In this document: positions 1 to 53,602 of the stretch, one piece after another
Position numbering within the stretch: position 1 is the first letter of the stretch
How the letters are laid out: each line of letters opens with the position of its first letter
Origin: a virus
Length of the DNA stretch: 53,602 nt
Virus record (IMG/VR): IMGVR_UViG_3300021964_000094
Coordinates: 1 to 53,602 of that record
Reading direction: 5' to 3' (one strand)
Notes under the pieces: generated by a model
The model's database searches: none
The model's input: the letters and a program-made list of their open reading frames with translations, nothing else
Told to the model about the DNA's origin: nothing
Position numbers and translations under genes: made by a program

Positions 1-3000
1 GCTCCAGAATCCATCTACAGTACTATCGCTTTCTACTAATACGCTGTAAGGTCTAACCACTGCGTTAGCATTTAAATATTTTTTACCTTGATTAGTTACT
101 GTAACACTTGTAATTCTACCAAAGCTATCAACAGTAGACTCTGCTAATGCTCCAGATCCGTCACCTGTAATAGTAATCAATGGAGCTCTTTTATATCCAA
201 ATCCTGCTTCAACAATTTCTATTGTGTTAACATGACCATTAACAATGTTAATTAATAGTTTTGCTTCTCTAATTAAAGATGTAGTTTGAAATCTAAGTTC
301 TTTTTCAGAATCAATTGATACATCATAAAGATTCTTAACAAAGCTCGGTTTCTCATCTACTAGATTTAGATAACCGTAATCAATTTCATCTGCTAATGGC
401 AATGACATAAACGCATCATTGATAAATGTAATAGTTTGTTCAACTGCTTTGTTTCTATTAACAAAGATTGTTTGTCTAGGTCTACTTGAAATACCGTACT
501 TGTTTTTGTCAGTTAACGCAGGATCAGGTATTTGATTTCCTAAAATATCACTTCCTACTAAACTGTCAATCCATTTTCTTTCTAAATCTTCATTAGGATT
601 ATCTACACTTTCTTCAGTGGCTAACAAATACTCATTATGTATTAAGTTTACATCATCATTTGTTTTATAATATTGAATGTTTACGCTAAACTCGTCAGTC
701 GTTAACAGAGTTTTAAGATTACTAATAGTAATTTTGTCTTTATCAACTAGGTACGCAAACGGAACTCCAGCATTCTCTGGATTTTCAATATAATCAGCAA
801 CTTGTGATGCCGCTAATGTCTTTTCACTATTTGTTTCTTGAGTAAACTTATTCTTTACCCAGTAATAATATCTAGTTTTTGATATTTTTCCAGTTACAGG
901 ATTAACATTTCTTTTTACACTGTAAACAGTATCATCTGGATATAAAGGTGTTCCAGTTACGTCAGGATCATCTTTATTAGTTAAAGTAACATATTGGCTT
1001 GGTAAGTAAGGTGTTTCAACCCATTGATAAACATCAATTGAACTTCCTTCAGCATACTTGTTCCAATTACCGTTTCTAAATACAACATTGCCTTGTTCGT
1101 AAACTAGATATTTTACTTTTGAAGTATCCCACCAAATTTTGCCTACTTGAGCATCAGTCCAGTGTTGGCCTTCATCTATAGTTGTTAGTTCTTCATTAGA
1201 CGAGTCACTGTATACAGCAGGGTCAAAAGTAGTTTTAAAATCAATATTCTGTTCTACAATTCCTAGAACTTTTCCTTTATAATAATCTATAATATCAATG
1301 TCAGCTATCTTAGTGTATACATCTTTTTCGTATGCCGCTAAATTTTTTATCTTAGAAATATCAACTTGTGGCTGTTGTGATCTAATTGCTTCCCACGGTA
1401 ATACATTTTCAGCTTTTTCAAACTTTTGTATTCTACCAATAACAACTTCACTAAACGCAGGATCTGTAGAAAGATATTTTGGTGAACCTACAATAATTGT
1501 GTTATTACTTGTTGCTAACGCTGTACCAAAGTTTTCGTTATAATTAAGATCATCTTCAAAAATTTCGCCAAGTACCCAACGACCGCCATATTGATTAAAC
1601 ACAAAGACTTTGCCTGTAACACCTAACGGATCAGCATATTTTGTTGTTAGTCTATCAAACTTGGTTTGGTCTGTATCAAAAGTAGTTACATCAAACGTTT
1701 GTGCGCCTTCAGCAGATACTACTAACGTTTTACCGTCTGGTGAAATATCTAAATTAGATCCAAATCTTTCATCGTAATCTAATGTGTTAGATTGAATTCG
1801 TTGTTTGAATACAAAACTTGTTCCTGACCAATCAAAAACAAATACTGATCCTTGATCTTTTTCATTCTTGTCGGCATTTGGTGCGCCAACAAATAGTGTG
1901 TTACCATCTTTTGATATGATTACTTTGTAGCCAAACGCATCGCCTGGATTCAATGACGGGATAGAGTTTTTATTAATTTGCTGAACAAAGTTATAAACTC
2001 TATTTGTATTTTTCTTATAAACAAAAACTACACCAGTTCTTGGGAACGAAGTATCATTTATTTTAATCCACTTGTTATCAATTTCAGGAGCGTCATCAAT
2101 ACTTGTTAAACTAGAATCACTATCTAGCTCATAGTATTCATTGTTTCTTCTAACAATATCACCTTGAATATAAGTTTCAGTGTTTCGCCAAACACCTCTA
2201 TAATTTTCAAAATTATTTGTATCAGCATACGGAGCAGAAGCAACTAGTATGTTACCATCTTTGCTCATGCTTGTACTTGTACCAAACTTATCACCGATAT
2301 CAATATTTTCAATCTGCTCATCAGCTGTTCCTTGCTCTAGTGATGACCCATCATCTACATAAGCATTAACATTTGGAACAATGTTTTTATTAATAGTGTT
2401 TGATACTTCCCAATCGTCACTACTATCTGGAGTAGTTACACCGTCTGAAGTAAAGAATGTTGTTGCTGTATAATAAGAAGTTTGATACCATACAATGCTT
2501 CCTTCTGGATAACTTCTATTAATATCAAAAATTCCTACAAATTCTTTATCTTGTAAGAACGTCCATTTTGTTCCGTTGAACTGATATAAGTAAATCTTAC
2601 CTCTGTTATCTCTACTTCCTGGAGCAGAGATTGACATATAATAACTCTCATCAGTTGCTCCTAGATCTGTACCTAATATCTTAACTTGGTCTCCTACAAC
2701 GTATCCTGTGCCTGCTACACTAATAGTAGCACTGTAAGCGCCGCTTGCTCTTTGAATATTAAAGATTGCGCCTATTCCTGGATTTGAAATATCTTCAGGC
2801 GATACATCTAGGAAAGTTCCGCTTCCAGGGCCTGGAATGCCTACATACTCAATACCCAATGCGGCTGTGCCTGTAAAGCTAAAATATTTTATCTCACCTT
2901 CACGCTTTGTTGGAAATGGTCCTAACGACCCTAAATCTGATACTTGATTAATTCTTATTGTAATGTCGTTTTCTGGGGTTGCGCCGCCGACTGTATTTCC

Positions 3001-6000
3001 AGGAATTACAATAGTTGTTCCTGAGGTATACTTGATTAAGTTACCTTTATTATCTTTTTCTCCCCAGTCAACCCAGTTACCAGTTCCAAAAGTGGCCGAA
3101 GTTGGATCATCGTCATATGGCACATTGAATGGAAACCCTTGTACTTGTTCCCAAAACTCTGGAGATTGATTAGGAAATATTGTTTGATATGCTGAATATG
3201 CTGTAGCATCAGTTCCTGGTACTATGCCTGTTACAGTTTTTAAAACATTCCAGTATTGCGAACTGTTTTCTGGATACTTAACAACATCACCACTATCATA
3301 AGTTCTTGTAGAACTCCAAACACCTTTGTCAAATCCTGTATCTTTAACACAAGCATAAAAGAATCCATTAAATCTAACAATACTTCTAGACTTGTAACCG
3401 TTACCTGGCTGTACTGGAACTGCTGGACTTACAGAAGTGTTTTGTCTAAGTCTTACATTGTATACATCTTTGTTTTTTGTAACTGTAAGCAATGCTGATT
3501 CCGAAACTGGTCCACTTGGAATACCACTAATGTTATTAAATGTATCTGAACCTAAAATTCCGCCATTTTCGTCAACTGCTTTAACTGTAATAACAATATC
3601 GTTGTTACCTGTTCCTGTTGCTGGCTGGCCACCTACTCTTGTTCCTTGGATGTATAACTTGTCGCCTGGAGCATATCCAGTGCCTGCTGATCTAACTTCG
3701 ATGTCATAAGCAGGAATACCAGTCGATCTAGTAATATCAAACGTAGCATTTTGGCCGTCTGAACTAATGTCTGTACCACTAACATTCTCAAATAACTCAT
3801 CGTTCAGTCCGCTTGATCCATCAGCTTTTACTGAAAGTATTCCGCCAACATCGTCAACTTGATTAACTGTAAGAGTTACATCTCCGCTTGTTCCTTCAAT
3901 GCCTTCTAACTTTCCAATGTTAATAGACGATCCAAAAAATTCACTGTTTGCTTGTCTTGGACTTACTAAACTGTTTTTAAGTTTCCATTGTCCATTTGAA
4001 TATTCATAAATGTCTACTCCGCCTTGTTTGGCGTAACCTTTGTTTGCTAAAAATAATTCAGCACCAAGTGGATTCGCTTCTAATAATTCTACTGGTTGCC
4101 AGTCTTGGCTTGCTAAGTCGATTGTACTTCCGTCACCAAAGATTCTATTATTTGCTTTGTAAAGTTTACCAGCATATAATACAGTATCGCCCGGCTCATA
4201 GTCAGCATTAGTATCAAACTCTTCTTGATAGTTACTAGGAATATAACTTGCTTTCGGCGAACCTACAATTAACCATCTGCCGTCGTCACTTGCTGTAATA
4301 ACTTCAGCATACGCTCCGAGGTATGAAGGTTTTAGCCCGTCTTTAGGTGTTAAAATTTGTAAAGGAATAAGTCCTGTTTCACCATCTGAGTAAACAACAA
4401 CTGCTGAACTTCTTACTACATCACCGACGGATACCGGAGCACCTGGATTACCTACAATAGTTTGATTAAGTTGTGGAGCAAATGTTACAGCACTACCTGT
4501 ACCTGTAGGAAAAGCAATACCATACTCTGAAATTTGAGTTACGTTATACTGCTTGTTTCTCTGTACAACTTCCCAGCCGTTTGTGTTTTCAGATTTATCA
4601 ATGAAGACTTTTGAACCTGTAGGTAATTTAGCAAATCCATTGTCAATTAGTTCTTTGTAATCTGCTACTCTTACACTTTCAAAATAACTTACATAACTAA
4701 ATGAACTTTCATCTATAGTTGGTTCGTCTTTGAATCCAGCGATAGCAATAATAATCTTTTTAGGTTCAACTGCTGAAATTTGATAGAAGCCTGTAAGGCC
4801 ACTTATGTTATTAATTCCTACAATCTGTCCTACTTTAAAGTCATGTACTTTGTTTGTTTCTAACTCTACTCTATCAACATCCGGAACTGAAATACTATAA
4901 ATTAGTACATTACTAATAACGTATCTATATACGTTCCATGATCCTGGCTCAAAGGTTGTCCAAATATTATCGCCATGATTTATATCTGATAAAGGAATGT
5001 CGTTAACTAAGAAATCAAACAGACTGTTGCGGATAAAGTCTACATCACTATTAAAAATATATCCTGCTGAATTTTTAGCAACATCGTAAGTTTTTTGTGG
5101 AAGTGAAAAACTTGTATTTCCAAGCTGGTAATCAGCGTCTTTTAAAAGTATAAAATTTTGAAATTCATCTGATCTAAAAGAATTGCCATTAAGTAAAATA
5201 GGTTGTGGGTTTAACTTAAAGTTATTTGATTGTAATACAAATTCTGTTTCATCAATTTGATCTGTGCCGCCGACAGATCCCATTCTAAATGCCCATTCCT
5301 CATCTAGTACAATCTTATCATCGTCAACTTTACTAACTTTATCAAAAACTTTTTTGATAGCGTTGTTAGTTCCTTTCTCTCTACTAAATCCTTGGAACAG
5401 TTTAAACTGTGACACATCGTCCTCAGCAATTTCTTGTAGATAATTCCTTTGTTGGAAACCAACTGTGTGCTTGGCTAGTGTTTTTTGTGCCGAATTAATA
5501 CCGTCAACAGTTAGTTCGTAGTAGTCCTCAATTTGATTAACTCTAAAATCAAAGTTAGGAACTAATCCGCTTGTAGGATTGCTATCAAGTATAGACCATT
5601 TTGATTCATCAAAGGCTTTGCTACCTTTTTGGAATACTTTACTGACATAGTTATACTGCTTATATTGTACAATGTCACCTAGTTTATAATCTGTAAATTG
5701 CTTCCAAGAAAGTATATTAACATTATCAAATATAAATCCTGGGCTCGTATAATCGCCGTCCCAATCAACTGTGCGGAACCCCTTACTTTTAATTCTTTCT
5801 TGTCTGTAACCAGGTCCTTTGTCAAAAATAACATCATTGAACACTGTCTTGTCATCGAATATTGTTACATGCTCTTTTTGAACATAGTTGATCTCAGCAA
5901 AATAAATTCCTTCGGTAGTTGTTTCTGGAGAAATTAGTAATTCATTTTCTCCTCTGAAAATATCAATATCATTTGAATCTATTTTTGTACCGTCTGATCT

Positions 6001-9000
6001 TAAAATGTTATAGTCATAAAAACTATCTAATACATTGTCTGCTACAGATCCAATATTTTGGAATTTAAGTAAAGTTGCTCCGGGACTTACTGAAAGTACA
6101 CTTCCTACAGCCCAGTTGTGTGTTGTCCAGAACAAAAATTCTTTAACAGCCGTTTCCCAATCTTGAACGTTTCCTAGTTCTTTATTGTAAACATCAAATA
6201 CCATTCCTTGGTTTTCTAATAAGCGGCCATATCCTAATAAAAAGTCAACTACTGATTGTGCTGTTTCAAACACAGTATCGTAATTTAAAGTAAGTGTTGA
6301 TGATTCATCAAACTTAGTTCTTCGAACCGCTCTTGCTCCGCCGACCGTTGGAACTTCGTCTATTTTATTCCACTTGTCAGGATCAAAATTGCTTTCGGCT
6401 TCGTGAGCAATATTGGCTCTATAAAAACTATTTTGAAATTTTACTAACGTTCCTTTGATATAGAACGAGCCTTGATTCCAATCTATAAATGCTTCACTTA
6501 CTCCGCCAATATCTAGTACAGGATCGTTTTGTTGGGCAAAGAAGTCGTGATATTTAAAAATAGCATTAAGTTGATCATATCCGCCAACTTTATAGCCGCC
6601 TGCGACTTTTTCAATTAATACTCCACTGTATCTCGTAGTAAATTGTGGAGAGCTAACATTGAAGAAAACATCATAATTTTCTCTTGGTAAAAATACACCA
6701 GTTTGTGTACTTTGTGGATTTTTACTGTCTAACAAATACTGCTGTTGTTCTTTATCAATGAATCCTTTAATTCTTGTGCTTAATTTAATATCAAAGTTAT
6801 TGTAAACATCATAAAGAGCAGTTTTTGTTTGAGCATTTGATTTCAAGTAATTGATTACAAATGCTAACAATCCATCAGGTCTTGTTTCTGAAGCAAGGCT
6901 ACTAATGATATCTGAATTATTAGCAAACGTATCTGTTGACGCACTAATAAGTTGTCCTATAATATTTTTCTTTAATATTTTTCTATCTAAGTTAAGACTA
7001 ATTGTTTCAAATGGTCTTAGCAAGCATGCCGCAATAATTTTAGCATAAGGATAAACACTACTGCGTCTCCAGGCTGCCTCCGACGGTGATATATCACCAA
7101 ATTTAAAGTCAGCTCTATAATCTGTACTAAAATCAATAAATGCGTCACTTGCTAACGGGTCAAGTAACCTTCCATCGGCATCTACTGGAAGATAATCTAA
7201 TAGATTTGATCTAGTATATCTCTTATGTGTTCCTTGTCTTTCGCCTTGCTTGATAATACCATCACGCATATCTTCCCAAAGAATTAGGTTGTTACTTGTG
7301 TAAGGTGCTGGTCCATACTCATCTTCCCACCAACTTGGCTTAACTGTAAATCCTAGCATTTCCCACGGAGTTAAATGTGGCGTTACTGTATCAAACAAAT
7401 ACTGATAAACACCTCTCCAGTAACCAGGCATTGACTGTTCTCGTTTAATATCTAATGTTTTGTTAAATGTCCATGTAAATTCATTGGTTTCGTTGTAATA
7501 TGAATTAGCATATAGATCAATACCTTTAATAACCGGCCATCTTAAAAATTCTAATTCTAAAATATCATCAACTTGTTTTTTAGTAAACACGCCTGTGTTA
7601 TCATATCCACCGAATAAATTATCAGTATCTAATATTTCAGGATTATATTTTTGTTTAATATTATTATAAATTCTCTTTTCAAATTCTAATAATAGCTGGT
7701 CTCTAAAATCACCATAAGCAATAGTAACGCTTCCGTCGTGTCCTCTGATAACTGTTGTTGGATTTATAAAAGAAGTATCCTCATAAATCTCAGGAACCCA
7801 TGCTTTATATAAACCTAAACTTGTAGGAGTTTCTGGAACAAAAGTAAACGATGTAGAATAATATTCTTTAATTTCAAGTAAATCGTTTTCTTGTAGCTCT
7901 CTGATTATCTTAACAAAACCAAATTCACTATCAAACTCATAATCAATTCCGTGAATTAATTGTACATTGTTAATATACAGGTAAACTGCTTTTGTTGAAG
8001 GTGTTTCTAAATCAAATTTGTCTGATAACGCAAATGTTTTAATTCCTGTATCTTCAACTGTATATTTGGTAAGTTTATTAGCGCCAGTACCTAGCATATC
8101 CGTATTAGAAAATGCTCCTGTATCAGGCTTTGATTTTGAAATATTTGTAAGAATATCGTCTAACAAAACAATTACATCTTCGCCGCCGAACGGTATAGTT
8201 ATTGCTTGTTTTAAAATGTTACTCTTATAACTTTCGTACTGTTTAGCAGAGTGTCTTAAAGATTTAATTATGTTAAACTGCTTGTCACAAAGTAACGGCA
8301 ATGATGTAGCGGCTACAGAGCTATATTTTACAAATCTCTGTCCTTTATTTTGATATCCGTCAATGTCTCTTAAATTGCTTATACCAGGAAAACTACCTGT
8401 GAATTCTTCAGTATAATTAACCATAGATCTTAAATGATCTGTTGCTTGTCCTAAAGTAAAAGAGTCAATAGTATTGTTTAATGGATTTCTTTCTAAACTT
8501 TTTGGAAATTCATAAAAACCTAAATTAGGTTCATCGTCGGAAAATACTTTTAATGTAACAGTGTCGTCTTTATTAAAAGATATATTAGTAAAACTAAAAG
8601 TTCTTAATCCTTCAACAGTTGATACAACAGTATAATCTTCTTTTATAAATTCACCATTTAGATAAAAATACAAATTAGGTTGAACACTAGTATTCCAATC
8701 TACATTTGAAAAAGTAACTTCTGAACTATCTTCGCTAAGTGTATATGTCTGGAGTATTGCTTGATCAAATACAGGATCAGAAGGAAGATACAAATTATGA
8801 TAGCTGTAATCTAAAAGTGTGTTGTTAGTTTTAATAAAACCAGTGTTGATGTTAATATCTACATTTGAAGCATCGACTTGATATGTAAAGTTATCAACAT
8901 CCCAGTTTGATTCAAAAACAATATCGCCGCTGTTATTTAGGTTTTGGTAAGCAATAGGAAAACCAAGTTCTGTATCATTTGCGCCTGTACCTATTTTATA

Positions 9001-10743
9001 AGATACTAAGTTTGATCCTGCGAAACTTGATGTTTCGTATTTTGTATTATCTGTAAAACTAGTTCCAGTACTATCAAAAACATCAAACTTTGGTTGTTGA
9101 TTTACTGAATTCTTTGATTGGCTTTTGTTCCATGTTGTGCCATCATAATGATACATTATGCCAGCATTATTTTTTCCAAATTTAACAATTACACCTTCAC
9201 CGGCTTGTGTCTCAGCATCATCTGCTTCTACTAAAGCAATCTGTAAATTGTCAGCAATATTATTTGCTTGTATAGCAATCTTTTTAACTACAAAAATTTT
9301 GTTCTGTACCAGCGGATCTGTATCTGCTGTAAACAAAATTCTAGCGCCTTCAAAAATATCAACATTATCAATGTTATAACCTGCTGTTCCTTCAATAGTT
9401 GAAAACACATCAGTTGTAAAATCGTCAATAAAATCAATAGTTTGTTTAGCAATAGAACAGTGATTTACTAATTGAAGATTTGGTTTAAATTCAATAATGG
9501 GTCTTTTAGCTCTGTTGCTTTCACTAATCTTAGAAGCAACTTTATTAAAGTCTGCGCTATAGTCAATCACAGATCTATGGAACCATTTATTGTACCTGCT
9601 CCATGGATTTCTATCTTTACTAGATCTGTTAATTGTAATATAATCTTTATTTGATGGAAAACTTACAGCATCGTCAAATGGTAGTTCGTCCCATCCTCCA
9701 TCATCGAATAAAACATCTACTGTGTCATTAGGTACTGGCGGTAAATCTAAATCTTGAAAACTAATTAACTTAATAGCATCGCCAACTCCGTCAACTAACC
9801 AATCGCCCGAAGCATATTTTTCAGGTGTTACATTTCCTGAAAAGTTAATCTTTAAACCGTTTGAAAACTTAACACCATTAGAACTTGTATAATTTGCTTT
9901 GCCAAGTATTTCAGTACTAACATCAATTTTTGTGTTTTCGTCAATCGACGAAATTCTAAACATACCAACTCTATCAATATTGTTTCCACTTTGATAGTAT
10001 AAAACATCAGGACTATTATTAGGTATTGTAATTGTAATAGTTCCTACTTCAATGCCGTTGTTAGTTACACCGTCATTATAATCAGCAATACCACCTTCTG
10101 TTGGATTTCTTCTAATGTAAAGTGGGTCTCCAGGAGTATTAACATTTAATACGTATGTTTGTCCTCTGTACAAGTTAATGCTTGGATTAGGAGTAAGTCC
10201 GTCTGGATAAAAGATATATTCGTTTTCACCTTGGCTTCTAACTCTATATTCTGATTCTACTTCTTGAGCTTGTCCGCTTACAGAGATAGTATCAGGACCT
10301 TGTGGTAGCCAATAATACTCTCGGTAGTTAATAAACTTATCCCAGTCAATTGGTGGATTCCAGGAATAACTTTTCATTCCTGTAGTTAAGTCGTCTCTTT
10401 CGTTATTGTTGTTAAAAAATTTAAGCTGACTTTTTACATCGAGATAGTCGTAAAAATTAACAACCTTTTCATTCTCTGAATCAGTAATAACAACACCAGG
10501 CTCTAACTGATAAGCATGTCGTAATGATTGTTCTTTATCAAGATAGATGTCTTTGCTATTATAAGTTCTACCATAAGTTCTACCAATATACCCAGACAGT
10601 CTATCTAACGTTCCAGGCTGTACTAGAGGATCTAGTGTAGCACTTAGGAACTTTCTATTTGTAGGACTTTTGAAAATTTCCGGTAGTAAATCGTAGGTTT
10701 CTCTTACCGGTAACTCACTTTGTTTGAATATCTTTTTGCTCAT
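1..10743 (-). CDS. Giant baseplate/virion structural protein, C-terminus off the left edge
   Basis: The ATG at 10743 overlaps the gp6 stop (TAATG), and hand reading found no in-frame stop to position 1, giving at least 3581 residues. The N-terminus (MSKKIFKQSELPVRETYDLL) and the YREYYWLPQGPD motif match the very large structural proteins that follow gp6 in marine T4-like phages; T4 has gp7 at this place. Seen in the sequence: six 'Y..Gd.V.Y...Y' repeats resembling CBM5/12 modules (about 6400-6490, 5620-5715, 4135-4225, 3235-3330, 2450-2535, 2110-2200); FG-GAP-like beta-propeller blades at 1475-4330, such as FGYKVIISKDGNTLFVGAP near 1900; GTGYxxGD glycine-turn repeats near 3690 and 2700; and a GKIWWDTSKVKYLVYEQG motif near 1110. 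No catalytic motif or membrane segment was noticed. It probably forms the baseplate periphery or an arm that contacts the cell surface. Structural assignment is firm; equivalence to gp7 is inferred from gene order. Confidence 0.8.
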   Translation of the reverse strand, partial: MSKKIFKQSELPVRETYDLLPEIFKSPTNRKFLSATLDPLVQPGTLDRLSGYIGRTYGRTYNSKDIYLDKEQSLRHAYQLEPGVVITDSENEKVVNFYDYLDVKSQLKFFNNNNERDDLTTGMKSYSWNPPIDWDKFINYREYYWLPQGPDTISVSGQAQEVESEYRVRSQGENEYIFYPDGLTPNPSINLYRGQTYVLNVNTPGDPLYIRRNPTEGGIADYNDGVTNNGIEVGTITITIPNNSPDVLYYQSGNNIDRVGMFRISSIDENTKIDVSTEILGKANYTSSNGVKFSNGLKINFSGNVTPEKYASGDWLVDGVGDAIKLISFQDLDLPPVPNDTVDVLFDDGGWDELPFDDAVSFPSNKDYITINRSSKDRNPWSRYNKWFHRSVIDYSADFNKVASKISESNRAKRPIIEFKPNLQLVNHCSIAKQTIDFIDDFTTDVFSTIEGTAGYNIDNVDIFEGARILFTADTDPLVQNKIFVVKKIAIQANNIADNLQIALVEADDAETQAGEGVIVKFGKNNAGIMYHYDGTTWNKSQSKNSVNQQPKFDVFDSTGTSFTDNTKYETSSFAGSNLVSYKIGTGANDTELGFPIAYQNLNNSGDIVFESNWDVDNFTYQVDASNVDININTGFIKTNNTLLDYSYHNLYLPSDPVFDQAILQTYTLSEDSSEVTFSNVDWNTSVQPNLYFYLNGEFIKEDYTVVSTVEGLRTFSFTNISFNKDDTVTLKVFSDDEPNLGFYEFPKSLERNPLNNTIDSFTLGQATDHLRSMVNYTEEFTGSFPGISNLRDIDGYQNKGQRFVKYSSVAATSLPLLCDKQFNIIKSLRHSAKQYESYKSNILKQAITIPFGGEDVIVLLDDILTNISKSKPDTGAFSNTDMLGTGANKLTKYTVEDTGIKTFALSDKFDLETPSTKAVYLYINNVQLIHGIDYEFDSEFGFVKIIRELQENDLLEIKEYYSTSFTFVPETPTSLGLYKAWVPEIYEDTSFINPTTVIRGHDGSVTIAYGDFRDQLLLEFEKRIYNNIKQKYNPEILDTDNLFGGYDNTGVFTKKQVDDILELEFLRWPVIKGIDLYANSYYNETNEFTWTFNKTLDIKREQSMPGYWRGVYQYLFDTVTPHLTPWEMLGFTVKPSWWEDEYGPAPYTSNNLILWEDMRDGIIKQGERQGTHKRYTRSNLLDYLPVDADGRLLDPLASDAFIDFSTDYRADFKFGDISPSEAAWRRSSVYPYAKIIAACLLRPFETISLNLDRKILKKNIIGQLISASTDTFANNSDIISSLASETRPDGLLAFVINYLKSNAQTKTALYDVYNNFDIKLSTRIKGFIDKEQQQYLLDSKNPQSTQTGVFLPRENYDVFFNVSSPQFTTRYSGVLIEKVAGGYKVGGYDQLNAIFKYHDFFAQQNDPVLDIGGVSEAFIDWNQGSFYIKGTLVKFQNSFYRANIAHEAESNFDPDKWNKIDEVPTVGGARAVRRTKFDESSTLTLNYDTVFETAQSVVDFLLGYGRLLENQGMVFDVYNKELGNVQDWETAVKEFLFWTTHNWAVGSVLSVSPGATLLKFQNIGSVADNVLDSFYDYNILRSDGTKIDSNDIDIFRGENELLISPETTTEGIYFAEINYVQKEHVTIFDDKTVFNDVIFDKGPGYRQERIKSKGFRTVDWDGDYTSPGFIFDNVNILSWKQFTDYKLGDIVQYKQYNYVSKVFQKGSKAFDESKWSILDSNPTSGLVPNFDFRVNQIEDYYELTVDGINSAQKTLAKHTVGFQQRNYLQEIAEDDVSQFKLFQGFSREKGTNNAIKKVFDKVSKVDDDKIVLDEEWAFRMGSVGGTDQIDETEFVLQSNNFKLNPQPILLNGNSFRSDEFQNFILLKDADYQLGNTSFSLPQKTYDVAKNSAGYIFNSDVDFIRNSLFDFLVNDIPLSDINHGDNIWTTFEPGSWNVYRYVISNVLIYSISVPDVDRVELETNKVHDFKVGQIVGINNISGLTGFYQISAVEPKKIIIAIAGFKDEPTIDESSFSYVSYFESVRVADYKELIDNGFAKLPTGSKVFIDKSENTNGWEVVQRNKQYNVTQISEYGIAFPTGTGSAVTFAPQLNQTIVGNPGAPVSVGDVVRSSAVVVYSDGETGLIPLQILTPKDGLKPSYLGAYAEVITASDDGRWLIVGSPKASYIPSNYQEEFDTNADYEPGDTVLYAGKLYKANNRIFGDGSTIDLASQDWQPVELLEANPLGAELFLANKGYAKQGGVDIYEYSNGQWKLKNSLVSPRQANSEFFGSSINIGKLEGIEGTSGDVTLTVNQVDDVGGILSVKADGSSGLNDELFENVSGTDISSDGQNATFDITRSTGIPAYDIEVRSAGTGYAPGDKLYIQGTRVGGQPATGTGNNDIVITVKAVDENGGILGSDTFNNISGIPSGPVSESALLTVTKNKDVYNVRLRQNTSVSPAVPVQPGNGYKSRSIVRFNGFFYACVKDTGFDKGVWSSTRTYDSGDVVKYPENSSQYWNVLKTVTGIVPGTDATAYSAYQTIFPNQSPEFWEQVQGFPFNVPYDDDPTSATFGTGNWVDWGEKDNKGNLIKYTSGTTIVIPGNTVGGATPENDITIRINQVSDLGSLGPFPTKREGEIKYFSFTGTAALGIEYVGIPGPGSGTFLDVSPEDISNPGIGAIFNIQRASGAYSATISVAGTGYVVGDQVKILGTDLGATDESYYMSISAPGSRDNRGKIYLYQFNGTKWTFLQDKEFVGIFDINRSYPEGSIVWYQTSYYTATTFFTSDGVTTPDSSDDWEVSNTINKNIVPNVNAYVDDGSSLEQGTADEQIENIDIGDKFGTSTSMSKDGNILVASAPYADTNNFENYRGVWRNTETYIQGDIVRRNNEYYELDSDSSLTSIDDAPEIDNKWIKINDTSFPRTGVVFVYKKNTNRVYNFVQQINKNSIPSLNPGDAFGYKVIISKDGNTLFVGAPNADKNEKDQGSVFVFDWSGTSFVFKQRIQSNTLDYDERFGSNLDISPDGKTLVVSAEGAQTFDVTTFDTDQTKFDRLTTKYADPLGVTGKVFVFNQYGGRWVLGEIFEDDLNYNENFGTALATSNNTIIVGSPKYLSTDPAFSEVVIGRIQKFEKAENVLPWEAIRSQQPQVDISKIKNLAAYEKDVYTKIADIDIIDYYKGKVLGIVEQNIDFKTTFDPAVYSDSSNEELTTIDEGQHWTDAQVGKIWWDTSKVKYLVYEQGNVVFRNGNWNKYAEGSSIDVYQWVETPYLPSQYVTLTNKDDPDVTGTPLYPDDTVYSVKRNVNPVTGKISKTRYYYWVKNKFTQETNSEKTLAASQVADYIENPENAGVPFAYLVDKDKITISNLKTLLTTDEFSVNIQYYKTNDDVNLIHNEYLLATEESVDNPNEDLERKWIDSLVGSDILGNQIPDPALTDKNKYGISSRPRQTIFVNRNKAVEQTITFINDAFMSLPLADEIDYGYLNLVDEKPSFVKNLYDVSIDSEKELRFQTTSLIREAKLLINIVNGHVNTIEIVEAGFGYKRAPLITITGDGSGALAESTVDSFGRITSVTVTNQGKKYLNANAVVRPYSVLVESDSTVDGFWS

Positions 10744-13700
10744 TAACTATTACTCGTCTTAGTTATAACCTGTGATTTTAACAAGTTCAATTCTATTGCT
10801 GTAATGGTATCAACTATCTGAATATCATCAACAGTTGCCGCACTAACCAAAATTTCATCTGGTCTTGCTTGTACTTCTGATAGGCTTCCGTATGCTTGAT
10901 TCTCTTGTTTAGGAACTAAAACGACGTTGCTAATTTCAGGTGAATTGTATTGAATAATATATGACAACAATTCACTAGAATGAAACTTGTCTCCAAAATC
11001 CCAATTATCAATAGCAAAGTAATTTGTAATACTGTTTATAATTTTGACCTTTAAATCATTATCATTAATTGTCATGTTTTTATTTTTAACAACTTTAAAT
11101 GTCGCTTGAAATTCTGTTTTTGCTTTTGTACCAAACAAAGGAAAATATGTTACTGGATGGTAAACAATTTCATCACTGATTGTTTTTAAATCTGCTAACG
11201 GTGTGCCAAACTGGATCCTTAAACTTTCTGGTGTAGGTTCTTGAGGTGCTGTTGTTACTGATCCATTTAGATACTTGCGGTAATTAATGTCGTACGTTCT
11301 AACAAGAAGGTAAACATCAATAATATTACTAACACTAGGATCAATTCTTCTATTGCTACTAGCATTATGAATATATTGGAATTTTAATCCGCTACGCCCA
11401 ATATAAGCAACATACGAGGGTTCTAAAATAAACGTTCTAGTAATTAGATCAACTCTTTTAATAAAGTTTTCTGCTTGATCATAAAAGTATATTAATTGAT
11501 TGTGATCATAATCATTAACATTTGTATTAACTTCTTTATCTTTAACTAAAATAGTATTGTTTTCATTATCGATAAAATCTAATTTTGTGAAACCAAAATT
11601 ATCAGTTGTCTTTTTAAAGAACAAGTATTTGTTTGACAAGTCTGTTCCAACGATATCATCAAAACTATCTGGATTATCAATTACACCGTCATCGTCACTG
11701 TCATAAAATGTTATCTTTACACTTTCAGTACTCTGATAGCCGTCTTCAAATCTAACGCTGTCAGCAATTTCAAACTTAATATCATTCTTTAATGTTCTGT
11801 CTTGGTCAATAATTGCTGTTACATCGTCTGCTGTAAAATCAGGATTTAAATTTTTAAGATTAATAATACTTGCGGCTAGTGTTGCTGGTGAAATTTCTTT
11901 ACCTTCTGGAACACTGTTAATGTCAAGTACGCTGATTTGATCTTTAATAACTGTTCTGTTCTTGCTATCATAGATCTTTTCAGATCTATCAAAATAAAAT
12001 CTATTTTGCTCTACACTTGAAAATACATAATTTGTTCCTCTAACACGGACTCTAAATTCGTCTCCATCGTAGACAAATGCTAATAACCAACCAGCATCTG
12101 CGTTTGTATTTGTGTTATCGCCTGCTTGACCTAAACTAAAATCACTGCTTAAATCAATGTTACTGCTTGATATAACTTTCCATGATCTAGTTTCAATGTC
12201 ATATCTTAATCCAAAAGTTTGACTAGCAAAACTTAGGTTTAATATTTCAGTTTCTATATCAACTGGTAAATTGCTAATAAACTTAGGAACAACCTGCGAA
12301 GGAACTGCGCTAGTTGGAATAGGGTCAGACAGTGTAATAGGTCCAACACCGTTTGATAAATTACCTACGCCAGCATTTGTACCGTCGCCTACTACTCTTA
12401 CTACTTTAGACCAAATATATTTTTTATGTGTCTTGTCTGTTGGATCATAAGTTACAATTTCGCCGTCTTTGAATGCTTGAGTAGACAAAGGAGGTAAAAA
12501 CTTAATTAAACTTCCTGCTTCAATAAATCTAAGGTTACTAGTTGTATAAACACCAATCTTGATTGGAAATTCATCAAAGATATTACCAAAGTAGCCAGTG
12601 CTACCGTTAATATCAGTTGTTGTTTGTAACCATTTTACACTTACGTCACTTGTAAAAATTTTATCAAAATTAGTTAGATAAAAATTATAAGTTTCAAAAT
12701 CTTCAATAGCAGGTTCTATTGTGTTTCTAATATAGTTTAGAATAATATTTTTATTAGTATACTTGTAACTAAAGTTGCGTTCAGTATCTGCTCTATAAAC
12801 TAAACCATCGTCGGCAAAAACATTTACCATTGAATACTTTCCGCTGGCATCAATAATGTCAAAATTTCGACTAATGCCGCTTGATGTTCTGTTTATTGCT
12901 TTTACTTTTAAAATTTCTTGTGAACTACCTAAAGGAGCAAGGTTATAATCTTCTCCAGTGACCATTCTGTTTTGTGTATAATACTGTGCTGGTGCTTTAG
13001 TTCTAATTGATTCAATAGTTTCTGATGCCGCACTATTATCAACAGTATATTGTAACGATAAAGTAATTGTAAGAGTTTGACTTGCTCCGGATTTACCTAC
13101 ATACGGAATAGATACTGTTATGTTACGCATATCTCTTGGAGATATGCTGTAAGTTGTTCCTGCTGATGTTCTATAAAACGCTCTAAATGTTCCTTGCGGA
13201 AGATTACCAAATACACCATCAGAAAACAATAAGTCAATGGCGTCATTTTCTTGTGTAATTACAGAATAGATATCTTTTTGTTGACTAGTTAAACTGTTAT
13301 AGATAATGTTATTGCCTTCTACACTATCTACTTTTGTCCATAGTGTATCTAAATTGCCATTAGCATCTAATTTATACAACCAAACATCATCATTGTTAAT
13401 TCCTTGTGATGTGATAGAAACTTGTTCATTTACAGTCGGCTGTGTAACTTCAAAGTCAGCACTTTGAAGGGATCCTTGCTTAAACATCATAAAGAATCCT
13501 GTATTAGCACTAGCATTACCTCTACCATCTTGTCTGTAAATAAAACCGTAGTTTCTTCCAGGCATCGGAGACTCTTCATAAATGTAATCTTGTCCGATTA
13601 TTGAAGTACTTGGAATTTCAAATTTTAAACTTCTTCCGCCAGCACTTTTACTAAAATTAAAAAGTGGAGATGTTTCATTAGAACTATTAAAACTGTACTG

Positions 13701-14255
13701 CTCTGTAACTATACCATCGATGTTTTGCTGGCCTTGATTCTTTCCAAATTCTGTATTTGGAACCATTGCCGCATTGAGAATAATAATAAATTGTTCAAAC
13801 CAATTTGGGTTTGTAGGATCATTCCAGTTGATAGTTTGGCTTGATAAGTTTGTGCCTGCGCTATCAGTTAACTGCTCATCTGTTTCAATTGAAGTAAACT
13901 TTAAAAGTCCACTAGCACCTACGTTTCGTTTAGCATTGTAAGACAACATACGAGCAATACGCAATACACTTTCTTTACGTTCTGCTAATTCAATGAAATT
14001 TTCTCTGCTGTTTAGATCCATTCTAAACGCAAGACTTTGTCCTAAGAATGCTATAAGATCAATTAGAGCAACATATTCTGAACTTTCAATAAAATCGTTA
14101 AAATCTTCCGGATAGTTTTCTCTTAGATATTCAACCATAACACGGCGAAGATTTTCAAAGTCGTAAGACTTGAAATCAGCGTTACGAAACGTCTGATATA
14201 TACGAGTCCAGTCTTCAGCTAGTATTAAATTGTTCTGTCTAGTTGTTGTTGTCAT
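10743..14255 (-). CDS. 6: Baseplate wedge subunit gp6
   Basis: This is a T4 gp6-type wedge protein, which in T4 forms the intertwined dimers that join six wedges into the baseplate ring. The N-terminal 120 residues carry the family signature (DWTRIYQTFRNADFKSYDF, then VALIDLIAFLGQSLAFRMDL, NSRENFIELAERKES and LSYNAKRNVGASG). The last 150 residues (YHPVTYFPLFGTKAKTEF to NSPEISNVVLVP) are the conserved J-like tail domain. At 1170 residues it is much longer than T4 gp6 (660); the extra length is a beta-rich, Asn/Asp-rich middle region. It lies 54 bases downstream of gp25 and its stop overlaps the start of the giant protein, so the two are probably translationally coupled. Two TAAATA-containing late-promoter-like sequences lie in the gap upstream. 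Confidence 0.93.
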   Translation of the reverse strand: MTTTTRQNNLILAEDWTRIYQTFRNADFKSYDFENLRRVMVEYLRENYPEDFNDFIESSEYVALIDLIAFLGQSLAFRMDLNSRENFIELAERKESVLRIARMLSYNAKRNVGASGLLKFTSIETDEQLTDSAGTNLSSQTINWNDPTNPNWFEQFIIILNAAMVPNTEFGKNQGQQNIDGIVTEQYSFNSSNETSPLFNFSKSAGGRSLKFEIPSTSIIGQDYIYEESPMPGRNYGFIYRQDGRGNASANTGFFMMFKQGSLQSADFEVTQPTVNEQVSITSQGINNDDVWLYKLDANGNLDTLWTKVDSVEGNNIIYNSLTSQQKDIYSVITQENDAIDLLFSDGVFGNLPQGTFRAFYRTSAGTTYSISPRDMRNITVSIPYVGKSGASQTLTITLSLQYTVDNSAASETIESIRTKAPAQYYTQNRMVTGEDYNLAPLGSSQEILKVKAINRTSSGISRNFDIIDASGKYSMVNVFADDGLVYRADTERNFSYKYTNKNIILNYIRNTIEPAIEDFETYNFYLTNFDKIFTSDVSVKWLQTTTDINGSTGYFGNIFDEFPIKIGVYTTSNLRFIEAGSLIKFLPPLSTQAFKDGEIVTYDPTDKTHKKYIWSKVVRVVGDGTNAGVGNLSNGVGPITLSDPIPTSAVPSQVVPKFISNLPVDIETEILNLSFASQTFGLRYDIETRSWKVISSSNIDLSSDFSLGQAGDNTNTNADAGWLLAFVYDGDEFRVRVRGTNYVFSSVEQNRFYFDRSEKIYDSKNRTVIKDQISVLDINSVPEGKEISPATLAASIINLKNLNPDFTADDVTAIIDQDRTLKNDIKFEIADSVRFEDGYQSTESVKITFYDSDDDGVIDNPDSFDDIVGTDLSNKYLFFKKTTDNFGFTKLDFIDNENNTILVKDKEVNTNVNDYDHNQLIYFYDQAENFIKRVDLITRTFILEPSYVAYIGRSGLKFQYIHNASSNRRIDPSVSNIIDVYLLVRTYDINYRKYLNGSVTTAPQEPTPESLRIQFGTPLADLKTISDEIVYHPVTYFPLFGTKAKTEFQATFKVVKNKNMTINDNDLKVKIINSITNYFAIDNWDFGDKFHSSELLSYIIQYNSPEISNVVLVPKQENQAYGSLSEVQARPDEILVSAATVDDIQIVDTITAIELNLLKSQVITKTSNS

Positions 14256-14309
14256 CTTTGTTTTTGCCCTATATGCTATTTACCGTATCTAAAAAACTGC
14301 GCATTTTAT
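14256..14309 (-). promoter_or_regulatory. Possible internal late promoters ahead of gp6
   Basis: On the minus strand the short gap between gp25 and gp6 has GGTAAATA (14277-14284), and TCTAAATA at 14307-14314 overlaps the gp25 stop. Both share the TAAATA core of the T4 late promoter but lack the full TATAAATA. They could boost gp6 and the giant protein. AT-rich chance matches are possible. Confidence 0.3.
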
Positions 14310-14747
14310 TTAGACATCTGTTTTATTAAAATCTAACACTAATTTTTCGGTTAAATTTAGCTGTACATACTCTAGATCAACTTCAACACGTATTCCGTAT
14401 TCAGTAGCATCAACACTTATGTTAGCTGGATTTACACGTGGATCCCTGTTTATAATTTCAGTTACATCCTCTGAAACTATTTGTACATTTTCTTCGGTCA
14501 TTGGCTCAAATACCATCGACCATATTACTGTTCCAAATTCCGGTTGTTCTAGTTTTTCACCCTTACGTATATGAAAGTGATTTAATAGATCTTGTTTAAT
14601 AAGTTCAAGGTCGTTTTCTTTAAAATGATTTTGCTTTTTTCTAGAATTAAATCCTTTATAAATTAATGATCCTACGTCAGGCGATGTAGCTCCAAAGTTT
14701 GCTTCACTTGATTGAACCTTTTGCTGATTATAAATTCTTCTAACCAT
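14310..14747 (-). CDS. 25: Baseplate wedge subunit gp25
   Basis: 145 residues, close to T4 gp25 (132), the small wedge protein at which sheath assembly starts. The core LLNHFHIRKGEKLEQPEFGT, then VFEPMTEENVQIV and INRDPRVNP, follows the GPW/gp25 family pattern. The family's Glu-Pro-Arg motif appears here as Asp-Pro-Arg in INRDPRV. It lies between gp5 (2-base gap) and gp6, the usual order in T4-like baseplate clusters. It should bind gp6 and gp53 in the inner wedge. Only the N-terminal 30 residues, polar and Gln/Ser-rich, are unassigned. Confidence 0.92.
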   Translation of the reverse strand: MVRRIYNQQKVQSSEANFGATSPDVGSLIYKGFNSRKKQNHFKENDLELIKQDLLNHFHIRKGEKLEQPEFGTVIWSMVFEPMTEENVQIVSEDVTEIINRDPRVNPANISVDATEYGIRVEVDLEYVQLNLTEKLVLDFNKTDV

Positions 14748-14749
14748 TA

Positions 14750-16405
14750 TTATTCCTCATTTTCCCTGTCAGTCTTTGGAGGAGCAACTGCCAAAGGATC
14801 TGTATTTTCGTGTTCTTTCCACGGCTCGTGCTGTGGTATACGTTTCATAATACTTTCTAAGGGCTCGTCGCTTTGATATTCTTTATTTGCCCAAGGAAGT
14901 TTTATGTCTGTAACACTATTTAAGTGAGTTAAAAGTGGCTCCGGAACTGTTACATTTGCTATCGATCCTGGCTCTGCTACTTGTGCTGGATCACAGTTCA
15001 TTTCAATTTTATCAGCAGTTTCTCTGTGGAAATTTTTACTGCTTATATTTGTACTGTCGTTAGATCTAATTCTTGTGTTATTAACCGAAGTCGTATTAAC
15101 ATTGCTTGCTTTTAACTTGTAATCCTTAGAAGCAGTAGTTTCAATATTTCCTTCAACGTTTGTTCGATCGCTTCCTTTAACTGTTGTACTAACATCTTCT
15201 TCTACAACTGTCGACTTAAATCCACCAACTAATGTTGTTAGATTGCCAGCAGAATCAACATGTATTCTGCCAACTGTACTTGGAGTTCCCTCCTCGCCTG
15301 TTGGACTTTCTGTATTCGTACCGCTTGCTTTGATATTGATATTTCGTTGTGCTTCCATGTTGATGTCTCTGCCAGCGTGGAAGTTAAAATCTTGTTGTGT
15401 ATGAATACTGATACTGTCTTGAGCAAATATATCAATTTTACCGTCAGAAGTAAGTTCTATCCAAGCAGTACCTCTACTATTTCCGATATAGATTAAATCT
15501 TCTGAATTGTGTAATAGGATTTGGTGTCCTGTTCTAGTGCGCATTCTAAAACTTTCACCATAAGGAATTCTAACATCGCCTTCTTCGTCTTTTGTGGCAT
15601 CAGCATATTCAGGAGGTCCTTGGTCTGCTGGTGTTTTTCTTATAAATCTATCATCGCCGTCATCCATTACAAACTGATGACCGCCTAGTCTACTTACATA
15701 AGTTGGATCAGACACATTGTCGCTTGTTCCTATAGACTTAGTTCTTGCTCCTGGTCTTTTATCTAACGGTCCAGGAGTACTAATACCATGTACACTTGAT
15801 ATACCGTTTCTAACCATAGTACTGTTATGGCTTCCTCTTATAGGATCTCCTACTAGTCCGCTATCTAATAAAAATCCTGCTAATGGGTGTACAGCCCTTT
15901 TGTTAACTTCAGCATACTTTGAAGTTTCTGTGCTATCTAAATTCTTGTTAATTTCAGCAACAGGTAAAACGGTTGTTTGCCCAAAGTCTGATTCTTGTGT
16001 TGGAGACTTATCGACATTGCCTGCGGCCGCGATACCTGGTACCATGTGATTTGCGCCCGGTTCAGGTATAACTCCAATCCAGTACCAAGTTTTCGAATCT
16101 TCTGTTTGAACTACTAAAACTTTTGTTCCTACGTCTGGCGGAATAAAACTCATACCGTACGATTTTTGTGTGTCATTATAAGCTAGATCAGAACCTGTAT
16201 TCTTACCGTTAAATGATTGATTAGTATAACCAAAAAACGGAGGAGCATAATACGCAGGAACATAGCTTACTTCACTACCAACAAGTCCGGGATCATAGCC
16301 CTCAATGTTAACAAATAATGTTCCTATTCCTTGCTTAATGTCATGTCCAATAACACGGGCAGTTTTAGGACCTGAATATGCTATGTCTGTTTTATTCAAC
16401 TTCAT
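14750..16405 (-). CDS. 5: Baseplate central spike protein gp5 without a recognisable lysozyme domain
   Basis: 551 residues. The first 125 or so form an OB-fold-like domain (TARVIGHDIKQGIGTLFVNI; later YGMSFIPPDVGTKVLVVQTE and WYWIGVIPEPG), as in T4 gp5 and VgrG. Residues about 245-320 (GHQFVMDDGDDRFIR, MRTRTGHQILLHNSEDLIYI) and the following short beta-repeats (IDIFAQDSISIHTQQDFNFH, AGRDINMEAQRNINIKAS) match the triple-stranded beta-helix of the spike. T4 gp5 has a lysozyme domain between these parts; here that interval (about 130-245) is Ser/Gly/Pro-rich and shows no such domain. The protein should form the trimeric membrane-piercing spike under the hub. Start overlaps the stop of the 703-residue gene (TAATG). 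The C-terminus is polar and lacks a clear PAAR-binding tip. Confidence 0.88.
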   Translation of the reverse strand: MKLNKTDIAYSGPKTARVIGHDIKQGIGTLFVNIEGYDPGLVGSEVSYVPAYYAPPFFGYTNQSFNGKNTGSDLAYNDTQKSYGMSFIPPDVGTKVLVVQTEDSKTWYWIGVIPEPGANHMVPGIAAAGNVDKSPTQESDFGQTTVLPVAEINKNLDSTETSKYAEVNKRAVHPLAGFLLDSGLVGDPIRGSHNSTMVRNGISSVHGISTPGPLDKRPGARTKSIGTSDNVSDPTYVSRLGGHQFVMDDGDDRFIRKTPADQGPPEYADATKDEEGDVRIPYGESFRMRTRTGHQILLHNSEDLIYIGNSRGTAWIELTSDGKIDIFAQDSISIHTQQDFNFHAGRDINMEAQRNINIKASGTNTESPTGEEGTPSTVGRIHVDSAGNLTTLVGGFKSTVVEEDVSTTVKGSDRTNVEGNIETTASKDYKLKASNVNTTSVNNTRIRSNDSTNISSKNFHRETADKIEMNCDPAQVAEPGSIANVTVPEPLLTHLNSVTDIKLPWANKEYQSDEPLESIMKRIPQHEPWKEHENTDPLAVAPPKTDRENEE

Positions 16406-18516
16406 TATTCAGATCCCTTGTTGCTATATTTTTTGATATCATAAGAGTCTAGATCAGATCTAGTTTGAAGATCAGCACCTAATAATTTTTTAGTATTTGA
16501 TGCAGCTGTTGATTGTGAGGCGCTGACGCCTTTAATATCTAACTCTGGATCTTGTGTTAGATCTTTTACTAGTTTTAAATTCTGTTTAAAAACACCATCT
16601 TCAAAAGTGCTTATATTTCTTAATAATTTGTAAACACCACTAAACGGATGATCAGTACCTCCCGATGGGACTTGAGGTAAATTTGATCCAGGATAAGGGT
16701 AATCTTGAATAGTTCTAAATCTTACATATATTCTAGTATCTTCACCGTTCCATGCCATTCCTAAACTAGGAAACACATATTTTTGATTTCCAAGACCGCC
16801 AATTGGAATATAAAAAGGATCGCCTAAAATATCTATACTCAATTCTAACATATAAAGATTTTCTTCTTTATCGTCACTTGATGTTAATCCTGTTACATTA
16901 GCGTGTACCCATCTTGCGACATTTAGTTCAGTAGCATCAATTCCTGCTCCACCGGCGACATTAGGAAAAGAATATTTGTCAGGTTCATATGTATATGCTC
17001 CAGGAAATACTGAATTAAATGCGTTTGATGCACCCGGTGTAGGTTTTACAAAAGTATATTTTCCGTTAACTAGATTTTTTTTGTTCTCAGCAAGATTATC
17101 AAACCCCGCTGGCTGTCCAGAAAGATAAAATGCAGCATTAAAATTTAGATCAAAATTAATAATGTCATCATTCTGACCAGTATAGGTATAAGAATACGCT
17201 TTTTTAATCCTTGCCTTTGTAGCAGGAGTTACTTCAATGCCTTGACTTGGCAGTTTTAGATTACTTAAATTTGTATAAAAAGGTACAACCGTATAATAAA
17301 ACACCTGTGGAAATTTTCCACTCACTGGATCAATTGGACCGTTTGGATCTTTATATTTTGCCATACGCTGGATAGTAAAATAAACTGCGTTTCCACCTTC
17401 GTCAGCAGTATCAGTTACTTTTGTAGCAATAGTAGAATGGCACATCACATCAGAGATAACTTCTAGTAGTTTTAATCTTTTATCTTTAGATGCGTTATAC
17501 ACAAATCTAGGATCAACAGAAATAGATTTAGTGTTAGGAGCTGACTCAAAAACAAGTTTTACATCAGTTTCCAAATTTACGTTTTTTAATTTTTCAGGAT
17601 CTGATAAAAATGTTTCCCATGCTGGAGATTCTGGCCAACTAGCATCATTAACACCGTTCCTTGGTAATATTGTGATAATGTATTCGTCTGCTAGAGTCTT
17701 CATTCCAGTGCTAATAAGTTCTTCTTCTTTCTTGTTCATTATTTGAGCAAGGTTAAAAAGTGCTATGTCTGGAGATCGGCCCGCATTAAAACTTATACTA
17801 GATCCAATGTCAGTAGTGAATTCATTTAATGTCATGACATCTTGACTAACTAGGTAGGTAACTGTGTAGTTACTGCCGGAGCCGTCAGCATTAAATGTAA
17901 CATTTTGTAAACGAATTGGAATATATCTAGTTGCTTCTTTAATTGTTTCTTGTTTGCCATCATTCCAACCATGAAAAACAATCTTTACAAGGTATGGTGC
18001 TTGTGTGAAATGATTATATCCTGATAGTAACGCACTAGACATTAAACTTTCAAATAATTGTCCCATGCTGTATGGTTCAAATACTTCAAACGATCCACCA
18101 TGCATGCCTGTATTTCCGTTTGGAGTGCTAGGATCGCTTGGCATAATTGTTTTAACCATAAATCTATTAATAAAAAATTCTGGATACCCTCCAATTGCTG
18201 GCGCACGAGAACCAACATCGCCTTCCGATAGCTTTTTTTCTCCGGTTTGCTTTGTGCCTGTATATCCGCTCTCACCAAACACAATCCATCTTGGATCTTG
18301 GGCTTGGTCTCCAATGTATGAAGCTGAATTATAAGATTGCTTATCCAATGCGCCCATTGAAATTTGATAAGTTATCGATTCGTATCCTTTAAGAATATTT
18401 TCTTCTAAATTAAAATCTCTATAAAAGTTTTCGGAGGAAACAGATCCAAGACCTAATGATTCGTTTAACCGATTTTTTTGTTGTTTAATAGCGGAAGACT
18501 TTGATTTTACGGCCAT
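16405..18516 (-). CDS. Baseplate hub-like structural protein (gp27 position)
   Basis: 703 residues, between gp53 and gp5 and coupled to gp5 by a TAATG overlap. I do not recognise a named domain with certainty. It has a conserved-looking stretch FEPYSMGQLFESLMSSALLS followed by QAPYLVKIVFHGWNDG and TRYIPIRLQNVTFNADGSGS, a pattern I associate with large hub or tail proteins of marine T4-like phages. The middle and C-terminal parts are beta-rich (YYTVVPFYTNL, KKAYSYTYTGQNDDIINFDL). In T4, gp27 forms the torus on which the gp5 spike sits, so direct coupling to gp5 supports a gp27-like hub role, though this protein is nearly twice as long as T4 gp27. No signal peptide or membrane segment was seen. 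Structural role likely; exact identity uncertain. Confidence 0.6.
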   Translation of the reverse strand: MAVKSKSSAIKQQKNRLNESLGLGSVSSENFYRDFNLEENILKGYESITYQISMGALDKQSYNSASYIGDQAQDPRWIVFGESGYTGTKQTGEKKLSEGDVGSRAPAIGGYPEFFINRFMVKTIMPSDPSTPNGNTGMHGGSFEVFEPYSMGQLFESLMSSALLSGYNHFTQAPYLVKIVFHGWNDGKQETIKEATRYIPIRLQNVTFNADGSGSNYTVTYLVSQDVMTLNEFTTDIGSSISFNAGRSPDIALFNLAQIMNKKEEELISTGMKTLADEYIITILPRNGVNDASWPESPAWETFLSDPEKLKNVNLETDVKLVFESAPNTKSISVDPRFVYNASKDKRLKLLEVISDVMCHSTIATKVTDTADEGGNAVYFTIQRMAKYKDPNGPIDPVSGKFPQVFYYTVVPFYTNLSNLKLPSQGIEVTPATKARIKKAYSYTYTGQNDDIINFDLNFNAAFYLSGQPAGFDNLAENKKNLVNGKYTFVKPTPGASNAFNSVFPGAYTYEPDKYSFPNVAGGAGIDATELNVARWVHANVTGLTSSDDKEENLYMLELSIDILGDPFYIPIGGLGNQKYVFPSLGMAWNGEDTRIYVRFRTIQDYPYPGSNLPQVPSGGTDHPFSGVYKLLRNISTFEDGVFKQNLKLVKDLTQDPELDIKGVSASQSTAASNTKKLLGADLQTRSDLDSYDIKKYSNKGSE

Positions 18517-18517
18517 G

Positions 18518-18817
18518 TTAGACTCCTAAAGAGGCTTTTAAAATATCCGCTCTAGGTATGTATATCACTAGACCTGGTTCAAAGTCGAAGATTGGATCTT
18601 TAAGTAGTGTCGGATTACGTTTAGAAAATACCCACCACAGTTTAGGTGTATCATACAAACTATAAGATAATAGATCAGGTCTATGTCTAAAACGACTTTC
18701 AATTTCGTATGGATAATCTGTGTCGTTGATAGAAAAATCCCTTGGCTCTAAAAGTTCTAAATAGGTATTGTTCATTGGGGTATTATACCAAGGACTGGTT
18801 TTTGCGTATTCTGCCAT
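18518..18817 (-). CDS. 53: Baseplate wedge subunit gp53-like, with a LysM-like end
   Basis: 99 residues. The pattern FRHRPDLLSYSLYDTPKLWW, VFSKRNP, DPIFDFEPGLVIYIP is the typical core of gp53/LysM-like tail proteins: a compact fold ending in a 'G..IyiP' strand. T4 gp53 is longer (196); short versions are common in marine relatives as far as I recall. The start codon overlaps the stop of the upstream gene (TAATG) and the stop lies 1 base from the next start, so it is translated within the baseplate operon. Its expected job is to link gp25/gp6 wedges to the central hub. Order gp53, hub, gp5, gp25, gp6 supports this call. Confidence 0.75.
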   Translation of the reverse strand: MAEYAKTSPWYNTPMNNTYLELLEPRDFSINDTDYPYEIESRFRHRPDLLSYSLYDTPKLWWVFSKRNPTLLKDPIFDFEPGLVIYIPRADILKASLGV

Positions 18818-19929
18818 TATAAAATTCCTCTTTGTCCGCCGTTGGCATAATCATTGAGATTGAATGCTCTTAGTTTTGATCTATTAAACACAGGCGATAC
18901 TGTTAAGTTAATATTACTATCTAAAGGAACATAGTTTATTTCGTTTGTTTGCCCATATACAATTCTTTTATACTGTACATTTCTTGGTAAATCTATACTA
19001 ACAGATTTTACTACAATATTAACTCCGCCCTTTGATCCACCAAACATATGATCTCCATAACCGTATAGTTGTGCTACAATAGGTGGAAACCCTTGAGGGA
19101 AACTTTCTCCATAAAAACTTTTGGTTAAAAGTTTAAAAAATCTTGTTGCCGCAAGCCAGTAACGTCCTTCTTCTTCATTTTGAACTGTGAAATTACCGTT
19201 GATTATAATATCATCTACTGAACTATTTTTATAACTTTGAAATGTAAAGTTATTGTGTACTGGAGATTGTTGAACATACGTTCCTTTGTGTACTACAGTT
19301 ATTGAAGGTGTATAAGGAAATACTACACTGTTTCTTCCGTCTTTAGTTATTGGACCTAAATAACCTGTTGATGCTGATGCCGCCGCTAATATTGAATTAA
19401 GATTAGTAACACCTATTCTTACTCGCCAGTCACCTTTCATAATTTTATTGTCAACAGTCTGTTTCTCTGAAGAATCTGGTTTTTCCTTATCGGCGGATTT
19501 TTTAAGATCCTCGCCTGCGGCCTTTGCTGACGAAAATAAACTATCGCCAAATGCTCTTGCTTGATCAGCTATTTGACTAATACTTTTTAATACTCCTTCG
19601 CCGGCTTCTATCAATGACGATGCCGCTTGTACTAAAGCAAACCCTGTACCTAAAGCTCCAAGAGCTTTTTCAATACCATTTGCTTCAGGCTTTCCAAAAA
19701 TGCCAAACGAGAAACTGCCACTTCCGCCAGACGGAATAGAATTATTGTTACTTCCAAAAGAACCGCTTTGTAAAGCCGAACCTGAACCCGAACCAGCTGT
19801 TCCATTAAAGCCGTTGATTGACCACCTACTTCTTGGATCGGCGGCGTTTACTGTAATTGTGTTTCTAATTCCAGTACCATTGGCGTTTACTCGCCCGGCT
19901 GTACTAGGTGTATTTGTTGGTAATGCCAT
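18817..19929 (-). CDS. Tail-tube-cap/baseplate hub-like protein, first gene of the baseplate operon
   Basis: 370 residues. The first 80 are Gly/Ser/Asn-rich and probably disordered; residues about 80-160 look helical (EKALGALGTGFALVQAASSL). The C-terminal 200 residues hold the recognisable part: MKGDWRVRIGV, NSVVFPYTPSITVVHKGTYV, NNFTFQSYKNSSVDDIIING, NFTVQNEEEGRYWLAATRFF and QLYGYGDHMFGG. I know this 'FPYTP...GDFTVQN...GYGDY' pattern from tail tube or baseplate proteins of marine myoviruses, often in the gp48/gp54 neighbourhood. A gp48-like tube-initiation role is therefore inferred, not proven. It is the promoter-proximal gene of the minus-strand operon, with an AATAAATA late promoter about 38 bases upstream. 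Confidence 0.55.
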   Translation of the reverse strand: MALPTNTPSTAGRVNANGTGIRNTITVNAADPRSRWSINGFNGTAGSGSGSALQSGSFGSNNNSIPSGGSGSFSFGIFGKPEANGIEKALGALGTGFALVQAASSLIEAGEGVLKSISQIADQARAFGDSLFSSAKAAGEDLKKSADKEKPDSSEKQTVDNKIMKGDWRVRIGVTNLNSILAAASASTGYLGPITKDGRNSVVFPYTPSITVVHKGTYVQQSPVHNNFTFQSYKNSSVDDIIINGNFTVQNEEEGRYWLAATRFFKLLTKSFYGESFPQGFPPIVAQLYGYGDHMFGGSKGGVNIVVKSVSIDLPRNVQYKRIVYGQTNEINYVPLDSNINLTVSPVFNRSKLRAFNLNDYANGGQRGIL

Positions 19930-19966
19930 TTTGGTAAAATTTCCTCATTCGTTTGGTACTTTACTC

Positions 19967-19974
19967 TATTTATT
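19967..19974 (-). promoter_or_regulatory. Late promoter core for the baseplate operon
   Basis: The minus strand reads GAAATAAATAGAG, with AATAAATA one base from the T4 late consensus TATAAATA. It is correctly placed and oriented for the baseplate operon starting at 19929, in the 91-base divergent gap with gp55. gp55 itself is encoded on the other side. Confidence 0.6.
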
Positions 19975-20020
19975 TCAAGAGAAATGTGCTATTATATAAG
20001 TATTGATGGAGACCAACTAT

Positions 20021-20848
20021 ATGACACAAAGACGAGTAAAATACCTAAATAATAAGGATCTTTTAAAAGAGATTCACAAAAGTAAGAACACTTACTGTTC
20101 ATATGTCGACAAAGAACATCACCAGTTCGACATAATCCTTCCTAGTTTAGAAAAAATAAACAGACTTACGATTGCTGAGGCAAAACGCAATCAAGCAAAA
20201 AGATTAGCACTAAAAGCATTTGAACAAGCAAAAGAACAAGATAAAAAAGTAGTAGCAAAACAATTTGAAATACCTTATCAAAAGATTGAAAAAACAGATT
20301 TAATTTTTAGGATCATGACATTTGAGCATGTCCCACTTGCTCCTGGGCGTAAGAAAACTGTAAAAACAGTTGCTGACGCACATGAAAGATGTAATTTCCC
20401 CCCATTTCAACATTGGAAATTTGATGATAATGACAACTTAGTTTGTGTTGGAAAAAGTCACTGGGTTGGTGGTATGGAAAATGGTTATTTTTCAAAAACA
20501 GACGGACAAGCAACAAACGAACTTGCTAAGATGTGGATGAAACTTTGCGAACGATATGCTACCCGTGGTAATGTTCGCGGTTATACTTACAACGACGAAA
20601 TGCGAGGACAAGCAATTCTTCAATTAGCACAGATTGGACTACAGTTTGACGAATCAAAATCACAGAATCCGTTTGCTTACTATACTGCCGCAGTTACAAA
20701 CTCGTTTGTTAGAATTATTAATATCGAAAAACGCAATCAAAACATTCGTGATGATATCTTAGAAATGAATGGCATGAACCCAAGCTGGTCTAGACAAAAC
20801 GCTAACGAAAATTTAAGTGGTGAACCAGCAAATGGTGACAAAAAGTAG
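20021..20848 (+). CDS. 55: Late-transcription sigma factor gp55
   Basis: This is the T4 gp55 type of minimal sigma factor, which with gp33 and the sliding clamp directs host RNA polymerase to TATAAATA late promoters. The diagnostic core is near the C-terminus: MWMKLCERYATRGNVRGYTY, NDEMRGQAILQLAQIGLQFD, ESKSQNPFAYYTAAVTNSFV and RIINIEKRNQNIRDD. I chose ATG 20021 because GGAG at 20008-20011 is spaced 9 bases from it. Upstream in-frame TTG (20003) and ATG (20006) have no such site and would add only six or five residues. The resulting 275 residues exceed T4 gp55 (185) through an N-terminal extension with a Lys-rich helix and a segment PLAPGRKKTVKTVADAHERC of unknown role. A late promoter specificity factor fits the many late-type sites in this window. 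Confidence 0.9.
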   Translation: MTQRRVKYLNNKDLLKEIHKSKNTYCSYVDKEHHQFDIILPSLEKINRLTIAEAKRNQAKRLALKAFEQAKEQDKKVVAKQFEIPYQKIEKTDLIFRIMTFEHVPLAPGRKKTVKTVADAHERCNFPPFQHWKFDDNDNLVCVGKSHWVGGMENGYFSKTDGQATNELAKMWMKLCERYATRGNVRGYTYNDEMRGQAILQLAQIGLQFDESKSQNPFAYYTAAVTNSFVRIINIEKRNQNIRDDILEMNGMNPSWSRQNANENLSGEPANGDKK

Positions 20849-20877
20849 TTGACTTCTTCACAAAAAGATCGTATACT
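20849..20877 (+). promoter_or_regulatory. Sigma-70 promoter for gp47/gp46
   Basis: TTGACT (20849-20854) and TATACT (20872-20877) are separated by exactly 17 bases, and AGGAG (20883-20887) lies 9 bases before the ATG at 20897. The -35 begins within two bases of the gp55 stop. This is a near-consensus host-type promoter, so gp47-gp46 and the next two genes can be expressed before late transcription starts. Confidence 0.82.
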
Positions 20878-20896
20878 AGTATAGGAGAATGAAATA

Positions 20897-21910
20897 ATGG
20901 CGCTATTTAAAAAAGCGGCCTGCTTCACTGATATCCACTTTGGGATGAAGTCCGGTAGTAGACTTCATAACAAGGACTGCGAAGATTTTGTAGAGTGGTT
21001 TATTGAAGAGGCCAAAAAAGAAAATTGTGATGTTTGTATATTTTTAGGTGATTGGCACCATAATCGTGCTACCACTGACGTAAGCACTATGAATTACAGT
21101 GTGAGTAACCTAGAAAAATTAAACAACGCATTTGATAAAACATATCTAATGCTAGGCAATCATGACGAATTTTATAAAGACAAAAGAGAAATACACAGTT
21201 TAGAATTTGCTAGACTATTTCCTAATATTGTCCCAGTTAATCATCCAATTACAGAAGGCGATGTTACGCTTCTTCCTTGGCTAGTAGGCGACGAATGGAA
21301 AAAAGTAAAAGATATTAAATCAAGATATATCTTTGGACACTTTGAACTTCCATTGTTCTACATGAATGCTATGGTTCAGATGCCTGATCACGGACAACTT
21401 CAAGCAGACGATTTTATTAATCAAGAATATGTATTCTCAGGGCATTTTCACAAACGTCAAACTAAAGGGAATATTACATATATGGGTAACGCATTTCCTC
21501 ACAACTACGCAGATGCGTGGGATGACGAACGCGGAATGATGATTTTAGAATGGGGCGGAACACCTGAGTATCGCAGTTGGCCTGATCAACCTGTTTATCG
21601 AACCTTTAAATTATCAAAGCTATTAGAAAATCCGGATCAACTACTAACTGGACGCATGCACTGTCGTGTTACTATTGATGTTCCTATTAGTTTTGAGGAA
21701 GCAAACTTTATTAAAGAAACATTTATGCCGCAGTATAACTTGCGTGAACTAATGCTGATACCTGAAAAAGTAGAACTTGAAGGCCAGGATGTTAAGCCCA
21801 TCGACTTAAAATTTGAAAGCGTTGATACTATTGTTGTAAATCAAATTACAAACATTGACTCAGAACAATACGATCAAAAACTACTATTGGAGATCTATAA
21901 TAACCTATGA
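20897..21910 (+). CDS. 47: Recombination endonuclease subunit gp47 (Mre11/SbcD-like)
   Basis: 337 residues, the usual size for T4 gp47 (339). The calcineurin-like phosphoesterase motifs appear in order: FTDIHFG near residue 9, FLGDWHHN near 50, MLGNHDEFY near 87, FGHFELP near 148 and FSGHFHKRQ near 183. These supply the Asp, Asn and His ligands of the two-metal site. With gp46 it forms the Mre11-Rad50-type complex that resects double-strand ends for recombination-dependent replication and, in T4, host DNA breakdown. It has its own sigma-70 promoter and strong ribosome site, and the gp46 start overlaps its stop (ATGA). All key motifs are intact. Confidence 0.95.
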   Translation: MALFKKAACFTDIHFGMKSGSRLHNKDCEDFVEWFIEEAKKENCDVCIFLGDWHHNRATTDVSTMNYSVSNLEKLNNAFDKTYLMLGNHDEFYKDKREIHSLEFARLFPNIVPVNHPITEGDVTLLPWLVGDEWKKVKDIKSRYIFGHFELPLFYMNAMVQMPDHGQLQADDFINQEYVFSGHFHKRQTKGNITYMGNAFPHNYADAWDDERGMMILEWGGTPEYRSWPDQPVYRTFKLSKLLENPDQLLTGRMHCRVTIDVPISFEEANFIKETFMPQYNLRELMLIPEKVELEGQDVKPIDLKFESVDTIVVNQITNIDSEQYDQKLLLEIYNNL

Positions 21911-23685
21911 TCAAAATTAAAAATCTCACAGTTCGTAACTTTATGAGTGTTGGTAATCAAACTCAAGCTATTGATTTTGATAAAGGAATGCTTACACTTG
22001 TGTTAGGCGAAAACTTAGATCTCGGCGGAGATGATAGCGGTGCTAGAAACGGTACCGGTAAAACAACTATCATTAACAGTTTAAGTTATGCTATCTACGG
22101 TATTGCTCTTACAAACATTAAAAGAGACAACCTTATTAACAAAATTAACAGCAAAGGCATGCTTGTAACTGTTAGTTTTGAAAAGAATGGCGTAAAATAT
22201 CATATTGAACGAGGACGTAAACCTAATATTCTAAAACTAAATGTTGATGGTGAAGAATATTCAGCTGATGATGCTGACGAATCTCAAGGTGACAGCAGAC
22301 AAACACAAAAAGAAATTGAAAAACTATTTGGCATGAGCCACGATATGTTTAAACATCTTATTGCTCTTAATACCTATACAGAGCCGTTCCTTTCTCTTAA
22401 AGCGAATGATCAACGTGCTATCATCGAACAATTACTAGGCATTACTATTTTGTCAGAAAAAGCCGATGCTTTAAAAGAACAGGTTAGAATTAGCAAAGAT
22501 TTAATACAACAAGAAAATACAAAGATTGAAACTATTAAAGTAAGCAATCAAAAAATTGAAGAATCTATTCAGAGTCTAGAACGCAAACAAAAAATGTGGC
22601 AAGATAATCATAGTAGCTCTGTTTCTGACTTGGATCAAAGTATTACACTGCTAGAAAAAATTGACATTGAAGCAGAAATCGACTCACACAAGTGTTTAGA
22701 AAATTATAACGAAAAGAAAAAACGTCTAGAAGAAGCACAACGGTGGATTGCTAATATTGATGCTGACAATATTAAACAAGAAAAAACTATTGCTAAACTG
22801 GAAAACGAAATCAGTTTGTTAAAAGAACACAAGTGTCATACTTGTGGACAAGATTTACATGATAAACAACAACAAGAAATTTTAAACAGCAAAGAAGATC
22901 AAAAGAAAGAAGCCGCACTACAAATTATTTCTAATAACAGTCAGTGGGAAGAACATACTAATGTAGTTAATGAAGTTGGAGAACTTGAAGTTTGTCCTCC
23001 AACACAATATGATTCACTTGAAGAAGCTGTTAATCATAGAAGCACACTTGCGAGTTTACATAAAGAATTAGAAAACAAAAAAGCAGAAATTAATCCGTAC
23101 AAAGAACAAATTATTGAACTAAAAGAAACTGCTTTACAAGAAATTAACTGGGATGCTGTAAACGATCTTACTAAAGTAAAAGAACATCAAGAATTCTTAT
23201 ACAAATTACTTACAAACAAAGACAGTTTTGTAAGAAAACGTATTATTGACCAGAACCTAAGTTACTTAAACATGCGCTTAACATACTATCTGAGCAGGAT
23301 TGGTTTACCGCACACCGTAGAATTTCAGAACGATTTAAGCGTCGTTATTACACAACTTGGGCAGGACTTAGACTTCGACAATCTCAGTAGAGGTGAACGA
23401 AATAGACTCATTTTATCAATGAGTTGGGCGTTCCGTGACGTTTGGGAAAGCCTGTATCACAGCATTAATTTACTGTTTATTGACGAATTAGTAGACAGCG
23501 GCATGGATTCTAGTGGAGTAGAATCTAGTATTGCTGTATTAAAGAAAATGACTAGAGAACGTGATAAAAACGTATTCTTAATTTCGCACAGAGACGATTT
23601 AGCAACTCGTGTTAATCAAGTTCTTAAAGTTATTAAAGAGAACGGGTTTACATCATACTCCAACGATGTAGAATTGGTGGAATGA
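21907..23685 (+). CDS. 46: Recombination endonuclease subunit gp46 (Rad50/SbcC-like ATPase)
   Basis: 592 residues, similar to T4 gp46 (560). Walker A GARNGTGKTT is near residue 46. Two coiled-coil arms flank the zinc-hook CHTCG near residue 309. The ABC signature LSRGERNRLILSMSWAF is near 491, Walker B LLFIDELVD near 523, and the H-loop FLISHRDDL near 560. It is the ATPase partner of gp47 in end resection and strand exchange initiation. Translation is coupled to gp47 by ATGA overlap and to the next small gene by another ATGA overlap. Every functional motif is present, so it should be active. Confidence 0.95.
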   Translation: MIKIKNLTVRNFMSVGNQTQAIDFDKGMLTLVLGENLDLGGDDSGARNGTGKTTIINSLSYAIYGIALTNIKRDNLINKINSKGMLVTVSFEKNGVKYHIERGRKPNILKLNVDGEEYSADDADESQGDSRQTQKEIEKLFGMSHDMFKHLIALNTYTEPFLSLKANDQRAIIEQLLGITILSEKADALKEQVRISKDLIQQENTKIETIKVSNQKIEESIQSLERKQKMWQDNHSSSVSDLDQSITLLEKIDIEAEIDSHKCLENYNEKKKRLEEAQRWIANIDADNIKQEKTIAKLENEISLLKEHKCHTCGQDLHDKQQQEILNSKEDQKKEAALQIISNNSQWEEHTNVVNEVGELEVCPPTQYDSLEEAVNHRSTLASLHKELENKKAEINPYKEQIIELKETALQEINWDAVNDLTKVKEHQEFLYKLLTNKDSFVRKRIIDQNLSYLNMRLTYYLSRIGLPHTVEFQNDLSVVITQLGQDLDFDNLSRGERNRLILSMSWAFRDVWESLYHSINLLFIDELVDSGMDSSGVESSIAVLKKMTRERDKNVFLISHRDDLATRVNQVLKVIKENGFTSYSNDVELVE

Positions 23686-23948
23686 GTACAGAAAGCCATG
23701 ACAAACTTATAAAAGCATTTCAAGAATACTTTAAATGGGCCGATAAGTTTGAGTATAGTGGTTCAGATGCCGCCGGCATTAAAGCACGATATTGGCTTTC
23801 AGAAATACGTAACTTCTCTAGTTTAAGACGAAACGAAATACAAGATAAAAGGCAACAACGAAAGGCAACCAGAAAAGGCGTCATAGGTAGACCCAAGAAA
23901 GTAAGTAATGCTGATGAAGACGAATCCAGCATGGACTTACCAAAATAA
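23682..23948 (+). CDS. Small basic conserved-looking protein after gp46
   Basis: 88 residues, start overlapping the gp46 stop (ATGA). I do not recognise a named family, though a similar short gene follows gp46 in some marine T4-like phages as far as I remember. It reads as a helical N-terminus (KLIKAFQEYFKWADKFEY), a KARYWLSEIRNFSSLRRNEI helix, and a strongly basic stretch (QDKRQQRKATRKGVIGRPKK) followed by an acidic tail. The 'GRPKK' run resembles an AT-hook-like DNA contact, so nucleic-acid binding is plausible. Coupling to gp46 suggests a role in replication or recombination, or in transcription; T4 gp33 is similarly small but no clear similarity is visible. Confidence 0.7.
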   Translation: MSTESHDKLIKAFQEYFKWADKFEYSGSDAAGIKARYWLSEIRNFSSLRRNEIQDKRQQRKATRKGVIGRPKKVSNADEDESSMDLPK

Positions 23949-24375
23949 ACCTATTGAATGTATTCCTGATGAATACGAAGGGTTTGTCTACCTCATCACA
24001 AACACACATACTGGGCAAAAATACGTAGGCAAAAAACTAGCCAAATTCAAAACTACCAAACCGCCACTCAAAGGCAAAAAAAATAAACGCAGAGGCACTA
24101 AAGAAAGCGATTGGAGAGACTATTGGGGCTCATCAGATCGTTTAAACGCAGATGTCCAAGCACTAGGCCCAGAAAACTTCACAAGAGAAATACTATACCT
24201 ATGTAAAGGTAGGGGCGAAATGTCCTACATAGAGGCAAGAGAACAATTTGACCGCCGTGTATTAGAGAGAGATGATTATTACAACGGTATTATTAATGTT
24301 AGAGTTGGCGGTTCAGACAAGTTACGACAGGCATTGCTAGAACATAGCATCAAGGCAAAGCAATCCAACACATAA
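23908..24375 (+). CDS. GIY-YIG-type endonuclease domain protein
   Basis: 155 residues from ATG 23908, overlapping the previous gene by 41 bases; ATG 23914 is an equally possible start. The segment GFVYLITNTHTGQKYVGKK matches the first two strands of the GIY-YIG nuclease fold, with the two conserved Tyr in 'VYLI' and 'KYVGK'. WRDYWGSSDRLNADVQALG, RGEMSYIEAREQFDRRVL and the closing YYNGIINVRVGG continue the fold: an Arg/Tyr helix, a Glu-containing helix and a final Asn. There is no C-terminal DNA-recognition module, so it is not a complete homing enzyme of the Seg type; stand-alone versions occur in marine T4-like phages. It could act on branched or host DNA alongside gp46/gp47. Domain call is good; biological substrate unknown. 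Confidence 0.75.
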   Translation: MLMKTNPAWTYQNKPIECIPDEYEGFVYLITNTHTGQKYVGKKLAKFKTTKPPLKGKKNKRRGTKESDWRDYWGSSDRLNADVQALGPENFTREILYLCKGRGEMSYIEAREQFDRRVLERDDYYNGIINVRVGGSDKLRQALLEHSIKAKQSNT

Positions 24376-24796
24376 GGTTAGCGGGCCAGTTTAGAAATAC
24401 CGCTGTGAAAAAAGTCTCCGTATAGGAACACACGTACACGTTGATCGACACACCAGAGTGTGGAAGCCATCAAAAGAATTGGGCTCACTGGTTGACGTAG
24501 ATAGAATGTTGGCTGTCGAAAAACTGTATATTACACATAAAAACTCCTTAGCACTAGGAACGAGGCGGGAGGTAATGTATTATAAAGAAGGCATAAAAGC
24601 GTTTTATGCGCTCTATATAGTACATAATGTCGACGTAGGTTGGGAAAGGTCAGAGCCCATTGTGTAGCAGTATAATAAACACCTACTTCCAAGTCTCGGC
24701 TGTGACGGACTCACATAAAGTCAAGATTAGATGGAACCCTTAAACAGGTTCCGTCTGACTGAAACAATCTACATAAAGCTAAAATTGCTTCGCAAT
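24376..24796 (+). ncRNA. Hairpin-dense interval, candidate structured RNA
   Basis: No convincing gene lies here. Inverted repeats seen directly: AGCGG 24380-24384 with CCGCT 24400-24404; CACAC/GTGTG 24449-24462; TTGAC/GTCGA 24492-24519; TCCT/AGGA 24545-24559; GCATAAAA/TTTTATGC 24591-24609 (8 bp, loop GCG); GTAGGT 24635-24640 with ACCTAC 24681-24686, enclosing TGGG/CCCA 24641-24659; AGATGGAACC/GGTTCCGTCT 24729-24756 (10 bp with one G-U), extended by outer AGTC/GACT; and AATTGC/GCAATT 24783-24797. The region is less AT-rich than typical spacers. It follows the gp47-gp46 early unit and ends just before a late promoter, so it may be a stable 3' untranslated region or an independent RNA. No known RNA family was recognised and no tRNA cloverleaf was found. 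Confidence 0.35.
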
Positions 24797-24806
24797 TATT
24801 ATATTG

Positions 24807-24814
24807 TATAAATA
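24807..24814 (+). promoter_or_regulatory. Perfect T4-type late promoter
   Basis: TATAAATA exactly matches the T4 late consensus and is in the right orientation for the gene at 24897. Transcription starting about 6-8 bases downstream would give an untranslated leader of about 75 bases holding two adjacent hairpins. Confidence 0.8.
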
Positions 24815-24829
24815 TCTATAATAAAAAAA

Positions 24830-24875
24830 TGTGTTTGAGCGATAGCGATAAACACAAGTGAGCTTTAGCTCACTT
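24830..24875 (+). promoter_or_regulatory. Double-hairpin 5' leader of the gene at 24897
   Basis: TGTGTTT (24830-24836) pairs with AAACACA (24850-24856). It is immediately followed by AAGTGAGC (24856-24863), loop TTTA, GCTCACTT (24868-24875). Both stems are perfect, share one base, and end 21 bases before the ATG. No run of T follows, so they are more likely mRNA-stabilising or translational elements than terminators. Confidence 0.55.
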
Positions 24876-24896
24876 ATTAATATATGAGATTGTTAA

Positions 24897-26204
24897 ATGA
24901 AACTGAATCAATTAGAAAATATCGAACATCTAGATGAAGCACCACAAGGCATATTCAAAAGAATGGGCTTAAAAACAAAATCAGCTTTTGGAAGTGATGT
25001 TGCTAAAGGACAACTTCAATCAGGTGATGCAGCAAATAAACTAAAAAAAGAATATATGCTGTTTGTGGGGCGTATGGCAGGGAAAGTTGGTACAACAAAG
25101 CCAACAACAGATACACTTCTTGCGTTCCTAAAAAGCAAAGGTGCTGATACTAAAGCAGTTGCTGGCATGATTGACAAAGAGCTACAGGCTCTTGCGCCAC
25201 AACAGCAAGAACCAGTTTCAAATGAGCCTTCAGCTGAACCTGAAAAGACAGAGCCGGAAGTGGGTTCCGATACTGAGCTAGACAAACTTAAATCACAAAA
25301 TTCAACAGATCAAAATAACCCTCTCAAGCCGGGCAACAATACAACAAATATGAAACAAACAGATTTGGGTTTGGACAATCCGAATGATCCTCAAGGCGAT
25401 CTGTTTAAAAGTAATCCAATTCCGAGCATGTCTACTAACAATACTACTGTTACTACAAAAAGAAAAAAGACAGGTGGTAAAATAGCCGGAAAAACTTCTA
25501 TGACCAAAAATGCTATTAGAAAACGTAATAGTAGAAAGAAACCTGGAGATCAACTAGAATTACTATCAATGTACAGTGAACAATCGCAACGCTACAGAAA
25601 AAACTTTGAACGCATTGATTGGACACTAAAAGAAGATCAAGCATACTTTGACGCACTTGAATTTATGGGTGTTATGGAAGCTGAAATTCCAACAAAAGTA
25701 TTAGACAAAGTATTAAACAGTGTAGCAGTAGATTTAACAGAACCGGCTGCCGCAGATGTTAACGCACCACAAGATGATCAACAGTCAGGACAAGATGATC
25801 AACAGTCAGGTGCTGACAATGCTGGCACACAAAAGAAGGGTGGCGGCCTTTTAAAAGGCATAGGCAAAGCAGTTGGCGGCGTTTTTGACAAAGCCAAAGA
25901 TGGTGTACAGTCAGGCCTAGGTGATAATCCTGAAGATAAACAAGCCTCAAAGATTTTTGATCCAGATGACGAAAAAGGCACCGGACAGATGCGAGGTACA
26001 TTAAATTACCAGAACATCAGTAAAGAATTTCCGGGAATCGATCCTACAATGTTAAGAAGAAGTATGTCTAAAAGTTTACAAGGACAACCACTTACTAAAT
26101 CTGAACATGAAACTATGTCTTTAGCAATGACAGAACTAGTAAAGAAAAATCCTCAAGATACAGTTAAAGTTATGAACTTGTTTAAGCAAGCAAGGCAAGA
26201 TTAA
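24897..26204 (+). CDS. Low-complexity probable virion protein of unknown function
   Basis: 435 residues, not recognised. The N-terminus (KLNQLENIEHLDEAPQGIFK, then a helical segment KKEYMLFVGRMAGKV) is compact. Residues about 95-230 are rich in Gln, Asn, Pro, Thr and Lys, with a basic patch (TTKRKKTGGKIAGKTS; RKRNSRKKPG). A folded helix segment YRKNFERIDWTLKEDQAYFD follows, then two QSGQDD-type repeats (DDQQSG twice, near residue 293), a Gly/Lys segment GGGLLKGIGKAVGGVFDKAK and a helical C-terminus. It has a perfect late promoter and structured leader, so it is made late and is likely packaged or used in head assembly; basic low-complexity regions recall internal head proteins. Its stop shares bases with the stop of the convergent small gene. 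Confidence 0.75.
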   Translation: MKLNQLENIEHLDEAPQGIFKRMGLKTKSAFGSDVAKGQLQSGDAANKLKKEYMLFVGRMAGKVGTTKPTTDTLLAFLKSKGADTKAVAGMIDKELQALAPQQQEPVSNEPSAEPEKTEPEVGSDTELDKLKSQNSTDQNNPLKPGNNTTNMKQTDLGLDNPNDPQGDLFKSNPIPSMSTNNTTVTTKRKKTGGKIAGKTSMTKNAIRKRNSRKKPGDQLELLSMYSEQSQRYRKNFERIDWTLKEDQAYFDALEFMGVMEAEIPTKVLDKVLNSVAVDLTEPAAADVNAPQDDQQSGQDDQQSGADNAGTQKKGGGLLKGIGKAVGGVFDKAKDGVQSGLGDNPEDKQASKIFDPDDEKGTGQMRGTLNYQNISKEFPGIDPTMLRRSMSKSLQGQPLTKSEHETMSLAMTELVKKNPQDTVKVMNLFKQARQD

Positions 26205-26377
26205 AAGAAAGGAAGACCACTTTCTTTTGTGGTCTCCATATTTGATTTTACAATTTCTACTATAATTTCACGTTCTTCAGAACTTAAATTCATAGCTTCA
26301 GTAAACGAAAGACCCCCACGCATATACCATACGGATCGCATGGCTTCTGATTTGATTAGTTTTGCCTGGTCGTCCAT
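26201..26377 (-). CDS. Small -1-frame protein downstream of gp26 (frameshift extension or stand-alone 58-residue product)
   Basis: 58 residues from ATG 26377 to TAA at 26203-26201: MDDQAKLIKSEAMRSVWYMR, GGLSFTEAMNLSSEEREIIV, ending ETTKESGLPFF. The 'WYMRGG.S..EA...S.EER' pattern is protein-like. From memory, not verified, a similar short gene follows gp26 in marine T4-like phages; T4 has gp51 there. The frame stays open 18 codons upstream of this ATG (RTRLSQLKINDILAETKA) to a slippery site inside gp26, so the natural product may be a gp26 fusion. The internal ATG has only a weak ribosome site (GAG, 9 bases upstream) and begins right after the 3' arm of a stem. Its stop overlaps the stop of the convergent gene at the TTAA palindrome 26201-26204. 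Confidence 0.8.
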   Translation of the reverse strand: MDDQAKLIKSEAMRSVWYMRGGLSFTEAMNLSSEEREIIVEIVKSNMETTKESGLPFF

Positions 26378-26437
26378 GGCTTTCGTCTCGGCAAGAATGT
26401 CGTTAATTTTTAACTGCGAAAGCCTTGTCCGAAAAAA
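26378..26437 (-). promoter_or_regulatory. Programmed -1 frameshift signal (slippery site plus stem)
   Basis: On the minus strand gp26 reads GCG GAT TTT TTC GGA. This contains the X XXY YYZ heptamer T TTT TTC (26437-26431) in the correct phase. A spacer of 6 bases (GGACAA) leads into GGCTTTCG (26424-26417), which pairs perfectly with CGAAAGCC (26385-26378). The loop contains an inner stem GTTAA/TTAAC around the gp26 stop. A -1 slip enters the open frame of the small downstream gene. Heptamer, spacing, stem and open -1 frame all agree. Confidence 0.78.
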
Positions 26438-27375
26438 TCCGCTTGATCCAATGTTAAGCTAACATCCCATTCGTGCTTACACTCTTCATTATCACACACA
26501 GCATTAAAGCTAGCCATCTTACCACTTTTTTGTGATTTGTTTACAGCATCGTTGATAGTAGTAAACACTGCTTTGTCGGCTTTCTGTAAGAACTCTTTAA
26601 TAAATTCTGGATTATCAGTAGTACCTGCTGCACTTTCAACTTTGGTAACACATTTTACTGCTGTATCAAGTGTTAGATCAGTTAGTTTAATAAAACTTTC
26701 ATTAAACAAGCGTAATTTTTCATCTTCACCTAAAGACTCGTCATTGATGATTGAAAAAATTCTTTGATGCTCGAAAGTTTTAAGTGCTGTACTAGTAATT
26801 TCCTTATAAGTCATTGGACGTAAATGAACAACCATGTCGTTATTAATTTCTACAGAAGTAGCAAAATCAATTCCTAATAAGTTATCAAGTACGTTTCTTA
26901 AGTCCACAGACTTATCGTTTACAGTTTCGCATTTTGGACAAGTAGCACTGACATCCATTTCAACTCCGTATGTTGCCATTCTAATTGCTGTTAGAACTGC
27001 GTCAACATCCATACTTGGCATTTCCCAAGCATTTTTAATTGATGGAATACAACTTTGAATTACTTCAACAATAGCAGAACCGTTCATTAACGCATCTGGT
27101 GTTTTAAAAAGCAATTCGTCTCTTGCGGTCATTGCGTATACTGGGTGCTCGCCAGTAGTTGGTGTTTCTAAACTTCCCATGGGCCAGAATTTACCCTCAC
27201 TTGGAAATTTAACGTGAATCTTTGGCTGTCTAAAGTATTGTGCCAAAGGGTTTCCTGAAGCAGGCGCAACATTAACAGGTGCTTCTGGCACGGGTACTTT
27301 ACCTGCTTGTTTTGCCTGTTCTGCTTGTGCTTGTACAAAAGCAGTAGGATCAAATTGATTGTTATTTTCAGCCAT
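26410..27375 (-). CDS. 26: Baseplate hub/tail assembly protein gp26-like
   Basis: 321 residues. The middle resembles T4-like gp26 proteins: KIHVKFPSEGKFWPMGSLET, YAMTARDELLFKTPDALMNG, VIQSCIPSIKNAWEMPSMDV, AVLTAIRMATYGVEMDVSA. Two Cys pairs suggest zinc ribbons: CPKCETVND near residue 145 and CDNEECKHEWDV near 296. The first 60 residues are Gln/Ala/Pro-rich. It begins 33 bases downstream of a perfect minus-strand late promoter and is divergent from the tape-measure genes. In T4, gp26 with gp51 assists hub assembly. Position beside the tape-measure gene, the pattern TARDE..lktPD.l..G..i and the frameshift signal at its end fit a tail-assembly chaperone. A -1 slip after residue 315 would give a product of about 391 residues. 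Confidence 0.75.
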   Translation of the reverse strand: MAENNNQFDPTAFVQAQAEQAKQAGKVPVPEAPVNVAPASGNPLAQYFRQPKIHVKFPSEGKFWPMGSLETPTTGEHPVYAMTARDELLFKTPDALMNGSAIVEVIQSCIPSIKNAWEMPSMDVDAVLTAIRMATYGVEMDVSATCPKCETVNDKSVDLRNVLDNLLGIDFATSVEINNDMVVHLRPMTYKEITSTALKTFEHQRIFSIINDESLGEDEKLRLFNESFIKLTDLTLDTAVKCVTKVESAAGTTDNPEFIKEFLQKADKAVFTTINDAVNKSQKSGKMASFNAVCDNEECKHEWDVSLTLDQADFFGQGFRS

Positions 27376-27385
27376 TTTTTATTCC

Positions 27386-27393
27386 TATAAATA
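27386..27393 (+). promoter_or_regulatory. Perfect late promoter for the tape-measure genes
   Basis: TATAAATA on the plus strand, 60 bases before the ATG at 27453. It lies back to back with the minus-strand copy at 27408-27415, giving a compact divergent late promoter pair. Confidence 0.8.
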
Positions 27394-27407
27394 GTATTGT
27401 ATAGCGA

Positions 27408-27415
27408 TATTTATA
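27408..27415 (-). promoter_or_regulatory. Perfect late promoter for gp26
   Basis: The plus strand reads TATTTATA, so the minus strand is TATAAATA, correctly oriented and 33 bases upstream of the gp26 start at 27375. It is transcribed across the plus-strand promoter at 27386-27393, so the two promoters point through one another and may interfere. Confidence 0.8.
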
Positions 27416-27452
27416 TGCGCAGAAAACTGGTAGTTTTATTCTTGGATACAAA

Positions 27453-30026
27453 ATGGCAAAAGATACAGTAGAAATTCTAGGCGGACAATTAGACGGAGCA
27501 ATACTTCAAAATGCCGCATCTGAAGCAACACTAAAAGAGCTTGTAGCCGCCATTAGCGGTAATAGAGGCGGTTCAACAGGCGGTGGCTCAAGTATTTTGG
27601 GTAGGACACCTGCTGGAATGATTGCTGGCGGCATCGTAGGTGCTGTTGGCGGAGCAGTTAAAGGTGCTGTTAATCAAATAGGCAATGTTACTGGTGCCGC
27701 TGGTGCGTTTGCTGGGATGATGTTTAAAGGTGAAGGAAGGATAAGTTCCTACACTAAAGTATTAAACAATCAAGTTATTAGCCAATTACCACTAGTTGGA
27801 AGATATTTAGGTGCTGTTGGCGGCGCAATATCAGGAACTATTCAGGAATTTGAAAGGTGGAATAAGACTCTACAGAGTATAACTGGTACTGGTGCTACAT
27901 TTAATAACAGTATCATTCAAATGATGAATGCTAGTGCTAGAACTTACATGTCATTGGATCAGTTCTCGGCGTTTGTACAAAAAAATAATAGAACATTTAT
28001 TGCTCTTGGTAATTCAGTAACTGAAGGTGCTGTAGCATTTTCAAATTATTCATATGATGTTTTAAAAGCAAGTGGTCCTGCTAGAACGACATTGATTCAA
28101 ATGGGTTACACTGTTCCTCAGATTAACCAACAACTAGCTGATTACTTAGAAAACAACTATCGAGGAATAGTTGCAGAAAGAATTAATTCAAAAAACTTAG
28201 GCGATTCTTTTGTTAACTATCAAATGTATCTACACAAGTTAACTTCGATAACAGGTAAGAATGCCGAACAGTTGACTCAAGAAATGAGTTCTGTACAAAA
28301 CGATACTGCGTTTAAATTAAAACTTAATAAGTTAGACAAAGACGAACGTAAAAAAGTTAATATGGCTCTTGCGAATTACACAGCCATATATGGAAAAGAT
28401 GGTGCTGAAGTGTTTAAAGCACTATTCTTAGGTTTAACACCAGCAACTGATGCTGCAGCATACTTTTCTATGTTATTCCCACAAGCAGTTAAGGAAATGA
28501 GAACAACGCTGGGCTTCGCACAAGACGGACTAACTTCAATAGCACAATTTGAAGGTATAACATTAAAAGAAAGAGCAAGAATATTAAAACATTCTGCATC
28601 TCAATTAGATAAGTTTAGTGGATACCTTAAAGCTGGCGCGGCAGGAATTGAAGAAGCGGCTAAACTAGCAGGTGTGAGTAAAGATGTAGCAAACTATATT
28701 GCTAAGACAGGTAAAGACTTTTCAAAAATGTCTCTAGAAGAAATTGAGGAAATGCTTGCCAAGGCAGATGCCGAAGTAAAGAAAAGTGAAGAATTAACAG
28801 AGATATTAAGATCATTTGAAACAGCAATGGGAGATTTTAAAGTAGGGTTCCTAGATGTTATGACAGCTGATGGAGGACCGTTACATCAATTCTCAGAAGC
28901 TATGAAAGGCAAAGACCTTCCAAATAAAATTAGACAGTTCGGAAGAGACTTTGGATATTTTGTTACAGATACAATTCCAGTAATAACTAAATTCTTTGCG
29001 AAACTGGCCACTGACGAAGGTCGAAAAGAATTTGGACTTCGTATAGACAAAATGGTTTCTAAATTAGGATTGTACCTACTTGCTTATCTTCCTAAGGTAT
29101 TTGGCGGCGATGTTGATCCAAATTTACAATCAAACTTAGCTAAAATTGACGCCGCATACCAACCAAAAATTGATCAAGCATCTGCCGGTGCTGACATGGC
29201 CGCAACTAGATTAACAAGAAAGCCATTTGAACTTCCAAACGAACAACAGTCTGGACCACCAGGTACCGGTGCGTCTACGGCAGGTGGAAAGATTTATCAA
29301 GACCAAGCTGGAAAGATTAGAAATAAACCTATATCAAATGAACTACGTACTATACTAGCTACAGCCGCAAAGGCTGCCGGTGTTGATCTAAGAATTGAAA
29401 GTGGCGGACAAATGTCAATGGCCGATTATGCCGCCGCAAGCGGAGTTAAAGAACAACGAGGCGACGATTATTATCTAGATGGAAAAAAAGTAAGAACAGG
29501 AAAAGAAAGACACGACGATGGCGGAGCTGCAGATTTAGATGTGTATCTACCTGACACTAATACGCCTTTATCGATCGGTCATCCAAGCTACATGAAGTTT
29601 CTTAAAGCTGCAAAAGAAGCTGGCATTACAAATGTAGGAGCAGGTGAAGGATACATGTCTACAGCAGTAGGCACTAGAATACACATGGGTATTACTGGAA
29701 ACGCCGCAAAATGGGGAGGCGATAAAGGCCCGTATGCTGAACTGGGCAAGGCTGGATTTAGAGAAGGAACGCTAGGCACAATGGGTTCGCTGTTTGCTAA
29801 TATGGGCGGAACGCAAGAAGTACATGGAGAAGAATCGATTATGTCTCCATCAGAGTTAACAGCAGAAATGGTCGGCGCTGCCGAGTATTCATCTGCCGGT
29901 GTATCACAACTAAATGAAAATTTAAATGTTTTAATTAATCTCACTAATCAGCGCAATATGTTAGCATCTAAAATATCAGATAAACTAGCAGGAAGATCAA
30001 AAGACTTAACTGCGGTGTTTGGATAA
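27453..30026 (+). CDS. Tape-measure-like tail protein with C-terminal M15-type peptidase signature
   Basis: 857 residues. It opens with a short EATLKELVAAISGNRGG segment, then a Gly/Ala-rich hydrophobic stretch typical of tape-measure proteins (PAGMIAGGIVGAVGGAVKGA, near residues 54-73), and a long helical body to about residue 560. Near residues 620-760 is a domain with GKERHDDGGAADLDVYLPD (His and Asp of the H-x6-D type), NVGAGEGYM and GTRIHMGITG; together these match the M15-type (LAS family) zinc peptidases that cleave peptidoglycan cross-links. The end has the tape-measure hallmark EVHGEESIMSPSEL. It should fix tail length and help open the cell wall during injection. It has a perfect late promoter and lies beside its paralog. 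Confidence 0.75.
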   Translation: MAKDTVEILGGQLDGAILQNAASEATLKELVAAISGNRGGSTGGGSSILGRTPAGMIAGGIVGAVGGAVKGAVNQIGNVTGAAGAFAGMMFKGEGRISSYTKVLNNQVISQLPLVGRYLGAVGGAISGTIQEFERWNKTLQSITGTGATFNNSIIQMMNASARTYMSLDQFSAFVQKNNRTFIALGNSVTEGAVAFSNYSYDVLKASGPARTTLIQMGYTVPQINQQLADYLENNYRGIVAERINSKNLGDSFVNYQMYLHKLTSITGKNAEQLTQEMSSVQNDTAFKLKLNKLDKDERKKVNMALANYTAIYGKDGAEVFKALFLGLTPATDAAAYFSMLFPQAVKEMRTTLGFAQDGLTSIAQFEGITLKERARILKHSASQLDKFSGYLKAGAAGIEEAAKLAGVSKDVANYIAKTGKDFSKMSLEEIEEMLAKADAEVKKSEELTEILRSFETAMGDFKVGFLDVMTADGGPLHQFSEAMKGKDLPNKIRQFGRDFGYFVTDTIPVITKFFAKLATDEGRKEFGLRIDKMVSKLGLYLLAYLPKVFGGDVDPNLQSNLAKIDAAYQPKIDQASAGADMAATRLTRKPFELPNEQQSGPPGTGASTAGGKIYQDQAGKIRNKPISNELRTILATAAKAAGVDLRIESGGQMSMADYAAASGVKEQRGDDYYLDGKKVRTGKERHDDGGAADLDVYLPDTNTPLSIGHPSYMKFLKAAKEAGITNVGAGEGYMSTAVGTRIHMGITGNAAKWGGDKGPYAELGKAGFREGTLGTMGSLFANMGGTQEVHGEESIMSPSELTAEMVGAAEYSSAGVSQLNENLNVLINLTNQRNMLASKISDKLAGRSKDLTAVFG

Positions 30027-30037
30027 GGAAATAAGTA

Positions 30038-32797
30038 ATGGCTGATCAAGTAACATTTATACACAATGCGCTAGGACAGAGTACTATCAGTAATATGGCT
30101 ACTGAAGCAACCTTGAAAGAGTTGCTGAATGCTATTGGTGGGGGGAAAACAGGATCTCAAAATAAAAATAGTTTAGCATCTTTAACGAATCCATTTAACA
30201 GTTTAACTAGAAGAGCAAAGTCGTTAGAAAACGGAATTAAAGCAACAATGAGACCATTTACTGGTTTCATATCCATGCTTGGCAAAGGCGAAGTACGCAT
30301 GTCAGCATTCGGAAAACATCTGAATGAATCTGTTGTTTCTAAACTTCCGGTAGTAGGAGGACTGTTTTCAGGAGTCGCAGGTGTTGCTATTGCTGGTGTT
30401 AGCATTCTTGAATCTTGGAACACTGAATCAAAAAAACTTGCTCCAGCTGGAGCAACTTTTGGCAATAGTATGCTTGAGTTTTCTCAAATAGCTGCACAGA
30501 CTAGATTATCATTAGATGAGCTTAATACAGTAGTTGGTCAAAATGTTGAAAAATTTGCCGCATTGGGTCCAAACATAAATCAAGGTATTAGAAATTTTAA
30601 AGATTTTTCGAACGCATTTTTTAGACCTGGTAATATTTTAAATGAGAGATTACTCAATATGGGTTATTCATTTAAAGATATTAATGAACAAGCAATTGAC
30701 TTCTTATATTATTCACAACGTACTTCAGCAGATTCTATTTCAACAAACGTAGATGTACAAAAATCATTCTTTTATTACATGAAAAATTATGATGCATTAA
30801 CAAAACTGTTTGGAGCATCTAATAAAGCTCTAGACGATGCTTCGGCAAAAATATTAAAAGATTCAATACTTCAAATAGCACTTAATAAAGAAGATAAAGA
30901 AGTTGGAGAAAAAACAGCAATCGGTGCTAATACTCTTGTTAGATTTTTTGGAGAAAGTGTAGCAGAAGTATTTAAAGCCCAAATGTTTGGAATGGAAGTG
31001 TTTGGCGGTGCTTCAATGGATCTTAATTTAATGTTAGGCAACGATCTTAGACCTATAGTAAGAAGATTAACTGAAGCCGCCAAAGATAAAGATGTTACAG
31101 CAGAAGATATGACTGACATTTCAGTTGATGTGATAGCTGAAGCATTAGTTTTAACCGCAGGCAAACTAGACGAAAGAAAGAATATGATAGAATTAATGTC
31201 AGTGGCACCTGATGGAGCAAAAGGCATGTATGATTCTATCGCTCAAGCGGCTGATAATGTTATAAGAAAAGATCTCACAGGTAAAACCAAAGATCAAGTT
31301 AAAGCTATGATCCTCGAAGAATTAAAGCAACAAGATCGTGCTGAGACAATTACCGAAATTATTAGGGCAATGGAACAAGCGGCAAGATACTTCAAAGGTG
31401 AATTTCAAACTGTGCTAATTGAAGAACTTAAAGGCATGGGCGTCGCCTTTGAACAATACGACCTTCCAGGACTATTCCGTAAAGCAGGCGAGTGGGCGGC
31501 TGATTGGACTGTTAAAGCATGGAGCCAAATACAATCATTCTTTAGAATGATGTCGGACTCTGATGGTAGAGATTACATTGGATCTGCTTTTAGTAACATG
31601 ATGGGCTATTATGGAAATAAATTTACAGCAACGATAAAAAATTTAACGGCTCTCGCTGTTCAATCAGTGGTGCCAGAAAGTGTTAACACCACAGTCTCTG
31701 GTATGAATGATAGACTTAGAGAAAAATGGGGCTGGGATATTCCGCTTATCCGTACCAAGAAAGATAGTTTAATTGAGGATCAGCAAGATGAATTTTCTTA
31801 TTATGCTGGAAAAGGAAGAGCAGAACGATTTTATAACCTAGCTCAACTACCTGACAATAGAGCTTCGTTTGATCCTAATTCAACTAAAGGTATAGTAGAA
31901 GGCACAGTAGTATACCCAGATTACGTATCAATGGGTGTTGATGATCTAGGACCATTAGTTTTCAAAGACGGCAAGTGGCAATCACAACGTGCTGTAAAAA
32001 TGAGAGAAGGGTTAGACGCAATGTACAAAAACCCTTGGGCTATGGGGGGCATGGGCTACGGCGGCGTTTATGGCGCAGAACTAGGTGTTTCATCTGCAGT
32101 AGATGATGTTAACGATCTACTATCTTCGGCCGGAAATACAGCTAGATTGAACATGCTAGGACAAAAAACTGGTATCGGCGGCGGCAATCTAAAAGCATTA
32201 GTTATGACTAGCTCTGGTCACATGAAAGATGTAAACGCAAAATATGCTGATAAATTTCAAACAATGATTGACATGCTTGAAGGAGGCATGGGTCTTAAAA
32301 TTACTAAATTAACAGCCAAGGGCGACGGATTAGTAGGGCTCCAGATACAAACTGAACAACATGGCACTAAATGGTTTGATAGTTTATCTGAAGTTGAAAA
32401 GGCTGTTTTGTTCAGAGGAATGATGGATATTGGACTACTTGATCATGGTGAATATGAATTCTCTCAAGCAGTAGAACGACAAACACAATCGTTGAACGAC
32501 GGCATAATGTCTGCGTATAAATTATACGGGGGACCACATGCTGATATTGACAAATTTAGAACAGGTACACTAGAAACAACAGGCAGACTGTTTAACGATT
32601 TTGGAAGAAAACGACAAGTAGCACTGTCCGGCGATAAAGCAATTTTAACTAAACCGCAGTTTGATACTATTAAAGAAGGTGCCGCTCAGATTCCTATGAA
32701 AGATCTTGTAAATTCTGTAAATAGTAGTGTTCAGGAAATGATACGTATAACCAAACTGGAAATTGCTCATAATAGGACCATGTTAAGTGTTGCGTAA
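30038..32797 (+). CDS. Second tape-measure-like protein, paralog of the upstream gene
   Basis: 919 residues, 11 bases after the first tape-measure gene with a GGAAAT ribosome site. It aligns with the upstream protein along the N-terminal third: MATEATLKELLNAIGGG against ASEATLKELVAAISGN; GKGEVRMSAFGKHLNESVVS against FKGEGRISSYTKVLNNQVIS; and LAPAGATFGNSML against ITGTGATFNNSII. A hydrophobic segment VVGGLFSGVAGVAIAGVSIL is near residue 105. The C-terminal hallmark QVALSGDKAILTKPQ parallels EVHGEESIMSPS of the first. The peptidase motif H-x6-D is absent; the middle has Trp/Tyr-rich unique sequence. It is either a second tape measure or a hub-associated partner that copolymerises with the first. 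T4 has a single tape measure, gp29. Confidence 0.7.
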   Translation: MADQVTFIHNALGQSTISNMATEATLKELLNAIGGGKTGSQNKNSLASLTNPFNSLTRRAKSLENGIKATMRPFTGFISMLGKGEVRMSAFGKHLNESVVSKLPVVGGLFSGVAGVAIAGVSILESWNTESKKLAPAGATFGNSMLEFSQIAAQTRLSLDELNTVVGQNVEKFAALGPNINQGIRNFKDFSNAFFRPGNILNERLLNMGYSFKDINEQAIDFLYYSQRTSADSISTNVDVQKSFFYYMKNYDALTKLFGASNKALDDASAKILKDSILQIALNKEDKEVGEKTAIGANTLVRFFGESVAEVFKAQMFGMEVFGGASMDLNLMLGNDLRPIVRRLTEAAKDKDVTAEDMTDISVDVIAEALVLTAGKLDERKNMIELMSVAPDGAKGMYDSIAQAADNVIRKDLTGKTKDQVKAMILEELKQQDRAETITEIIRAMEQAARYFKGEFQTVLIEELKGMGVAFEQYDLPGLFRKAGEWAADWTVKAWSQIQSFFRMMSDSDGRDYIGSAFSNMMGYYGNKFTATIKNLTALAVQSVVPESVNTTVSGMNDRLREKWGWDIPLIRTKKDSLIEDQQDEFSYYAGKGRAERFYNLAQLPDNRASFDPNSTKGIVEGTVVYPDYVSMGVDDLGPLVFKDGKWQSQRAVKMREGLDAMYKNPWAMGGMGYGGVYGAELGVSSAVDDVNDLLSSAGNTARLNMLGQKTGIGGGNLKALVMTSSGHMKDVNAKYADKFQTMIDMLEGGMGLKITKLTAKGDGLVGLQIQTEQHGTKWFDSLSEVEKAVLFRGMMDIGLLDHGEYEFSQAVERQTQSLNDGIMSAYKLYGGPHADIDKFRTGTLETTGRLFNDFGRKRQVALSGDKAILTKPQFDTIKEGAAQIPMKDLVNSVNSSVQEMIRITKLEIAHNRTMLSVA

Positions 32798-32809
32798 TTG
32801 GAGAAGACT

Positions 32810-34510
32810 TTGAGTTGGAAAAAATATTTTACACCAGTACCCACAGCAGGCGGTACTACTAATTATAGCCCATTAGGTAACGGTAGTCAACCGGGTCCAG
32901 CCCGTTCGAACTATTCTAGTTTTTTACCTGATGTTTACGCTGGAACACCAAATCGTGTAGAGCGTTATATGCAGTATAATACTATGGATATGGACAGTGA
33001 GGTAAATGCCGCACTAGATATCCTAGCAGAATTTTGTACACAGCAAAATAAAGAAAACAATACAGCATTTCAAATTTACTTTAAAAATGATCCAACCCAA
33101 ACTGAAGTAAAACTTTTAAAGGAAGGATTACAAAAATGGTTTAGATCAAACCAATTTGAAACACGCATGTTTAGGGTTGTTAGAAACTGCTTTAAATATG
33201 GTGATGAATTCTTTCTTAGAGATCCTGAGACTGGTAAACTATTTCATATTGATCCGTCTAAAGTTACAAAGATCATTGTTAATGAATCCGAAGGTAAAAA
33301 GCCTGAACAGTATATTATCAAGGATTTAAATTTCAATTTTACAAATCTTGTAGCCACTTCGATCCATCCAGATAATCATAATTCGCCTGCTGGAACAGGA
33401 AGTTATGTAAGCGGTGGTGCTCTTGGGCGTGGTATGGTTGGTGCTTCTCCCCAGTCTACAGGATCTCGCTTTTCTACAGAACAAAATGAAACAGCAGTAG
33501 ATGCTGAACATGTTGTTCACCTAAGTCTAAGCGAAGGCCTAGACAACAACTATCCATTTGGTAATTCACTTTTAGAAAGTGTTTTCAAAGTATACAAACA
33601 AAAAGAATTATTAGAAGATGCGATTATCATTTACAGAGTACAAAGAGCTCCTGAAAGACGAGTTTTTTATGTTGATGTAGGTAACATGCCAGCACACATG
33701 GCTATGAGCTTTGTTGAACGTGTTAAGAACGAAATCAATCAAAGACGTATTCCAAGTAACACAGGTGGCGGAGCAAACGTTATTGACGCAAGTTATAATC
33801 CTTTAAGTATATCAGAAGATTACTTCTTTCCACAAACAGCAGAAGGGCGCGGATCTAAAGTAGATACATTACCAGGCGGTACTAACCTAGGCGAGATTGA
33901 CGACCTACGTTACTTTACAAATAAACTATTCCGTGCGTTAAGAATTCCAAGTTCTTATTTGCCAACTATGCCAGATGACAGTCCAGCACAGTTTAATGAC
34001 GGTAAAGTAGGTACTGCTTATATTCAAGAATTACGTTTTAATGAGTATTGTAAGAGATTACAAAAACTTATTATTACAGACCTAGATCACGAATTTAAAC
34101 GTTGGTTAATTAAACAAGGTATTAATATTGACAATAGTTTGTTTGAAATTGGATTCAACGCCCCACAAAACTTTGCTTCTTACAGACAAGCAGAACTTGA
34201 TAATAACAGAGTACAAACATTTGCCGCTCTACAAGAAGTTCCATACATGAGTAAACGATTTGCTCTTAAACGATTCTTAGGCCTTTCACAAGAAGAAGTT
34301 ACAGAAAACGAATTAATGTGGAAAGAAGAGAATGGTACTAAGATTGCCCAAGACGCAGAAGCATCAGCACAGATGAGAAGTGTTGGTGTAAGTTCAAATG
34401 ATATATCAGCTGAAGCAGGAGCACAGGATGCCGAAGCAACTGATGATATGGCAGCCGCGGCAACTGATGATACAGCAACACCTGACACAGGTACCGCTGA
34501 AGAGATCTAG
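32810..34510 (+). CDS. 20: Portal protein gp20
   Basis: 566 residues from TTG 32810, chosen because GGAG at 32800-32803 is spaced 6 bases from it; the in-frame TTG at 32798 directly abuts the previous stop with no site. Clear gp20: MSWKKYFTPVPT, NRVERYMQYNTMDMDSEVNA, ALDILAEFCTQQ, VVRNCFKYGDEFFLRDPETG, VVHLSLSEGLDNNYPFGNSL, IIIYRVQRAPERRVFYVDVG, YTLPGG-like DTLPGGTNLGEIDDLRYF and RIPSSYLP. T4 gp20 has 524 residues. The dodecamer forms the DNA gate at the special vertex and nucleates prohead assembly. The C-terminal tail (about 50 residues) is Ala/Asp/Thr-rich and likely disordered. It begins the head module. Confidence 0.96.
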   Translation: MSWKKYFTPVPTAGGTTNYSPLGNGSQPGPARSNYSSFLPDVYAGTPNRVERYMQYNTMDMDSEVNAALDILAEFCTQQNKENNTAFQIYFKNDPTQTEVKLLKEGLQKWFRSNQFETRMFRVVRNCFKYGDEFFLRDPETGKLFHIDPSKVTKIIVNESEGKKPEQYIIKDLNFNFTNLVATSIHPDNHNSPAGTGSYVSGGALGRGMVGASPQSTGSRFSTEQNETAVDAEHVVHLSLSEGLDNNYPFGNSLLESVFKVYKQKELLEDAIIIYRVQRAPERRVFYVDVGNMPAHMAMSFVERVKNEINQRRIPSNTGGGANVIDASYNPLSISEDYFFPQTAEGRGSKVDTLPGGTNLGEIDDLRYFTNKLFRALRIPSSYLPTMPDDSPAQFNDGKVGTAYIQELRFNEYCKRLQKLIITDLDHEFKRWLIKQGINIDNSLFEIGFNAPQNFASYRQAELDNNRVQTFAALQEVPYMSKRFALKRFLGLSQEEVTENELMWKEENGTKIAQDAEASAQMRSVGVSSNDISAEAGAQDAEATDDMAAAATDDTATPDTGTAEEI

Positions 34511-34511
34511 G

Positions 34512-34519
34512 AATAAATA
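34512..34519 (+). promoter_or_regulatory. Late promoter core at the portal 3' end
   Basis: GAATAAATAG gives AATAAATA, one base from the late consensus. It sits 5 bases before the ATG at 34525, so a start 6-8 bases downstream would leave almost no leader for that gene; the promoter may mainly serve the genes at 34736 and beyond. Confidence 0.5.
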
Positions 34520-34524
34520 GTATT

Positions 34525-34776
34525 ATGAAACTGATGGAATTTTTTTACTTTGATGATAAGAAAGCGGATTACGCCAATGATGAGCGTTATTCAAACGAAC
34601 GCGACATAAATGTTGTTGAGAAGTTTGATACAAGAAAGGTACGCTTGACACTTCGTCAGATTAATCAACTTCGCAAAAACAGCGAAGCACACGAGTTTGA
34701 AAAAGCGGCCGAATTAGAATTTATTCAGGGTATGTATGGACAACCAACCGCAGAAGAACTCGCCGCAACACAATAA
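34525..34776 (+). CDS. Small conserved-looking protein after the portal gene
   Basis: 83 residues. The pattern KVRLTLRQINQLRKNSEAHE followed by FEKAAELEFIQGMYGQP reads as two charged helices; I recall similar short proteins after gp20 in marine T4-like phages. T4 has the prohead core proteins gp67 and gp68 at this place, and this one may serve in the core, but no direct similarity is claimed. The N-terminal FFYFDDKKADYANDERYSNE is acidic and aromatic. Its end overlaps the next start by 41 bases in another frame. Ribosome site is weak (AGGA 12 bases upstream). Confidence 0.7.
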   Translation: MKLMEFFYFDDKKADYANDERYSNERDINVVEKFDTRKVRLTLRQINQLRKNSEAHEFEKAAELEFIQGMYGQPTAEELAATQ

Positions 34777-35371
34777 TCTCAATGTAGCATTTGTATTAGG
34801 TAATGGAACTAGTCGCAAGCAAATAGACATGCGACAGTTACAGAAGCATGGAAAAATTTATGCTTGTAATGCCGTTTATAGAGAATTTAATCCTGATTAC
34901 TTGATTGCCGTTGACGCTAAAATGGTAAAAGAAATAGTACAAAAGGGTTGGCATTTAAGAAATCAAGTGTGGACAAATCCTAATAAAGATGTACGCACAA
35001 TTCCAGGATTACACTTTTTTAATCCCCACAAAGGTTGGTCAAGTGGACCAACAGCATTATGGCTTGCTAGTCAGCATGGATATGATGCTATCTATATAAT
35101 AGGATTTGATTATGAGGGGTTAAATGGAAAGGTAAATAACATTTACGCAGATACGCCCAATTATAAGCGTAGCTCGGATCAGGCAACATATTTCGGTAAT
35201 TGGGCAAACCAAACTGAAAAGATTTTAAGGGAATTTACAGGCCAACGATATTATAGAGTGTGTCAAAAGGACGTTTTTACACCGGACAATGTACAACGTG
35301 TAACAAACAACTTTAGTCACGTATTTTTTGAAGAATTTGAAGAGAAATTCCCTGGTACGGTATTTAAATAG
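34736..35371 (+). CDS. Putative DUF115/GT42-like (sialyltransferase-fold) protein
   Basis: 211 residues, between gp20 and the core gene. The N-terminal motif VAFVLGNGTSRKQIDMRQLQ, then KIYACNAVYREFNPDYLIAV and D, resembles the nucleotide-binding start of the DUF115/GT42 group ('GNGpS...id...l....ifrCN.fy...pdyl'). GWSSGPTALWLASQHGYDAI and YIIGFDYEG continue a Rossmann-like alternation of strands and helices. I infer a glycosyltransferase-like fold; activity, donor and target are unknown. Such a gene is not part of the T4 head cluster and looks like an added cargo gene that may modify a virion or cell-surface component. The catalytic His of GT42 cannot be placed with confidence. Confidence 0.55.
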   Translation: MDNQPQKNSPQHNNLNVAFVLGNGTSRKQIDMRQLQKHGKIYACNAVYREFNPDYLIAVDAKMVKEIVQKGWHLRNQVWTNPNKDVRTIPGLHFFNPHKGWSSGPTALWLASQHGYDAIYIIGFDYEGLNGKVNNIYADTPNYKRSSDQATYFGNWANQTEKILREFTGQRYYRVCQKDVFTPDNVQRVTNNFSHVFFEEFEEKFPGTVFK

Positions 35372-35420
35372 GCAGAATTCTTCAAAATAACACCATTTAA
35401 TGGGTAATATACAACTATTA

Positions 35421-35428
35421 TGTAAATA
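35421..35428 (+). promoter_or_regulatory. Late promoter-like site before the head-core gene
   Basis: TGTAAATA followed by CTAG shares the TAAATA core of the late consensus. It lies 36 bases before the start of the acidic core protein, in a 92-base gap, and a good ribosome site (AGGAG) precedes the ATG at 35464. Confidence 0.5.
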
Positions 35429-35463
35429 CTAGTTGACAGCTTACCAATTTCAGGAGAAACATT

Positions 35464-36375
35464 ATGTCAGAACAAAATTCAAAAATTGCTGAAATGCTTG
35501 ATCATCTTGTTAATGATGATACAGCTAAAGCAGAAGAACTATTCCACGAGTATGTGGTAGAAAAATCAAGAGATATTTACGAAGGTCTTATCGAAGATGA
35601 AGTTGATGAAGCAACTAAAGAAGACGATGAGGCTGTAGAAGAAGCATCAGACGAAGCAGATGACGAAGCAGTAGACGAAGCATCAGATAACGATGACGAC
35701 GACGATACTGTTGAAGAATCAGCTGACGCAGACGACGAAGAAGTTGAAGAAGGCTTTGACGAAGTTGAGCTAGAAGGCGACGATGAAATGCCAGACGCAA
35801 CAGACGCTATGATGGGCGATGTTGAAGACGGTGAAGAAGAAGAAGGCGAAGAAGGCGAAGAAGGTGACGAAGATGAAGAAGCTACAAAAGGCGACATCAT
35901 GGACCTTAAAGACGCTATCGCTGACCTAGAAGCTGCATTCAAAGAATACGCAGACGGTGACGCTCCAGAAGAAGAGCCAGAAATGGACGACATGGAAGCT
36001 ATCCAACCTGAGTTTGAATCAGAAGAAGGTGTTGAAGATTTAGAAACAGTACGTGAATACGCAAACGACGTTAAAGACGGTCACGGTGCTGAGAAAAAAG
36101 GTAAAGCTGAAACAGCTGATAACAAAGCATCACCAGTAGCAAAGCCAAACAATATGGGCGGCACAACTGCTAACATGACAAAAGGCGGCGAAGGCGGTGG
36201 ATCAGAAACTGGTCTAACTGGCAAAGCTAAAGACATGAACACTAAGAACATCAACAAAGTTGGTGGTTCTTCAGACGGTGAACGCATGAGCACAAACGGT
36301 TCAGGACACGGCGCAGAGAAAAAAGGCGCTGGTGAAGGTTCCGCAGATGCTACAAGCATTATCGGCAGTAAGTAA
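35464..36375 (+). CDS. Very acidic probable prohead core protein (gp67-like role)
   Basis: 303 residues. The first 45 form a folded helix pair (AEMLDHLVNDDTAKAEELFH, EYVVEKSRDIYEGLI). Residues about 45-150 are almost wholly Glu, Asp, Ala and Gly; a helix DIMDLKDAIADLEAAFKEYA follows. The C-terminal 100 residues are Gly/Lys/Thr-rich with a repeated GHGAEKKG motif near residues 206 and 281. It sits between the portal and gp21 genes, where T4 encodes the acidic core protein gp67, so an internal scaffold that is degraded by gp21 is the best inference. Start is supported by AGGAG 7 bases upstream. Not recognised by direct similarity. Length is far above T4 gp67 (80). Confidence 0.65.
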   Translation: MSEQNSKIAEMLDHLVNDDTAKAEELFHEYVVEKSRDIYEGLIEDEVDEATKEDDEAVEEASDEADDEAVDEASDNDDDDDTVEESADADDEEVEEGFDEVELEGDDEMPDATDAMMGDVEDGEEEEGEEGEEGDEDEEATKGDIMDLKDAIADLEAAFKEYADGDAPEEEPEMDDMEAIQPEFESEEGVEDLETVREYANDVKDGHGAEKKGKAETADNKASPVAKPNNMGGTTANMTKGGEGGGSETGLTGKAKDMNTKNINKVGGSSDGERMSTNGSGHGAEKKGAGEGSADATSIIGSK

Positions 36376-36394
36376 ACTAATCGGAGCCCAGTAG

Positions 36395-37027
36395 GTGAAA
36401 AATACTTTAACAGAACATTTAAGTTTTGACCAAGCTCAGTTACAACTCGAAAGGGCCGGTGAGGGAGATGATAAATCTTTGTATCTAAATGGCATTTGTA
36501 TCCAAGGTGATATTCGTAATGCTAATCAAAGATTTTATCCTACTTCTGAAATTTCTCGGGCTGTCAAAACCCTTAACGAACAAATTGAGGGCGGTTATTC
36601 AGTGTTAGGTGAAGTTGATCATCCTGCTGACTTACGCATTAACTTGGACAGAGTTAGCCACATGATTACTAAGATGTGGATGGATGGTCCAAACGGCTAC
36701 GGAAAAATGAAGGTTCTACCAACGCCCATGGGACAATTAGTACAAACCATGTTGCAAAGTGGAGTCAAATTAGGCGTTTCCAGCAGGGGCTCCGGTAACG
36801 TTTCCGAAGACGGTAGTGGTAAAGTATCAGATTTTGAAATTATTACAGTAGATGTTGTTGCGCAACCAAGCGCACCAGGCGCATATCCAACACCAGTATA
36901 TGAACATCTAATGAATACATTAGGCGGTGAAAAGGCATTTAAATTGGCAAAAGAAGTTCAAGGCGACCCAAAGGCACAGAAGTATATCGCAGAAAGCCTG
37001 GTGAATATCATCAGGAAACTGAAATGA
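36395..37027 (+). CDS. 21: Prohead core protease gp21
   Basis: 210 residues from GTG 36395, chosen because GGAG (36382-36385) lies 9 bases upstream and the family begins near here. T4 gp21 family motifs: GICIQGDIRNANQRFYP, GYSVLGEVDHPADLRINLDR with the catalytic His, and GVKLGVSSRGSGNV with the catalytic Ser near residue 129; IITVDVVAQPSAPGA closes the domain. It is a serine protease activated inside the prohead that cleaves scaffold and capsid proteins at sites usually preceded by Glu. It lies between the core gene and scaffold gp22, the T4 order. T4 gp21 is 212 residues, so this is full length. Confidence 0.95.
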   Translation: MKNTLTEHLSFDQAQLQLERAGEGDDKSLYLNGICIQGDIRNANQRFYPTSEISRAVKTLNEQIEGGYSVLGEVDHPADLRINLDRVSHMITKMWMDGPNGYGKMKVLPTPMGQLVQTMLQSGVKLGVSSRGSGNVSEDGSGKVSDFEIITVDVVAQPSAPGAYPTPVYEHLMNTLGGEKAFKLAKEVQGDPKAQKYIAESLVNIIRKLK

Positions 37028-37043
37028 TCTGTAGGAGAATCAC

Positions 37044-38144
37044 ATGATTGATATTGTTAAACAACTGTTCGAAAACGATGTGATTTCCGAGGAAATGAAA
37101 TCGGAAATTGAATCTGCTTGGTCAAGCAAGATTCAAGAAAACCGTGACCTAGTCACCGCAGAACTTCGTGAAGAATTTGCTCAAAAGTACGAGCATGATA
37201 AGTCTACAATGGTAGAAGCTGTTGATAAGATGGTAAGTCAAAGACTACAGTCTGAGTTAGTTGAACTAGCAGAAGACCGTAACCAACTTATTGAAGCTAA
37301 AGCCAAGTATGCGAAAAAGATGACTGAAGACGCTAAGAAAATGGAAGGATTCGTCCTACAAAAATTAGCATCTGAGCTATCTGAGCTACACGAAGATCGT
37401 AAAAACGTAGCGGCAAATTTTGCTAAAATGGAGAGCTTCATCGTTGATGCGCTTTCTAAAGAAATTGCTGAATTCCACGCTGACAAGAAAGACTTAGCAG
37501 AAACTAAAGTTAAACTTGTACGTGAAAGCAAAGCAAAATTTGAAAAAGTCAAGTCAGATTTTATTGGTAAATCAGCTAAATTAGTTGAAGGCGTTGTTAA
37601 GTCTAAACTAAATTCTGAAATTAGCCAATTAAAAGAAGACATTGAGTCTGCTCGTAGAAATGATTTTGGTCGCAGAATTTTTGAATCATTCGCAAGCGAA
37701 TATGCTTCAAGTCATTTAAATGAAAAATCTGAAACTGCTAAACTAATGAAAGTTGTTAAGCAGGCAACAGATGAGTTGGCTGAAGCACAAAAAGAAATTG
37801 CTAAGAAGCAAGAAATTGTAGAAAGCAAAGACCGTGAGATCCGTATTGCTCAGGATATGGCATCACGTAAAGACATTATGAGCGAACTATTAAATCCGCT
37901 TACTGGAGAGAAAAAATCAGTAATGAATGAGCTACTTGAAAGTGTTAACACTAACAAGTTGCACGCGGCATTTGAAAAGTACTTGCCAGCTGTTATGGCA
38001 GGCGATGCTCCAAAGGCAAAGGCAAAACTGGTAGAAGGCAAAGAAGTTACAGGCGATAAAGAAACACAGGCACAAGCAAACAGCAGTGAGGATAAAACTG
38101 CTGCAATATATGACATCCGCAAGCTCGCGGGACTTAAAGTTTAA
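37044..38144 (+). CDS. 22: Prohead scaffold protein gp22
   Basis: 366 residues, longer than T4 gp22 (269). Almost entirely charged coiled-coil helix, for example VELAEDRNQLIEAKAKYAKK and ETAKLMKVVKQATDELAEAQ, with the family-typical region NDFGRRIFESFASEYASSHL in the middle and a short conserved end YDIRKLAGLKV. Internal quasi-repeats of 'K..S.L.EL.EDRK' are visible (residues about 72-150). It forms the head core around which gp23 assembles and is degraded by gp21. AGGAG at 37032-37036 supports the start. The insertion between residues about 310 and 345 is Ala/Lys/Gln-rich and probably flexible. Confidence 0.93.
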   Translation: MIDIVKQLFENDVISEEMKSEIESAWSSKIQENRDLVTAELREEFAQKYEHDKSTMVEAVDKMVSQRLQSELVELAEDRNQLIEAKAKYAKKMTEDAKKMEGFVLQKLASELSELHEDRKNVAANFAKMESFIVDALSKEIAEFHADKKDLAETKVKLVRESKAKFEKVKSDFIGKSAKLVEGVVKSKLNSEISQLKEDIESARRNDFGRRIFESFASEYASSHLNEKSETAKLMKVVKQATDELAEAQKEIAKKQEIVESKDREIRIAQDMASRKDIMSELLNPLTGEKKSVMNELLESVNTNKLHAAFEKYLPAVMAGDAPKAKAKLVEGKEVTGDKETQAQANSSEDKTAAIYDIRKLAGLKV

Positions 38145-38156
38145 GGAGATAAAATT

Positions 38157-39329
38157 ATGTCAGAACTACTCGAGTCACGCTGGCAGGAAACCAAAGGCGC
38201 TCTACTAGAAGGCCTTAATGGAACTCGCAAATCAGTTATGGACGTAACTCTTGAGAATACCAAAAGGTATTTGTCAGAGAGTGCTACAGCTGGTGCTACT
38301 TCTGCCGGTAACGTTGCTACCCTAAATCGTGTGATCCTACCTGTGATCAGACGTGTAATGCCAACAGTCATTGCTAATGAACTAGTTGGTGTACAACCAA
38401 TGACAGGTCCAGTTGGACAAATCCACACTCTACGTGTTCGCTATGCGAGTACAGATAGCGGTGCTGGTGTAACAGCTGGTGAAGAGGCGTTAAGCCCATT
38501 CAAGATTGCGGCTGCCTACTCAGGTAACTCTGCAGATCCAGCTAAAGGTGGCTCAACAGCTTCTTTAGAAGGTGAAGCAGGTAACAAGATGTCAATCCAG
38601 ATCTTGAAGCAAACTGTCGAAGCAAAAACCAGAAAGCTATCAGCTCGCTGGACTTTTGAAGCGGCTCAGGATGCTCAAGCTCAACAAGGTATTGATATCG
38701 AAGCTGAGATTATGGCTGCATTGGCTCAAGAAATTACTGCTGAAATTGATCAGGAAGTAATTAACAGCCTACGTGATCTTGCTGGAACTGGTTCAGAAAC
38801 ATATGACCAGTCTGCGGTATCAGGTACTGCTACATTTGTTGGTGATGAACATGCTGCACTAGCTGTTCTAATTAACAGACAAGCAAACCTAATCGCTCAG
38901 CGTACACGTCGTGGCGCAGGTAACTACGCAGTAGTTTCACCGTTCGCGCTAACAATCCTTCAAAGTGCTACAACTTCAGCGTTCGCAAGAACAACTGAAG
39001 GTACTTTCGAAGCTCCAACTAACACTAAGATGGTTGGTACTTTGAATAACGCTATGAAGGTATATGTAGACAGCTATGCTGCAAATGACGCACCTGTTCT
39101 TATTGGTTACAAAGGATCAAGTGAATCAGACGCACCTGCGTTCTACTGCCCATACATTCCGTTAATGAGCAGTGGCGTAGTGTTAGACCCAGGCACATTT
39201 GAGCCTGTAGTTTCGTTCATGACTAGATATGGATATGTTGAGTTAACAAACACAGCATCATCTCTAGGTAATGCTGCAGACTACTTGGCACGTGTTGAAG
39301 TCACAGACACAAGCGTATCATTTAAGTAA
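38157..39329 (+). CDS. 23: Major capsid protein gp23
   Basis: 390 residues. gp23 motifs: LNRVILPVIRRVMPTVIANE, LVGVQPMTGPVGQIHTLRVR, VEAKTRKLSARWTFEAAQDA, DIEAEIMAALAQEITAEIDQ and YVDSYAANDAPVLIGYKGSS. T4 gp23 has 521 residues, so this one is clearly shorter, mainly by lacking an insertion domain. The N-terminal region up to SESATAGATSAGNVATLNR should hold the gp21 cleavage site. The ribosome site AAGGAG is 8 bases upstream. The gene ends the head operon and is followed by a perfect hairpin terminator. It should form the hexamer lattice of the head; no separate gp24 vertex gene was seen here. Confidence 0.96.
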   Translation: MSELLESRWQETKGALLEGLNGTRKSVMDVTLENTKRYLSESATAGATSAGNVATLNRVILPVIRRVMPTVIANELVGVQPMTGPVGQIHTLRVRYASTDSGAGVTAGEEALSPFKIAAAYSGNSADPAKGGSTASLEGEAGNKMSIQILKQTVEAKTRKLSARWTFEAAQDAQAQQGIDIEAEIMAALAQEITAEIDQEVINSLRDLAGTGSETYDQSAVSGTATFVGDEHAALAVLINRQANLIAQRTRRGAGNYAVVSPFALTILQSATTSAFARTTEGTFEAPTNTKMVGTLNNAMKVYVDSYAANDAPVLIGYKGSSESDAPAFYCPYIPLMSSGVVLDPGTFEPVVSFMTRYGYVELTNTASSLGNAADYLARVEVTDTSVSFK

Positions 39330-39347
39330 TTTAATTACTTTAATACT

Positions 39348-39375
39348 AAAGGCCCAGTTCGCTGGGCCTTTTTTT
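39348..39375 (+). terminator. Rho-independent terminator after gp23
   Basis: AAAGGCCCAG (39348-39357), loop TTCG, CTGGGCCTTT (39362-39371), then T to 39375: a 10-bp perfect stem followed by a T run, starting 19 bases after the gp23 stop. It closes the head operon. Confidence 0.93.
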
Positions 39376-39380
39376 ATGAC

Positions 39381-39407
39381 TTGACAATCTTGTCAAATTA
39401 GTATAAT
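39381..39407 (+). promoter_or_regulatory. Sigma-70-like promoter with an overlapping palindrome
   Basis: TTGACA (39381-39386) and TATAAT (39402-39407) are both exact consensus but only 15 bases apart. The -35 lies inside the inverted repeat TTGACAA/TTGTCAA (39381-39396, 2-base gap), a possible operator. The start would fall about 4 bases before the ATG at 39418, giving a nearly leaderless mRNA. Confidence 0.65.
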
Positions 39408-39417
39408 ATATACAAGT

Positions 39418-39690
39418 ATGCTAGAAGTTAAGACATGGGAAGACTTTCAAAAACTAAGAGAGCAATTTTCTACTTGGCGTAGAAGACATCCTATGTTTTC
39501 TCATGATGTTAAAGCTATAGAAAAAAGTATAGAAGTACATATGAAAGCTCATATGGATCACATCATCAAATACAAACAGTCAAGAAAAAAACAAAATCTA
39601 GTTAATGCTCAACACGAACTAGATCAAATCAATAAAATACTCAATACAGTAAGTAAAGTAGAATTAATGGCAATCTTATCGCAAAGATAA
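39418..39690 (+). CDS. Small helical protein of unknown function, possibly translated without a leader
   Basis: 90 residues, not recognised. It is highly charged and helical: TWEDFQKLREQFSTWRRRHP, then HDVKAIEKSIEVHMKAHMDH, IIKYKQSRKKQNLVNAQHEL and DQINKILNTVSKVELMAIL, with several heptad-like repeats suggesting a coiled coil. It stands alone between the gp23 terminator and the late promoter at 39686, and has its own consensus -35/-10. No ribosome site precedes the ATG, so translation would have to be leaderless. An early-expressed regulator or host-targeting protein is possible but speculative. Amino-acid composition (many Lys, His, Gln) looks protein-like, not random. Confidence 0.65.
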   Translation: MLEVKTWEDFQKLREQFSTWRRRHPMFSHDVKAIEKSIEVHMKAHMDHIIKYKQSRKKQNLVNAQHELDQINKILNTVSKVELMAILSQR

Positions 39691-39693
39691 ATA
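39686..39693 (+). promoter_or_regulatory. Late promoter at the end of the small gene
   Basis: GATAAATA, one base from TATAAATA, overlaps the stop codon of the 90-residue gene. It would drive the structured leader and the gene at 39795. Confidence 0.6.
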
Positions 39694-39794
39694 CATGTGT
39701 CAGATAGTGTACCACCAAAGGTGGTGGGCTTATGCTGTTACCCACAGCGTACCGGATAGAACCCGGATAGGACTACTTTTATAGGAGAAAACAA
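39694..39794 (+). promoter_or_regulatory. Structured 5' leader with alternative pairings
   Basis: ACCACC (39711-39716) pairs with GGTGGT (39720-39725) through a 3-base loop, but GTGGG (39724-39728) can instead pair with CCCAC (39741-39745). The two helices overlap by two bases and therefore exclude each other. CCGGATAG is repeated directly at 39752-39759 and 39763-39770, and the two CCGG can pair. AGGAG (39782-39786) precedes the ATG. A regulatory RNA or leader hairpin is inferred; no known riboswitch class was recognised. Confidence 0.4.
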
Positions 39795-40244
39795 ATGGGA
39801 AGACCACTTAACAAAAAATTCTTTGGACCACCTACATTGGGTGGAAATGAAATCAAATGTGATTTCTGGGGCACAGCAGGTGTGCTTGAAGGTTACATTG
39901 TAAAACAGCTAGGATCTAAAAAATTCCGTGTTGCCGCTATCGGAACACCAGGAACTACTTATGATCGTTATCTAACAACAGGTAAATTAGCATCAGCACT
40001 AACAGGTACTGAAATGGCAATTACTATGTTAATGGATGATTCAGAAACATACCAAGTTTCAAAAATCGCAGGACGTAGAGCAACATTGATTGCTCCAGAT
40101 GGCACAGGTTCTAATGCTTATGATGGCAAAAGTGTACCATGGAACTTTGCGGCTGATACTGGCGACGGTGCTGCACAAGTTGAAGAAGCTGGTGACGACG
40201 ATACATTGATCGGCACAGACGACGACGATTTTGCTAACGCATAA
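39795..40244 (+). CDS. Small virion protein with the MGRPLNKKFFG start
   Basis: 149 residues. The start MGRPLNKKFFGPPTLGGNEI is a pattern I associate with virion proteins of marine phages; the body is beta-rich (GYIVKQLGSKKFRVAAIGTP, GTEMAITMLMDDSETYQVSK, AGRRATLIAPDG) and looks like one or two small SH3-like barrels. The C-terminus is very acidic (DDDTLIGTDDDDFANA). It has a good ribosome site (AGGAG) and its own late promoter with a structured leader, so it is probably made in high amounts. A head decoration or fibre-associated role is an inference. Upstream of a fibre gene by 24 bases. Confidence 0.7.
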   Translation: MGRPLNKKFFGPPTLGGNEIKCDFWGTAGVLEGYIVKQLGSKKFRVAAIGTPGTTYDRYLTTGKLASALTGTEMAITMLMDDSETYQVSKIAGRRATLIAPDGTGSNAYDGKSVPWNFAADTGDGAAQVEEAGDDDTLIGTDDDDFANA

Positions 40245-40268
40245 TCGTTAAACTAACAGGAATCAAGC

Positions 40269-41807
40269 ATGGCTGAAATACTACAAACCAGTAACGATTA
40301 TAAGATTAAAACTAGATCTGGAGGAGAAATTACTCTAGATGTTGGACCGTCTTCCGGTTCTGGAGTTGTACGTGTAACAGCCAGCTTGATTGTTGAAGGT
40401 CAAACTACAACTGTTAACTCGCAAGAGTTAGCAGTACAGGATAATATGATTACACTAAATGCCGGAGAAACCGGCAATGGTGTAACATTAAACGTAAGTG
40501 GATTAGAAGTTGATAGAGGATTTTCAGCACCAAGCGCAAGAAATCCTTATGCTGTTTTTAGATTTAACGAAACAGATAATTCATGGGAAATTGTTGAAAG
40601 AGATACTTCATCTAGATTTAATAATAGTGCGTTAAGATTAAAAAGTATCTTAACAGACAGTTTTACAGATGGTGGAGATTTAACATTAATTGGTTCAGGA
40701 TCGGGTGTTGTTAAAGTTGACGGAACAGTAGACTATCATTTAAATGTTTCCGGCGACAACGATATTCCAAACAAGAAATATGTTGATGTTGCTATTAATA
40801 ATAGACAACCAAGTAATAAAATTGAAAGAGACGATACGTATGTTATTGCTCAAGACGTAGATGGCGGAGCACAAGGTTTTGCTATTATGCATCTTGGTAC
40901 TTCGGTTATTAACTCGAGAGGTTTAGGATACGCAGTAGGTGATGAGTTAATTATTAACGAAGGTACTAGAGTAAGAGATGCTAAGTTCCAAGTTGATACT
41001 ATTGACGCACAAGGTAGAATTTTAACAGTTATTATGACTGACCATGGTAGATTCTCAGCACTGCCGACATCAAGAATTAATGTACAAACAATTACAAACA
41101 GTTTAGGCGGAACTGGTGCGACATTTGATTTACTTTATAATGTTGCTGAAATTGAATTAACAAACCGCGGTAGCGATTATGCCAGCGTTACAGTAAATTT
41201 TGTAGACAACGGCGGACAGGTTCGCGTTGCTACTGCTACAGCAACTATTGATTTAAATCCTAACAGCAACACGTTTAGACAAATTGATACTATCACAGTA
41301 ACAGACGGTGGTAACTATCAAGACATTCCGGGAGTTACATTCTCAGCAGGATTAAATGCTTCACTACCTGAAAGTCAGGTACAAGTTGTTGTTGAAAATA
41401 ATCCAGTTGCTACTTTTTATTCGAATAGATCGCTATTTGGTGAATTAGAAATTCTTGGTAATACAATTACTAATAATAACACAAACAGTAATATTGTATT
41501 AAGAACACAAGGTACTGCTTCGGTCGAGATACCTAGAGCACTACAATATAACTTTACAGGCGAAGTAGTTCCATACATTTCAGGTGCTACTTTAATGTAT
41601 GGTGACATGGACGAATCTGTTTCAGCGGAACGTACACCAGGTGGAACTGGACTTTATTTTAATAACTCTAAACAGACACTATCGTGGCAAGAATGGGTAA
41701 CTAATAACCCAGATCCAAATATTACAACAGGTAATCTTGTTCAGTATCCGGCTGAAAATGAATTGATAAGTAAACAACGAGCACTAGCATTTAGTATGCT
41801 GTTTTAG
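40269..41807 (+). CDS. Tail fibre/structural protein with tail-fibre N-terminal repeat
   Basis: 512 residues. N-terminal signature: EGQTTTVNSQELAVQDNMIT, LNAGETGNGVTLNVSGLEVD and RGFSAPSARNPYAVFRF, NETDNSWEIVERD, typical of phage fibre and appendage proteins whose domain reads 'vnse.l.v.DniItLNag..g'. The middle has glycine-turn repeats (SRGLGYAVGDELIINEGT; VTDGGNYQDIPGVTFSAG) like those in the giant baseplate protein. The C-terminal part contains another fibre-type element (NTITNNNTNSNIVLRTQGTA) resembling the repeat of the giant fibres downstream. It probably belongs to an adhesion or neck appendage made together with its neighbours. No enzymatic motif was seen. Confidence 0.75.
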   Translation: MAEILQTSNDYKIKTRSGGEITLDVGPSSGSGVVRVTASLIVEGQTTTVNSQELAVQDNMITLNAGETGNGVTLNVSGLEVDRGFSAPSARNPYAVFRFNETDNSWEIVERDTSSRFNNSALRLKSILTDSFTDGGDLTLIGSGSGVVKVDGTVDYHLNVSGDNDIPNKKYVDVAINNRQPSNKIERDDTYVIAQDVDGGAQGFAIMHLGTSVINSRGLGYAVGDELIINEGTRVRDAKFQVDTIDAQGRILTVIMTDHGRFSALPTSRINVQTITNSLGGTGATFDLLYNVAEIELTNRGSDYASVTVNFVDNGGQVRVATATATIDLNPNSNTFRQIDTITVTDGGNYQDIPGVTFSAGLNASLPESQVQVVVENNPVATFYSNRSLFGELEILGNTITNNNTNSNIVLRTQGTASVEIPRALQYNFTGEVVPYISGATLMYGDMDESVSAERTPGGTGLYFNNSKQTLSWQEWVTNNPDPNITTGNLVQYPAENELISKQRALAFSMLF

Positions 41808-41816
41808 GATAAAAAA

Positions 41817-42188
41817 ATGATTGAAAATAAACAACTTACAGTAGATATTGAACCGATTTATACTTCACCAGGAACGCCGGGAGATGTAAACGTTCAAAGT
41901 GCTATTACAACATTAATTTTCTGTAATACTACTGACCCAGATGATTCTACTATCGCACCTAGTTCTGGTGCTTACGGCGGTGATACAAATATTGATGTTT
42001 ATTTGGTAAAGGCAGGAGCAACTCCTGACCCAACAGTAAACGCAATTATTAAAAATTTAAGAGTACCAGCAGGCGAAACAGTATTTTTTGATACAGAAAG
42101 AATTGTATTAGGAGCAGGCGAAAGTATTCAAGCAAGATCAACAGAAAACAACAAAGTAATCGCAACAGTTAGTATTTTACCGGTGTAA
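41817..42188 (+). CDS. Small beta-sandwich-like virion protein
   Basis: 123 residues, 9 bases after the previous gene. Beta-rich: NVQSAITTLIFCNTTDPDDS, TNIDVYLVKAGATPDP, VPAGETVFFDTERIVLGAGE, SIQARSTENNKVIATVSILP. The 'V.aGetvffdte.ivL..gd.I.a' motif is common in small phage virion proteins that I have seen next to fibre genes, with a single compact sandwich. No coiled coil, signal or membrane segment. It is cotranscribed with the flanking fibre genes; a trimeric cap or connector of the appendage is a guess. It has no promoter of its own that I can see. Confidence 0.65.
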   Translation: MIENKQLTVDIEPIYTSPGTPGDVNVQSAITTLIFCNTTDPDDSTIAPSSGAYGGDTNIDVYLVKAGATPDPTVNAIIKNLRVPAGETVFFDTERIVLGAGESIQARSTENNKVIATVSILPV

Positions 42189-42191
42189 AGA

Positions 42192-43049
42192 ATGAAATAT
42201 TTAAAAACGCAGAACTTGTCAAAATTTAATATACAGGATGATACATTTAAGATTTCTCATCCTTTTGGTCAAGTGACAATTAATTCAAAAGATAGTATGC
42301 TTTTACCTAAGGGTGAAATACAAGACAGAACTTATTATCCTTTTGAAGGAATGGTGCGTTATACTACTAACGACACTTCACAACACGAAATAGCAGACAT
42401 TGCTCAACATTATCCTAATGTTGCTATTGGTTTAGAAATTTATCATGAAGGTCGTTGGATTCCTATTCGTTCAGCTGAACCAGCAAGAATTATAAAACAA
42501 AACTTAGGTGTTGGTAACTATGATGTAGTTACACAGCCAGTAGAAGAATTAAGTCAATATTTTCCTACATACGATGCTACAAGAAATCACACAGGAATGA
42601 CATACGTTCCCGGTTTAGCACACGGAAAAGACCCACAGGATTATATTGATAATATGATTGTTGTAGTTGAAAACGTTATTCAAATTAGCGGTGTTAACTA
42701 TGAACTTTATCAATCACAAGGCGAAATTGTTGGAATGGCAATTACCTCAGCAGGATCAAGTGATCATACAACAATGTCAATTAGTGTTAGTACTTCAGAC
42801 TCAACAGGTGCTGGCGGAACATTTACTGCTAACCTTGACGGCTCCCCCGGTTCACTAGACAGTGTAACTGTCACCGATGGTGGTACTGGTTTTAACGATG
42901 CTTCATTAATTACAGTCACAGCAACAGGCGACGGAACAACAGATCCTACATTAGAAGCCTATGTACTACAGCCTGGCTGGCATTTAAAATTATTAAGTGC
43001 TGTACCAGACACTAAGCCAGTATACGTATTTTTCGGCTACGATCAATAA
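42192..43049 (+). CDS. Virion structural protein of unknown function in the fibre cluster
   Basis: 285 residues, 3 bases after the previous stop. Segments: NLSKFNIQDDTFKISHPFGQ, VTINSKDSMLLPKGEIQDRT, YYPFEGMVRYTTNDTSQHEI, then a middle VGNYDVVTQPVEELSQYFPT and a beta-rich end with a glycine-turn motif (DSVTVTDGGTGFNDASLITV), the same type found in the giant baseplate protein and the fibre at 40269. It ends YVFFGYDQ. The N-terminal third resembles the start of fibre modules that fit a parameter-like 'FEGMVRYTTND' beta-bundle. Function not recognised; a component of the fibre or its attachment is likely from context. Late promoter of the next gene lies just after it. Confidence 0.65.
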   Translation: MKYLKTQNLSKFNIQDDTFKISHPFGQVTINSKDSMLLPKGEIQDRTYYPFEGMVRYTTNDTSQHEIADIAQHYPNVAIGLEIYHEGRWIPIRSAEPARIIKQNLGVGNYDVVTQPVEELSQYFPTYDATRNHTGMTYVPGLAHGKDPQDYIDNMIVVVENVIQISGVNYELYQSQGEIVGMAITSAGSSDHTTMSISVSTSDSTGAGGTFTANLDGSPGSLDSVTVTDGGTGFNDASLITVTATGDGTTDPTLEAYVLQPGWHLKLLSAVPDTKPVYVFFGYDQ

Positions 43050-43064
43050 ACCTTCCTTCCTTAC

Positions 43065-43072
43065 AATAAATA
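43065..43072 (+). promoter_or_regulatory. Late promoter of the first giant fibre, framed by an inverted repeat
   Basis: AATAAATA lies between CCTTACA (43059-43065) and TGTAAGG (43076-43082), perfect inverted arms. The second arm includes most of the AAGGAG ribosome site (43079-43084) of the gene at 43091. Start of transcription would fall near 43079. Confidence 0.6.
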
Positions 43073-43090
43073 CAGTGTAAGGAGCATTTC

Positions 43091-46000
43091 ATGTCTACAT
43101 TAGGGCGAATATCAGGACAGATGTTAAAAGCCAACCTCGAGCGTAGTGGGGTTGATTTAGCATTTGAAAACGATCTTTTATATCTCGATGTCAATAACGG
43201 CAAAGTGGGTATTAATACGAGTATCGTTCCTAGAGACTTAACAATTGACGGAACTTCTCTTACAACTGATCTAATTGTTGACACAGGATTTTTACAAGTT
43301 GTTGATACTGTTATTGACGGATCTACAGGAAATATAACAACAGTCGGAAATCAGCCAGTCACTATAAACGCACATTCAGGTAACGTAGATATTTCATCTT
43401 TGACTGTTAATAGTCTGTTTTTTGAAAATAGCACAATACAAACAAACGAATCAAATACTAACTTAGAAATAAGAGTAAACGGCTCTGGACGAATTGAATT
43501 TGGTACAGACGATAGTGCGTTTACAGATGTGTTGATGAGACAAAATTTACATGCTGTTGGAGATGTTACACTAGACGGAAATATTTCTTTTGGCGATAGC
43601 AGTGTTGAAGATACACTATCTGTATACGGTAAAATACATTCTGATATAATGCCATCTGTAACAGATCTATATAATATAGGTTCGCCTACAGAAAAATGGA
43701 AAGAAGTTCATTCTAGAACAATCAACGGTGAGTTTTTAGTTACAACTGATTTCGGCGTTCCGGGTATTACAACAATTAGCGCAAGGCCAGGTAATACTTG
43801 GTATGTAAGTACAGTAGAAGGTGATGATACTAATGTTGGTGATCATCAGATGGGCCCTTTTAAAACTATCAAACATGCTCTAAGCCAAGCAACTGTTGGA
43901 GACACTGTTTATATCTATGCTGGCGATTACGAGGAATTTTTTCCTTTGACTGTGCCAAAGGGTGTAACTGTACAAGGAGAAGGAATACGTTCTGTAAAAG
44001 TTTATCCTCATACAAGTCACAATGATAAAGATGCTTTTTTATTAAACGGTGAAACTACTGTTGAAAATTTGACGGTATCCGACTTTTATTATAATAGTAC
44101 AAATGATACAGGATATGCTTTTCGCTTTGCTAATAATTTACAAGTTGACGAACGCAGTCCTTATGTAAGAAACATTTCAGTTATAACACGTTCAGACAGC
44201 AGTAACGAAAGTGCTGGCCGAGGCGCCCTAGTCGATGGAAGTGTAGCAACACAATATAGTAAAGAAGCAAGTATGCTATTCCATAGTGTGACATTTATTA
44301 CACCGGGAAGCATTGCTCTTTATATGAAAAATGGTGTACGGGTTGAGTGGTTAAATTCATTTACATATTTTGCTAGTAGAGGCTTTTATGCTCAGAACGG
44401 TGCTTTTGGTAGATTGACACCGGACGGTAGCACTATAAAATATGGTGCTGAGTTACGTTCAATTGGTTCAGCAAACGTGTACGGTATAGTCGGCGCCGAA
44501 GCAGATGGTAATCAGTGTTTAATGTATTTGATACAACACAATTTTGCCTATGTAGGTGCTGGCACAGATGTAGAAAACGATCCTGGTTTTGTTACACAAA
44601 ACACCGAAACAATTGAAGTAAACAGCGGAAAGATTTATTATCAAAGTGTTGATCAATCCGGCGACTTTAGAGTTGGCGAAGCGTTTACAGTAGATCAAAG
44701 TAGCGGATTTATTACAGCAAATGGATTAGGTGGAAACGTAGGCGGTGTAACAAATATCAGTTTCGGTGACGGTGTTAACAATACTGAAATTGATGCTTCA
44801 CAGGTTAGTACAGGAAATATTCAACTTACACAAAATAATGTAAACACTGTCGGCGGAGATTTAAATATTACTCCTTCGAGCGGTAGTACAACGCTGGATA
44901 GTGATGTAGAAATTAGAGACGGTTTAACAGTCGGCGGCGATATGATTGTTAATGGTGCTGTATCGTTTGGCGACAGCAGTCAACAAGGTGGCGGATCGCA
45001 GATCAGTTTTGATGCTCCTATTAGTATTGATCTCGAGCCAACATTTGATGTAACATACAACTTAGGTAATGATGTTGAAAGTTGGAAAACTGTATACACA
45101 AACCGCTATCTAGCCGAAGATATACAATTATTTCAAAATAGAATTACAACCACAAGATCTAGCAGTAACTTAGATTTAGAAGCCGCAGGCACAGGTGTTA
45201 TACAATTTGTTAGTCCTGTTGAAATAACAAACAATCTTTCAACTGGAGATGCTGATTTACAAGATGTTGATATAACTGGCGATCTTATACAAACAGGAAA
45301 TACAACACTAACAGGAAATAAAACTGTAAGTGGAAATTATACACTTAGTGGTTTTTTAAATTTAAATGATGATCTAGTTCCATTTGATGATATTAAAATT
45401 GCTGGTAACAAAATTACAACAACAGAAAGCAATAGTAATCTACAACTAGATGCTAGTGGTACAGGTAAAGTTGTATTTTCTACAGACACTGATATTAGTT
45501 TAAACTTAACAACTGATCAATTAGTTAGTAATGAAATTGATAATACAGGATCTGCTGTTACATCAGATGAATACTTCACAGATGGATTACACATTTTTCA
45601 AGATAACATTGTAGGTACTAGTAATGACAGTATCGATGTAAGAACTACCACAATTAAATTACAAGACGATGTTGATGTAACACAAGATTTACAAGTATCA
45701 GGAACAAGTACATTATTAAACACAACAACAAACGGCACACTTGATGTAACTGGTCCAACTACTCTTGTTGGCGATGCTGAAATACAAAGTACACTTATTG
45801 TAAATGGTGGCAATCTAACAACCAGTGGATTACATTTAGGTAATATTCGAGTTGATACTAATGTTATTACCACAACCGAATCAAACTCAGATCTTGAATT
45901 ACGTGCTAGTGGAACTGGTCGTGTTATTACAAATGAACGTGTGCTAGTTGAAAATACTATTGATGTTAGAGGCGCCCTAGATTTCCAAAGTCTAACAGCA

Positions 46001-48604
46001 ATTAACAGCGTAACAGCAAGTGAGTTTTATACTGATCAAATATTAATAAAAGATAATTTCTTTACTACAACAAGCAGTAACGGAAACTTAGAGTTACGTG
46101 CTAGTGGTACTGGAAAAGTTGTAGTAAGCGAAACAAATGTACAAATTGATACAGACTTAACAGTTGATTTAGAAACTGATCTAAATGATACTAATATTTC
46201 AGAAACATTAACACTAACAGGAAACAGGATTGTTAGTGGAACTTACACAAATATTGGTAGCACAACAGTTTCAAACGATGTAACTATTGACGGATACTTA
46301 CAAGGAGACAATGTTCGTTTTGAAACAAATTACGTTAGTACAACTGAATCAAACAGCGATTTAGAATTAAGAGCAAGTGGTACAGGTAAAGTTGTAGTAA
46401 ACAACACAGATGTTGACGTAACAAACAACCTAACTGTTGTAGGTGATATTTTTACAACAAATGCCAATATCACAAACACTCTTACATTTGATAGACTAGA
46501 ACAAAATGAAATTGTACTAGATAATAACTTTATAACAACTACAACATCTAACGCAGATCTTGAATTACGTGGCAGTGGATCGGCATTGATAGTTGTTCCT
46601 GATTCAGTTACTGTATCTGAAAATTTAAATGTTACAGGTACTGTGTTTGGTAACATAGTTACTGCGAATGATACCGTTACATTAAATTCGTTTACACATA
46701 ACAATGGTACATTAACTAGATCAGGAACAACTGTACTTAATAATGAATTAATTGTTAATGATAATGTTCAATTTGAAAACATTAAGATTGACGATAACAC
46801 AATTTCAACAACAGAATCAAATAGTGATTTAGAATTACGTGCGGCAGGAACCGGCCAAATACTGATAGATCACAATGTTACATTAGGAAAAAACATTACT
46901 GTTTTAGGTAATACTAATCTTTCCGGAGACTTTACGGTTTCAAGCATTGTGTTTAACAGTATTAGCAATGGCGATATCTTAATTGATGATAATTTTATTA
47001 CTACTACGCTGTCTGATAGTAACTTAGAGCTTAGAGCAAACGGTGTAGGAACGCTATATTTAGACAGCAATAATTTACAAGCAGACGAAGATTTTACAGT
47101 TAATGGGATAACTGATTTATTAGATACAACTATTAATGGATCAATAATACATACCGGTAATGCTGTACATACAGGAAATTATACTAATAATGGTGCGATA
47201 AAAACCACACAAAATTTTGTCACTAGTGGCGACCCAACATTCTCTAATATAAGAGTTGTAAACAACACAATTACTACTAGCGATTCAAATAGTGACTTAG
47301 AGTTTAGGGCCGATGGTAATGGAAAAGTTATTTTTGACTATGATTCAAGATTTCAAAATAATGTAAACATCACTAATGACTTTATATCAAAAGACGTTAA
47401 TGTGCTTGGAACGCTTCAAGCAACAACCTTCCAAACACAAGATGATCTAAGAATTAGCGGAAATACTATTTCAACAACAGTTAGTAATAGTAATGTACAT
47501 CTCCGTGCTTTAACAGAAGTACAAGCTGATAATATTGTTTTTGATGATAACGTTATTAAATCAAAACAAACAAATCAGGATGTCGTACTAGAACCAGCAG
47601 GACAATTAGATGTTAGTACATCGGGTCCGCAGGGTTACACAGCAACATTACCAATAACTGGAAGTATGTACCTTGCCGCTGGAGCAGATTATAGCTTAAC
47701 AGAAGATAGACTATTAGGAATAACAAGTCAAGATTTACGTGATTGGGCCAACGCATTTAATGGACAAACTGTTACTATTGATTTAACAGGACAGTCAGTT
47801 GGAACTGCTCAAATTACAGGAACACTGGTATACACATCTGGAGATTCATATCTTGCTGTAACTCCAAATACATTATCGTCTGGTATGACATTCCAATATT
47901 ATGATGTTACGGGACTTACTCCTAATGCCGCAACACCAGGTACGACTAACTTTATACTACCAAAAGGAACAACAGCACAAGCAACAGCAATCGACGGAAT
48001 GATTAGGTTTGATACTGATCTTGATAAATTTACCGGACATGTGTCGGGAGTAAAACCTTTTGGCGGAGTATATTCAGCAGATAGAAGAACAAGTGTCACT
48101 GTTTCTGATAGCAGATTTTTTAAAGACAACCAAACAATTAATTTTCAAAACAATAATATACAAACAGCTCATATTGATAGTCAAGGAATAAAAGCACACG
48201 GTCTAACTGTTGACAATGTTACTATTAACGGTAATACAATTTCAAGTCTTACTAATAACGATATTAATATTATACCAAACGGTACAGGTGATGTAATATT
48301 AGATGAAACCATTGTTAGAGGTGACGAGTTTGAAAATCAAAACGCTACAGATCCTATGTCGCTTGCTACAACAGCAAACGGGTATGTAAAGTTTAACACT
48401 AAAACAGCGGTCGTAATGCCAAACGGTACTACTGGCCAACGTCCGGCAAATCCTGAAATAGGAACAGTTCGTTATAATTCTCAACAAGGTACTCCAGAAG
48501 TATGGAATGGCAGTACTTGGGCAACATGGGCTGGATCTAGTGTAACAGCATCTGAAGCAGAAATTGATGACATATCAAACATTTTTGCTATCCTACTTGG
48601 ATAA
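43091..48604 (+). CDS. Giant tail fibre, first of two paralogs
   Basis: 1837 residues. N-terminus MSTLGRISGQMLKANLERSG, then VDLAFENDLLYLDVNNGKVG, a start shared with the next gene. Residues about 235-480 form a right-handed beta-helix like pectate-lyase folds (RPGNTWYVSTVEGDDTNVGD, GPFKTIKHALSQATVGDTVY, IYAGDYEEFF, VPKGVTVQGEGIRSVKVYP). From about 680 to 1490 comes a series of modules, each marked by a motif such as TTTESNSDLELRASGTGKVV, about 11 copies counting degenerate ones (e.g. near 43440 and 47500). The C-terminus (GQRPANPEIGTVRYNSQQGT, PEVWNGSTWATWAG) is a typical fibre head-like end. Ribosome site AAGGAG is 6 bases before the ATG. It should form a long trimeric host-binding fibre. 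It has a late promoter framed by inverted arms. Confidence 0.85.
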   Translation: MSTLGRISGQMLKANLERSGVDLAFENDLLYLDVNNGKVGINTSIVPRDLTIDGTSLTTDLIVDTGFLQVVDTVIDGSTGNITTVGNQPVTINAHSGNVDISSLTVNSLFFENSTIQTNESNTNLEIRVNGSGRIEFGTDDSAFTDVLMRQNLHAVGDVTLDGNISFGDSSVEDTLSVYGKIHSDIMPSVTDLYNIGSPTEKWKEVHSRTINGEFLVTTDFGVPGITTISARPGNTWYVSTVEGDDTNVGDHQMGPFKTIKHALSQATVGDTVYIYAGDYEEFFPLTVPKGVTVQGEGIRSVKVYPHTSHNDKDAFLLNGETTVENLTVSDFYYNSTNDTGYAFRFANNLQVDERSPYVRNISVITRSDSSNESAGRGALVDGSVATQYSKEASMLFHSVTFITPGSIALYMKNGVRVEWLNSFTYFASRGFYAQNGAFGRLTPDGSTIKYGAELRSIGSANVYGIVGAEADGNQCLMYLIQHNFAYVGAGTDVENDPGFVTQNTETIEVNSGKIYYQSVDQSGDFRVGEAFTVDQSSGFITANGLGGNVGGVTNISFGDGVNNTEIDASQVSTGNIQLTQNNVNTVGGDLNITPSSGSTTLDSDVEIRDGLTVGGDMIVNGAVSFGDSSQQGGGSQISFDAPISIDLEPTFDVTYNLGNDVESWKTVYTNRYLAEDIQLFQNRITTTRSSSNLDLEAAGTGVIQFVSPVEITNNLSTGDADLQDVDITGDLIQTGNTTLTGNKTVSGNYTLSGFLNLNDDLVPFDDIKIAGNKITTTESNSNLQLDASGTGKVVFSTDTDISLNLTTDQLVSNEIDNTGSAVTSDEYFTDGLHIFQDNIVGTSNDSIDVRTTTIKLQDDVDVTQDLQVSGTSTLLNTTTNGTLDVTGPTTLVGDAEIQSTLIVNGGNLTTSGLHLGNIRVDTNVITTTESNSDLELRASGTGRVITNERVLVENTIDVRGALDFQSLTAINSVTASEFYTDQILIKDNFFTTTSSNGNLELRASGTGKVVVSETNVQIDTDLTVDLETDLNDTNISETLTLTGNRIVSGTYTNIGSTTVSNDVTIDGYLQGDNVRFETNYVSTTESNSDLELRASGTGKVVVNNTDVDVTNNLTVVGDIFTTNANITNTLTFDRLEQNEIVLDNNFITTTTSNADLELRGSGSALIVVPDSVTVSENLNVTGTVFGNIVTANDTVTLNSFTHNNGTLTRSGTTVLNNELIVNDNVQFENIKIDDNTISTTESNSDLELRAAGTGQILIDHNVTLGKNITVLGNTNLSGDFTVSSIVFNSISNGDILIDDNFITTTLSDSNLELRANGVGTLYLDSNNLQADEDFTVNGITDLLDTTINGSIIHTGNAVHTGNYTNNGAIKTTQNFVTSGDPTFSNIRVVNNTITTSDSNSDLEFRADGNGKVIFDYDSRFQNNVNITNDFISKDVNVLGTLQATTFQTQDDLRISGNTISTTVSNSNVHLRALTEVQADNIVFDDNVIKSKQTNQDVVLEPAGQLDVSTSGPQGYTATLPITGSMYLAAGADYSLTEDRLLGITSQDLRDWANAFNGQTVTIDLTGQSVGTAQITGTLVYTSGDSYLAVTPNTLSSGMTFQYYDVTGLTPNAATPGTTNFILPKGTTAQATAIDGMIRFDTDLDKFTGHVSGVKPFGGVYSADRRTSVTVSDSRFFKDNQTINFQNNNIQTAHIDSQGIKAHGLTVDNVTINGNTISSLTNNDINIIPNGTGDVILDETIVRGDEFENQNATDPMSLATTANGYVKFNTKTAVVMPNGTTGQRPANPEIGTVRYNSQQGTPEVWNGSTWATWAGSSVTASEAEIDDISNIFAILLG
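45160..47510 (+). repeat. Tandem fibre-module repeats in the first giant fibre
   Basis: A module of about 60-70 codons repeats, each containing a variant of 'ttteSNsdLELrasGtGkv' (near 45160, 45420, 45870, 46070, 46340, 46540, 46800, 47000, 47270, 47470). DNA copies are locally near identical, for example around 46340 and 46800, so the array can recombine. Confidence 0.85.
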
Positions 48605-48616
48605 ATTTCCAAATTA

Positions 48617-48624
48617 GCTAAATA
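48617..48624 (+). promoter_or_regulatory. Late promoter-like site for the second giant fibre
   Basis: GCTAAATA shares the TAAATA core of the late consensus. It is 71 bases before the TTG start at 48695 and would produce a leader of about 60 bases. Confidence 0.5.
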
Positions 48625-48694
48625 CTATTACAAACTGTGGTAAACCCGCAATGTAAGGTGGTTATCCGTGAAACTCGGAAGTTAGGAGAGCGAA
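48625..48694 (+). promoter_or_regulatory. Structured leader of the second giant fibre
   Basis: TGTGG and CCGCA (48636-48650) form a short stem with loop TAAAC-like sequence, and TCCG/CGGA (48665-48679) another with loop TGAAACT. AGGAG (48684-48688) is 6 bases before the TTG start. Pairings are short, so a specific riboswitch is not claimed. Confidence 0.35.
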
Positions 48695-51600
48695 TTGAGC
48701 CAATTAGGTCGTATTTCGGGTCCGCTCTTGAAGGCAAATCTATTGCGTAATGGCATAGATCTGGCTTTTGAGAACGACTTATTATATTTAGATGTAACCA
48801 ATGGTAGGGTTGGAATTAACACCAACGCACCAACTCACGAATTAGAAGTCAGCGGCACAACACGTACTACTAACTTAGAGGTTACTAATTCAGTAAGCCT
48901 TTCAAACTTTACAATTTCAAACAATACTATTTCAAACGACGCAGGTGATATTACATTCACATCTCCTGTTATAATTAATAACGAATTAACTTTTGATGAC
49001 ATGCGTATCTTTGATAATGTCATCGAAACAACATCATCAAACGCAGACTTAGAAATTCGAACAAGCGGTACTGGTATAATTGATCTTCAATCAGATGTAC
49101 TTGTCGGCGGTAACTTACATGTAAATGGTAATATTACAGCAGACGGAACAATTGGATTAGGCGACAGTGTTAGCGATATTATTAATTTCAATGCTAGAAT
49201 AGCAAGTGATTTAATACCTTCTGAAAATGATAGATGGACAATAGGTAAAGATCCAGACGATTCAACTAATACACGTTGGAACGATCTTTGGGCTGTTAAC
49301 TTATATGCTGATTCTGTATTTTCAGCAAACATTGTTATTGACGGAATTAACTTAGCTACCCGTCCAGGTAATACTTATTATGTTAGTGTTAATGGTAGTG
49401 ATTTAAATAATACTGGAACACACCAAAACGATCCTGTTGAAAGTGTTGGATATGCTTTAAGTCAAGCAAGTTCCGGTGACACTATTTGGATTTATCCAGG
49501 CACATATACAGAAACATTTCCTTTAGTAGTTCCGGTCGGTGTAACAGTGCGAGGCACAGGAATACGCTCGGTTACTATTGAACCAACTGCCGCTACAAGA
49601 AACAAAAACGCTTTTGAATTAAATGGCGAAACTACTGTTGAAGATCTAACGGTAGCAAATTTTGAATATGACTCGGGCAATGATACTGGGTATGCTTTTG
49701 TTTTTGCGAATAATATAACTGTAACTAGTCGTTCTCCTTATGTTAGAAACATAACAGTTAGTACTAAAGGTAGTACTGTAAGATTAGGTACTAATCCTCC
49801 TGAAGATCCATTAGGATTCAACGCAGGTGACGCAGGAAAAGGAGCAAAGATTGATGGAAGTGTAGCAAATGCTTCAAGTAACGAAGCAAGTATGCTATTC
49901 CATTCAGCAACATTCATTACTCCTGGTGTTGATACAATTACAGCGACTAATGGTACAAGGGTAGAATGGCTTAACAGTTTTACATATTACGCAAACAAAG
50001 GCATGAACCTATTAAGTGGTACTGCTGGATTTAGTGGCGATGGTAAGACTAGAATTAAAATTTCAAACACCGGCGGCACGTTTGCTGTTAATGACACATT
50101 AAGTTATTATGATGTTGACGGTACAACAGTACTAGCATCAGGAACAATTGAAAGCATTAACGGTGACTTTTATAACATTGATGGTAAAGTTACAGGATTC
50201 GAAACACTTGAAGATAGAGCAGGCAAATCAGGAACAGCATACGGTGATGCTCAACTAGATACATCACAAGCAAAGTTTGGTGCTTCAAGTTTATTGCTAG
50301 ACGGAACTGGCGATTATGTAGGTTATTCAACACAGCCAGACTTTGGATTTGGAACTGGAGACTTTACAGTAGAAGGTTGGATAAGATTAGGTGCTCTTGC
50401 TTTAGATCAAACAGTATTTGATTTTAGAAATGGCGCTGATGGCGACACAGCTCCAGTATTAAGAATTAATACTTCTAATCAACTTGAGTTTGCTCCAGCA
50501 GATACAGCACAGATTACTGGAACTGCCCTTTCGAGTTTAACTTGGTATCATGTTGCTATTTCAAGATCATCAGGATCTACAAAATTATTTGTTAATGGAA
50601 CACAACAAGGATCAACTTATACAGATGCTAATGACTATGGAACCAGTAAACCATTAACTATTGGTGCTAAACATTCCGGAACAAACTTCTTGAATGGTCA
50701 TTTAGATGATATTCGAGTAAGTGATATTGCTAGATATACAGCAACCTTTGCGGCACCTGGAGCGGCATTTACAAGTGATACAAATACTGTATTGCTTTTA
50801 CACTTTAATGGTTCTGATGGCACAACTGTTATAGTTGATGACGGAATTACAACACAAGATATCAGAACTACCAGCGGTGGTACAGCAAGTAAAATTGATT
50901 TTGCTAACTATTCAGACTTTGGTGTTGAAGTTAGAGCAATTGGTTCAGCGAACGTTTATGGTAATTATGGTGTTTATGGCGACGGCGACGGAGTTATTGC
51001 TTACCTAATAGGACACAACCTTGCTTATATTGGTACAGGCAAGTCTAGTGAAAACGACGAAACACAAGTAATACAAGCAAACGAAATTACAGAGCTAAAC
51101 AGAGCAAAAATTTTATACTCAACTGTTGATCAAAGTGGTGATTTTAGAGTTGGCGATCAGTTTTATGTTAATCAGAGAACTGGTGAAGTAAGTTTTTCAA
51201 ATAGCGAACTTGATGTTACAGGTAGTTTAACATTTACATCAGGTGGCAACACAACATTTATTGATGCTACTAGGATTGATACTGGTAATTTACGTCTAAG
51301 TGGTAATACAATTTCAAGTACAACTGGTGATATTAATGTTAATCCTTATACAGATCAATTAAATTTAAACAGTGATGTTACAGTTACTGGCGATTTAAAT
51401 ATTACACAAGACGCAAACATTGGCGGTAACTTGGTACTTGTTGGTGATATTATCTTAAGTGCTAAAGTTGATTCTGATATTATTCCTAGCACAGACGATA
51501 CTTATAGTTTAGGTAGTCCAACAAACCAGTGGAATACAGTTTATGCTTCGAGATTGTTTACAGAAAATATTGAAATAGACAATAACAAGATTAGAACACT

Positions 51601-53602
51601 TGATTCTAACAGTAATTTAGATCTAGAAGCCGCAGGTAATGGTGTTATTAATATTGGGCTTAATGATGTTGTTGCTAATCAGGACGTTACAGTACAAGGT
51701 AACACAACTTTAACAAATACAACGATAAATGGATCACTTACACAAACTGGTGATCAAACAATCACAGGAGATGTTGTACAAACTGGTGGGTTAACTGTAG
51801 ACGGAGAGTTTACAGCAGGCGATTTAAAACTAGATGCTATTGAAATTGTTGGCAATGTAATACGTTCAACAGAAAGTAATGCTAATTTAGAACTTGATGC
51901 TGCAGGAACTGGCATAATTGACATTGCTAATAACGATGTTGAAATAACAAATACACTTACAGTACAAGGTACGTCAACCACAACAGGTATTACTAACACA
52001 GGTAACATTATATCTGATAGTTTTTCAACAGATCAGTTAACCATTAGTGGCAATGTAATTGAAAATACTGCTTCAAACAGTGAAATTATTTTTAGAACTA
52101 GTGGTACTGGTAACATAATACTTGACGCAGTTCAAACTCAAATAACACAAGACCTTACTGTTAGTGGAGACACAGCATTATCTAGTACAACAGTTACAGG
52201 AACATTTGATGTAACAGGAAATTCAACATTTATTGGTAATGTAACACAAACAGGATCATTAAATGTATCAGAAAATGTAAGTGTTGATGGTTATTTACAG
52301 TTAGATAATATTAAAATTGACACAAATTATATTAGTACAACTGAATCAAATAGTGATTTAGAACTTCGTGCTAGTGGAACAGGTCAAGTCGTATTCCCAA
52401 CTAGCAATGTATTAATTAATAACGACTTAGATGTAAATGGAAGCATTGTAACAAGTAACCTTAGTGTTACAGGAAGCATTATTGCTCCTGCTTTTGATAG
52501 CGGTGATATATTAATTGAGAACAATGTTGTAACTACTACATCGTCTAACAGTGATCTAGAATTACGTGCCTCTGGCACAGGTGAAATACTTGTTCCTAGT
52601 AATAATGTACAAATTGACAACGATTTAAATGTTGACGGTATTACTAGTTTAAATGATACAACAATTAACGGTACATTAACACACGTAGGTAATACAACAC
52701 ATACTGGAAACTATAATCTAACAGGTGCTTTCAATCAAACTGGTGATTTTACAACAAGTGGATACATTGACCTACCTGATTTATTAATTGAAACTAATTT
52801 TATCAGTACAAAAACCAGTAATAGTAATTTAGAACTACGAGCTAACGGTACAGGAAAAGTAATTGTACCTAATAATGATGTTGAATTTGGACAAAACTTA
52901 ACAGTAGTCGGCGATGTTACTGCTAGTGATATTAACATCACAGGCGTATTGAGCGCACCTGTAATATCAAATGGCAATATTGAGATTGATAATAATGTTA
53001 TTAGAACTACGCAATCAAATTCAGACTTAGAATTAAGAGCTAATGGAACTGGTACTGTTCTTATTCCTGATAATGATGTACAAATTGATAATGATTTAAC
53101 AGTTTCAAACAATACAGTAGTTGAAACATTAACTGCTAATGGATTAATACTTAATGGCAATGTTGTTCAAACAGGAAATTACACACAGAGCAATGGTACA
53201 CAAACATTAAACGGTCAATTAACTGTTAATGATAAAGCTCAATTTGAAGAAATTCAAATTAACACGAACTTTATCACTACTACAACTACAAATACTGATT
53301 TAGAATTACGTGCCGCAGGCACAGGACAAGTAATTGTACCTAATAATGATGTTACTATCACACAAGATCTAACTATTGGCGGTAACATCACAGCAACTGG
53401 CATTACTGTTGAAGATGATTTAAACGCAGATGTAATTAGTAACGGTGACATTGAGATTGAAGGCAATGTTATCACTACAACTTTAAGTAACAGTAATTTA
53501 GAACTACGTGCCAATGGTGCTGGTGTTATACTTGTTCCATCAAACGATTTTGAAATCGATAACGACTTAACAGTTAACGGTACAACAAATCTTTCAGATA
53601 CA
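48695..53602 (+). CDS. Giant tail fibre, second paralog, with an inserted LamG-like domain; runs off the right edge
   Basis: At least 1636 residues. TTG 48695 is chosen because AGGAG (48684-48688) sits 6 bases upstream and the N-terminus then matches the first fibre: MSQLGRISGPLLKANLLRNG, IDLAFENDLLYLDVTNGRVG. The beta-helix region follows (RPGNTYYVSVNGSDLNNTGT, VPVGVTVRGTGIRSVTIEP). Residues about 509-707 hold a concanavalin/LamG-like domain absent from the first fibre: KFGASSLLLDGTGDYVGYST, FTVEGWIRLG, TWYHVAISRSSGSTKLFVNG, LDDIRVSDIARYTATF. After it, VRAIGSANVYG resumes the alignment. From about 960 the SNSDLELRASGTG modules repeat (10 seen up to the window end). Carbohydrate binding to a host surface polymer is inferred for the inserted domain. 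The right end is cut by the window, not by a stop. Confidence 0.85.
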   Translation, partial: MSQLGRISGPLLKANLLRNGIDLAFENDLLYLDVTNGRVGINTNAPTHELEVSGTTRTTNLEVTNSVSLSNFTISNNTISNDAGDITFTSPVIINNELTFDDMRIFDNVIETTSSNADLEIRTSGTGIIDLQSDVLVGGNLHVNGNITADGTIGLGDSVSDIINFNARIASDLIPSENDRWTIGKDPDDSTNTRWNDLWAVNLYADSVFSANIVIDGINLATRPGNTYYVSVNGSDLNNTGTHQNDPVESVGYALSQASSGDTIWIYPGTYTETFPLVVPVGVTVRGTGIRSVTIEPTAATRNKNAFELNGETTVEDLTVANFEYDSGNDTGYAFVFANNITVTSRSPYVRNITVSTKGSTVRLGTNPPEDPLGFNAGDAGKGAKIDGSVANASSNEASMLFHSATFITPGVDTITATNGTRVEWLNSFTYYANKGMNLLSGTAGFSGDGKTRIKISNTGGTFAVNDTLSYYDVDGTTVLASGTIESINGDFYNIDGKVTGFETLEDRAGKSGTAYGDAQLDTSQAKFGASSLLLDGTGDYVGYSTQPDFGFGTGDFTVEGWIRLGALALDQTVFDFRNGADGDTAPVLRINTSNQLEFAPADTAQITGTALSSLTWYHVAISRSSGSTKLFVNGTQQGSTYTDANDYGTSKPLTIGAKHSGTNFLNGHLDDIRVSDIARYTATFAAPGAAFTSDTNTVLLLHFNGSDGTTVIVDDGITTQDIRTTSGGTASKIDFANYSDFGVEVRAIGSANVYGNYGVYGDGDGVIAYLIGHNLAYIGTGKSSENDETQVIQANEITELNRAKILYSTVDQSGDFRVGDQFYVNQRTGEVSFSNSELDVTGSLTFTSGGNTTFIDATRIDTGNLRLSGNTISSTTGDINVNPYTDQLNLNSDVTVTGDLNITQDANIGGNLVLVGDIILSAKVDSDIIPSTDDTYSLGSPTNQWNTVYASRLFTENIEIDNNKIRTLDSNSNLDLEAAGNGVINIGLNDVVANQDVTVQGNTTLTNTTINGSLTQTGDQTITGDVVQTGGLTVDGEFTAGDLKLDAIEIVGNVIRSTESNANLELDAAGTGIIDIANNDVEITNTLTVQGTSTTTGITNTGNIISDSFSTDQLTISGNVIENTASNSEIIFRTSGTGNIILDAVQTQITQDLTVSGDTALSSTTVTGTFDVTGNSTFIGNVTQTGSLNVSENVSVDGYLQLDNIKIDTNYISTTESNSDLELRASGTGQVVFPTSNVLINNDLDVNGSIVTSNLSVTGSIIAPAFDSGDILIENNVVTTTSSNSDLELRASGTGEILVPSNNVQIDNDLNVDGITSLNDTTINGTLTHVGNTTHTGNYNLTGAFNQTGDFTTSGYIDLPDLLIETNFISTKTSNSNLELRANGTGKVIVPNNDVEFGQNLTVVGDVTASDINITGVLSAPVISNGNIEIDNNVIRTTQSNSDLELRANGTGTVLIPDNDVQIDNDLTVSNNTVVETLTANGLILNGNVVQTGNYTQSNGTQTLNGQLTVNDKAQFEEIQINTNFITTTTTNTDLELRAAGTGQVIVPNNDVTITQDLTIGGNITATGITVEDDLNADVISNGDIEIEGNVITTTLSNSNLELRANGAGVILVPSNDFEIDNDLTVNGTTNLSDT
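51590..53540 (+). repeat. Tandem fibre-module repeats in the second giant fibre
   Basis: Nine modules with the 'SNsdLELrasGtG' motif occur near 51600, 51870, 52080, 52340, 52550, 52810, 53010, 53290 and 53490, and continue off the window; one earlier degenerate copy is near 49030. They match the array of the first fibre at amino-acid and partly at DNA level. Confidence 0.85.

Follow-up and report, generated by a model that had tools for sequence, protein, structure and literature searches.

GOLLD is a large ornate phage RNA with a conserved 3' region and a variable 5' region (PMC12286853). HEARO/omega RNA, which accompanies IscB, is a structured RNA adjoining a nuclease gene. Polynucleobacter-1 (RF01718), whose Rfam model is confined to 141 nt at the 5' end, was rated 'probably' cis-regulatory in a table of Weinberg et al. 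(2010; PMC2864571). Here we analyze a window of 53,602 nucleotides (positions 1 to 53,602 of IMG/VR virus record IMGVR_UViG_3300021964_000094) and find, at 24351-24782 (+), a structured noncoding RNA of ~430 nt, termed type A; this is shown by sequence comparison, without transcript data or structure probing. The RNA is undescribed as a family and is present in hundreds of uncultured T4-like phages from fresh and coastal water. It meets the GOLLD pattern of a conserved 3' domain and a variable 5' domain, but has no Rfam sequence or structure match to the GOLLD (RF01998) or ROOL model and is about half the size. Like HEARO/omega RNA it adjoins a nuclease gene, but the nuclease is of a different family, GIY-YIG, and occurs in other phages without the RNA. 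From Polynucleobacter-1 it differs in its 5' and core architecture; yet a sister RNA, type B, that contains Polynucleobacter-1 shares with it the 3' domain, the repeats, the GIY-YIG neighbour, and the locus.

Extent and covarying structure of the type A RNA

The initial annotation, made from the sequence alone, had proposed a phage structured noncoding RNA at 24376-24796 and had named inverted repeats there, all of which are present in the window where it placed them: GCATAAAA (24591-24598) with TTTTATGC (24602-24609), AGATGGAACC (24729-24738) with GGTTCCGTCT (24747-24756), and GTAGGT (24635-24640) with ACCTAC (24681-24686), the last with GGG/CCC inside. Its further remark that the interval is less AT-rich than its surroundings concerns a weak feature (G+C of 0.40-0.46 vs. 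0.29-0.42 in most neighbouring intervals). In the shuffled-control folding check that it suggested, none of 100 dinucleotide shuffles folds as well as the + strand of 24376-24796 (z -3.43), the - strand is not better than shuffles (z -1.30), and the 5' half alone folds at chance energy (z +0.35). Because the energy of the 5' half is not unusual, thermodynamics alone is a weak argument: it is comparative evidence, not folding energy, that settles that the RNA is real.

Nearly all of the 80 closest IMG/VR homologues of the upstream GIY-YIG protein are followed, from the stop codon onwards, by sequence related to the window, and a protein-independent search with the RNA core pattern GTAGGTTGGGAAAGGTCAGAGCCCATTG returns at least 120 stretches. 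From IMG/VR we recovered at least 88 distinct full-length type A RNAs; counts of relatives are lower bounds throughout. Searches by blastn with types A, B, and C against phage isolates gave no real match. Many IMG/VR contigs (L002, L005, L011, L013, L017, and others) end inside the type A RNA, and it is probable that the conserved sequence breaks assembly.

The consensus structure was derived from the 88 distinct full-length RNAs, and pair counts were made on a 44-sequence tool alignment of the 5' half. In these 44 sequences the 31 proposed 5'-half pairs are formed in 97.1% of cells (86.2% in shuffled alignments), compensatory change is seen in 17 of the 31 pairs (12.5 shuffled), and 165 cells show both-sided change (58.5 shuffled); 0 of 500 shuffles reach these values, and sliding the partner by 1-3 columns destroys the covariation signal. 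Under a tree-based null only about ten column pairs passed, some of them not base pairs; few pairs pass because module swapping makes this null heavy, and pair-wise tests were used instead. The results show strong compensatory covariation among homologous intervals on the + strand. We conclude, by sequence comparison, that the secondary structure is conserved and, together with the absence of an Rfam match, that the proposal of a phage structured noncoding RNA is supported.

The covarying structured part of the RNA spans 24376-24782 (+). At its 5' end, helices 24381-24384/24400-24403, 24404-24407/24431-24434, and 24414-24419/24425-24429 (24381..24434, +) show UA36/AU8 and GC/CG/UA compensatory changes; helix 24438-24444/24492-24498 (24438..24498, +), which surrounds an exchangeable inner hairpin, shows UA25/CG19, AU27/GC16, and similar changes with 98.9% of cells paired; and helix 24500-24504/24513-24517 (24500..24517, +) shows compensatory change in 4 of 5 pairs. 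A long-range helix (24533..24665, +), formed by ACACA (24533-24537) and TGTGT (24661-24665), encloses the central hairpins and occurs in four versions (GTACA/TGTAC, ACACA/TGTGT, GTTCA/TGAAC, and ATACA/TGTAT), with all 5 pairs formed in 87 of 87 sequences. Within it are helix 24544-24547/24568-24571 (24544..24571, +; UA24/CG16 and CG31/GC11), around a conserved GGAACGA, and the central hairpin that contains GCATAAAA/TTTTATGC (24576..24626, +), which is length-variable and is replaced in relatives by hairpins of other length and sequence. The core, GTAGGTTGGGAAAGGTCAGAGCCCATTG ... ACCTACTTCC (24635..24686, +), is nearly invariant across relatives, and for that reason neither the pairing around GTAGGT...ACCTAC nor an alternative pairing of GTAGGTTG with CAATCTAC can be decided by covariation. 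In the 3' domain, the 10-bp hairpin at 24729..24756 (+) is paired in 96.7% of cells, with changes that are mostly one-sided.

These comparisons bear on the rival explanation that the interval is a protein gene that has diverged, or else hairpins clustered by chance. In favor of a protein gene is one 69-aa frame, starting with GTG at 24458, which is the longest open reading frame of the region; against it, the frame is intact in 1 of 88 relatives, and no reading frame is conserved across them. Against chance hairpins are the compensatory base changes. We regard this rival as all but excluded. The initial annotation's view that there is no credible gene thus held. Its statement that the RNA does not look like a family it could name is borne out, and by sequence the RNA is unlike GOLLD or ROOL: in 24200-25000 no Rfam family matches, even with E up to 5.

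Three architectures behind one GIY-YIG gene

The gene upstream of the RNA (23908..24375, +) encodes a GIY-YIG endonuclease-like protein of SegE type (Pfam SegE_GIY-YIG PF19835, E 4e-35; phrog_447), and its stop codon abuts the structured part. A conserved AGGCAAA-type element lies ~20 nt upstream of the structured part, within the 3' end of this gene, and we assign the last 25 nt of the gene (+) to the RNA as its conserved 5' element. The GIY-YIG gene stands in front of the type A RNA in every locus with enough upstream DNA; in six of these loci another small, unrelated open reading frame intervenes between gene and RNA, and there the conserved element (GGCAAA..CAATCCAACACATAAGG) remains with the RNA. 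Because the element travels with the RNA, we conclude that the RNA is its own unit, which in the window starts slightly inside the end of the upstream gene.

A second rival explanation makes the RNA a guide or cofactor of the GIY-YIG protein next to it, much as HEARO/omega RNA is for IscB. Consistent with this are the constant adjacency, the presence of one SegE-like gene beside the RNA per phage (except for one weak second match), and the overlap of the RNA start with the 3' end of the gene. Against it, the protein family occurs without the RNA in cyanophages, Melnitz, and others; an unrelated reading frame intervenes in the six loci noted above; the protein stays 95% identical while the RNA switches from type A to type B; and there is no hypervariable guide-like end. 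The obligate pairing with an IscB/HNH-type nuclease that marks HEARO/omega RNA is absent, the neighbour being a SegE-type GIY-YIG protein. We consider the guide explanation unlikely. The idea that the RNA is a general companion of the GIY-YIG family was rejected, since cyanophages, Melnitz, and other loci have the protein without the RNA.

Behind closely similar GIY-YIG proteins the RNA can be of another architecture, with types A and B occurring beside proteins that are 95% identical. A supposed hybrid neighbour at 99% protein identity was set aside: it is a type A RNA with one base changed. The RNA belongs to a superfamily in which a single locus hosts three architectures (A, B, and C) as well as C/A recombinants, a relationship beyond what the initial annotation could see. 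The type B pattern is present in at least 120 viral stretches; the GIY-YIG gene precedes the RNA in 113 of them, the upstream sequence is too short in 4, and the gene is absent from 3. For type C, all 22 loci that have sufficient DNA on that side carry the gene. In the recombinants (L244, L245, L248, L391, and L392), a type C 5' domain is joined to a type A core and 3' domain. In L078 and L198 a type B RNA has a central hairpin region ~130 nt longer than that of its relatives. Two recombinant loci, L391 and L392 (PBPT01000016.1 and PBPT01000082.1), lie on contigs (335 and 153 kb) that had been assigned to a Neomarinimicrobiota genome bin; with a recombinant RNA and a phage GIY-YIG gene, these contigs are probably a misbinned large phage.

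The first 141 nt, at the 5' end, of type B correspond to Rfam Polynucleobacter-1 (RF01718): type B relatives score 67-72 bits against this model, for which the gathering score is 37 bits. The window RNA itself fails the RF01718 covariance model, with no match in 24200-25000 up to E = 5. The 3' domain connects the architectures. A covariance model built from 26 type A 3' domains only gives 31 hits (E 2e-17 to 1) in 545 kb of mostly type B and type C loci, and all 31 are at the position of the RNA's 3' domain as defined by the coordinates of the type B and type C patterns. Since a model made only from type A matches B and C, we conclude that the 3' domain is homologous in all types, and that the rest of the RNA has been exchanged between types or has diverged beyond recognition; locus, exchange of 5' and core modules, and homology of the 3' domain are thus each shown by sequence comparison. 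The window RNA therefore shares with the full-length Polynucleobacter-1 RNA a locus and a 3' domain, a feature absent from Rfam. A scan for Polynucleobacter-1 in 369 bacterial genomes of one class gave no match, and no positive control matched either.

Two repeats of the 3' domain that change together

The 3' domain carries two 8-nt direct repeats, ACTC-R1 and ATCT-R2, ~57 nt apart with a hairpin between them; in the window both R1 (24713..24720, +) and R2 (24771..24778, +) read ACATAAAG. Over the first seven positions R1 equals R2 in 97 of 98 type B RNAs and in 85 of 88 type A RNAs, and the shared 7-nt motif varies between RNAs (among its forms are ACATGAA, ACATAAT, ACGTGAA, AGATAAT, GGATAAT, GGATGAA, GCATAAT, and GAATAAT). 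When these columns are left out of tree building, parsimony counts ~39 mirrored changes of R1 and R2 in type B and ~14 in type A, about 50 overall, and in type B the R1/R2 column-pair scores equal those of the best Watson-Crick pairs, though by identity. The type B set of 98 was preselected for at least 6 of 7 R1/R2 matches. In the unselected set, six loci first counted as repeat-less do have the repeat on inspection, and a single row (L485) differs, at position 1. The lockstep of the repeats is shown by sequence comparison; like the place of Polynucleobacter-1 within one architecture, it was beyond the view of the initial annotation.

Searches for the partner of the repeats were largely negative. 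No third covarying site, that is, no column comparable to R1/R2, is present inside the RNA, and no complementary partner for the repeats was found there. Neither the flanks nor ten phage contigs of 54-236 kb, including the window, are enriched in the complement of the phage's own repeat variant (in the contigs, 0.79 of expectation, against 0.86 for other variants). A partner in cis was not found for type B; for type A there is a weak positive, possibly reflecting shared ancestry. A reading of R1 as the hairpin loop of a covarying stem is weakly supported in A and absent in B.

A rival explanation of the lockstep is that R1 and R2 are kept identical by gene conversion or slippage, without a common partner. 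The closeness of the copies (~57 nt) and the absence of an identified partner favor this rival. Against it, conversion would be expected to spread past the motif, and the identity stops sharply at 7 nt: the CTC and TCT in front of the copies differ without exception, and in most sequences so does position 8. We consider conversion unlikely, and it is on this ground, that conversion should spread beyond the motif yet does not, that we prefer double docking, in which both repeats would engage one kind of partner. Double docking itself is inferred from the lockstep of the repeats. The data give no support to a partner within the phage genome, and a protein dimer and a host nucleic acid are both compatible with the data.

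A further rival is an ornate, self-assembling RNA of GOLLD/ROOL kind (cage or ring), whose repeats serve assembly. Phage origin, size, a pseudoknot, and a conserved 3' with a variable 5' region as in GOLLD (PMC12286853) favor it; against it are the lack of Rfam similarity, a location that is not beside tRNA islands (no tRNA in the window, and 0 or 1 in four large related contigs), and repeats without a complementary partner inside the RNA. We judge this rival unlikely but still possible, and assembly of this kind could be combined with docking.

Transcription unit, downstream gene, and proposed function

Downstream of the RNA, three hairpins read directly at 24783..24876 (+), comprising 24783-24797, the GAGCGATAGCGA hairpin at 24830-24856, and 24857-24876, are possible terminators. 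Their arrangement is alike in types A, B, and C; a consensus terminator scan found none. The sequence TATAAATA (24807..24814, +), also read directly, is a T4-type late promoter motif, and in 73 of 74 type A loci TAAATA occurs no more than 120 nt from the next gene, vs. 3.7% of random 120-nt stretches. The next gene (24897..26204, +) lies outside the RNA and has no PHROG or Pfam match; the beginning of its product, MKLNQLENIEHLDE|A, is similar to a capsid-targeting sequence of T4. Genes after the RNA (24897-26204 and homologues) often encode a brief stretch at the N terminus that ends in (L/I)xE. By analogy with T4 capsid-targeting sequences cleaved by the prohead protease, these genes are candidates for internal head proteins.

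The remaining rival is that the RNA regulates the downstream gene in cis, as a leader or riboswitch. In its favor, the next gene in type A is codirectional in 68 of 70 loci, at a median of 144 nt downstream, and Polynucleobacter-1 carries the 2010 rating of probably cis-regulatory (PMC2864571). Against it, about half of the genes that follow type B (38 of 78) are convergent, the RNA is set apart from the gene behind it by the terminal hairpins and a late-promoter motif, and the next genes differ among loci. The constant position upstream of a codirectional gene that is expected of a cis-regulatory element is thus lacking, type A alone being mostly codirectional. We consider a leader very unlikely. 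Convergent type B genes, the late promoter motif, and the hairpins make the 2010 rating unlikely for the full-length RNA, which is here free-standing and phage-borne; Polynucleobacter-1 represents only part of a longer phage RNA and is probably not cis-regulatory.

On balance, and with moderate confidence, we favor a free-standing phage RNA that acts in trans and exposes, in its 3' domain, two copies of a motif to an unidentified partner. According to this proposal, an RNA of ~430 nt would be transcribed from the + strand behind the sbcD, sbcC, and GIY-YIG genes and would be closed by the terminal hairpins; the variable 5' domain and the pseudoknot-like core would hold up the conserved 3' domain, which would present two copies of one 7-nt motif flanking a hairpin. 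R1 and R2 would be two docking sites for one partner, which could be a phage protein that forms dimers or else RNA or DNA of the host, and a change in the partner would force an identical change in both repeats. A trans-acting role fits all tests; the mechanism is inferred, with no transcript observed and no partner identified. A bolder reading, which we raise only as a possibility, is that of a bivalent anti-host RNA superfamily with Polynucleobacter-1 as one branch, in which the motifs would track a fast-diversifying partner outside the phage genome; within that same tentative reading, the partner would most likely be a host nucleic acid. What the locus contributes is a large structured RNA, hitherto undescribed, that is frequent among uncultured T4-like phages from freshwater and coastal habitats. 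It also offers a signature that is rare and can be tested: within a single RNA, two sites have to match each other by identity, not by complementarity. Identifying what the repeats bind would bring to light a hitherto unknown function for a phage RNA.

Two other features of the window lie apart from this locus. At 1-10743 (-), an open frame of at least 3581 aa, a giant phage protein, runs off the left end of the contig and adjoins a baseplate wedge gene. At 39711-39797 (+), directly preceding a small gene in the vicinity of the major head protein, is a freshwater-2 RNA (RF02980, 78.6 bits), which is present in 10 of 10 related contigs searched.

Follow-up and report, generated by a model that had tools for sequence, protein, structure and literature searches.

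The gp26-like gene of the virus analyzed here very probably gives rise to two tail assembly chaperone isoforms, the longer of which would be made by a programmed -1 ribosomal frameshift near the 3' end of the gene. The window, meaning the whole stretch of DNA that was analyzed, is IMG/VR record IMGVR_UViG_3300021964_000094, positions 1 to 53,602, and it carries T4-like genes for a portal, a major head protein, a baseplate wedge, and a hub lysozyme-like protein. A first-pass annotation had described a gp26-like gene ending in a slippery heptamer, a 6-nt spacer, an 8-bp stem, and an internal ATG, and had read the arrangement as a -1 frameshift signal. Each of these elements is present as described, on the minus strand (Table 1), and the predicted slip product of 391 residues instead of 321 is borne out, as 315 shared residues are followed by 76 from the -1 frame. 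The slip site is read in gp26 phase as GA[T TTT TTC], with six codons remaining before the gp26 stop. It fits the X XXY YYZ pattern of bacterial and phage -1 frameshift sites, and the stem, 6 nt away, falls within the expected distance of about 5-9 nt. The frameshift reading is supported by conservation of the heptamer, a coding -1 frame that lacks a start codon of its own, and stem covariation in relatives. Direct support exists for the heptamer with its phase and conservation, for a -1 frame that is coding, for conservation of the stem, and for the matching of cyanophage extensions to the gp51 family; we infer slippage itself, its frequency, and the chaperone role of the products.

Table 1. 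Features at the 3' end of the gp26-like gene, in window coordinates
Feature	Position	Strand	Basis
gp26-like gene, 321 aa, putative short form; residues 1-315 common to both products	26410..27375	-	PF12322 T4_baseplate, E 1e-15; phrog_150 baseplate hub, E 2.4e-21
Slippery heptamer T TTT TTC	26431..26437	-	Sequence; T TTT TTY in gp26 phase in 182/182 relatives
6-nt spacer GGACAA	26425..26430	-	Sequence; relatives' stems equally spaced
5' arm of the predicted stimulatory stem, GGCTTTCG	26417..26424	-	Fold; clade comparison
3' arm of the predicted stimulatory stem, CGAAAGCC, 31-nt loop	26378..26385	-	Paired in 8/8 window-clade members; p = 0.005 vs synonymous recoding
gp26 zero-frame stop TAA, within the stem loop	26410..26412	-	Sequence
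-1 frame extension, 76 codons (RTRLSQLK...GLPFF), then stop at 26201-26203	26204..26431	-	Conserved family A4; coding-like evolution just past the gp26 stop
58-aa ORF, gene-caller style call	26201..26377	-	ATG at 26375-26377; TTA in L008, CTT in L009; without Shine-Dalgarno motif

TTTTTTC is common in the AT-rich window (24 copies; about 30 expected), so the heptamer alone means little, and we dropped its bare count as evidence. A peptide search of IMG/VR with the window's gp26-like protein as the query returned 80 loci, 78 of which have the 3' end, and in all 78 T TTT TTC lies in gp26 phase 10 to 40 nt ahead of the stop. The T TTT TTY form recurs in 80/80 loci retrieved with a cyanophage gp26 query and in seventeen jumbo phages, with a TTTTTTT form in two (the jumbo set includes RaK2, PBECO4, GAP32, BF, Munch, Atu_ph07, Phosso, and a PA5oct relative). 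It is also found in S-RIM8, S-SCSM1, Vibrio phages Bakedbeans and R11Z, Stenotrophomonas phage Moby, and Melnitz-1. Searching with one Vibrio gp26 sequence added no loci. The pooled set comprises 182 gp26-like genes (82 representatives at <70% identity), every one of which has T TTT TTY in gp26 phase, and none of the search peptides covers the slip site. Among 52 disjoint sequence pairs of relatives, the heptamer shows 0 substitutions. The alignment of relatives proposed in the first-pass annotation thus found the heptamer kept throughout, and the contrary pattern it had named, a heptamer broken by synonymous changes beside a small protein retained with a strong ribosome site, did not appear.

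One way to account for such conservation is that the heptamer is kept only for a required Phe-Phe and the overlapping Arg, and that slippage is not functional. Phe-Phe is indeed invariant in the protein alignment, but just 16 of the 232 other Phe-Phe pairs in the same loci take the T TTT TTY form, 93% being coded in other ways, and the extension frame is coding although it lies beyond any zero-frame reading. We regard this explanation as scarcely credible. Transcriptional slippage on the T6 run, which would yield mRNAs of altered length and a fusion at the RNA level, is highly improbable: a homopolymer run exists, reaching seven or more T in three relatives, but six T is short for polymerase slippage, and both the final C in 179 of the 182 genes and a stem at fixed spacing are what would be expected of ribosomal slippage.

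Evolution of the -1 frame points to translation without an independent start. In the 52 pairs, the stretch from the gp26 stop to about +60, which lies ahead of the window's ATG, has 287 changes at the third position of -1 frame codons, compared with 117 and 90 at the other two. Codon changes in this frame over the same region are 178 synonymous and 150 nonsynonymous; reading on in the old zero frame gives 26 synonymous versus 263 nonsynonymous changes and many stops. All 38 aligned extensions have Arg immediately past the slip, Leu4 is nearly invariant, and there is no conserved start codon able to place this Arg. Judged from these patterns, selection at the protein level acts on the -1 frame ahead of any conserved start. 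All relatives keep this frame open for 55 codons or more, or as far as the contig runs, except Synechococcus phage S-SCSM1 (L101, ~3180-3375), in which the heptamer is present, the -1 frame is shut after four codons, and gp51-like sequence lies in the +1 frame, representing either a sequencing indel or a different arrangement.

These data bear on the possibility that the small ORF is a gene in its own right, whose translation starts at the internal ATG (26377) or follows reinitiation past the gp26 stop, with the heptamer and stem incidental. Such ORFs are annotated as genes in named jumbo phages, and Pseudomonas phage Cygsa01 (L103), which is without the heptamer, has an overlapping TAATG suited to coupling. 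However, selection on the -1 frame begins upstream of any conserved start, and the window's ATG, which has no Shine-Dalgarno motif, is replaced by TTA and CTT in the near relatives L008 and L009, respectively. Across the 82 representatives, the first -1 frame ATG falls anywhere from 1 to 46 codons past the slip and is absent in three, and 73 of the 82 have no Shine-Dalgarno-like motif before it. An unconserved ATG, its variable position, and the general lack of a Shine-Dalgarno motif make a separate 58-residue gene very unlikely, and the 58-aa ORF most probably encodes the C-terminal portion of the frameshift product. Cygsa01 and Ackermannviridae phage STML-13-1 (L105) carry the small domain downstream, in the -1 frame, and lack the heptamer; these lineages may use coupling rather than frameshifting. 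Annotations of the named jumbo phages (L083-L098) either list the extension as a hypothetical protein of its own or miss it, amounting to systematic misannotation.

We next consider the stem. In the window, the fold is better than that of dinucleotide shuffles (z score, -2.9), and the 8-bp stem is stronger than expected from synonymous recodings of the same extension (p = 0.005). Pairing is kept in every one of the 8 window-clade members, whose arms are nearly invariant and so show no covariation. A 13-bp stem with a 42-nt loop, again at 6-nt spacing, is shared by 22 relatives that are more distant; compared with the window clade, its 3' arm is displaced 21 nt downstream, and 90.9% of its cells are paired. 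Six of its pairs show double-sided changes, in 28 cells; shuffled controls have a mean of 8.1, with 0/500 reaching 28, and slid controls give at most 8 such cells and 57% pairing. The covariation that the first-pass annotation had proposed looking for is therefore found in these 22 relatives, the window clade itself being near-invariant. Of the two stems that it had drawn, the 8-bp stem stands and the second, GTTAA/TTAAC, does not: this inner stem is present in the window but missing from clade members L003, L008, and L009, and we rejected it as a functional element. An Rfam search returned a chance match only.

Significance against synonymous recoding (p <= 0.05) is reached by 4/4 window-clade representatives and 70% of 33 others in the group, and by 36 to 37% of jumbo isolates and cyanophages. 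The structure is accordingly under selection in the window's group, and these data do not support its universality.

In the mechanism that we propose, most ribosomes would read the gp26-like frame to its stop and release the 321-residue short form. A minority would pause at the stem, slip by -1 on T TTT TTC, and bypass the stop, adding 76 mainly helical residues to give the 391-residue long form. The lambda G/GT and P2 E/E' pairs suggest, by analogy, that the short form would coat the tape measure protein while the tail is assembled and that the extra domain of the long form would link the complex to the tube or baseplate.

Protein family searches connect the two predicted products to T4 genes 26 and 51. 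In T4 gp51, residues 3-248 match phrog_150 and residues 147-246 match phrog_634 (hub assembly catalyst), and the latter family is also matched by the -1 extensions of cyanophages (E 9e-30) and of Vibrio phage R11Z, a Schizotequatrovirus (E 3.5e-21). Given both matches, T4 gp51 looks like a gp26-like domain and the frameshift-reached part joined in one frame, and T4 gp26 looks like the short form. The window's own extension gives a weak profile match to the gp51 family (E 0.018, probability 2.5%), located in the corresponding C-terminal position; at the level of sequence its link to gp51 is positional only, homology being undetectable. It is predicted to be helical and had no match in a fold search against viral models. 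The predicted fold of the gp26-like protein (mean pLDDT, 87) resembles other T4-like hub assembly proteins, one of which is its best named predicted-structure match; searches of solved structures by sequence and by fold gave nothing usable. Given the gp51-family extensions, the comparison with T4 genes 26 and 51, and the cited chaperone literature, the two products most likely serve as tail assembly chaperones, one short and one long. For the gp26-like protein, "tail assembly chaperone, short form" is a better description than "gp26 structural hub protein."

The divergent neighbour of the gp26-like gene (27453-30026) has a sub-threshold match to TMP_3 (E 0.026) and a weak match to the tape-measure-like neighbour in RaK2 (E 0.008). 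This gene and the adjacent 30038-32797, both on the plus strand and encoding 857 and 919 aa, are paralogues with 25% identity over 537 residues (BLASTP E 2e-44), and neither product has a confident family match. On the other side of the gp26-like gene, a SegE-type GIY-YIG endonuclease (23908-24375, plus strand; PF19835, E 4e-35) lies a short distance downstream from a metallophosphoesterase/AAA pair (20897-23685) similar to the gp47/gp46 recombination nuclease.

Because T4 has both forms as separate genes, the frameshift arrangement may be ancestral and the T4 two-gene state derived, a polarity that we infer from gene arrangement. A fuller proposal, for which we see the case as evenly balanced, is that frameshifting is ancestral in the T4-like supergroup (here marine and freshwater relatives, cyanophages, Schizotequatrovirus, and RaK2-like and other jumbo phages) and that the essential gp51 of T4 arose by duplication of gene 26 and in-frame fixation of the frameshift product. 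Under the same proposal, the slip in the window's broad group would be driven by a previously undescribed stem whose 5' arm is fixed at 6 nt and whose 3' partner has moved seven codons between clades. A covarying stem with a relocated 3' arm offers a natural experiment on the requirements for stimulatory structures, and one protein family with two solutions for making its isoforms renders the need for a set short:long ratio directly testable. The frameshift also implies a correction to the annotation of marine T4-like and jumbo phages, in which the long form is split into a "baseplate hub" and a small hypothetical ORF.

The first-pass annotation knew of no established frameshift in gp26 of T4-like phages, a remark that calls for correction. 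As cited in PMC10885494 and PMC12846349, Vladimirov, Gautam, and Davidson (2022) name genes 26 and 51 as the tail assembly chaperones of T4-like phages, and slippery signals of the poly-T type in chaperone genes of T4-like phages are referred to as known (PMC12846349); gp26 and gp51 are also listed as hub assembly chaperones in a T4 review (PMC3004832). As judged from these secondary citations of the 2022 work, the frameshift proposed here is a further case of a known type. T4 genes 26 and 51 share the gp26 family (PF12322, phrog_150) and make short and long forms with a common N-terminal part, and the cyanophage extension belongs to the gp51 family (phrog_634). T4, however, has two separate genes, 26 for the short form and 51 for the long, whereas the window phage would use one gene and a -1 slip; T4 genes 26, 51, 27, and 28 and RB43 gene 51 contain no slip site into a chaperone extension.

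Chaperone isoforms are often produced by frameshifting (PMC12846349), and tail assembly chaperone frameshifts are described for lambda G/GT, P2 E/E', and other long-tailed phages (Xu, Hendrix, and Duda 2004, as cited in PMC10885494). Unlike the lambda/P2 type, the window gene does not immediately precede a tape measure gene in line with it; large putative tail genes lie opposite. Phage Adele (Vandenendeviridae/Andersonviridae) has a -1 frameshift at GTTTTT in its chaperone gene (PMC12846349). Like the window, Adele has a poly-T site and a -1 frame open for about 200 bp whose ORF is misannotated as a separate hypothetical gene; the phage families and the motif differ, with the window's group having T TTT TTY and, in many relatives, a covarying stem.
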